Source: Desulfovibrionales bacterium
GTDB taxonomy: Bacteria > Desulfobacterota > Desulfovibrionia > Desulfovibrionales > Desulfomicrobiaceae
Direction: 5' to 3'
NCBI GenBank assembly: GCA_012729655.1
Contig: JAAYCS010000205.1
Location: 1-35,455 of the forward strand
DNA length: 35,455 nt
Of this stretch, positions 1 to 35,455 are shown piece after piece. Position 1 is the first letter of the stretch. The number at the start of each line of letters is the position of its first letter. The notes beneath the pieces were generated by a model that saw nothing but the letters and a program-made list of their open reading frames with translations, did no database searches and was not told the origin of the DNA. A program made the position numbers and the translations under genes.

Positions 1-70
1 GCGGTACAGGGATCGAACCTATGACATTCGGCTTGTAAGGCCGACGCTCTCCCAGCTGAGCTAACCGCCC
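1..70 (-). tRNA. tRNA-Val (anticodon UAC), 3' end cut by window edge
   Basis: On the minus strand the sequence folds as a tRNA cloverleaf. The 5' acceptor strand is GGGCGGT, with a D-arm containing TTAGCTCAGCTGGGAGAGC, an anticodon stem TCGGC/GCCGA around loop CTTACAA, and a T-arm with GGTTCGATCCC. The anticodon is TAC, read as valine. The matching 3' acceptor strand runs to ACCGC and is lost at base 1, so only the last two acceptor bases and the discriminator are missing. The 5' end is at base 70 because GGGCGGT pairs with the visible ACCGC. Other tRNAs may follow to the left of the window. Confidence 0.95.
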
Positions 71-93
71 TGCCCGTCCAACGAGAAACTGTC

Positions 94-120
94 TCTATAG
101 ATTCGGCACCTGCCTGTCAA
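94..120 (-). promoter_or_regulatory. Candidate sigma-70 promoter of tRNA-Val
   Basis: Reading leftward, a perfect -35 TTGACA (120-115) is followed after 15 bases by TATAGA (99-94). Initiation near base 87 would give a short leader to the tRNA 5' end at 70. The spacer is shorter than the usual 16-18 bases, so the assignment rests on the strength of the two hexamers and their position. Confidence 0.6.
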
Positions 121-141
121 AGGGTTTTTTCAAAAACCCTT
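120..141 (-). terminator. Hairpin between PGPGW gene and tRNA promoter, possible terminator
   Basis: AAGGGTTTTT (120-129) and AAAAACCCTT (132-141) are perfectly complementary around a two-base centre; a real loop would open the inner A-T pairs. It lies after the stop of the small membrane protein gene and abuts the -35 box of the tRNA promoter. It may therefore end the upstream operon before tRNA transcription starts. The stem has only three G-C pairs, so termination is uncertain. Bases 142-217 are AT-rich and show nothing else. Confidence 0.4.
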
Positions 142-217
142 CTGTAGATTGAAAATGAATAAATTCAGCAGAATAATGAATATACTCTGGATGGCACATC
201 GTGTTCCGACAAGCCCC

Positions 218-643
218 TCAGGATGAATCCTCCATCTGGTTCACATCCAGGGGCTCCACCTTCCACCGGTGGCGGATCCAGTTGATCCCGCGCAACACAG
301 GCCCCCTGGAGACAATGAACCGCTCCAGCCGATATTTCCCGGGAAAATTCATGAGGAGCAGGCCCATGAAAATTGTCAACAGCCCCTGCCCCGGGAGGAC
401 GAGCATGACCACGCCAGCCGCCACGAGCACGAGGCCCAGGAGGTTCTTGGCGGCCATGACCACCAGCCGCAGGGCCGGATGACGCCTGCCCCAGCGCGTG
501 TCGCCTCGCCGGGAGGCAGAGAAATAATCTGCCGGAATGCGCACGGCCAGGAAAGGGACCACTGCCAGAGAGGCGACGAAGGTCACTGCAGACACTGCGG
601 CCAGCCACCACAGACCGTCAACCCAGTTCTCCAGACCGAACAT
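218..643 (-). CDS. Small PGPGW-type inner-membrane protein
   Basis: This is a 141-residue protein of unknown biochemical function. Two or three hydrophobic segments are visible: about residues 10-35 and 64-97, the latter possibly two helices split near the motif VLPGQG. The VLPGQGLLTIFMGLLLM stretch followed by FPGKYR resembles the PGPGW family of small bacterial membrane proteins (a proline-glycine turn between two helices). That family is a recognised domain without an established role. The C-terminus is basic (WIRHRWK), then acidic, and probably cytoplasmic. The start lies 8 bases after the kinase stop codon, with GGGCCGGG before the ATG, so it is almost certainly co-transcribed with the upstream kinase and the AI-2E-type exporter. 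The family assignment is by motif resemblance only. Confidence 0.7.
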   Translation of the reverse strand: MFGLENWVDGLWWLAAVSAVTFVASLAVVPFLAVRIPADYFSASRRGDTRWGRRHPALRLVVMAAKNLLGLVLVAAGVVMLVLPGQGLLTIFMGLLLMNFPGKYRLERFIVSRGPVLRGINWIRHRWKVEPLDVNQMEDSS

Positions 644-651
644 GCCCGGCC

Positions 652-1647
652 CTACATGGCCCTGAATCCTGCCAGAACCTGGGAGTACTGCCCGGTCTTA
701 AGGCGCGGCCCGAATGTGCCCACGACCTTGGACGCGGCGTAACTGGCAAAATTGCCGGCCTGGACATAGGTCATGCCGTGGGTGATGCCGTGCAGGAAGG
801 CCCCGGCGAACATATCCCCGGCCCCGTTGGTGTCAATGGGGGTGACGGGATAAGGGTCGATCTCGTGGAATGCGTATCCGTCATAGACCAGGGCCCCCTC
901 CCCACCCAGGGTAACCACAAAGGCCCCGGCCCTCTGGCGCAGCTGATCCGCGGCCTTGGCCAGGGTTCGGCAATCGCCCCAGAGCAGGGCCTCCTCACGG
1001 TTGCAGAAGAGCAGGTCCACGCCGTCCCCGACGATCTCTTCCAGGCCCAGGCGGAAATACTTGACCATGGACGGGTCCGAAAAGCTGAAGGCCGTTTTCA
1101 CACCGGCCCCGCGGGCCAGACTCATGGCCCGGACCACGGCCGGTCTGGCCGTGGGCGAGGTGACCAGGTACCCTTCGGCATAGAGGAACTCAGAGTCCCG
1201 CAACGCGTCCTCGCACAACTGAGCCTCGGACAGGGATTCGGAGATGCCCAGGTAGGTGTTCATGGTCCGCTCCGCATCGGGGGTGATCATGACCAGGCAC
1301 TTGCCCGTCACGCCATCAGGGCGTCTGTCCGACAGATTGGTGTCCACTCCGGCACGGGCCAGTTCGGAGACATAGAAGTCGCCCATCTCGTCGTTGCTGA
1401 CCAGACAGGTATAGAAGGACGTGCCGCCGAACAGGGCGTTGGCCACCACGCTGTTTGCTGCCGAGCCACCACCCGAGCGCACCCCTCGTTCCACACGCAA
1501 GAACTCCAGGAGTTCAAACTGCCGTCCCTCATCGACCAGGGTCATGAACCCTTTTTCTACACCCATGGTCTCCAGAAACGCGTCGGGCACTTCGAATTCC
1601 ATGTCCACCAGAGCATTGCCCATGCCGTACAGATCATATTTCTTCAT
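652..1647 (-). CDS. PfkB-family carbohydrate/adenosine kinase
   Basis: This is a 331-residue cytoplasmic kinase of the ribokinase/PfkB superfamily, which transfers ATP phosphate to a sugar or nucleoside hydroxyl. The N-terminal GNALVDMEFEV strand is followed by the substrate-binding glycine motif RSGGGSAANSVVANALFGG (about residues 55-75), with DAERTMNTYLG near residue 125. The C-terminal catalytic/anion-hole motif is NGAGDMFAGAFLHG, in which the Asp of GAGD is the expected base. The N-terminal layout and the DAERTMNT motif resemble the proteobacterial proteins annotated as adenosine kinase, but substrate cannot be fixed from sequence. The start is MKKYDLYGMG at 1647; the reading frame is open far upstream only because it is the antisense frame of the next gene. 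It sits 38 bases after the AI-2E exporter stop and 8 bases before the PGPGW gene, consistent with one operon. Confidence 0.9.
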   Translation of the reverse strand: MKKYDLYGMGNALVDMEFEVPDAFLETMGVEKGFMTLVDEGRQFELLEFLRVERGVRSGGGSAANSVVANALFGGTSFYTCLVSNDEMGDFYVSELARAGVDTNLSDRRPDGVTGKCLVMITPDAERTMNTYLGISESLSEAQLCEDALRDSEFLYAEGYLVTSPTARPAVVRAMSLARGAGVKTAFSFSDPSMVKYFRLGLEEIVGDGVDLLFCNREEALLWGDCRTLAKAADQLRQRAGAFVVTLGGEGALVYDGYAFHEIDPYPVTPIDTNGAGDMFAGAFLHGITHGMTYVQAGNFASYAASKVVGTFGPRLKTGQYSQVLAGFRAM

Positions 1648-1685
1648 TGCGTATCCGTTTGTTGGAAATGACGGGGCAGACAATC

Positions 1686-2771
1686 CTAAACCGTCCCGGG
1701 CTCTGCACCCTGCCCCGCGACGGATGTCAGACGGGAATGCCGCCACGCATTCAGCACTGCTTGGGCCAGGGATGCCAGGGGGATGGCGAAGAAGACGCCC
1801 CAGAAGCCCCATACCCCTCCAAACAAAAGAATGGCCATGATGGAGGCGATGGGGTGCAGGTTGACGGCTCCGGACAGGAGCAGGGGCACGAGCACATTGG
1901 CATCCAGGAGCTGGACCACGAAATAGGCGAACATGGCCCAGGTGAAATGCGAGTCCATGCCCCACTGGATGTAGGCGATGATGAGCACGGGCACGGTCAC
2001 GACCACGGCCCCGATGTAGGGGATGATGACGGACAGGCCCACCAGCAGACTCAGAAGCATGGCGTAATCCAGCCCGAAGAACAGAAAGCATCCGTAGGTC
2101 GCGCCCCAGACAATGAGCACTTCCCAGATCCGGCCCCGCACGTAGTTGCCGGCCTGGATCTTGACGTCGGTCCAGACCCGGCTGGCCAGGTTGTGGTCCG
2201 AGGGCAGGAAGGCACCCAGCCAGGTCAGGATGACTTTTTTGTCCTTCAGAAAGAAGAAGACCATGATGGGCATGAGCACCAGGTAGACCACGAAGGAAAA
2301 AACCGAGCGGACCGAGGACAGGGAAAAGGCCAGAATTTGCTGCCCATACTGGGAGAACTGCAGGGTCAGGGAGTCGACGATGGCCTGCATCTGGGCTTCG
2401 GTCAAAATCGGATATTGCTGGGGCAGATGCAGCATGGCGTTCTGGGCCTTGGAGATGATCCAGGGGATGTTGTCGATCAGATCCGTGATCTGGGAGGCCA
2501 GCAGCGGGATGAGGGCGAACAGGAGCACTGCCAGGAAAAGCATGAACATCCCGAAAACGAGGCAAACCGCCAGCATGCGCGGCCAGCGGAAGCCCTCCAG
2601 GACCCGTACCAGCCCCTCCAGCAGGAAGGCGATGATCACGCTGGCGATGACCGGGGCCAGGAGATCCCCCACAGACAGGATGATGGCGGCGCAGACGACC
2701 AGCACCAGGAAGAGGATGACCAGCTGCGTGTCCGAAAAGACGGTGTGCAGCCATTGACGGACGATGTGCAT
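1686..2771 (-). CDS. AI-2E family transporter (PerM/TqsA-type membrane exporter)
   Basis: This is a 361-residue polytopic inner-membrane protein. Hydrophobic segments lie at about residues 15-55 (two helices), 65-90 (followed by the LLASQITDLIDNIP motif), 150-180, 205-240 (FFGLDYAMLLSLLVGL), 235-270 (IPYIGAVVVTVPVLIIAYIQWG) and 300-330. A large soluble helical segment between the second pair and the fourth (about residues 95-145) is typical of the AI-2E exporter family. Members export autoinducer-2 or other small solutes; the substrate here is unknown. The IPYIGA motif near residue 235 is a family hallmark. It is first in a minus-strand run with the PfkB kinase and the PGPGW protein. A candidate promoter lies just upstream, directly after the terminator of the glutamine synthetase gene. 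Confidence 0.88.
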   Translation of the reverse strand: MHIVRQWLHTVFSDTQLVILFLVLVVCAAIILSVGDLLAPVIASVIIAFLLEGLVRVLEGFRWPRMLAVCLVFGMFMLFLAVLLFALIPLLASQITDLIDNIPWIISKAQNAMLHLPQQYPILTEAQMQAIVDSLTLQFSQYGQQILAFSLSSVRSVFSFVVYLVLMPIMVFFFLKDKKVILTWLGAFLPSDHNLASRVWTDVKIQAGNYVRGRIWEVLIVWGATYGCFLFFGLDYAMLLSLLVGLSVIIPYIGAVVVTVPVLIIAYIQWGMDSHFTWAMFAYFVVQLLDANVLVPLLLSGAVNLHPIASIMAILLFGGVWGFWGVFFAIPLASLAQAVLNAWRHSRLTSVAGQGAEPGTV

Positions 2772-2813
2772 GCGATGCTCTTGTGGATGGGAGGGGACAG
2801 GATGCTTTGGCTG

Positions 2814-2842
2814 TTCCTAGTCAACGGGTTTTGCCGCGTCAA
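2814..2842 (-). promoter_or_regulatory. Candidate sigma-70 promoter for the AI-2E exporter operon
   Basis: Leftward reading gives TTGACG (2842-2837), a 17-base spacer and TAGGAA (2819-2814). The -35 matches five of six consensus bases; the -10 matches three of six and is weak. It sits between the glutamine synthetase terminator and the exporter start, where a promoter is needed. This would give a leader of roughly 35 bases. Confidence 0.45.
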
Positions 2843-2850
2843 TGTGCGCG

Positions 2851-2877
2851 AAAGAAAGGCCGCCCAACCGGGCGGCC
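2851..2877 (-). terminator. Intrinsic terminator of the glutamine synthetase gene
   Basis: On the minus strand GGCCGCCC and GGGCGGCC form a perfect 8-bp G-C stem (2877-2858) with a four-base loop. The tail TTTCTTT (2857-2851) follows immediately. It lies about 120 bases after the stop codon of the type III glutamine synthetase and before the promoter of the next operon. The interval 2878-2999 shows no other feature. Confidence 0.85.
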
Positions 2878-2999
2878 TGAGGATTCTGAATCAGACAGGG
2901 TCCGGACCTGGCGAGGGAGCATGTCCCTGCACGGAACAGTCCGGCTGCAACGGGCAGGAGTCTGAGCGTCTCCGGCCTCCGTTTGGGTGTGGATAGCCT

Positions 3000-5183
<2,184 letters not shown>

Positions 5184-5253
5184 GATATCCTCCAGAGCGA
5201 GTTGGGTAGTGTTCATCCTGACAAATCCAGGGCAACAAAGGCACCTTCATTAA

Positions 5254-5269
5254 AGCAATCGATATGCCA
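5254..5269 (-). promoter_or_regulatory. Sigma-54 (-24/-12) promoter of glutamine synthetase III
   Basis: Reading leftward the sequence is TGGCATATCGATTGCT. The GG and GC doublets are spaced as in the RpoN consensus TGGCAC-N5-TTGCW, with one mismatch in the core -24 element and a perfect TTGCT. Transcription would start near 5243, giving a leader of about 60 bases to the preferred start at 5183. An AT-rich stretch lies upstream (5300-5400), as expected for DNA bending between an enhancer-bound activator and RpoN. I could not identify a convincing NtrC site. Confidence 0.75.
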
Positions 5270-5760
5270 TTGCGACAACATGCTGAAATTGTTGCGCCAT
5301 GTTTTTCGCGGCTTGACATAAATAACATTTTTGAAATGTGCAACCCTAAATTTCGGCCCTATCCTGGATTATATGTTGCAAATTTGTTAATTAAAAGCCG
5401 GGACAGGAACAGTTGCGGGACGCGTGCTTCGCCCTGCGGCCAGAGGCAACAGCAATGACGCGGGACCTCGATCCCACGCGTCAGCCACACAACTGTGACA
5501 GCAGATGCCATCTGACGCGGACGCCAGGGCCCTGCTCCACCCCAGGACCATGCAGGCCACCCTTGTCAGCGGCCTGTGGGCGCCGTGAACCAAAAACTCT
5601 TGATTTGCGGGTTCATCCGGAAAGAAGGGGTTCTGGCTGGCGGCGTGCTGGCCGCAGCCCTGGCAGAAGTCCGCCCGAGGTCTTGGTCCTTGCCGCATCG
5701 CGGCAAGAGGGTGTACATACACGGCATCTTTTACCAAATCGCACGGGGAAACCATCGAGC
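5270..5760. other. Long divergent intergenic region without a convincing gene
   Basis: Bases 5270-5400 are AT-rich and probably hold upstream sites for the glutamine synthetase promoter. Bases 5400-5760 are GC-rich and open in several frames, but none of the translations looks like a protein family. The sequence holds several repeats: TGACGCG at 5456 and 5513 with its inverse CGCGTCA at 5477, a perfect 8-bp hairpin CTTGCCGC-ATC-GCGGCAAG at 5689-5707, and the palindrome GTGTACATACAC at 5711-5722. The last two lie in the presumed leader of gnd. I see no clear sigma-70 promoter for gnd. Confidence 0.5.
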
Positions 5761-7173
5761 ATGCGCACCAACGACATCGCCCTCGTCGGGTTGGCCACCA
5801 TGGGACAAAATCTGGCCCTGAACATGGACCGCAACGGGTTCGCCGTCATTGTGTGCAACCGCACATGGGGCAGGACCGAGGAATTCATGGCTGGCCCGGC
5901 CCGGGAAACGTCCATCGTTGCAGCGCGCGACCTGAAGGCCTGCGCAGCCTCCCTGACCAGACCCCGCAAAATCTTCCTCATGGTCAAGGCCGGCGACGCC
6001 GTGGACAAATTGATAGACGAGATCGTTCCCTTCCTGGAGCCAGGCGACGTGATCATGGACGGGGGCAACTCGCACTTCCAGGACACGGAGCGCCGCATCC
6101 GGGACCTGCAGGGTGCGGGCATTTTCTTTCTGGGAGTGGGCGTTTCGGGAGGGGAAAAAGGTGCGCTCCTGGGGCCAAGCATCATGCCTGGCGGGGACCG
6201 GGTGGGATGGGGGCAGGTTTCGTCCATTTTGGAATCCATTGCCGCCAGAAGCGCCGATGGCCGCCCCTGCACGGACTACATGGGCGCGGGCGGGGCCGGA
6301 CATTTCGTCAAGATGGTGCACAACGGCATCGAATACGCGGTCATGCAGCTCATTGCCGAAACCTACGACCTGTTGGTCCGCGGGCACGGATACCCGGATG
6401 AACAGGCGGCCAAGATTTTCAGAACCTGGAACAGAGGGCCAGGATCCTCCTATCTCCTCGAAATCACGTCCCACATCCTCGGCACCATAGACCCATCCTC
6501 GGGCCAACCCATCCTCGGTTCCATCGTGGATGCGGCAGGGAGCAAAGGGACTGGGTTGTGGACCACGCAGACCTCCCTGGCCTTGGGCGTGCCGGCCCCG
6601 ACCATCACGGCTGCGGTGGAAGCACGGCTCATCTCCGGCCTGCGGGCGGAACGCCTGCACGCCGGCGCCCTGCCCGGGGTACTGACAAATCCCGAAGCTT
6701 TGTCTGACGGGGGCGACAGCCTTGGACAGGCCCTCTTGACCGCCACCCTCATGGCCTATGCCCAGGGGTTTGCCCTGCTCCAGGCAGCCGAGGCAGCCTG
6801 GTCCTGGGGACTCGACCCGGTGCGCATCGCCCGGGTCTGGAGAGAAGGGTGCATCATCCGGGCCGCGTTCCTGGATACCCTGGCAGAGGCTCTTTCCCAT
6901 CCTGGATTGCCCAACCTGCTCCAGGCCGCCACCATGAGGGAGACTTTTTCACGCGGCGGGTCGCATCTGCGCCAGGCCGTGGCCCTTGCTGCCCGCCAAG
7001 GCGTCCCGGCCCCGGCCCTGGCCTCGAGCCTGGCCTATTACGATGCCTATCGCAGCGCGCGCCTGCCAGCGAACCTGATCCAGGCCCAGCGGGATTATTT
7101 CGGGTACCATGGATTCGAACGACTGGACAGTCCCGGCACATTTCACGGACCATGGAACAATGAACGGCAATAG
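5761..7173 (+). CDS. gnd: 6-phosphogluconate dehydrogenase, decarboxylating
   Basis: This enzyme oxidises and decarboxylates 6-phosphogluconate to ribulose 5-phosphate, usually with NADP+, in the oxidative pentose phosphate pathway (cytoplasm). The 470-residue length matches the classical family (about 470). The Rossmann motif GLATMGQNLALN starts at residue 10. MDGGNSHFQDT is near residue 100 and GVGVSGGEKGALLGPSIMPGG near 125-145. The catalytic region GHFVKMVHNGIEY contains Lys184, and the substrate-binding C-terminus includes AQRDYFGYHGFERLD. The start at 5761 is chosen because homology begins there and GGGGAAA stands about 10 bases upstream. The frame remains open upstream for over 100 codons, but that translation has no family character. 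Its 3' end overlaps the first PilZ gene by 14 bases. Confidence 0.95.
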   Translation: MRTNDIALVGLATMGQNLALNMDRNGFAVIVCNRTWGRTEEFMAGPARETSIVAARDLKACAASLTRPRKIFLMVKAGDAVDKLIDEIVPFLEPGDVIMDGGNSHFQDTERRIRDLQGAGIFFLGVGVSGGEKGALLGPSIMPGGDRVGWGQVSSILESIAARSADGRPCTDYMGAGGAGHFVKMVHNGIEYAVMQLIAETYDLLVRGHGYPDEQAAKIFRTWNRGPGSSYLLEITSHILGTIDPSSGQPILGSIVDAAGSKGTGLWTTQTSLALGVPAPTITAAVEARLISGLRAERLHAGALPGVLTNPEALSDGGDSLGQALLTATLMAYAQGFALLQAAEAAWSWGLDPVRIARVWREGCIIRAAFLDTLAEALSHPGLPNLLQAATMRETFSRGGSHLRQAVALAARQGVPAPALASSLAYYDAYRSARLPANLIQAQRDYFGYHGFERLDSPGTFHGPWNNERQ

Positions 7174-7495
7174 ACGCCATTGGCCACGCCAGCAGGTCAG
7201 CGTGCCGTGCCTTGTCGATACCCCAGAAAACGGGGAGGGAGCATCCTCGGCCCGTATCCTGAACATATGCCCCGGCGGCGTGATGCTTGAGGCGGATCAG
7301 GCCTTCATGCCAGGCCAACGCCTGACCATAGTGCTGGAACACGGTCCGGACGCCCTCCTGTTCGAATCCATGGGGGTGATGACGGGATTTGTGCGCTGGA
7401 ACCAGATCGCGGATCCCGAGAATCCGTCGCACTATCATGTCGGCGTCGCCCTGGAGCGCGACCTTCCACGCAGGATTTTCATGACTGAGCACTGA
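7160..7495 (+). CDS. Single-domain PilZ protein (first of a tandem pair)
   Basis: This is a 111-residue cytoplasmic protein consisting of one PilZ domain, a family that binds cyclic di-GMP and acts on motility, adhesion or envelope processes through partner proteins. The c-di-GMP-binding arginine motif RxxxR is present as RHWPR near the N-terminus. The second motif, usually (D/N)xSxxG, reads NICPGG with Cys in place of Ser. Downstream beta-strands such as VMLEADQAF and GFVRWNQI match the PilZ fold. The start at 7160 puts the RxxxR motif close to the N-terminus and overlaps the gnd stop by 14 bases; an upstream ATG at 7109 would add 17 residues. It is clearly related to the next gene, sharing ARI-NI--GG, EAD and VRW-QI positions, so the pair probably arose by tandem duplication. 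Confidence 0.85.
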   Translation: MNGNRRHWPRQQVSVPCLVDTPENGEGASSARILNICPGGVMLEADQAFMPGQRLTIVLEHGPDALLFESMGVMTGFVRWNQIADPENPSHYHVGVALERDLPRRIFMTEH

Positions 7496-7579
7496 ATCCC
7501 AACATTCTTCTTGTTTTGCACCGCCTCCTGGCCTAATTGATGGGCGAGAGCGGCCAACACAGGCCAAGGCTGCAAAAGA

Positions 7580-7593
7580 TCCTTTGCAAAGGA
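7580..7593 (+). promoter_or_regulatory. Perfect 14-base palindrome covering the ribosome site of the second PilZ gene
   Basis: TCCTTTGCAAAGGA is a perfect palindrome whose right half contains the AAAGGA ribosome binding sequence, seven bases before the ATG at 7601. In RNA, TCCTT could pair with AAGGA around a TGCA loop and mask the ribosome site. As DNA it could be a dimeric operator. Either reading is inference. Confidence 0.4.
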
Positions 7594-7600
7594 CGATACA

Positions 7601-7948
7601 ATGCCTCTGCACATGCCGAAAAAAAGAAAATGGGAACGGTACGGATGCCTGATACCCTGCCGCATCATTCCTGTGGACCATCCCCAGATGACCGTCTCCG
7701 CCCGGATCATCAACATCGGAAGGGGCGGCCTGCTGGTCGAGGCCGATTACAATTTCAATCCCGATGACAGGGTGTGCATCCGGATCAATCCCGACGCCGA
7801 GTTGGAACGCTTTGACGTGGGTGGCGACATCCAGGGCACCGTGCGCTGGGGCCAGATTGACCCGGCCTCGCTCATGGGACTTTTCTATGTAGGCATTGAA
7901 TTCGACGATCTTCTGCCCCTCAAACAGGCCATGGACCACCAGACCTGA
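7601..7948 (+). CDS. Single-domain PilZ protein (second of a tandem pair)
   Basis: This is a 115-residue PilZ-domain protein, a likely cyclic di-GMP receptor. The arginine motif is RKWER at residues 9-13 and the second motif reads NIGRGG, with Gly at the usual Ser position. The segments GLLVEADYNF and GTVRWGQIDP align with those of the preceding PilZ protein. The ATG at 7601 has AAAGGA seven bases upstream, inside a palindrome; a second ATG four codons later is possible. A 105-base gap separates it from the first PilZ gene, so it may have its own control. No output domain is attached, so function must depend on a partner. No flagellar, pilus or polysaccharide gene is adjacent. Confidence 0.87.
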   Translation: MPLHMPKKRKWERYGCLIPCRIIPVDHPQMTVSARIINIGRGGLLVEADYNFNPDDRVCIRINPDAELERFDVGGDIQGTVRWGQIDPASLMGLFYVGIEFDDLLPLKQAMDHQT

Positions 7949-8058
7949 GGCTCTGGCAGGAAAGGCACGCAAGCCCCCCACGAATCCCCCGGATGCACTG
8001 CCTCTGTGCGCCATGTTCGCCCGGCACCGGTCCGGACATGACGGAGAACGGAAAGTTT

Positions 8059-8082
8059 GTCCGGATCCCCGGATTTCCGGAC
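8059..8082 (-). terminator. Hairpin at the end of the cytochrome gene, weak terminator candidate
   Basis: GTCCGGA (8059-8065) and TCCGGAC (8076-8082) pair perfectly around a ten-base loop and touch the cytochrome stop codon. On the minus strand the downstream sequence AAACTTTCC is only weakly T-rich. It lies in the 133-base gap between convergent genes, so it may serve as a termination or RNA-stabilising structure. Confidence 0.3.
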
Positions 8083-8357
8083 TACTGCTGGCACAATTCC
8101 TTGCGGCGGGATTCCTGGGCCAGATACCGCGACACAGCGTCCACCTCCACGGGTGTCAGCAGTTCAGGCTGGTAGGCCACCATGCGTTCCACCATCCCTT
8201 TCCACCAGGCCCTGTCGCTGGAAGCCACGTCACAATTCTTGGCCAGGTCATGACAGCCCTGGCAGCGCTGCAACACCAAGGCTCGGATGTCCGTGGCGCC
8301 GGCCAGGCAGGCCAGCATCGCCAGGAATACAACGACGGTTCCGAGGACGTATTTCAT
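8082..8357 (-). CDS. Small monohaem c-type cytochrome, exported
   Basis: This 91-residue protein has a short N-terminal hydrophobic signal (residues 1-21, MKYVLGTVVVFLAMLACLAG) and one CxxCH haem-binding motif, CQGCH at residues 32-36. The haem would be attached covalently in the periplasm. Met55 or Met59 (WWKGMVERMV) could be the sixth iron ligand. Two extra cysteines (43 and 89) might form a disulfide. The ATG at 8357 is chosen over the one at 8363 because AAGGAGG is seven bases upstream of it. It is shorter than standard class I cytochromes and is best described as a minimal cytochrome c domain. A signal-peptidase II site is conceivable at Cys17 but the lipobox is not canonical. It is transcribed divergently from the rhodanese-diiron gene, and a redox link between them is speculative. 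Confidence 0.82.
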   Translation of the reverse strand: MKYVLGTVVVFLAMLACLAGATDIRALVLQRCQGCHDLAKNCDVASSDRAWWKGMVERMVAYQPELLTPVEVDAVSRYLAQESRRKELCQQ

Positions 8358-8511
8358 GGTCATTCCTCCTTCGCACGGCAGATTCAGCCACCTTGTGTAC
8401 GCCGGAGCGAGATGGATTCCAATGCCTTGCTCCCCTGAAAATCCGAAGACCCCTTTCCGCTGCGGCCGCAACCCCCATGGGCTGGATACCCTACGTTGCG
8501 GCTCTGGATTA

Positions 8512-8539
8512 TTGAAAATCTTTCGCGTAGAAATAATTT
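8512..8539 (+). promoter_or_regulatory. Candidate sigma-70 promoter of the rhodanese-diiron gene
   Basis: TTGAAA (8512-8517), a 16-base spacer and TAATTT (8534-8539) lie in an AT-rich patch 32 bases before the start codon. Initiation near 8546 would give a leader of about 25 bases. The rest of the divergent spacer (8358-8511) shows nothing I can assign apart from the ribosome site of the cytochrome gene. Confidence 0.5.
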
Positions 8540-8570
8540 CCGGAGATTGAGACGCACCAGCGAGGAATCA

Positions 8571-9401
8571 ATGAGCCGCAACGTGATCAACATTTACCCT
8601 GACGAACTGGAAGAATTCAGGGCCAAGACCAGGGAACGAAACTATCTTCTGGTGGATGTGCGCCAGCCCTTGGAATATGCCAACGGCCATATTCCCGGAG
8701 CCCAGCTCATCCCTCTGCCGGAAATAGAAAAACGACTCGAGGAACTCGATGGGGACAAAAACCTCATTCTCTATTGCCGCACCGGCGGCAGATCCGCTGT
8801 TGCCGCGGCCCTGATCAAGGACGCCGCCCCCCGCCAGGGCACTATTTACAATCTTGTGGGAGGCATAACAGGCTGGGAAGGCAAGGCCCTGAAGGACATC
8901 CCCCATCTGGAACTCTTCCCCCGGGACATGCCCCTGGCCCAGACCCTGTACCGGGCCATGAACATGGAGAAAGGGGCCTTTCTCTTCTACGGCGATCTGG
9001 CCGAGGAGTACAAAGATTCGGAACTGGGCCGCCTGCTCCAGGACATGGGCGGGATGGAAGAGAAACATGCCCGCAGCATCTTCACATACTGGCAAAAACA
9101 CGCCCCGGCCCCCAGCAGGGACACCTTCGATGAACTGTTCGAGCGTCTGGACGGTCGGATCATGGAGGGCGGCAAGCCCGTCTCGGCCTGGATGGCCCGG
9201 CTGGGCAAGGACCCCAAGGACCGCGTGCTGCGTCTCATGGAGCTGGCCTGCGAAATCGAGTATTATGCCTATGACCTGTACCGGGGGCTGGCCAGGCGGG
9301 ACAAGGATGCGGAGGCGGTCCAGACCTACCTTCTGTTGGCGGAGCAGGAAAAGGCCCACGTCCGGATCATCTCCAAGGCTCTGGAGCGAGTCGTCGGGTG
9401 A
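8571..9401 (+). CDS. Rhodanese domain fused to a ferritin-like diiron domain
   Basis: This is a 276-residue two-domain protein. Residues 1-105 form a rhodanese domain: VDVRQPLEYANGHIPGA and the active-site loop CRTGGRS, with Cys69 able to carry a persulfide. Residues 120-276 form a four-helix ferritin/rubrerythrin-like domain. It carries carboxylate/histidine ligands in the usual order: Glu133, Glu163-x-x-His166, Glu228/Glu230 and Glu260-x-x-His263. There is no rubredoxin domain and no signal peptide, so it should be cytoplasmic. Known rubrerythrins reduce peroxide in anaerobes and rhodaneses transfer sulfane sulfur; the combined role (oxidative or sulfur stress) is inference. The start at 8571 has GAGGA six bases upstream. 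Its TGA overlaps the GTG start of the DUF362 gene, so the two are translationally coupled. Confidence 0.9.
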   Translation: MSRNVINIYPDELEEFRAKTRERNYLLVDVRQPLEYANGHIPGAQLIPLPEIEKRLEELDGDKNLILYCRTGGRSAVAAALIKDAAPRQGTIYNLVGGITGWEGKALKDIPHLELFPRDMPLAQTLYRAMNMEKGAFLFYGDLAEEYKDSELGRLLQDMGGMEEKHARSIFTYWQKHAPAPSRDTFDELFERLDGRIMEGGKPVSAWMARLGKDPKDRVLRLMELACEIEYYAYDLYRGLARRDKDAEAVQTYLLLAEQEKAHVRIISKALERVVG

Positions 9402-10309
9402 TCCCTGTCTTCCTGGACCACGCCTCGGACTACATCCAGGCGGCCCAGACGGTCCGGACTCTGCTCAAGGCCATCCTGCCGCCCCCTCGCGGCCTCAGGA
9501 TTCTGCTCAAACCCAACTTTGTCTCCCTGCGCCACGCCGGCCTGGCCTGCACCCATGCCCGGATCATCGCGGCGGCTGCCGAGTATTGTCAGGACCTGGG
9601 CGCCCGGGTGACTGTCGGCGATTCCCCTGCCTTCGGAACGGCGGAACGCATAGCCAGGGAAATCGGCCTGACCGGGCTGTTGGTCCCCCTGAACGTTCCG
9701 GTCATGACGTTGAACCGGGGCGTGCGGGTCCAGAGCGGAAATGTCACGATCCCGGTTTCAACCCGCGCCCTGCAGGCAGACCTCATCCTCAACCTGCCCA
9801 AATTCAAAGCCCACTCCCAGATGCGCTTCAGCGGCGCGGTGAAAAATCTGTTCGGATGCGTTCCAGGTGTGCACAAGGCCTGGCTCCATGCGCGGCACGG
9901 GGACAAGGGCGCGCGGTTCACGGAAATGATCCGCGGTTTGCAGGCCGTCCTGCCACCCACGGTCAGTCTGCTCGATGGGGTCGAGGCCATGCATCGCACA
10001 GGCCCCATCATGGGCGAGAAGTTCGACCTGGGCTTTCTGGGGGCAAGCGTCGACAGCGCGGCCCTGGACACAGCCGCGGGACTGGCCCTGGGAGCAAAAG
10101 CAGAAATGTTTCCGATCTGGATGGAGTGCCTCCGTGCAGGGTTGCCGGGCGCGGACCCGGGCCAGCTGGCCTTCCCCCTTCTGCAACCATCTGAATTCGA
10201 TACAAAGGGCTTCATCCTTCCGGCCACCCTTAAACCAGAATCCTTCCGACCGGACGTTCTCGCCAAGAGCCTGACCAAGCGCCTGTGGATGTCCTGGAGA
10301 AAAGACTGA
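9398..10309 (+). CDS. DUF362 domain protein
   Basis: This is a 303-residue protein of the DUF362 family, whose biochemical activity is not settled; members often accompany iron-sulfur proteins. Family features seen are ILLKPNFVS (residues 35-45), VTVGDSPAFGT (about 70), ADLILNLPKFKAHSQMRFSGAVKNLFG (core motif, about 128-155) and the GVEAM segment near 193. Unlike some relatives it has no ferredoxin-type cysteine clusters. It begins with GTG at 9398, overlapping the stop of the rhodanese-diiron gene by four bases (GTGA); GGAG lies about 10 bases before. The overlap implies co-production and perhaps a joint function. The C-terminal 60 residues have little recognisable character. Confidence 0.85.
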   Translation: MIPVFLDHASDYIQAAQTVRTLLKAILPPPRGLRILLKPNFVSLRHAGLACTHARIIAAAAEYCQDLGARVTVGDSPAFGTAERIAREIGLTGLLVPLNVPVMTLNRGVRVQSGNVTIPVSTRALQADLILNLPKFKAHSQMRFSGAVKNLFGCVPGVHKAWLHARHGDKGARFTEMIRGLQAVLPPTVSLLDGVEAMHRTGPIMGEKFDLGFLGASVDSAALDTAAGLALGAKAEMFPIWMECLRAGLPGADPGQLAFPLLQPSEFDTKGFILPATLKPESFRPDVLAKSLTKRLWMSWRKD

Positions 10310-10528
10310 CCCCACCGCCCGCGGTCAGCCCCTGAAAAAAGGACCAGCAGGCACATGCAGGTATGTGGACGATGGAGCAGGGAGGAAGATCGTGCCTTCA
10401 ACGTCATGCACGACATTCCGGCCCAAACCGATGTTGCAGCCCTGCACGGCTTGAGGGTAAGGGATTTTTTGTCCCGCTCCAGTCTCCGCATCTGACTGGC
10501 TGCCCACGGAAAACGGAAAACGAAGATC

Positions 10529-12823
10529 ATGAAGCGCTGGAAATGGATCATCACCGGAGGAGTGCAGGGCGTCGGCTTTCGGCCTTGCGTCTACAGGTCT
10601 GCCCTGCAGGCCCGGGTCACCGGCCGGGTGGCCAACACCCCTCAGGGCGTGGTCATCGAGATCCAGGGCAGCGACGAGAGTCTCGCCGCCTTTGAGAGGA
10701 TCTTTTCGGCCAACCTTCCTCCCCTGGCCAGGATCGTGACCTGGGAGCGGGAAAGGCTGCCCTCCATGGACCGGGAATCGGGATTCCTGATCATGCAGAG
10801 CACCGGCGGCCACGGGCATCAGGTTCTAATCAGCCCGGACGTGGCCACCTGCGCCGAATGCCTGGCGGACATCCAGGACCCTGGAGGCCGACGCCACCGC
10901 TACGCCTTCACCAACTGCACCAACTGCGGACCGCGCTACACCATCACCCGCTCCATTCCCTACGACCGGGCCACCACATCCATGGCCTGTTTTCCCCTTT
11001 GCCCGGCGTGCACGTCGGAATACGAGGACCCCCTGAACCGCCGCTTTCACGCCCAGCCCAATGCCTGCCCCGAGTGCGGTCCACGGCTGTGGCTGACTGA
11101 CCGGAACGGCTCGCGGCTGGCGGCCCAGGACCAGGCCATCGTCGAAGCCGCGCGCCTTCTGCTCGAGGGTCGGCTGTTGGCCATGAAAGGTCTCGGCGGA
11201 TTCCACCTTGCCTGCGACGCGACGAACCAGGCATCCGTGGCTGAATTGCGTGCCCGCAAAAACCGCAGGGACAAGCCCCTGGCCGTCATGGTCCGTGACC
11301 TCCCTGCGGCCCGGGCCTTGTGCCATATCTCGGCAGCCGAAGAAACGCTTCTGACCGGGACCCAGCGGCCCATTGTCCTGCTGCGGTCCAGGGCAGGCAC
11401 CAACCTGCCGGGACTGGCTCCTGACACGGAATACCTCGGCCTCATGCTCCCCTACACCCCGATGCACCATGTCCTGTTTTCGGAACTCTCCGCCCAGGCC
11501 AAGCACCAGACAGCGGCCCTGGTCATGACCTCCGGGAACATGAGTTCAGAACCCATCTGCCTCGGCAACCGCGAGGCCCTCCGCCGCCTGGGGGCAGTGG
11601 CCGACTGTTTCCTTTTTCATGACCGGGACATCCTCATCCGCTGCGACGATTCGGTCCTGCGCTGCGTGGATGACAGTCCCCAATTTCTCCGCCGGGGCCG
11701 GGGGTTCACGCCCTGGCCCGTGGATTTGACCGGGGACGGTCCCTCGATCCTGGGCGTGGGACCACAGCTGAAGAACACCATCTGTCTGACCAAAGGCAGT
11801 CAGGCCTTTGTCTCCCAACACCTCGGCGACCTGGAGAATCTCGAAACCTTCACCTTTTTCCAGGAGATCGTCACCCACCTGCGCAACATCCTGCAGGTGA
11901 CGCCACAGGCCGTGATCCACGACCTCCATCCCGACTTTTTGAGCACCGGGTTTGCACTCCAATCCGGCCTTCCCTGTCTGCCCCTGCAACACCACTTTGC
12001 CCATATCCATGCGGTTCTGGCCGAAAACCAGCATGCGGGTCCGGCCATCGGCCTGGCGCTGGATGGAACTGGCCTGGGCGACGACGGGACCATCTGGGGC
12101 GGCGAAGCGCTGATGGTGGATACTGGCAGCCTAGGACATCAGCGAGTGGCCCGATTCTCGCATGTCATGCTCCCGGGTGGGGACCTGGCCGCACGCGAAC
12201 CGTGGCGCGTGGCCAGATCCTATCTCCACGCCCTGGGCATCCTGGAGCCGGCACACAAGCCCTGGCCCTGGCTGGAAAGCAACTCCCGGGCGGACAGGAT
12301 CGTGTCCCAGATGCTTGACCGCAGACTGAATGCCCCCCTGTCCTCGAGCTGCGGCCGCCTTTTTGACGCCGTATCGGCCCTGCTCGGCCTGTGTCAGCTG
12401 GTTTCCTACGAAGGGCAGGCCGCCATCAGGCTGGAGGCAGCGCAAGACAACCAGGAAGAAAATGGATATGTGTGCCCCATAGTGGAGCATGAGGGATGCT
12501 GGGAGCTGGACACCCTGTCCCTTTTTGCCCAGGTTCACGCCCAGTGGCTGGACAACGAGCCGCCGGGGCTGATCAGCAGGCGCTTTCATCTTGGCCTCAT
12601 GCGCGGGCTGACAGAGCTCTGTGCCAGGCTGAGCCAGCAATGGTCCTGCCCCACCGTGGCCTTGAGCGGCGGAGTGATGCAGAACCTGACCCTGGCCCGC
12701 GAGCTGCCCCGCCTCTTGGCTGACCAAGGGCTGCATGTGCTCACCCACCGCTTCCTGCCGCCCAATGATGCCTGCATCTCCCTCGGACAGGCCGCCTATG
12801 GCAGGCTGGCTCTCAAACCTTAA
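10529..12823 (+). CDS. hypF: Carbamoyltransferase HypF, [NiFe]-hydrogenase maturation
   Basis: HypF makes the cyanide ligands of [NiFe] hydrogenases: it activates carbamoyl phosphate to carbamoyl-adenylate and passes the carbamoyl group to HypE. At 764 residues it has the full family architecture. The acylphosphatase domain contains GGVQGVGFRPCVYRSA (residues 10-25). Two zinc-finger pairs follow: CAEC/CTNC and CPAC/CPEC (about 105-190). The YrdC-like domain has GLGGFHLACDA and RKNRRDKPLAVM. The C-terminal Kae1-like domain has HHFAHIHAVLAEN, LDGTGLGDDGTIWGGEA and SGGVMQNL. The start MKRWKWIITGG matches the usual N-terminus. No other hyp or hydrogenase gene is in the window. The 219-base interval before it (10310-10528) holds no gene and no clear promoter. 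The sppA gene begins 13 bases after its stop. Confidence 0.96.
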   Translation: MKRWKWIITGGVQGVGFRPCVYRSALQARVTGRVANTPQGVVIEIQGSDESLAAFERIFSANLPPLARIVTWERERLPSMDRESGFLIMQSTGGHGHQVLISPDVATCAECLADIQDPGGRRHRYAFTNCTNCGPRYTITRSIPYDRATTSMACFPLCPACTSEYEDPLNRRFHAQPNACPECGPRLWLTDRNGSRLAAQDQAIVEAARLLLEGRLLAMKGLGGFHLACDATNQASVAELRARKNRRDKPLAVMVRDLPAARALCHISAAEETLLTGTQRPIVLLRSRAGTNLPGLAPDTEYLGLMLPYTPMHHVLFSELSAQAKHQTAALVMTSGNMSSEPICLGNREALRRLGAVADCFLFHDRDILIRCDDSVLRCVDDSPQFLRRGRGFTPWPVDLTGDGPSILGVGPQLKNTICLTKGSQAFVSQHLGDLENLETFTFFQEIVTHLRNILQVTPQAVIHDLHPDFLSTGFALQSGLPCLPLQHHFAHIHAVLAENQHAGPAIGLALDGTGLGDDGTIWGGEALMVDTGSLGHQRVARFSHVMLPGGDLAAREPWRVARSYLHALGILEPAHKPWPWLESNSRADRIVSQMLDRRLNAPLSSSCGRLFDAVSALLGLCQLVSYEGQAAIRLEAAQDNQEENGYVCPIVEHEGCWELDTLSLFAQVHAQWLDNEPPGLISRRFHLGLMRGLTELCARLSQQWSCPTVALSGGVMQNLTLARELPRLLADQGLHVLTHRFLPPNDACISLGQAAYGRLALKP

Positions 12824-12836
12824 CCGGAGAGTAGAG

Positions 12837-14675
12837 ATGGACGCTTTGGACAAGATACGCCGATTCTTTGGCGCGACGTGGAAGGTTCTGGGCTGGATCC
12901 GGAGCGCCGTTGCCAACATCGTGTTCCTCCTGCTCCTGGCCTTTGTGCTGGTTGGCCTTCTCGGGGACAAGGAAGAGCCTCTGGAGGCAAATTCCGTCCT
13001 GGTCATTGATCCCGACGGCCAACTGGTGGAGGAAAGTGTAGCCCCGGAGCCAGCCGAGATCTTTTTGAAAAAGATGGGCCGCGAACCGTCCAAGGCCGAG
13101 GAGAGCAAAGCCCAGGACGTCATCGACGCCATCCGCCAGGCAGCAGGCGATTCCAGGATCAAGGCCGTGGTCATCGATCCAGGGGATCTGATCGGCTGCG
13201 ACACAACCAAGCTCATGGATATCGGCAAGGCCCTGCGGAACTTCAAGGAGAGCGGCAAGCCGGTTTTGGCCCATTCCTCCTTCTACACCCAGGGTCAGTT
13301 CCTCCTGGCCTCTTATGCGGACGCGGTCTACCTGAGTCCCCTGGGTGGGGTGTCCCTGACCGGATTCGGCACCTATCCGACCTACTTCAAGGGCCTTCTG
13401 GACAAGGCCAGGGTCAATGTCCACGTCTACAGGGTTGGCGAGTACAAGACAGCGGTGGAGCCATTCCTGCGTGACTCCATGTCCGAACAGGCCAGGGAGT
13501 CCAATCGCGAGTGGCTCGACGCCCTGTGGCAGGCCTACCTGAACGAGGCGGCCCGGAACCGGAGCATTTCGACCGAGTCCATTCTGGCATACGTCAACAA
13601 TATCGACACGAAGCTCGGCGCGGTTGGGGGCGATGCAGCCCGCTTGGCCGTGACCACCAAACTCGTGGACGACATCAAGACCATCGACCAGTTCGATCTC
13701 ATCCTGGCCACCAAGATAGGACTCAAGCCTGAAGATGTGCACCGGGTCGGTTTCAAGGACTATCTGCGCCTCTCACCCTATGAGAAGCCCATCAGCAGGG
13801 AGATGATCGGCGTCATCCGGGCGCGGGGTCCCATTGTCCCAGGGCAGCAGCCCGAGAGCATGACCGGCAGCGAGTCCGTGGCCGATCTCTTCAGGCAGGC
13901 CCGCCAGGATCCGTCCATCGTGGCCGTGGTATTGCGTCTGGACAGCTCTGGCGGAAGTGCCACGGCCGCCGAGGACATCCATCGTGAAATCGTCCGCACC
14001 CAGGACGCCGGCAAACCGGTGGTGGTTTCCCTGGGCAGCGTGGCCGCGTCCGGCGCCTACTGGATCGCGGCCGGAGCCAACCGCATCGTGGCGGCCCCCA
14101 CCACCCTGACCGGGTCCATCGGCATCTTCGCCGCCTTCCCCACCTTTGAAAACACGGCCAGGGACTGGGGCGTGACCACCGACGGAGTCGGCACCACCGA
14201 CATCGCAGACCTGGGCAATCCCCTGCGGCCCATCCCGCCCCGGGTCAGCACTTCCATACAATTCCTGCTGGAACACGGGTACAAGGTCTTTCTGGACCGA
14301 GTGGCCAAGGGCCGGAGGATGACAGCCCCCGAGGTGGAGGAGTTGGCCCAGGGCAAAGTGTTTCTGGGCCAGACAGCTCTCGCACGCAAGCTGGTGGACC
14401 AGGCCGGAGGCCTGGATGAAGCCATCAAGGCAGCAGCGGATCTCGCCGGCCTGACCAACGCGGCCAGCCGTGATCTGCGCAGAGAACCGACCCCGCGCGA
14501 AAAACTGCTCCAAAACATCTTCTCCTCTGGCGCGGCCCTGCTCCTGCCCCGCACTTCCGGGCCCATGACCTCCCTGCTCCACGTGGCGCGGGAACATGCG
14601 GAACTGCTGGACTCGTTTACCGATCCCCATCACATCTACGCCCGCAGCCTCGAATGCGAGGCCGTGACACGCTGA
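12837..14675 (+). CDS. sppA: Signal peptide peptidase SppA, 67K (double-domain) type
   Basis: SppA is a membrane-anchored serine protease that cleaves released signal peptides on the outer face of the cytoplasmic membrane. The 612 residues match the long double-domain form. One membrane anchor is visible at residues 24-43 (AVANIVFLLLLAFVLVGLLG). The Ser/Lys dyad is assignable from the family: Lys204 in RVGEYKTAVEPF of the N-terminal domain and Ser405 in SVAASGAYWIAAGA of the C-terminal domain. The oxyanion region LRLDSSGGSATAAEDIHREI is at 367-386. The ATG at 12837 follows CCGGAGAG and is 13 bases after the hypF stop, so co-transcription with hypF is likely although the functions are unrelated. 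A strong hairpin follows the stop codon. Confidence 0.94.
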   Translation: MDALDKIRRFFGATWKVLGWIRSAVANIVFLLLLAFVLVGLLGDKEEPLEANSVLVIDPDGQLVEESVAPEPAEIFLKKMGREPSKAEESKAQDVIDAIRQAAGDSRIKAVVIDPGDLIGCDTTKLMDIGKALRNFKESGKPVLAHSSFYTQGQFLLASYADAVYLSPLGGVSLTGFGTYPTYFKGLLDKARVNVHVYRVGEYKTAVEPFLRDSMSEQARESNREWLDALWQAYLNEAARNRSISTESILAYVNNIDTKLGAVGGDAARLAVTTKLVDDIKTIDQFDLILATKIGLKPEDVHRVGFKDYLRLSPYEKPISREMIGVIRARGPIVPGQQPESMTGSESVADLFRQARQDPSIVAVVLRLDSSGGSATAAEDIHREIVRTQDAGKPVVVSLGSVAASGAYWIAAGANRIVAAPTTLTGSIGIFAAFPTFENTARDWGVTTDGVGTTDIADLGNPLRPIPPRVSTSIQFLLEHGYKVFLDRVAKGRRMTAPEVEELAQGKVFLGQTALARKLVDQAGGLDEAIKAAADLAGLTNAASRDLRREPTPREKLLQNIFSSGAALLLPRTSGPMTSLLHVAREHAELLDSFTDPHHIYARSLECEAVTR

Positions 14676-14681
14676 GTTCCT

Positions 14682-14715
14682 GCCGCCCGGTGCACGGCAC
14701 CGTGCACCGGGCGGC
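14682..14715 (+). terminator. Perfect 15-bp G-C hairpin after sppA
   Basis: GCCGCCCGGTGCACG (14682-14696) and CGTGCACCGGGCGGC (14701-14715) are exactly complementary around loop GCAC, starting seven bases after the sppA stop. The following bases (TCCCCGTCTC) lack a T-run, so this is not a textbook intrinsic terminator. It may be Rho-assisted, protect the mRNA 3' end or be a protein-binding inverted repeat. Confidence 0.55.
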
Positions 14716-14798
14716 TCCCCGTCTCAATTGCGTCTTGCCAACCCCGGCCTTAAAGTCTAAAAAATTTAGTTTTCCTCATGTGGGAGAAGCCATCCTGC

Positions 14799-17700
14799 AT
14801 GGTCCCCACGAACCACAGCCGCCGCGCCCGCGGCATGACCCACGGTGCCCCCATGCCTCAGAAAGGACCCCATATATCCCTCGCTCCCGAACGCCTGGTC
14901 AAACGCGTCCTGGGACTGCCCCTGGAGGAGTTCCAGACCTGGCCTGAATACCTGCAGCAGCTGGCCCTGGAGCTGGCCGAAGAGATGTTCATCATCCGCT
15001 ACAACCCGTTCATCCCTCCCAGGACCGTGCGTCAGAGCGTCACTGCCCGGCTGGAGGCTGATCGGGCGGCCCTGTCCCCTGAATATTTCCGTGAGCTTTC
15101 CGCATGCCTGGACCGGTTCTGGCAGAATTTCGAATCGGATCAGAAATTCAAGGCCAACCTCATCACCCGCATGTCCGCCATCCTGGACAAGGAGCAGATC
15201 GTCTCCGCAGCCAACAACCTGATCGAATGCTCCACGGATGCCACGGACCTGCGCATGGAGCTGCCTGCCCTGGTGGTTTTTCCGGAAAACACCCAGCAGA
15301 TTCAGGGCATCATCCGTTTGGCCAATGAGATGGGATTCCCCATTGTGCCTCGGGGCGGCGGTTCGGGCATGACCGGAGGGGCGGTGCCAGCCAAGCCCCG
15401 GACTGTGATCCTGAGCTTGAGCCGCTTGAAGGAAATCATCGATGTCGATCCGGACAACCGGACCATCACCCTGCAGTCCGGGGTCATCACCCTGAACGCC
15501 ATTCAGGCCGCCGCGGAAAAAAACCTGCTTTTCACCGTGGATCCGGCCTCCAAGGCCGCATCGTCCATCGGGGGCAATATCTCTGAAAATGCGGGAGGCC
15601 CCTATGCCTTTGAATACGGCACCACCCTGGACAACCTGCTGTCCTACAAAATGGTCCTGCCCACCGGCGAGCTGATTCAGATCAGGCGGGTTGACCATCC
15701 CTGGCACAAGATCATGCCCGACGAGACGCCTGTCTTTGAGATCCTCGACGCGGTGGGCACCCGCAAGGACACCATTGTCCTCAAGGGTGACGAGATCCGT
15801 GGGGCGGCCCTGGGCAAGGACGTGACCAACAAGTTCCTGGGCGGGCTTCCCGGCGTGCAGAAGGAAGGCGTGGATGGCATCATCACCGAGGCAACCTTCA
15901 CCCTGCACCCGAACCTGCCTCATTCCAGGGTCATGTGCCTGGAATTTTACGGCAACTCCATGCGCAACGCCATGTTCGTCATCAAGGACATCGTGGCCAT
16001 GCGCGACGAGATCCGCTCCCAGGGCGATCTGGTCAAGCTCTCGGCCCTGGAGGAATTCGGCATCAAATATGTGCAGGCCATCGAATACTCCAAGAAGTCA
16101 CAGAAATTCGACGGCATCCCCATCTCGGTGCTCATCATCCAGCTCGACTCCACCGACGAAGAGGCCGTGTTCTCGGCGGTGCGCCGCATCGTCGAAATCT
16201 GCGACGCCTACGACAACGTGGAGAGCTTCGTGGCCGCCGACGCACACGAGGCCGAGGTGTTCTGGCACGACCGGCATCAGCTCTCGGCCATCTCCAAACG
16301 CACCAGCGGCTTCAAGCTCAACGAAGACATCGTCATCCCCCTGGAAGTCATCCCTGATTTTTCGGATTTTCTGGAGGAGCAGAACCTCTACTACCTGGCC
16401 ATTGCCTACCGCGAAGCCCTGCAGCAGGTACAGGCCCTTCAGGGGATCGAGGTTGACGACGAGTTCATCCGCATGGAGATGGACGTGGCCATGTCCATCA
16501 TCAAGGGCAAAACCGCCAAGGACGAATTGCCGGAGCAGGAACTGCAGCTGCAGACATCCTTCTTCTTCCAGCACCTCAAAGGGAAATACCCCAAACTGCA
16601 CGAAGACCTGACCAAGATCTTCGAAAACATGCAGAACACCCGCATCGTCATCGCCAACCACATGCACGCCGGCGACGGGAACTGCCACGTCAATCTTCCG
16701 GTCAATTCCAACGACCCGCGCATGCTCGCCCTGGCCGAGGAGGCCGTGGAAAAGATCTTCCGCAAGGTCCTGGCCCTGAAAGGCCAGGTCTCTGGGGAGC
16801 ACGGCATCGGCATCACCAAGATCGCCTTCCTGGCCGAGGACAAGATCGCGGCCCTGCGCGCCTACAAAAAGAAGGTGGACCCCAACAATATCTTCAACCC
16901 CGGAAAGTTGACCCAGCGGGACTTGGTGGTGGTGCCCTACACCTTCTCCTTCAATCGCCTGATCAAAGACATCAACAAGACCGCCCTCCCCGGGAAGGAA
17001 AGCCTGATCCATCTCCTGCTCAACGTGCAGACCTGCACCCGCTGCGGGAAATGCAAGCAGGTCTGCCCCATGTACCTGCCCCAGAAGGGCCTGCTCTTCC
17101 ATCCGCGCAACAAGAACATCACCCTGGGCGCCCTGGTTGAGGCCATCTACTATTCCCAGCTGCAGAAAGGGGAACCCGACCCGAGACTGCTGGATGAACT
17201 GCGCGGCATCCTCGAACACTGCACGGCCTGTGGGAAATGCTACGCCATCTGCCCGGTCAAGATCCGCACCCAGGACGTCACCCTGCAGATGCGTTCCTAC
17301 CTGGAGGAGAAAGGCGCTGGCGGGCATCCGTTCAAGAACCGGATCCTTAATCTCCTCAGCCAGGACCCGCAGACCGTGCTGCCCAGGGTGGCCAAGCTGG
17401 CCGGAATCGGTCAGGAGCTGGGCAACCGGGCCGTGCACGTGCTTCCGGCCCGATGGAGAGAGCGCCTGGACAACCCCCTTTTCCGGGGTCAGGGGCCGGC
17501 CACCCAGTTCACAAACCTGAAAGAGGCCCTGCGCCTTTCCAAGGGCAATATCTTCACCCAGGAAGGGACTGCCTCCAAACGGGCCGCACTCTATTTCCCA
17601 GGTTGCGGGGCCAGCCTGTTCTACCGCTCCATCGGCATGGCCGCGGTCCGGCTGCTGCTCGATGCCGGGGTGAGCGTGGCCCTGCCCCCGGATCACCTGT

Positions 17701-18404
17701 GCTGCGGGTATCCCCTGCTGGCCTCGGGCTGCCGGGACCAGTTTGAACGCATGGGCGCCCAGAACCAGAAATCCCTGGAAAACCTCATCCGGCAGGCCGA
17801 ATCCAATGGATTTATCATCAAGTCCATGCTGACCTCCTGCGGAACCTGCCGCGAAGGGATCAAGGACTACCGCCTCAAATCCCTGGAAACCAGACAGGTG
17901 GAGCACATGGACGTGGTCCAGTTCATCATGCAGCAGACCAAGGCCGGATTCGCCAAGGGGCCCGAGCGCCTGCTCTACCACGCAGCCTGCCACCACGAAT
18001 GGACAGGGGTTCCGGCCCTCAAGGCCGGCGACATATACGCCCGGGAACTGGGCAAGCTGGTCGGCTCCACTGTGGACATCTCGCCCTACTGCTGCGGCGA
18101 ATCCGGTCTGGGGGCCTTGACCTCCCCCAAGATCTACAACCGGCTGCGGGCCAGAAAAAAAGAGCAGATGACCCGGGATCTGGCCGGTTATCCGGTTCAG
18201 AACCCTGTGGTTGTGGGCTGTCCGTCATGCAAGATCGGCGTCAGCCGAACCCTCATGGAACTGCACCAGTCCCGCGAGGTCCTGCACACCCTGGAATTCC
18301 TGGCTGCCCTGCGGCACGGGAGTTCCTGGCGCAAGGACTTCCACAAGCAGCTGGCCAGGGCCGAATTCCATGACGGGGTGCAGGTCATTGCCAGGGTCCC
18401 ATGA
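14799..18404 (+). CDS. FAD-linked oxidase fused to Fe-S/CCG domains (D-lactate/glycolate dehydrogenase type)
   Basis: This is a protein of about 1,200 residues combining three modules in one chain. The first half is a PCMH-type FAD-binding domain (VPRGGGSGMTGGAV; SIGGNISENAGGP) with the FAD-oxidase C-terminal domain (GQVSGEHGIGITK; VDPNNIFNPGKL). A ferredoxin-like region with two [4Fe-4S] motifs follows, CTRCGKCKQVCP (about residue 746) and CTACGKCYAICP (about 807). The last part has two CCG-type cysteine domains (CCGYPL, about 968; CCGESG, about 1098), as in GlpC/LutA/HdrB. Related sulfate-reducer proteins are annotated as D-lactate dehydrogenases; the 2-hydroxyacid substrate is inferred. 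No signal peptide or membrane segment is evident. The start is uncertain: 14799 has GGGAG 12 bases upstream; ATGs at 14778, 14835 and 14853 are alternatives. Its stop overlaps ruvX by ATGA. Confidence 0.9.
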   Translation: MVPTNHSRRARGMTHGAPMPQKGPHISLAPERLVKRVLGLPLEEFQTWPEYLQQLALELAEEMFIIRYNPFIPPRTVRQSVTARLEADRAALSPEYFRELSACLDRFWQNFESDQKFKANLITRMSAILDKEQIVSAANNLIECSTDATDLRMELPALVVFPENTQQIQGIIRLANEMGFPIVPRGGGSGMTGGAVPAKPRTVILSLSRLKEIIDVDPDNRTITLQSGVITLNAIQAAAEKNLLFTVDPASKAASSIGGNISENAGGPYAFEYGTTLDNLLSYKMVLPTGELIQIRRVDHPWHKIMPDETPVFEILDAVGTRKDTIVLKGDEIRGAALGKDVTNKFLGGLPGVQKEGVDGIITEATFTLHPNLPHSRVMCLEFYGNSMRNAMFVIKDIVAMRDEIRSQGDLVKLSALEEFGIKYVQAIEYSKKSQKFDGIPISVLIIQLDSTDEEAVFSAVRRIVEICDAYDNVESFVAADAHEAEVFWHDRHQLSAISKRTSGFKLNEDIVIPLEVIPDFSDFLEEQNLYYLAIAYREALQQVQALQGIEVDDEFIRMEMDVAMSIIKGKTAKDELPEQELQLQTSFFFQHLKGKYPKLHEDLTKIFENMQNTRIVIANHMHAGDGNCHVNLPVNSNDPRMLALAEEAVEKIFRKVLALKGQVSGEHGIGITKIAFLAEDKIAALRAYKKKVDPNNIFNPGKLTQRDLVVVPYTFSFNRLIKDINKTALPGKESLIHLLLNVQTCTRCGKCKQVCPMYLPQKGLLFHPRNKNITLGALVEAIYYSQLQKGEPDPRLLDELRGILEHCTACGKCYAICPVKIRTQDVTLQMRSYLEEKGAGGHPFKNRILNLLSQDPQTVLPRVAKLAGIGQELGNRAVHVLPARWRERLDNPLFRGQGPATQFTNLKEALRLSKGNIFTQEGTASKRAALYFPGCGASLFYRSIGMAAVRLLLDAGVSVALPPDHLCCGYPLLASGCRDQFERMGAQNQKSLENLIRQAESNGFIIKSMLTSCGTCREGIKDYRLKSLETRQVEHMDVVQFIMQQTKAGFAKGPERLLYHAACHHEWTGVPALKAGDIYARELGKLVGSTVDISPYCCGESGLGALTSPKIYNRLRARKKEQMTRDLAGYPVQNPVVVGCPSCKIGVSRTLMELHQSREVLHTLEFLAALRHGSSWRKDFHKQLARAEFHDGVQVIARVP

Positions 18405-18802
18405 AACTCCTGGGCATCGACTACGGACAAAAGCGGGTCGGGCTGGCCATGACCCGGGGCGGCATGGTCTTCCCCTACAGGACCCTGCTCAAAAGCACGC
18501 GGGACAGACTTTTCGCTGAACTTCTGGCCATCATCGCCGCGGAAAACGTTGAGGCCATCGTGCTGGGCCTGCCCCTGGATCTCGACGGATCGGCAACCCT
18601 GACCACGCGTCAGGTTTACAATTTCCGGGACAGCCTGTCCCGACGCACCGACCTGCCCATCCATCTGGTCAACGAGGCCCTCACCTCTTTCGAGGCCAGG
18701 GATCGATTGCGACAAGCCGGAGTGCCCCAACGCAGGCATGCGGACATGCTGGACCAGATGGCGGCGGTCTGCATCCTCGAAAGTTTCATGGGAAAGCAAT
18801 GA
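18401..18802 (+). CDS. ruvX: RuvX/YqgF-type putative Holliday junction resolvase or pre-16S rRNA nuclease
   Basis: This 133-residue RNase H-fold nuclease is near-universal in bacteria. The E. coli protein processes the 5' end of pre-16S rRNA, and a role in Holliday junction resolution has also been proposed. Catalytic-type acidic residues are visible in GIDYGQKRVGLA (Asp7), VNEALTSFEA (Glu near residue 88) and RHADMLDQMAA (Asp near 120). Length and motif order match the family exactly. It starts inside the stop of the FAD/Fe-S gene (ATGA overlap) and ends inside the start of mltG (ATGA overlap). The three genes are therefore coupled; ruvX next to mltG is a frequent bacterial arrangement. Confidence 0.93.
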   Translation: MKLLGIDYGQKRVGLAMTRGGMVFPYRTLLKSTRDRLFAELLAIIAAENVEAIVLGLPLDLDGSATLTTRQVYNFRDSLSRRTDLPIHLVNEALTSFEARDRLRQAGVPQRRHADMLDQMAAVCILESFMGKQ

Positions 18803-19845
18803 AGCAGCATCTCAAATGGGTCCTGGCCGTGCTCGTGCTCTTCGCCCTCGGCGGGGCCGTGGCCCTGCTGGGCGCATGGCGTTTCCTGGAAACCCCCATG
18901 GACCCATCTTCCAACTCCACGGCAATTTTCACCATTGAAACGGGGGAGTCCCTGCGATCCGTAGCCTCCCGTCTGGATCGGGATGGATTCGTGCGCTGGG
19001 GTGAAGGTTTCCGCCTCTACGGGCGACTGCGCAAAATTCCGCTCCAGGCCGGGGAATTCGCCCTTTCCAAAGCCATGAGCCCGCGGGAAATCATGCAGGA
19101 GCTCGCCTATGGCCAGCCCATCCTGTACCGTCTCCATTTCGCCGAAGGACTGACCATGCGGGAGGTGGCCCTGGCCGTGAACGCCACCGGCCTGACGTCT
19201 GCCGAGCGTTTCCTGGCCGCCTGCCGGGACCGGGAATATCTCCGCAGACAAGGCATCAACGCCACTGATGCCGAGGGCTATCTCTTTCCGGAAACCTATT
19301 TCTTTCCCCGCATTCCCGGGCAGGATCCCTATCCGATTTTGCATGCCCTGCTGGAGAGATTCCGCCAGAATACGGCCGGGCTGCCCCAGAACAGGAGCCC
19401 CGATGACCTGCACCGCACCCTCATTCTGGCCTCCCTGGTGGAAAAGGAAACGGCCATTCCAGCCGAACGCAGCCTCGTGGCGGGGGTGTATGCCAACCGG
19501 CTGCAGCACGGCATGCTCCTGCAGTGCGACCCGACCATCATCTATGGCCTGGGAGAGAACTTTGACGGGAATCTGAAAAAATCACATCTCCAGGACGGGT
19601 CCAATCCCTATAATACCTATGTGCATCCAGGCCTGCCGCCTGGCCCCATCTGCTCGCCGGGAAAAGAGGCCCTGGAAGCGGCCTCGCAGCCGGATGAACA
19701 TGAATATCTCTATTTCGTGGCCCGTCCCGACGGGTCCCACCATTTCAGCCGGACCCTCAGGGAGCATACCAACGCGGTCATCAAGTATCAGCGCCGGGGC
19801 AGGGCCTTCCCAACTCCGGATTCAAGTGATGAGACCCCTCCATGA
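18799..19845 (+). CDS. mltG: Endolytic murein transglycosylase MltG
   Basis: MltG cleaves nascent glycan strands of peptidoglycan and is thought to set strand length. It is a single-pass inner-membrane protein with its catalytic part in the periplasm. The 348 residues include an N-terminal membrane segment (residues 7-29, WVLAVLVLFALGGAVALLGAW) and a LysM-like domain (FTIETGESLRSVASRLDRDG). The YceG catalytic domain has DAEGYLFPETYFF, the active-site motif ASLVEKET (Glu215 the expected catalytic acid), LQCDPTIIYGLG and NPYNTYVHPGLPPGPICSPG. The start overlaps the ruvX stop by four bases. A textbook terminator follows 15 bases after the stop, so mltG is the last gene of the transcript. Confidence 0.95.
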   Translation: MKQHLKWVLAVLVLFALGGAVALLGAWRFLETPMDPSSNSTAIFTIETGESLRSVASRLDRDGFVRWGEGFRLYGRLRKIPLQAGEFALSKAMSPREIMQELAYGQPILYRLHFAEGLTMREVALAVNATGLTSAERFLAACRDREYLRRQGINATDAEGYLFPETYFFPRIPGQDPYPILHALLERFRQNTAGLPQNRSPDDLHRTLILASLVEKETAIPAERSLVAGVYANRLQHGMLLQCDPTIIYGLGENFDGNLKKSHLQDGSNPYNTYVHPGLPPGPICSPGKEALEAASQPDEHEYLYFVARPDGSHHFSRTLREHTNAVIKYQRRGRAFPTPDSSDETPP

Positions 19846-19860
19846 CAGGCCGGCGCCACC

Positions 19861-19882
19861 CCCGGAAAGCTCCGGGTTTTTT
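19861..19882 (+). terminator. Intrinsic terminator after mltG
   Basis: CCCGGA (19861-19866) and TCCGGG (19871-19876) form a 6-bp stem with loop AAGC, directly followed by six T (19877-19882). It lies 15 bases after the mltG stop codon and closes the FAD/Fe-S-ruvX-mltG transcript. Confidence 0.9.
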
Positions 19883-19972
19883 GCCGGCGAGATCAATGCC
19901 TGTCCCCATCGCATCGGATTCCACGGGTCAGGTCCGCAAACCCATGCACTCCGGCACCAGAGGAGGGCCATT

Positions 19973-20509
19973 ATGATGCAATCCCGCCCTGTCAGTGAAA
20001 GCCAGACCCTGATGACCCACCGCCCCCTGCCTCAGGACGCCAATCCGGCCGGCAATGTGCACGGCGGTGTGATTCTGAAGCAGATCGACCTTGCCGGAGC
20101 CGTATGTGCCATGCGCCACGCCCGGGGACTCAGCGTGGTCACGGCCAGCATCGACCGCATGGAGTTCAAGGCTCCGGTGCAGGTGGGCGAATTGATGCTG
20201 CTGATGGCCAGCGTGAACATGGTCGGGCAACATTCCATGGAAGTCGGGGTGCGCGTGGAGGTGGAGAATCTTTTCACCGGCGAAAAGCGGCACGCGGCCT
20301 CTGCCTATCTGACCTTCGTGGCCATGGGGCAGGACAGGAAACCAACCCAGGTTCCCGGGCTGGTGCTGGAAAACCCCGTGCACGAACGCCGCAACCGCGA
20401 AGCCCTGATGCGCCGCCAGCTTCGCCAGGAAGAGCGCGTGCGTGAACGCCAGGCCCAGGAGTCCCAGAAGACCGCCCTGAATCGCCAGGATCCCTCGGCC
20501 ATGGGTTGA
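19973..20509 (+). CDS. Hotdog-fold acyl-CoA thioesterase (YciA/BACH type)
   Basis: This 178-residue cytoplasmic enzyme is predicted to hydrolyse acyl-CoA thioesters to free acid and CoA. The single hotdog domain shows the family motif NPAGNVHGGVILKQIDLAGAVCA (residues 23-45), in which the acidic residue and surrounding Gly/His are typical of YciA-like thioesterases. It also has the strand VTASIDRMEFKAPVQVGE. The C-terminal 40 residues are highly charged (RRNREALMRRQLRQEERVRERQ) and probably helical, extending beyond the hotdog fold. The ATG at 19973 is chosen because AGGAGG is six bases upstream. It follows a terminator, so it should have its own promoter in 19883-19960, which I cannot define. 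Chain-length preference cannot be read from sequence. Confidence 0.9.
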   Translation: MMQSRPVSESQTLMTHRPLPQDANPAGNVHGGVILKQIDLAGAVCAMRHARGLSVVTASIDRMEFKAPVQVGELMLLMASVNMVGQHSMEVGVRVEVENLFTGEKRHAASAYLTFVAMGQDRKPTQVPGLVLENPVHERRNREALMRRQLRQEERVRERQAQESQKTALNRQDPSAMG

Positions 20510-20589
20510 AAACCGCCCACTCCGCCATTTACAGTCGGGTGGCATTCGCTTAGGTGATCCCTCGTTTTCCCATCCAGGAGTGTTCTTCC

Positions 20590-21219
20590 ATGCACGCAAT
20601 CGTTATTCTCGTGGCGTCCTATATCGCCCTGCAGATCTTCTCCGATGTGGGCTCCCTGCGCATTGTCATGCTTGGCGGCATGTCCATCGACGCCGGCACG
20701 TTCATCTACCCTCTGACCTTCACCCTGCGGGACATGGTCCACAAAACCATGGGCAAGCAGGGGGCGCGGCTCATGATCGTCACCGCTGCGGGGTTCAACC
20801 TGCTCATGGCCCTATATTTCTGGCTGGTGGCCTGTCTTCCGGCAGATCTGGCCGTGGGGACGCAGGAAGAGTTCGGCCAGGTCCTGGCCCCGCTCTGGCG
20901 CCTGGTTTTCGCGTCCATCATCGCCGAGGTCGTGGCCGAATTGACGGACACGGAGGTGTACAGTTTGTGGAAGGAGCGAGTCACTCACCGGTTCCAATGG
21001 TCCCGCGTGCTTGTCAGCAACGCGGTCAGCATCCCTCTGGACAGTCTGATCTTCTGCTGGATCGCCTTTGGAGGGCTGTTCGAGGCCAGTGTGGTGTGGT
21101 CCATCTTTCTGAGCAACACCCTGATCAAATCTGCGGTCACCCTGATCTCCCTGCCCGGTATCTATCTGGTCAAGGAAAAAGCCTCCCTCAAGGCAGACGA
21201 GGCCCGCACACGCTGCTGA
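20590..21219 (+). CDS. VUT family queuosine-precursor transporter (YhhQ-like)
   Basis: This is a 209-residue polytopic inner-membrane protein of the VUT/YhhQ (DUF165) family. E. coli YhhQ takes up queuine-pathway precursors (preQ0/preQ1) for tRNA modification. Six hydrophobic segments can be seen, beginning with AIVILVASYIALQIFSDVG. The motif IDAGTFIYPLTFTLRDMVHK is characteristic, and FASIIAEVVAELTDTEVYSLWK and LVSNAVSIPLDSLIFCWIAFGG align with the conserved later helices. The ATG at 20590 has CAGGAG about ten bases upstream; an upstream in-frame ATG at 20554 would precede that ribosome site and is less likely. I looked for a preQ1 riboswitch in the 80-base interval before it and saw none that I can support. 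Confidence 0.9.
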   Translation: MHAIVILVASYIALQIFSDVGSLRIVMLGGMSIDAGTFIYPLTFTLRDMVHKTMGKQGARLMIVTAAGFNLLMALYFWLVACLPADLAVGTQEEFGQVLAPLWRLVFASIIAEVVAELTDTEVYSLWKERVTHRFQWSRVLVSNAVSIPLDSLIFCWIAFGGLFEASVVWSIFLSNTLIKSAVTLISLPGIYLVKEKASLKADEARTRC

Positions 21220-21367
21220 CCCAGACCGGGCTGGCTGAAACACCCCTTGCCCAGGCACAAGGTAGAGACAGGATCGAGACGGAAAAACTGTTGCATCTGA
21301 CGCAAGCAGCCTGCCCGGGGCCTCCTCACATGCGGGAACAGGTGGTCACGTAACCGCAGAGTGTTGC

Positions 21368-21405
21368 AAAAAAAAGACGCCTGGAGGCAATCCACCGGGC
21401 GTCTT
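21368..21405 (-). terminator. Intrinsic terminator of the small orphan gene
   Basis: On the minus strand AAGACGCC (21405-21398) pairs with GGCGTCTT (21381-21374) around a 16-base loop that itself can pair GTGGA with TCCA. A run of eight T (21375-21368) overlaps and extends the stem end. It lies 27 bases after the stop of the gene at 21433-21816. Bases 21220-21367, between this and the transporter stop, hold nothing I can assign. Confidence 0.88.
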
Positions 21406-21432
21406 GTGAACTTCAGGAGCGGGTTTAGCGTG

Positions 21433-21816
21433 CTAGCCGCCGAAGGAACCGGCGCCAAGAACTTCCAAGGCCTTGGTGTAATGCACCCTGACCAATCCGA
21501 TCTTGTCCTCCAGATCCTTGGCCGCAGCCTGAACTCCTTCCAGGGGACATTCGGATTCGAGTTGAGAGGTTTTGCTTTCGATCTCGCGAACCAGCGCTTT
21601 GATTTCCGCAACGGTGTTCAGCAGCTTTCCGCGATCGGCATCTTTCAGGTCCATGAAGCTGACCATCACATCGTATAATGTCGCCTTCCAGGCAGTCAGT
21701 TCACCTTCGACTCCCTTGCAGTAACTCTTGACTGCCAGTTTCTTTGCATCATCCGACATGCAGCCTTCAATAGCCGAGCAGCCCCATCCAGGTCCGGGAT
21801 AATCCATGTTTACCAT
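21433..21816 (-). CDS. Small cysteine-containing protein of unknown function
   Basis: I do not recognise a family for this 127-residue protein. It begins MVNMDYPGPGWGCSAIEGCM and has four cysteines (about positions 13, 19, 33 and 91). No signal peptide or membrane segment is visible. The middle and C-terminal parts (about residues 25-115) are strongly helical, with a heptad-like run around IKALVREIESKTSQLESE, then a Gly-rich end (GAGSFGG). The ATG at 21816 is chosen because GGAGG stands five bases upstream; an earlier in-frame ATG at 21849 lacks this. The gene stands alone with an extended -10 type promoter and a strong intrinsic terminator, which suggests abundant expression. A role in redox, metal binding or protein-protein interaction is possible but unproven. 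Confidence 0.85.
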   Translation of the reverse strand: MVNMDYPGPGWGCSAIEGCMSDDAKKLAVKSYCKGVEGELTAWKATLYDVMVSFMDLKDADRGKLLNTVAEIKALVREIESKTSQLESECPLEGVQAAAKDLEDKIGLVRVHYTKALEVLGAGSFGG

Positions 21817-21891
21817 AACGACCTCCAAACACGGTGTTGAAGTGTTCATGATGAGAATTCGCTATCAAAAAACTCATAATCTTTACAAAAG

Positions 21892-21922
21892 ATAATAGCA
21901 AGCTTTATTCATATTCTGGCAA
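21892..21922 (-). promoter_or_regulatory. Candidate extended -10 promoter of the small orphan gene
   Basis: Leftward the sequence shows TTGCCA (21922-21917), then 19 bases ending in TGC, then TATTAT (21897-21892), giving an extended -10 element TGCTATTAT. The long spacer is tolerated in extended -10 promoters. The predicted start near 21885 leaves a leader of about 70 bases that is AT-rich. Confidence 0.5.
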
Positions 21923-22067
21923 GGGGGGAGGAGCCTATTTTTCCATTTCCGTCATCTTCCTTTGCCAAGACTGAACGTCGCATCCTTTGGGACGAAACGT
22001 AATCCCTCCGGGAGCGCTTTGGAAACGCCGAAGTGCCGGACAAGGACGAGCGTTCCCGACGCGCAAA

Positions 22068-22103
22068 CAAAAAAGGGCGGTTTCCTCACAGAGATCGCCC
22101 TTT
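22068..22103 (-). terminator. Intrinsic terminator after the cyclophilin gene
   Basis: On the minus strand AAAGGGCG (22103-22096) pairs with CGCCCTTT (22079-22072) around a 16-base loop, and the following sequence reads TTTTG. It starts 35 bases after the stop codon of the cyclophilin gene. Confidence 0.8.
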
Positions 22104-22138
22104 GTCTTCCACCCCGACGCACTGCGTTCTCACCTTCT

Positions 22139-22678
22139 CTACTTCACCACTTCCGCCCTTTCGATGACAACGGTTTCTGCGGGCACGTCCTGGAAACCTG
22201 TCTTCACGGCATCGATGGCATCGACAACCTTCTGCCCTTCCACGACCTTGCCGAAAACTGCATAGCCGAAATCGCGCACGCCGTGGTCCAGGAAGGCGTT
22301 GTCCGCCGTGTTGATGAAGAACTGGGACGTGGCCGAATTGACCTCCCCGGTGCGGGCCATGGCAATGGTGTACTTGCCGTTCTTCAGGCCGTTGGCGGCC
22401 TCGTTCCTGATGGGGGCGTGTCCCTTTTTCCGGGACATGGATGCGTCCATGCCGCCGCCCTGGATCATGAACCCCTTGATGACCCGGTGGAAAACCGTGC
22501 CGGAGTAGAAGCCCTCTTTCACGTACGTCAGAAAGTTCTCCACCGTGACCGGGGCCTTGGCCGCGTCAAGTTCCAGGACAATGACGCCCTTGTTCGTGGT
22601 CAGGGCGACCTTGGGACCGGCCCAGGCCGTGGTGACGGTCAGGCAGAACAGGGCGGAAACGAAGAGAAATGTGCGCAT
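22139..22678 (-). CDS. Periplasmic cyclophilin-type peptidyl-prolyl cis-trans isomerase
   Basis: This enzyme catalyses proline isomerisation during folding of exported proteins. The 179-residue precursor has a classic signal peptide ([20 protein letters not shown], cleavage after residue 20), so it should act in the periplasm. The mature part is a single cyclophilin domain. It starts [20 protein letters not shown], with the active-site motif [14 protein letters not shown] (Arg and Phe/Gln of the catalytic patch) at about residues 63-76. [14 protein letters not shown] and [18 protein letters not shown] follow. It resembles PpiA of Gram-negative bacteria in length and signal. Its start is 13 bases after the stop of the AMMECR1 gene, so the two form an operon closed by an intrinsic terminator. 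Confidence 0.93.
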
Positions 22679-22691
22679 GATGTACCTTTCT

Positions 22692-23240
22692 TTAAAAGAT
22701 TACGGCTTCGAACCACCACACCTCGGTCTTGGGCTTGCGCCAAGTCCCCCTGGGCAGCCCCGCCTTGACGCAGGTCTGGTCCAGGAACGTGTCCCGGTCC
22801 CAGCCCCATTCCGTGGCCACTTGCGGCAGGAGCAGGCCCGAATGCATGGACCTGCGGATGTACAGTCCGTGCCGGCCGACCTCGATGAGCTCCGGGTCCG
22901 GACAGGGGGTCAGGGGACCCATGACCGAGATCTCGATTTCCAGGTCCTCAAGTTCCCCGACTGTAACCGGGGGGAAGCGCGGATCCTCGAAGGCCGCGGC
23001 TCCGGCCATGCGCTCGATGGTGGCGATGAGCGGACCACGGCCAACGATATTGCCGATGCAGCCGCGCAGGCGGCCGTGTTTTTTCAGGGTCACGAAGGCT
23101 CCCAGCTCCGCGTTCAGAGTGTCCGACTCGAAGCTGGGTTTCTCGCAGGGCAACCCCAAATGCCGGGAAATGACAAAGCGGACCAGATCCTTGCAGAAAC
23201 CCTTTTCTGCATCGGTCAGGGTCAGTTGAAAGTCCTGCAT
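22692..23240 (-). CDS. AMMECR1 domain protein (AmmeMemoRadiSam protein A-like)
   Basis: This 182-residue protein of the AMMECR1 family is conserved from archaea to humans, but its molecular function is not established. Bacterial and archaeal members often occur with Memo-like and radical SAM genes. The family hallmark appears as [15 protein letters not shown] (about residues 58-72). Further conserved parts are [29 protein letters not shown] and [24 protein letters not shown]. The ATG at 23240 is chosen because GGAGG lies five bases upstream; longer frames to 23324 would run through a terminator and hairpins. No Memo or radical SAM gene is next to it here. The partner is a periplasmic cyclophilin 13 bases downstream. 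Its leader carries unusual structures that may control expression. Confidence 0.9.
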
Positions 23241-23245
23241 GACGG

Positions 23246-23272
23246 CCTCCAGGGAGGATTCAAGAAATCCTC
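23246..23272 (-). promoter_or_regulatory. Two mutually exclusive hairpins at the AMMECR1 ribosome site
   Basis: On the minus strand GAGGATT (23272-23266) pairs perfectly with AATCCTC (23260-23254) around TCTTG. The same CCTCC bases (23257-23253) are also complementary to the GGAGG ribosome site (23250-23246). The first hairpin frees the ribosome site and the second masks it. Whether a signal selects between them is unknown. Confidence 0.45.
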
Positions 23273-23290
23273 TTCTGCTGTTGCTGCTCC

Positions 23291-23312
23291 AAAAAACTCG
23301 CACCCCCGTGCG
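23291..23312 (-). terminator. Intrinsic terminator between purN and AMMECR1
   Basis: On the minus strand CGCAC (23312-23308) and GTGCG (23303-23299) form a 5-bp stem around GGGG. The bases AG and six T (23296-23291) follow. It lies about 100 bases after the purN stop and 50 bases before the AMMECR1 start. It either ends the purN transcript or acts as an attenuator for AMMECR1. Confidence 0.7.
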
Positions 23313-23378
23313 CTCTGTCCGCATGCCGCCTTGAACTTATCGTTCCCATGCGGGCACAGGCACCGTGCAGAAGAAATT

Positions 23379-23405
23379 TTGAACAGCCCCTGGGTCATTG
23401 TTCAA
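23379..23405 (-). terminator. Hairpin immediately after purN, weak terminator
   Basis: TTGAACA and TGTTCAA (23405-23399 and 23385-23379 on the minus strand) are perfectly complementary around a 13-base loop. AATTTCTT follows. It begins eight bases after the purN stop. The stem is A-T rich and the tail imperfect, so it is a weaker candidate than the one at 23291-23312. Confidence 0.4.
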
Positions 23406-23412
23406 CACGCTT

Positions 23413-24084
23413 CTAGCCATTGAAGGGGTGTTCCAGCGGGGGGTTGGTCCAGAACTGACCGGAAAAAACACGGGCTCCCCCGGCCACGACCACCTGCCGT
23501 TCCTGGACGCGCACCCGGCCCTGGGCGATCCACTGCAGGGCCTGGGGGTAGATGCGATGCTCCATGTCCAGGATGCGCGCGCCCAGGGACGCCTCATCAT
23601 CGTCCGCGAAGGCGGGCACCGCGGCCTGGATGACGATGGGGCCGTGGTCCATCTGTTCGTCCACGAAGTGCACCGTGCACCCGGCCAGGCGCACCCCATG
23701 CTCGGCCTGCTGCCGCTGGGCGTGCAGGCCGGGGCAGGCCGGCAGCAGGGCCGGATGGATGTTGAGCACGCGGCCGGCATAGGGCGTCAGGAACTCGGGG
23801 GTGAGGATGCGCATGAACCCGGCCAGGGCCACCCACTCCACCCCCGCCTCCCGCAGCAGGCGGACCAACTCGCGGTCAAAGTCCTCCCGTTGCGGGAAGT
23901 CCGTGTGCAGGACACTGGCCGCGGAGATGCGCGCTTTCCGGGCGCGCGCCAGCCCCAGGGCATCCGCCCTGTTGGCGATGACGACGCGGATGTCCGCGTC
24001 AAGGCTCCCCTCCCGCACCCGGTCCAGGATGGCCTGCAGGTTGGAGCCCGAGCCGGAGACAAGGACGCCCAGGGCGATGGTCAT
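23413..24084 (-). CDS. purN: Phosphoribosylglycinamide formyltransferase PurN
   Basis: PurN transfers the formyl group from 10-formyltetrahydrofolate to GAR, the third step of de novo purine synthesis (cytoplasm). The 223 residues fit the family (about 190-220). Motifs seen are the phosphate-binding start VLVSGSGSNLQAIL, the AGFMRILTPEF folate-site region, and NIHPALLPACPGLHA carrying the catalytic Asn and His. FVDEQMDHGPIVIQ carries the catalytic Asp. The C-terminal 25 residues (VVAGGARVFSGQFW and beyond) extend slightly past the usual end. AAGGG precedes the ATG, and the gap to the upstream CobA-HemD stop is only four bases, so the two are co-transcribed although in different pathways. Confidence 0.94.
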   Translation of the reverse strand: MTIALGVLVSGSGSNLQAILDRVREGSLDADIRVVIANRADALGLARARKARISAASVLHTDFPQREDFDRELVRLLREAGVEWVALAGFMRILTPEFLTPYAGRVLNIHPALLPACPGLHAQRQQAEHGVRLAGCTVHFVDEQMDHGPIVIQAAVPAFADDDEASLGARILDMEHRIYPQALQWIAQGRVRVQERQVVVAGGARVFSGQFWTNPPLEHPFNG

Positions 24085-24088
24085 CGGC

Positions 24089-25597
24089 TCATCCCTTGAC
24101 CAGAGCGCCCACCAGGGCCGGGATGGTGTAGTCCTCCGGCATGATGTCCGGGGTGAAGCCGAACTGCTTCAGGGTTTTCGCCGTTACGGGTCCGATGCAG
24201 CAGATCTTGAGGCCCTTGCCCACGTAGGGACGCAGGGTGTCGGCCGGGACCAGGGCGAAGAAGTTCTCCACCGTGGAGGAGCTGGAGAAGGTCAGGAAGT
24301 GCAGCCTGCCCTTTTCCAGGAGCGAGACAATCTCGGCCCCGTCCTCCTGGGTCAGCTTCGTCTCGTAGACCGGCAGCACGTCGACATGCGCCGCGACCTT
24401 GGCCAGTTCCTCGGGCAGCACCTCGCGGGCGACCTTGGCCCTGGGGATGAGAACCTTTTTGCCAGCCACACCGCGCTCCAGCAGCCCCTGGACCACGGAC
24501 TCGGCCACGTACTTGGGCGGGATGAAGTCGGGGCGGATGCCGCGCTCAAGCAGGGCCTCGGCCGTGGCCGGACCGATGGCCGCCACCTGCGAGGCCCCCA
24601 GGGCCCGGGCATCCTTGCCGACCAGCTCGAGCTGGTACCAGAAATGGCGCACGCCGTTGACCGAGGTGAAGATGACCCAGTCGTAATCGGCAAGCCTGTC
24701 GATGGCCTCGCGCACCGAAGCGTAGTCCTCCAGGGGCACGATGGTGATGGTCGGGAATTCGTAGCAGGCCGCCCCCAGGCGCTCCAGGGTGTCCTTCAAA
24801 CCGCTGGCCTGCTCGCGGGCGCGGGTCACGACCACGCCTTTGCCATGCAGGGGCAGCTTCTCGAACCAGTTCAGGGTGTCGTGCAGCTGCACCACCTCGC
24901 CCACCACGAGCATGGACGGGGCCTTGACCCCCTCGCGCTCGGCCAGGGCCGAGATCTCGCTCACGGTGGAGACCCAGGACCTGTGCTTGGATGTCGTACC
25001 CCAGCGCACCAGGGCCGCGGGCATGTCGGGGCGCATGCCGTGCTCCATGAGCTTGCCCGTGATGTAGGGCAGGTTCTTGACGCCCATGTAGAAGCACAGG
25101 GTGCTGGCCGCCGTGGCCAGGGCCGGCCAGTTGTGGGCCGAATCGGGCTTGGTCGGGTCCTCGTGGCCGGTGATGAGGGATACGGAGGAGGCGTACTTGC
25201 GGTGCGTCAGCGGGATGCCCGCGTAGGCCGGGCCGGCCACGGCCGAAGTCACGCCGGGCACGACCTCGAACTCCAGGCCCGCTTCAAGGAGTTCCTCGGC
25301 CTCCTCGGCGCCGCGGCCGAAGATGTACGGGTCGCCGCCCTTGAGGCGCGCCACGTCCTTGCCTTCCCTGACCTTGGTCACGATGAGCTCGTTGATCTGC
25401 TCCTGGGGCAGGGTGTGCTCCCCGCCCTTCTTGCCCACGTAGATGATCTCGGCGTCGGGGCGGCACAGGGACAGAAAGCTCTTGTTGGCGAGGTAGTCGT
25501 AGATGACGACCTCGCACTCCCCCAGGAGGCGCTGCCCCTTGACCGTGATGAGGCCGGGGTCGCCCGGACCCGCGCCAATGAGATACGCTTTGGCCAT
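24089..25597 (-). CDS. cobA-hemD: Fused uroporphyrinogen-III C-methyltransferase / uroporphyrinogen-III synthase
   Basis: This 502-residue bifunctional enzyme makes the branch point of tetrapyrrole synthesis: HemD cyclises hydroxymethylbilane to uroporphyrinogen III, and CobA methylates it twice with SAM to precorrin-2. Residues 1-245 are CobA, with the SAM-binding start GAGPGDPGLITVKG, YDYLANKSFLSL, RLKGGDPYIFGRGAEE and GVTSAVAGPAYAGIPLTHR. Residues 250-502 are the HemD domain (VVVTRAREQASGLKDTLERL to FTPDIMPEDYTIPALV). Such fusions are known in Desulfovibrio and some Firmicutes, where precorrin-2 feeds sirohaem, cobalamin and the alternative haem route. AAGGA lies six bases before the ATG. 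It is followed by purN after four bases and preceded by a REP-like repeat pair and valS. Confidence 0.96.
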   Translation of the reverse strand: MAKAYLIGAGPGDPGLITVKGQRLLGECEVVIYDYLANKSFLSLCRPDAEIIYVGKKGGEHTLPQEQINELIVTKVREGKDVARLKGGDPYIFGRGAEEAEELLEAGLEFEVVPGVTSAVAGPAYAGIPLTHRKYASSVSLITGHEDPTKPDSAHNWPALATAASTLCFYMGVKNLPYITGKLMEHGMRPDMPAALVRWGTTSKHRSWVSTVSEISALAEREGVKAPSMLVVGEVVQLHDTLNWFEKLPLHGKGVVVTRAREQASGLKDTLERLGAACYEFPTITIVPLEDYASVREAIDRLADYDWVIFTSVNGVRHFWYQLELVGKDARALGASQVAAIGPATAEALLERGIRPDFIPPKYVAESVVQGLLERGVAGKKVLIPRAKVAREVLPEELAKVAAHVDVLPVYETKLTQEDGAEIVSLLEKGRLHFLTFSSSSTVENFFALVPADTLRPYVGKGLKICCIGPVTAKTLKQFGFTPDIMPEDYTIPALVGALVKG

Positions 25598-25669
25598 GAT
25601 GTTTCCTTTGGTTTACATATTCCGGGACAGCCATGTCCGCGGCCGGAGGCCTTCGGACTGCCGGGAGGA

Positions 25670-25753
25670 GGCATGGATCCCCGCCTGCGCGGGGATGACG
25701 CCGAGACGGCGAGTCACTTCAAGGTCATTCCCGCGCAGGCGGGAATCCATGCC
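25670..25753. repeat. REP-like inverted repeat pair between valS and cobA-hemD
   Basis: Two 30-base units, 25670-25699 and 25724-25753, are inverted copies of each other separated by 24 bases. Each unit is itself a hairpin: CCCCGCCTGCGCGGGG in the first and CCCGCGCAGGCGGG in the second, flanked by GCATGGAT and ATGAC-type ends. They differ at two positions, and those two changes compensate each other so that both hairpins stay paired. The core ATTCCCGC...GCGGGAAT type is a widespread proteobacterial intergenic repeat resembling the Neisseria dRS3 and REP/BIME families. It begins about 25 bases after the valS stop and may also attenuate read-through into cobA-hemD. Confidence 0.8.
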
Positions 25754-25778
25754 TTTACCTTTTCAAGAATGAAGAACG

Positions 25779-28442
25779 TCACCCGACGAACTCCTGCACC
25801 TTGGCCCGCAGCTGCTCCAGGGCGGCCTTCTTCTCGGCGAACTCCGCCGCCTTGGCCTTCTCCTTGGCCACCACGTCCTCGGGGGCCTTGCTGACGAAGC
25901 TCTCGTTGCCGAGCTTCTTGGTCACGAAATCGAGTTCCTTGGTGATCTTGCCCAGTTCCTTGTCCAGGCGGGCCAGCTCGGCCACGAAGTCCACCACGCC
26001 GGCCAGGGGCACGAAGAGTTCGCAGCCGCGGACCACGGCCGAGGCGCAGCCCCTGGGCGGCTCGATGTCCGGGGCCGCGGTCAGGGACCCGACCCGGGCC
26101 AGGGCCGCGATCTCGGTCTCGTGGGCCACCAGGAAGGCCTGGTCCTCGCCGCCGGCGCGCACCAGCACGTTCAGGGCCACGCCCGGTGCCACGCCCAATT
26201 CGGCCCTGATGTTGCGCACGGCCACAACCACTCCCTGCAGGAACTCCATGTCGCGCACGGCCCCCTCGTCCTCCCACTCGGGGCGGGCCTTGGGATAGGG
26301 TCTGTGGGCCAGGAGCTCGGCGTCCAGGGCCGGGATAGAGGACCAGATCTCCTGGGTCACGAAGGGGATGATGGGATGAGCCACGATCATGATCTCGGAA
26401 AGCACGTGCTTCAGGCACGAGCGCGCCGCGGCCCTGGCCGCCCCGTCCTCGCCGTAGAGTTCGGGCTTGATCAGCTCCAGGTACCAGTCGCAGAACTCGC
26501 GCCAGACAAAGCCGTAGAGGCCCTGGGCCGCCTCGTTGAAGCGGTAGCCCTCGATCTGCGCCGCGTGCTCCTTCTTGAGCACCTCCAGGCGGTGCAGGAT
26601 CCACTTGTGGTGCAGCCCGGTCAGGGTCCCCGGGTCGAACTCGGGTTCGCTGCCGTCCACATGCATGAGGGCGAAGCGGGCCGCGTTCCAGACCTTGTTG
26701 ATGAAATGCCGGTAGCCCTCGATGCGCGCCTCGGACAGCTTGATGTCGCGGCCCATGGCCGCGAACGAGGTCAGGGTGAAGCGCAGGGAGTCGCAGCCAT
26801 ACGTGTCGATCATCTCCAGGGGGTCGATGACGTTGCCCGTGGACTTGGACATCTTCTTGCCGTGCTCGTCGCGGACCAGAGCGTGGATATAGACGTCCCT
26901 GAAGGGCACCTCGCCCATGAACTGCAGGCCCATCATCATCATGCGGGCCACCCAGAAGAAGAGGATGTCGAAGCCCGTGACCAGGAGCGACGTCGGGTAG
27001 AAGGCCGCCAGCTCGTCCGTCTGCTCCGGCCAGCCAAGAGTCGAGAATGGCCACAGGGCCGAGGAGAACCAGGTGTCCAGCACGTCCTCATCCTGCACCA
27101 GGTTGGCACTGCCGCACGCGCAGGCCGTCGGGTCCTGGCGGGCCACGATGACCTTGCCGCAGTCCTGGCAGGTCCAGACCGGGATACGATGCCCCCACCA
27201 CAGCTGGCGCGAGATGCACCAGTCGCGGATGTTGTCCAGCCAGTTGTAGTAGGTCTTGGTCCATTGCTCCGGCCAGATGGTTGTGTGGCCGTTCTCCACC
27301 GCCGCCCTCGCCTTTTCGGCCAGGGGCTTGACGGACACGAACCATTGCTCGGACACGAAGGGCTCGATGACCGTCTTGCAACGGTAGCACTGGTTGACCT
27401 TGTTCTCGTAGGGCTCCTCGGACACCAGGGATCCGCAGGCCCGCAGATCGACGACGATGCGCTCTCGGCATTCGGCGGCGGTCAGGCCGCGGTAGGCCTC
27501 GGGCGCGTTGTCGTTCATGCGGCCCTGGTCGTCGATGACACTGATGGCTTCCAGGCCGTGCTTGCGGCCCAGCTCCCAGTCGTTCATGTCGTGGGCCGGG
27601 GTGATCTTCAGGCAGCCGGTGCCGAACTCGCGGTCCACGTAGGGGTCGGCAATGACCGGGATGCGACGGTCCACCAGGGGCAGGATGACGAACTTGCCGA
27701 CCATGGACTGGTAGCGTTCGTCCTCGGGATGCACTGCCACGGCCGTGTCGCCGAGCATGGTCTCGGGCCGGACCGTGGCCACGGTCACGTAACCCGAACC
27801 GTCCTCCAGGGGGTAGCGCAGGTGGTAGAGCGTGGACTTGGCCGGGGCGTACTCGACCTCGTCATCGGCCAGGGCCGTGTGGCAGCGGGTGCACCAGTTG
27901 ACGATGTACTTGCCGCGGTAGACCAGGCCCTGCTCGTAGAGGGAGACGAAGACTTCGCGCACGGCCTTGGACAACCCCTCGTCCATGGTGAAGCGCTCGC
28001 GGGTCCAGTCGACGCTTGCCCCAAGGCGGCGGATCTGGTTCAGGATGCGTCCGCCGTAGTCCTCCTTCCATTCCCAGACGCGCTCGATGAAGGCCTCGCG
28101 GCCCAGGTCCTCGCGGCGCTTGCCTTCGGCCAGGAGCTTGCGTTCCACCACGTTCTGGGTGGCGATGCCCGCGTGGTCCGTACCCACCACCCAGAGGACG
28201 GTCCTGCCGCGCTGGCGCATGAAGCGGCACAGGATGTCCTGCAGGGTGATATTGAGGGCGTGGCCCATGTGCAGGGCTCCGGTGACATTGGGCGGGGGGA
28301 TGACGATGGAGTAGTTGTTCCCCGGCTGAGCGGCGGCCTTGGCCGCGTCGGGGGTGAAGGTGCGCCGTGAAGTCCATGCTTCGAGCCAACGCTTTTCAAC
28401 TTCTGCAGGTTCGTATCCCTTGGCAAGGGTCTCTGTGGACAT
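25779..28442 (-). CDS. valS: Valyl-tRNA synthetase
   Basis: This cytoplasmic enzyme charges tRNA-Val and edits mischarged threonine. At 887 residues it is a standard class I synthetase of the ValS subfamily. The HIGH-type motif is in PPPNVTGALHMGHALN (residues 50-65) and KMSKS is in EHGKKMSKSTGNVIDPLEM (about 530). The editing domain includes TVRPETMLGDTAVAVHPEDE, and the anticodon-binding region contains a conserved HPIIPFVTQEIWSSI. A C-terminal coiled coil (about 820-887, DKELGKITKELDFVTKKL) is characteristic of ValS. The start MSTETLAKGYEP at 28442 has GGAG about ten bases upstream; upstream in-frame codons to 28538 look non-coding. A terminator-like hairpin lies in its leader. A tRNA-Val gene is at the other end of this window, which is probably coincidence. 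Confidence 0.97.
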   Translation of the reverse strand: MSTETLAKGYEPAEVEKRWLEAWTSRRTFTPDAAKAAAQPGNNYSIVIPPPNVTGALHMGHALNITLQDILCRFMRQRGRTVLWVVGTDHAGIATQNVVERKLLAEGKRREDLGREAFIERVWEWKEDYGGRILNQIRRLGASVDWTRERFTMDEGLSKAVREVFVSLYEQGLVYRGKYIVNWCTRCHTALADDEVEYAPAKSTLYHLRYPLEDGSGYVTVATVRPETMLGDTAVAVHPEDERYQSMVGKFVILPLVDRRIPVIADPYVDREFGTGCLKITPAHDMNDWELGRKHGLEAISVIDDQGRMNDNAPEAYRGLTAAECRERIVVDLRACGSLVSEEPYENKVNQCYRCKTVIEPFVSEQWFVSVKPLAEKARAAVENGHTTIWPEQWTKTYYNWLDNIRDWCISRQLWWGHRIPVWTCQDCGKVIVARQDPTACACGSANLVQDEDVLDTWFSSALWPFSTLGWPEQTDELAAFYPTSLLVTGFDILFFWVARMMMMGLQFMGEVPFRDVYIHALVRDEHGKKMSKSTGNVIDPLEMIDTYGCDSLRFTLTSFAAMGRDIKLSEARIEGYRHFINKVWNAARFALMHVDGSEPEFDPGTLTGLHHKWILHRLEVLKKEHAAQIEGYRFNEAAQGLYGFVWREFCDWYLELIKPELYGEDGAARAAARSCLKHVLSEIMIVAHPIIPFVTQEIWSSIPALDAELLAHRPYPKARPEWEDEGAVRDMEFLQGVVVAVRNIRAELGVAPGVALNVLVRAGGEDQAFLVAHETEIAALARVGSLTAAPDIEPPRGCASAVVRGCELFVPLAGVVDFVAELARLDKELGKITKELDFVTKKLGNESFVSKAPEDVVAKEKAKAAEFAEKKAALEQLRAKVQEFVG

Positions 28443-28476
28443 ATCCGTAGAACTCCAGATCGCGAGCTGTTTGCTG

Positions 28477-28502
28477 AAGAAAAACGCCGCGCGGGCCGGC
28501 GT
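28477..28502 (-). terminator. Terminator-like hairpin in the valS leader
   Basis: On the minus strand ACGCCG (28502-28497) pairs with CGGCGT (28489-28484) around a seven-base G/C loop, followed by TTTTCTT (28483-28477). It lies 35 bases before the valS start. A TTGACA (28538-28533) upstream could be the promoter -35, but its -10 region (TTTTGC or CATTTT) is poor. It could attenuate valS or stabilise the 5' end. Confidence 0.5.
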
Positions 28503-28588
28503 CGCAGAAGCAAAAATGAGTACCGGGGGGGATGTCAAAAATCAAGCCTGACTTGCCCGCCATGTCCCGACCTGCTAGGGCCGAAACC

Positions 28589-29836
28589 ATGCGCAACACG
28601 CCACCATCCCCGGCCCTCTTGTGGGACGAATCGCATCTCTGGGGCATCCTGCTCCTTCGGGCCCTTCATGCCCTGGATGTTCCGGTCACGGTTGTCAGTG
28701 CGGAACAGGTCCGCTCGGGCATCCTCTCCGCCACGGATCCAGGCATGCTCTTGGTCCCCGGAGGCTGGGCCAAGCTCAAATCCCTGGCATTGGGCGAAGA
28801 CGGACGCGAAGCCATCCGGGAGTACGTGCGGGGCGGAGGCGTCTACCTGGGTTTCTGCGGCGGCGCGGGCCTGGGCCTGGCCTCGGAACCCGGAATCCCG
28901 CTGCTGGACCTGTGCTCCTGGTCGCGTAAACCTGCCACCCAGCGGCTGCCCAATTTCAGCGGGCATATGAACTGTATGGTCGGCCTGGACGGACCCCTTC
29001 ACCAGGAACGGCTGCCCGTGTGGTGGCCTTCCCAGTTCGCACCTGACCCCGAGGCACCTCTGGAAATCCTGGCCAGGTACGAAAGTCCGGGGCCCGACTT
29101 CTGGTCCGCCGACCTGGACTGGTCCGCAGTGGCGCCCACGGAAGTGGGACGATGGGAGGAATTCTACGGGATAAACCTCGATCCCGGCCTTCTGCGCGGG
29201 GACCCCTGCATCGTGCGCGGAAGATACGGACGCGGCTCCTTCATCCTGAGCTACCCCCACCTGGAAACCCCTAATTCGCCCCAGGCCAACAGTCTGCTGG
29301 CGCACCTCCTGGGACGGTCCCGGTCTGCAACTGTCCCGGAATGGAACCTTGATTTCCAGGCTCCGGTCTGGGATGACCCCGCCCTGGGGCGGATGCACTC
29401 CTTCCTGGCCGAACTGATCCGCTTCGGGCAGAATCATTTCCTGCTCTTCTGGCGCACGCCCTGGCTCTTGGGTTGGCGGCGCGGTGTGCCCGGCTCGCCC
29501 CTGACCTTCCTGGCGACCATGGTCTGGCAAGCCCGACACTCCCCGGCCTCGGAGCAGGCCCGCGCCTTCTGGGCCACCCAGGGGGCACACTGCATGCGTG
29601 CCTGCCAGGACTTCTGCGGGCAGGCCAAAACCTACCTGCTCCTGGAGCGGCGCATCCTCGCCTCCTCCCCGTCCTCGCCCGAAGCCAGCGCCTCACCAGA
29701 GCTGCAACGCCGCAAGGTGGAACTGTTCGGAAAATTCCCTGGCTACGGGGGACTGTACGGGGAGATCCTGGGCAGTCTGGACAGGTTGGTATGGCTGCAG
29801 ATCACACCGCAAGGCGGTGGGACAGATCGGCCTTGA
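28589..29836 (+). CDS. Biotin-protein-ligase-N-like glutamine amidotransferase domain protein
   Basis: This protein has two parts. Residues 1-235 from this start resemble the BPL_N domain, a class I amidotransferase-like fold found at the N-terminus of eukaryotic biotin-protein ligases and in stand-alone bacterial proteins. The first strands are ALLWDESHLWGILLLRAL and MLLVPGGWAKLK, and the nucleophile-elbow-like GVYLGFCGGAGLGLA contains a Cys. FILSYPHLETPNS resembles the His-x-Glu end of the triad, so the catalytic set may be intact. Residues about 260-416 are predicted helical, with Trp-rich segments (LLFWRTPWLLGWRRG), and match nothing I recognise. No biotin ligase domain is attached. The start is uncertain: 28589 has AGGG nearby, 28532 and 28562 are alternatives. 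Its 3' end overlaps the convergent HD gene by 35 bases. Confidence 0.75.
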   Translation: MRNTPPSPALLWDESHLWGILLLRALHALDVPVTVVSAEQVRSGILSATDPGMLLVPGGWAKLKSLALGEDGREAIREYVRGGGVYLGFCGGAGLGLASEPGIPLLDLCSWSRKPATQRLPNFSGHMNCMVGLDGPLHQERLPVWWPSQFAPDPEAPLEILARYESPGPDFWSADLDWSAVAPTEVGRWEEFYGINLDPGLLRGDPCIVRGRYGRGSFILSYPHLETPNSPQANSLLAHLLGRSRSATVPEWNLDFQAPVWDDPALGRMHSFLAELIRFGQNHFLLFWRTPWLLGWRRGVPGSPLTFLATMVWQARHSPASEQARAFWATQGAHCMRACQDFCGQAKTYLLLERRILASSPSSPEASASPELQRRKVELFGKFPGYGGLYGEILGSLDRLVWLQITPQGGGTDRP

Positions 29837-30569
29837 GGCATGCAAAGCGTTCTGTCTGCGGGAGCGTGGCAAAAATTTGCTCCAGGTGGCCGCGTGCGGC
29901 GAAAATCTGGCGGCTGGCGCGCAAAGACAGCTTCGGCCCCCAGGAAGCCAGAAGCAATTTGAAATCGTTCAAATACCCCAGATCGGCATAGGCAGGATTC
30001 GCACCCCTCTCCACGATCTTTAGGACGGACGCAGTCCAGGCCCCGGCATCGTCAACCAGACCCAGGGTGACCACCGGATCCCGTGGCCCGCCGGGGCGCA
30101 TTTTGGACAGGACCACAGGCACGATGTCGAGTTTGTCTCCGTCCCTGACCACCTCGCACATGGACCTGGTCAGTGGGTCCAGGCTCCCGGGCAGCTCCCG
30201 CTTGTTGTGCAGCTCCACGGTCTGCACAATGCGCTGGCGCTCTCCCGGTTTCAACGCATCCAGATAGTTCCCTGTCCGCAGGACCTGCGCCCCTTCGCTG
30301 CCATGGTCCACGGAACGGTCATCACGAAAGGTCCCGAAGCGCTCGAACTGGGAAAAGCGGCCGATGTCGTGCAGCAGGGCCGCGGCCCGGTAGATCCACG
30401 GCTGGGAAAGATCCTCCCTGGCCACGATTCTGGAAACCAGTGCGTGGACGCGCAGGGAGTGGTCGCGTTTGAGGACAATGTGCTCCCTTCCCTGCCCCAC
30501 ACGGCTCTCGTATGCCGCCGCAAGGGCCACAAAGCGACCCATGAGGCGCCGCTGATCCTCCCTGTGCAT
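29802..30569 (-). CDS. HD-domain phosphohydrolase
   Basis: This 255-residue cytoplasmic protein has a single metal-dependent HD domain. Visible metal ligands are His in KRDHSLRVHALV (about residue 37), the His-Asp pair in AAALLHDIGRFSQF (about 66-67), a His in TVELHNKRE and the distal Asp in VVRDGDKLDIV (about 143). HD proteins hydrolyse nucleotides or other phosphate esters; the substrate here is unknown. The C-terminal third (KIVERGANPAYADLGYLNDFKLLLASWG) is helical without a named domain. Its ATG shares one base with the stop of the 63-residue gene upstream (TGATG), so translation is coupled. The 3' end overlaps the oppositely oriented amidotransferase gene by 35 bases, which is unusual and leaves no room for a separate terminator. 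Confidence 0.88.
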   Translation of the reverse strand: MHREDQRRLMGRFVALAAAYESRVGQGREHIVLKRDHSLRVHALVSRIVAREDLSQPWIYRAAALLHDIGRFSQFERFGTFRDDRSVDHGSEGAQVLRTGNYLDALKPGERQRIVQTVELHNKRELPGSLDPLTRSMCEVVRDGDKLDIVPVVLSKMRPGGPRDPVVTLGLVDDAGAWTASVLKIVERGANPAYADLGYLNDFKLLLASWGPKLSLRASRQIFAARGHLEQIFATLPQTERFACLKADLSHRLAV

Positions 30570-30760
30570 CAGATGCCCTGGTAGAACTTGTAGAAATCCT
30601 TGTCGATCAGGAGAAGGAACCCATCCTCGGCCTCCTCGAAGCGGATGACCTGGGCCGGGTCCAGGGCCACGTCCAGGGCATACTCGGCCAGGCGGCTGGC
30701 CTCCTTTTTGGCGGCCTCATCCAGTTCTTTGAATTTTCCCATTTCGATCCACTGACTCAT
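30569..30760 (-). CDS. Small 63-residue acidic protein of unknown function
   Basis: I do not recognise a family. The protein (MSQWIEMGKFKELDEAAKKE...) is soluble and charged, with a predicted helix at residues 8-30 and a beta-rich end (VIRFEEAEDGFLLLIDKDFYKFY). That end could form a small alpha/beta unit. GGGAGAG lies about four bases before the ATG at 30760. The gene is placed 23 bases after trkH and shares one base with the start of the HD gene (TGATG), so it is a real, coupled member of this operon. It could be an adaptor or regulator of either neighbour, but nothing in the sequence proves this. Confidence 0.7.
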   Translation of the reverse strand: MSQWIEMGKFKELDEAAKKEASRLAEYALDVALDPAQVIRFEEAEDGFLLLIDKDFYKFYQGI

Positions 30761-30783
30761 GCTTCTCTCCCGCCCCTCAGGGC

Positions 30784-32229
30784 CTATTTTCTCCAGAATT
30801 CAGGAATGAACAGCACCAGAATGGTATAAATTTCCAGCCGCCCCAGCAGCATGCAAAAGGTCAGCACCCATTTGGACAGCCATGGCAGCCCCCCGTAGTT
30901 GTCCACGGGTCCGACCTCGCCCAGACCCGGGCCGACATTGCCAATGCAGGCCACCACGGCAGAAAAGGCCGTCAGTACGTCCACCCCCATGGCCGTGAGG
31001 GCCAGACCAGAGAGGACGAAAAGGATGACGAAAAGGATGAAGAATCCCAGGATGCTGTTCAGCACCTCGTCCCTGACCAGCTTCTGCCCGAATTTGACCT
31101 GCACCACGGCCCTGGGATGCACCAGTCTGAACAGCTCCCTGTAGGCGTGGTTGATGAGCAGCATGACCCGCATGCACTTGATCCCGCCGGCAGTGGATCC
31201 GGCGCAGCCGCCCACGAACATGCACAACAGGAGCAGGCCCTGGGTCAAGGGTGCCCACAGCTCGTAATCCGCCGTGGCGAACCCCGTGGTGGTGATGATG
31301 GAAGCAACCTGAAACAGGCTGAATCGCAGGGCTTCGGACCAGGAGGAATAATTCGCCCCGTGGGTGTACACCGTGATCACCCCGGTGATGACCCCGATGA
31401 CGGCCACGAAAAACCTGCATTCCGGATCCCGCCACAAGGCCAGGGGTCTGCCGCGGAAGAGCTGGAAATGCAGGGCGAAGTTCATCCCGGCCACGATCAT
31501 GAACACGGAGATCACATAGTCGATGTAGGCCGAGTCGTAGGCGGCGACGGAGGTGTTGCGGGTGGAGAAGCCCCCCGTGGCCATGGTGCCGAAGGCATGG
31601 CAGAGGCCATCGAAGAAATCCATGCCCCCGGTCAGGAGAAGAATCGTCTGCACCGCGGTGAACAGCACATAGACCTTCCACAGCGTCATGGCCGTGTCCT
31701 TGATGCGCGGCTGCAGCTTGTCCGCCACCGGCCCCGGCACCTCGGCCTTGAAAAGCTGCATGCCGCCGACGCCCAGGAAGGGCAGGATGGCGATGGTCAG
31801 CACAATGATGCCCATGCCCCCCAGCCAGTGGGTCAGACTGCGCCAGAACAGCAGCCCCTTGGGCAGCGCCTCGATGTTGCTCAGGATGGACGCCCCTGTG
31901 GTGGTGAACCCGGACACGGATTCGAAAACCGCATCCGTGAAGGACGGAAAACCGCCGAGGACAAAGGGCAGGGCCCCGAATACCCCGCATGTCGCCCAGG
32001 CCAGGGCGACAATGACCATGCCTTCGCGGTGGTTGATGACCAGGGGATTGGGCCGGCGGAAAAAGAACATGAGAAACGCGCCGGCCAGAACCGTGACGCA
32101 GAGGGAGAGAAAAAGGGGCGCCACCGAACCGTCGGCGTAATACACCCCGCAGAGCAGGGGCAGGGACATGCACAACCCCACGCACAGAAGGATCAGGCCC
32201 GTCACGTGCCAGGCAATGTTCCAGCGCAT
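30784..32229 (-). CDS. trkH: TrkH/KtrB-family potassium uptake membrane subunit
   Basis: This is the ion-conducting subunit of a Trk/Ktr potassium transporter in the inner membrane. The 481 residues contain four repeated membrane-pore-membrane units. The four filter loops are TTTGASI, MATGGFST, ITTTGFAT and GNVGPGLG, each with the conserved glycine, in the expected order (about residues 110, 220, 315 and 435). GGCAGSTAGGIKCMRVML, near residue 345, is typical of the inner loop between the third and fourth units. Its ATG shares a base with the trkA stop (TGATG), so TrkA, the regulatory subunit, and TrkH are made together. Confidence 0.94.
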   Translation of the reverse strand: MRWNIAWHVTGLILLCVGLCMSLPLLCGVYYADGSVAPLFLSLCVTVLAGAFLMFFFRRPNPLVINHREGMVIVALAWATCGVFGALPFVLGGFPSFTDAVFESVSGFTTTGASILSNIEALPKGLLFWRSLTHWLGGMGIIVLTIAILPFLGVGGMQLFKAEVPGPVADKLQPRIKDTAMTLWKVYVLFTAVQTILLLTGGMDFFDGLCHAFGTMATGGFSTRNTSVAAYDSAYIDYVISVFMIVAGMNFALHFQLFRGRPLALWRDPECRFFVAVIGVITGVITVYTHGANYSSWSEALRFSLFQVASIITTTGFATADYELWAPLTQGLLLLCMFVGGCAGSTAGGIKCMRVMLLINHAYRELFRLVHPRAVVQVKFGQKLVRDEVLNSILGFFILFVILFVLSGLALTAMGVDVLTAFSAVVACIGNVGPGLGEVGPVDNYGGLPWLSKWVLTFCMLLGRLEIYTILVLFIPEFWRK

Positions 32230-33587
32230 CAGCTCCGCCCTCTGACCCGCGAGAGCATCCTTTCCACATCGGGGATGGACTCCGTCAGGCTCAGGATGAT
32301 GAACCGGTCCCCGCTCAGGATGACGTCATTGCCGCTGGGGATGAGCACGCTGTCCTGGCGCATGATGCACAGCACCAGCACCCCCATGGGGAAATTGAGA
32401 TCCTTCAGGGGTTGCCCCACAAGGCTCGAATCCTGACTGACCAGCGCCTCCATGGCCTCGGCCTGGTCCTTGATGGCCACAGTGGAAAGGACCCCGCCCT
32501 TGCGCACATGCTTGAAAATACTGTTCACGGCCGACATGCGGGGGCTGACAATGTGTTCCAGGCCGATGGCCCGGACCAGAGGCATGTACGCGATCTTGTT
32601 CAACCGGGTGATGGCCATGGGGGTGCCGAGCTTCTTGGCCAGGAGCGAGGACAGGATGTTGCTCTCCTCGTTGCCGGTCATGGTCACGATGACGTCCATC
32701 TGGCCGATGTTCTCCTCCTGCAGGGCTTCCTGATCCGTTCCGTCGCCGTTCAACACCACGGTGCGGCCTAGTTCGTTGGCCAGGATGGTGCAGCGCTCGG
32801 GATTCTTGTCCATCAGCTTGACGTGCAGGGGCTTTTTCTCCAGGGACCGGGCCAAGCGCAGCCCTATGTTCCCCCCGCCGATGATGAGCACGTTGCTTTT
32901 CCTGCCTGGCCGGTTGCCCAGAAAGGAAAAGACCGGCTGCAGCTCCGTGTCCTCGCAGACGAAGTAGACCAGGTCTCCCCTGCGGATCTCGTCGGCGCCC
33001 GAGGGCACAATGACCTTGTCGTTGCGGACGATGGCCGCGACAATCATGCGTCTGTCCCCCACCTTGCCGCGCAGGTCCATGAGCCGGGTCCCGGCCAGGG
33101 GGTTGGCCTCGGTGATCCAGGTGCCGGCCAGCTTGATCCGGCCCCCGGCCAGGTCGCTGATGTCCACGGCCCCCGGAGCGCTGAGCATGTGCTCGATGGT
33201 CCTCACCACTTCAACTTCGGGGTTGACGATGATGCCGATGCCGATTTCCCGGGACAGGTGTTCGGCATAGGCGATGTACTCGTCGTTGCGGATGCGGGCC
33301 AGCTTGGTCAGGCCTGGGGCCAGCATGTTGGCGAAGGTGCAGGCCATGAGGTTGATTTCGTCACTGTCGGTCACGGCCAGGAGCATGTTCGCCTTCTGGA
33401 TGCCCGCCTCGCCCAGGACCAGCGGGCTGCATCCGGATCCCTCCAGCACCTGCACGTCCATGTGGTCCAGGATGCGCTGCAGCACGGCGGGGTTGCGGTC
33501 GATGACGACCACGTCCTTCTGTTCCGAGGCCAGGCGCTGGGCAACGTAAAAACCGACCTCCCCCGCCCCGATAATGATGGCTTTCAA
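32229..33587 (-). CDS. trkA: Trk potassium uptake NAD-binding regulatory subunit TrkA
   Basis: TrkA is the cytoplasmic nucleotide-binding ring that gates TrkH. The 452-residue protein has two RCK halves. The first Rossmann motif is AIIIGAGEVGFYVAQRLA (residues 3-20), and the second is VLIIGGGNIGLRLARSLE (about 233). Each is followed by a TrkA-C-like domain. DVVVIDRNP after the first motif fits NAD(H)/ATP binding. The start is TTG at 33587, because the Rossmann fold begins at the third codon and GGAG lies eight bases upstream; no ATG is suitably placed. Seven T precede the G of the start region (CTTTTTTTG). It overlaps trkH by one base and begins 20 bases after the thermonuclease-like gene. 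Confidence 0.92.
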   Translation of the reverse strand: MKAIIIGAGEVGFYVAQRLASEQKDVVVIDRNPAVLQRILDHMDVQVLEGSGCSPLVLGEAGIQKANMLLAVTDSDEINLMACTFANMLAPGLTKLARIRNDEYIAYAEHLSREIGIGIIVNPEVEVVRTIEHMLSAPGAVDISDLAGGRIKLAGTWITEANPLAGTRLMDLRGKVGDRRMIVAAIVRNDKVIVPSGADEIRRGDLVYFVCEDTELQPVFSFLGNRPGRKSNVLIIGGGNIGLRLARSLEKKPLHVKLMDKNPERCTILANELGRTVVLNGDGTDQEALQEENIGQMDVIVTMTGNEESNILSSLLAKKLGTPMAITRLNKIAYMPLVRAIGLEHIVSPRMSAVNSIFKHVRKGGVLSTVAIKDQAEAMEALVSQDSSLVGQPLKDLNFPMGVLVLCIMRQDSVLIPSGNDVILSGDRFIILSLTESIPDVERMLSRVRGRS

Positions 33588-33607
33588 AAAAAGAACTCCG
33601 GTTGCGA

Positions 33608-34316
33608 TTATCTGACGGCCTTTTCCGGGGGCCACGGCGTGCAGTCCCGGGCCGGGGCGAACCCGGCCGCGAAGGCCTCGGCCAGGGATGAAAACTGGAC
33701 CTGGTTGGATTTTTTGACCTTGCGGCCTTGAGAGCAGGACAGGATGTGGAAGCGCAGCGAACTTCTGGTGCCGACACACCCCCTGCTCGCATCCGCAATC
33801 CCCAGGATGTGCGGCCAGAAGCCTTTGCCCTGGCTCATGGCCCGCCTCTGGGCCTGCAACAGTTCCCCGCTCAGGCTTTTGTCCCTGTCAGCGGCATGCG
33901 GATAAACGAATGCCGCCCCCTGCTCAATCATGGACAGATTGACCATGACGTTGTCCGCCCGCCATGCTATGCCCACCATACGCCCATGGCGATCCCTGTC
34001 CAGCTCGCTTCTGCGCAGGATCAGCTCCCGGCCGGAGACCAGGGCCTCCAGCATGCGCTTGGACTGCCGGCCGAAGTACTGTCCGGGCTTGCCGTTGTGG
34101 CCCAGTTCCGGCGCGTCGATGCCGCGCAGGCGCAGCCGCTCCCCTCCGCCCAGGAGCAAGGTATCCCCGTCCAGCACCTCGGCCACGCGGACCCGCCACG
34201 ACTCAGCCCGGGCCTGCCCAGCCGGGAACAGTCCAAGCAGCAAGACCAGTCCCAGACAAAGCCCAAAAAAGAAGGCAACCTGTGGGGCTGCCTTGAAAAG
34301 GGGTGACCTCGAAAGA

Positions 34317-34327
<11 letters not shown>
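33608..34327 (-). CDS. Exported thermonuclease (SNase)-like protein
   Basis: This 239-residue protein has an N-terminal signal or anchor segment (residues 13-40, [22 protein letters not shown] then PAGQARA). A staphylococcal-nuclease domain follows (about 43-160). The active-site set seen in micrococcal nuclease is recognisable: DGDT (Asp), RLRGIDAPE (Arg, Asp, Glu) and DRHGRMVG (Arg). The protein probably degrades nucleic acids in the periplasm or outside the cell. The C-terminal 65 residues ([20 protein letters not shown] then [13 protein letters not shown]) resemble a small Cys/His zinc-type tail found in other SNase-like proteins. One expected Cys is replaced (ARDC instead of PCxxC). The ATG at 34327 lies inside the rpoD 3' end (11-base overlap) with no clear ribosome site, so it may depend on rpoD translation. 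Confidence 0.85.

Positions 34328-35455
<1,128 letters not shown>

Follow-up and report, generated by a model that had tools for sequence, protein, structure and literature searches.

A predicted rhodanese-diiron fusion protein of the Desulfovibrionales, its probable selenoprotein relatives and its DUF362 neighbor

Known rhodanese redox fusions pair the rhodanese domain with an MBL-type mononuclear iron domain or with a flavoenzyme domain. Among ferritin-like diiron proteins, rubrerythrins have an additional Glu residue. Rhodanese-like selenoproteins are divided into forms 1-5, and the available text of a recent review (PMC13188914) gives a UxxG pattern for forms 2 and 4; the words "ferritin" and "rubrerythrin" are absent from its main text, as far as that text is available. 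The accessible part of a second source (PMC11770544) places DUF362 and LarA in a common Pfam clan. Within the accessible portion of the open-licence PMC literature, we found no description of a rhodanese-diiron fusion.

Here we describe such a fusion from a Desulfomicrobium-type genome (GCA_012729655.1; assembly of 2.84 Mb, 88.6% complete). The analyzed stretch of DNA, referred to as the window, comprises 35,455 nucleotides (contig JAAYCS010000205.1), and its nearest named relatives are three Desulfomicrobium records that are 79-83% identical. The fusion gene is followed by genes for a DUF362 protein and HypF, and then by those for an S49 peptidase and a large FAD/Fe-S oxidoreductase. The features discussed below are:

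8082..8357, minus strand: small exported CxxCH protein, divergent (hydrophobic N-terminus, CQGCH motif)
8571..9401, plus strand: rhodanese - ferritin-like diiron fusion protein, 276 aa, clade A (ORF, Pfam, tree, AlphaFold2)
8580..8891, plus strand: rhodanese domain, residues 4-107 (Pfam PF00581; structure alignment to 3tp9, Z 16.5)
8775..8777, plus strand: codon for catalytic-loop Cys69 (CRTGGRS), TGA at the same position in 32 relatives
8922..9398, plus strand: predicted ferritin-like four-helix diiron domain, residues 118-276, with six candidate ligands and invariant E199-G200-G201 (Pfam, alignment, model, structure alignment)
9398..10309, plus strand: DUF362 protein, 303 aa, predicted LarA-like fold; its GTG start overlaps the TGA of the fusion (GTGA)
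9812..9889, plus strand: DUF362 H139 - K149 - H164, candidate counterparts of the LarA His/Lys/His (invariant in 18 rows; weak profile alignment)
10529..12823, plus strand: hypF, [NiFe]-hydrogenase maturation carbamoyltransferase (TIGR00143, 772 bits), the commoner conserved neighbor of DUF362

The original prediction described a single chain that joins a rhodanese domain with an intact Cys loop to a diiron domain, and this architecture is confirmed. The ATG-initiated ORF at 8571-9401 encodes a protein that belongs to both Pfam families, scoring 74.3 bits against Rhodanese PF00581 over residues 14-104 (cut-off 22.2) and 35.5 bits against Rubrerythrin PF02915 (cut-off 22.8). The loop reads YCRTGGRS and Cys69 is encoded by TGC, so the predicted CRTGGRS motif is indeed intact. 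The window protein falls well below the cut-off of 115 bits for the rhodanese-related (seleno)protein family NF041203 (23.3 bits). It gave no match to RUBY_RBDX, and the chain stops at the last helix of the bundle, indicating that the C-terminal rubredoxin-like domain of classical rubrerythrins is absent.

The diiron ligand set of PF02915 (E, ExxH, E, ExxH) is present in the C-terminal domain as E133, E163-H166, E230 and E260-H263, and these six candidate ligands are invariant in 17/17 and 49/49 aligned rows. E199-G200-G201 is likewise invariant in the 49 rows. In the rhodanese half, the invariant residues are D29, V30, R31, E35, G43, P48, C69, G72, R74, S75 and G98, with the invariance of C69 being by choice because the 49 rows were hand-picked for diversity among Cys-type proteins and TGA-bearing rows were left out. 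AlphaFold2 produced a confident two-domain model (pLDDT 93.2). By structure comparison, the rhodanese half is closest to 3tp9 (an MBL-rhodanese) and single-domain rhodaneses, and the next matches include persulfide reductases and a persulfide dioxygenase fusion. The helical half is closest to 2fzf, the Dps-like protein PA4880, nigerythrin and bacterioferritins. Helical bundles commonly reach Z ~15, so the diiron assignment is carried by the ligands rather than by the fold score. The predicted complete set of diiron ligands is therefore present at the level of sequence and model, where it forms a predicted iron site, and the invariance in 49/49 rows answers the concern that the ligands might vary among orthologues. 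Because there is no rubredoxin domain and the additional Glu of rubrerythrins was not identified in the fusion, a rubrerythrin-like peroxidase cycle would not be simply transferable to this protein.

A survey of the family identified the fusion in 92 of the 150 genomes searched from the order (E 1e-25; 58 have no match at this threshold) and in 75 of 297 genomes of the phylum (E 1e-30; 222 have no match at this threshold). A tree of 115 rows resolves clade A (90 rows, including the window protein) and clade B (25 rows), with supported branches between them. The genome of the window and the same-genus genome G015 carry one copy of each clade. In another genome of the genus (G010), the fusion is split between two frames and there is no DUF362 gene. 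The L211 genome has a single TAG, at a position other than the catalytic Cys.

The GTG start of the DUF362 gene overlaps the stop codon of the fusion, as had been claimed, and the same overlap recurs in 13 of 14 DUF362-bearing genomes of the genus (all but G001/L011). Within the genus, the two genes are adjacent in 14/16 genomes, and one further genome (G005) has an intact fusion and no DUF362. We then counted linkage in the order, leaving out DUF362 matches below 270 bits (12 further genomes, distant paralogues). Fusions of any clade adjoin DUF362 in 26 of the 70 genomes that hold both genes. When only clade A fusions are considered, the genes are adjacent in 26 of 31 genomes, three of which (G082, G121 and G132) lie outside the tree and were placed in clade A from their profile score and their genus, which they share with G122. 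The genes are not adjacent in G017, G026 (4.7 kb apart), G130, G138 and G144. The adjacent clade A pairs span three families (f1, f4 and f5), and their profile ends are separated by 16 to 335 bases. Another 36 genomes have DUF362 but no fusion match, and 22 have the fusion but no DUF362; seven of these 22 do have a DUF362 match below 270 bits. At named fusion loci, DUF362 lies within the examined flanks in 7/80 cases, all from Desulfovibrionales, and none was found in the examined flanks of named loci outside this order.

The original prediction took the overlap to imply a two-protein system, and this claim stands in part. Adjacency within clade A supports it, and the objection that the genes might be unlinked in most relatives fails there; that objection does hold for fusions of any clade and for the named loci, and hypF is the more frequent neighbor of DUF362. 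Thus, the two-protein reading is partly supported as a coupling limited to Desulfovibrionales. The distribution rejects DUF362 as an obligate partner of the fusion, and the two proteins may act in one process without DUF362 being an obligate subunit. Alternatively, the two proteins could have no common function and the GTGA overlap could be a fortuitous compaction in one bacterial family. The low overall adjacency and the many genomes with only one of the two genes fit this explanation, but it accounts poorly for clade A pairs that are retained in three families with differing gaps, and we consider it somewhat unlikely. The odds that we attach to this and the following alternatives are not mutually exclusive.

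The original prediction also pointed to a small exported cytochrome c divergent to the pair. This protein scores below the cut-off of Pfam Cytochrome_CBB3, and a tblastn search (E 1) of 24 loci taken from 18 genomes of the genus and family returned one weak 34-residue match (E 0.35, L183) and no other. The single weak match places the cytochrome outside the conserved unit; it is not conserved among these loci, and we reject it as a third component.

The catalytic Cys is replaced by a probable selenocysteine (Sec) in many relatives of the fusion. All 32 relatives with one in-frame TGA carry it exactly at the position of the catalytic Cys (YU..G.RS). They comprise the named loci L100, L130 and L139, genomes G059 and G052, and 27 further genomes; in the phylum survey, 27/27 TGA-bearing matches have the TGA at this position. 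By score, all 27 phylum-survey TGA genes belong to clade B. In the tree, four of the other five fall in clade B and L100 in clade A, which indicates that Sec occurs in both clades. Four relatives scanned against NF041203, two of them Sec-type, scored 26-38 bits (cut-off 115), and the fusion proteins scanned against TsoB NF045694 also remained below its cut-off.

We next considered the RNA context of the TGA codon. Of 30 Sec genes, 28 contain a SECIS-like stem of at least 5 pairs whose loop lies ~20-27 bases past the TGA at a near-fixed distance; the motif filter used here caught 30 of the 32 Sec loci and missed L208 and L210. The same stem was found in 4/31 Cys genes with a matching RS[RQ]-A peptide and in 11/117 Cys genes; the Cys sets include several loci from the same genomes. 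This fixed-register test was devised after viewing the sequences, and its P values (7e-11 and 6e-19) are exploratory. Synonymous-codon shuffles of the Sec genes contained the stem in a mean of 19.8/30 cases (maximum 25), indicating that the hairpin signal partly follows from codon use. Best-hairpin energy alone did not significantly separate Sec from Cys genes (P = 0.06), and RNAalifold found no consensus structure. SelB exceeded the cut-off in 20/20 genomes tested, 17 with TGA (of 32) and three that are Cys-only, and is therefore consistent with Sec without being discriminating. Together, the in-frame TGA at the catalytic Cys, the SECIS-like hairpin and selB give these relatives the marks of selenoproteins, in distinction to the window gene with its TGC codon. 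Judged from these sequences, selenoproteins likely include many members of clade B and one or more of clade A, and the fusion is probably a Sec/Cys-exchangeable redox family. Replacement of the catalytic Cys by a probable Sec points to a redox enzyme, and the residue at this position likely does redox chemistry.

Genes for reactive oxygen and iron metabolism recur near some fusion loci. For the comparison of neighbor genes, hits of >92% identity were removed as near-duplicates. Around the 80 named loci, desulfoferrodoxin was seen 5 times against 0.23 expected (53 matches in 59 genomes), with a weak match in L142 (37 bits) left out of the count, and flavodiiron protein 3 times against 0.30 expected; we treat this enrichment as indicative, since inspection of the flanks preceded the choice of families, the models used for the background differed from those used for the loci, and the loci include close relatives. 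Rubrerythrin and ferritin recur too. Eight of the 80 loci (L070, L079, L085, L104, L105, L137, L142 and L143) show one or more of these four families as a strong match; all four are absent from the flanks examined at the other 72 and from the 14 annotated ORFs of the window (0.6-21.4 kb). Genes for DsbH/DUF255, MutY and nitroreductase recur at clade A loci of other Desulfobacterota. Sec loci more often have a further neighbor: 12 of 29 Sec loci (of 32 in total) have a same-strand FAD oxidoreductase gene no more than 600 bases away, compared with 5 of 110 Cys loci, a set that holds several loci from the same genomes. This neighbor is related to the domain fused to SelD, scoring 252-282 bits against TIGR03169 in five of six proteins scanned and 100 bits in the sixth (cut-off 310).

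We favor, with a probability of about 0.45, the reading that the fusion acts in the cytoplasm of anaerobes as a redox enzyme coupling a rhodanese (seleno)persulfide to a diiron site, for which we infer iron occupancy, Sec incorporation, chemistry and location. The rhodanese loop would carry sulfane sulfur as a persulfide on Cys69, and many members of sister clade B would work through selenocysteine instead. The ferritin-like diiron site could then draw electrons from the adjoining (seleno)persulfide or thiol, or take it as a substrate, with removal of peroxide or O2, or of excess and oxidized sulfane sulfur, as the most likely outcome. For part of the Sec clade, reducing power may come from the adjacent FAD oxidoreductase, electrons presumably flowing in that direction. 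DUF362 is joined to the clade A fusion in several Desulfovibrionales lineages, and in Desulfomicrobium the pair forms a translation-coupled unit. The probable selenocysteine relatives strengthen the redox reading, as do, more weakly, the stress-gene neighbors, whose presence at 8/80 loci makes a role in O2, peroxide or sulfane-sulfur stress plausible. The earlier suggestion that sulfane sulfur and a diiron center are used together in stress defense is thus reasonable, given the conserved fusion and ligands, the TGA codons at the catalytic Cys in 32 relatives, and the excess of desulfoferrodoxin and flavodiiron genes.

A narrower possibility is that the diiron site oxidizes or reduces persulfides from the rhodanese loop and has no role with peroxide. 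The rhodanese domains of persulfide dioxygenase and CoA-persulfide reductase fusions are among the closest solved structures, and the SelD-related FAD oxidoreductase beside Sec-type genes also fits a sulfane-sulfur enzyme. These known fusions, however, use a mononuclear iron MBL or flavin domain rather than a diiron bundle, and the genes enriched beside the fusion act in superoxide and O2 reduction. We regard a pure sulfane-sulfur enzyme as unlikely.

The DUF362 protein belongs to PF04015 (160.5 bits, cut-off 24), and its translation contains no CxxCxxC motif. It therefore lacks ferredoxin cysteines, as originally noted, and we reject it as a ferredoxin-type Fe-S protein. For its structure model (pLDDT 91.5), Z values of 14.8-17 were obtained with eleven LarA-type structures and with 4nar, an unnamed T. 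maritima protein, the next row reaching 6.7, and Foldseek gave E 3e-6 against LarA-type structures. This match is in line with the common Pfam clan given in the accessible part of PMC11770544. A PDB search with the DUF362 profile returned nothing at E 10 and a single-sequence search one match at E 0.15, so the likeness to LarA is visible only in the comparison of folds. Hhalign aligned H139 (of a His-x9-Lys motif) and K149 to the LarA His and Lys at probabilities of only 3% and 19%, and H164 was placed by spacing only. We take the corresponding LarA residues to be a motif histidine and the tether lysine. In the order, the NPN biosynthesis gene larC is found in 130/150 genomes and LarA proper in 50; DUF362 tracks larC, though not strictly, occurring in 102/130 larC-positive and 4/20 larC-negative genomes, raw counts that may include effects of shared ancestry and genome size. 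The near-complete genomes G006 and G011 have DUF362 and no larC match, which weakens a strict dependence of DUF362 on NPN. We conclude that DUF362 is a predicted LarA-fold protein with a distribution separate from that of the fusion.

HypF provides a second genomic context for this protein. Both genes are present in 103 genomes, one of which (G028) has them on different contigs, and in 53 of the 103 hypF follows DUF362 on the same strand within 2 kb. In 50 cases the profile ends are within 300 bases, in three they are 1.4-1.5 kb apart, and the fusion is not adjacent in 41 of the 53 genomes. In G005, G018 and G020, the fusion itself directly precedes hypF, without DUF362, and the order fusion-DUF362-hypF is found in Desulfomicrobium; the three genes thus occur in all pairwise combinations. 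These arrangements, together with the modeled LarA (nickel-pincer enzyme) fold, suggest that the fusion, DUF362 and HypF could form one functional set for hydrogenase maturation. The rhodanese would perform cyanide/thiocyanate chemistry around HypE/HypF, or sulfur chemistry; iron would be provided or sensed by the diiron domain, and a step involving nickel or a ligand would fall to DUF362. According to a secondary source, in its available part (PMC7376266), a Desulfovibrio mutant in a rhodanese, which may or may not be a fusion, cannot use H2. Against such a set, 14 of 26 fusion-DUF362 pairs lack an adjacent hypF (12 are informative, since hypF is on another contig in G003 and none was found in G008), and the fusion is not near DUF362 at the loci examined outside Desulfovibrionales. 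The spread of the genes is also unequal (of 150 order genomes, 140 have hypF, 118 have DUF362 and 92 have the fusion), and their adjacency may reflect operon drift. A role in hydrogenase maturation is improbable on this balance.

Equally improbable is the idea that the fusion stores or delivers iron and sulfane sulfur together for Fe-S assembly or post-oxidative repair: the union of iron-binding and sulfur domains in one chain, the bacterioferritin-like fold, the weak, sub-cut-off MbfA matches and the ferritin genes near the fusion in L085, L104, L105 and L142 speak for it, but 32 relatives likely have Sec at the site that would carry the sulfur, which would be typical of redox catalysis rather than sulfur donation, and no isc, suf or nif genes are among the ~20 recurrent neighbor families annotated, most neighbor clusters falling outside that set.

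In its fullest form, the persulfide-diiron redox reading would describe a new anaerobe family that uses a Sec/Cys persulfide and a diiron site in the same chain as a dedicated peroxide/O2 scavenger dependent on sulfane sulfur or selenium, powered partly by a SelD-type FAD oxidoreductase, with LarA-fold DUF362 as the link to HypF and [NiFe]-hydrogenase assembly; this combination is distinctly doubtful. If the favored reading is true, a Sec/Cys-exchangeable rhodanese-diiron enzyme would be added to the O2/sulfur stress tools of sulfate reducers, and the natural selenium variants would offer a direct experimental handle on persulfide-diiron coupling. DUF362, an uncharacterized LarA-fold protein found repeatedly beside hypF, is a testable lead.

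DUF362 shares its modeled fold with the LarA/DUF2088 lactate racemase superfamily (Pfam clan CL0471), but is shorter at 303 aa compared with about 390-500 for LarA, and gave no match to the Lar_N model; any use of a nickel pincer is hypothetical. In NCBIfam (E 0.1), its only match is the Npun_F2552 family NF052623, listed without a function, at 173.6 bits, far under the cut-off of 500. For the fusion, the Sec-type relatives have the same UxxG pattern as forms 2 and 4 of the rhodanese-like selenoproteins in the available text of PMC13188914, and share a probable Sec in a rhodanese family with NF041203 and TsoB NF045694 while scoring below the cut-offs of both. The persulfide dioxygenase-rhodanese BpPRF (5ve3) and the CoA-persulfide reductases (NPSR 3nta; CoADR-RHD 3icr and 8a56) are likewise one-chain fusions of a rhodanese and a redox enzyme. 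Their rhodanese domains are among the closest solved after 3tp9 and single-domain proteins, whereas their partner is an MBL mononuclear iron domain or a flavoenzyme in place of the ferritin-like bundle. With rubrerythrin-, nigerythrin- and bacterioferritin-like proteins (PF02915; 1yuz, 2fzf, 1vjx), the fusion has in common the four-helix fold, two E-x-x-H motifs and two further Glu residues. Unlike rubrerythrin-type proteins, it carries an N-terminal rhodanese domain instead of a rubredoxin domain, together with an extra invariant EGG motif.

The codon for the catalytic cysteine of the rhodanese domain is replaced exactly by an in-frame TGA in a set of relatives of the rhodanese-diiron fusion (loci L100, L130, L139, L181, L182 and L184-L210). 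Most of these TGA-bearing relatives also carry SECIS-like hairpins, and they probably constitute a selenoprotein family.

The fusion gene at L211 (G284:C40), a member of the sister clade B, has one in-frame TAG in its C-terminal part, away from the catalytic site. In a Desulfomicrobium-type assembly, the fusion gene is broken across two frames (G010:C200:5867-6674; L029, L092), which may reflect a pseudogene or a sequencing error.

Two adjacent genes for small PilZ-domain proteins lie upstream of the window fusion:
7109-7495, small PilZ-domain protein
7601-7948, small PilZ-domain protein

Among the 150 Desulfovibrionales genomes surveyed, larC was matched in 130 but LarA (Lar_N) in only 50, and therefore many appear to possess the gene for nickel-pincer insertion but to lack any recognised LarA. 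The DUF362 gene, whose product has a predicted LarA-like fold, lies upstream of hypF as a recurring Desulfovibrionales pair, found at 9398-12823 in the window and in 53 order genomes, with no fusion adjoining it in 41 of the 53.
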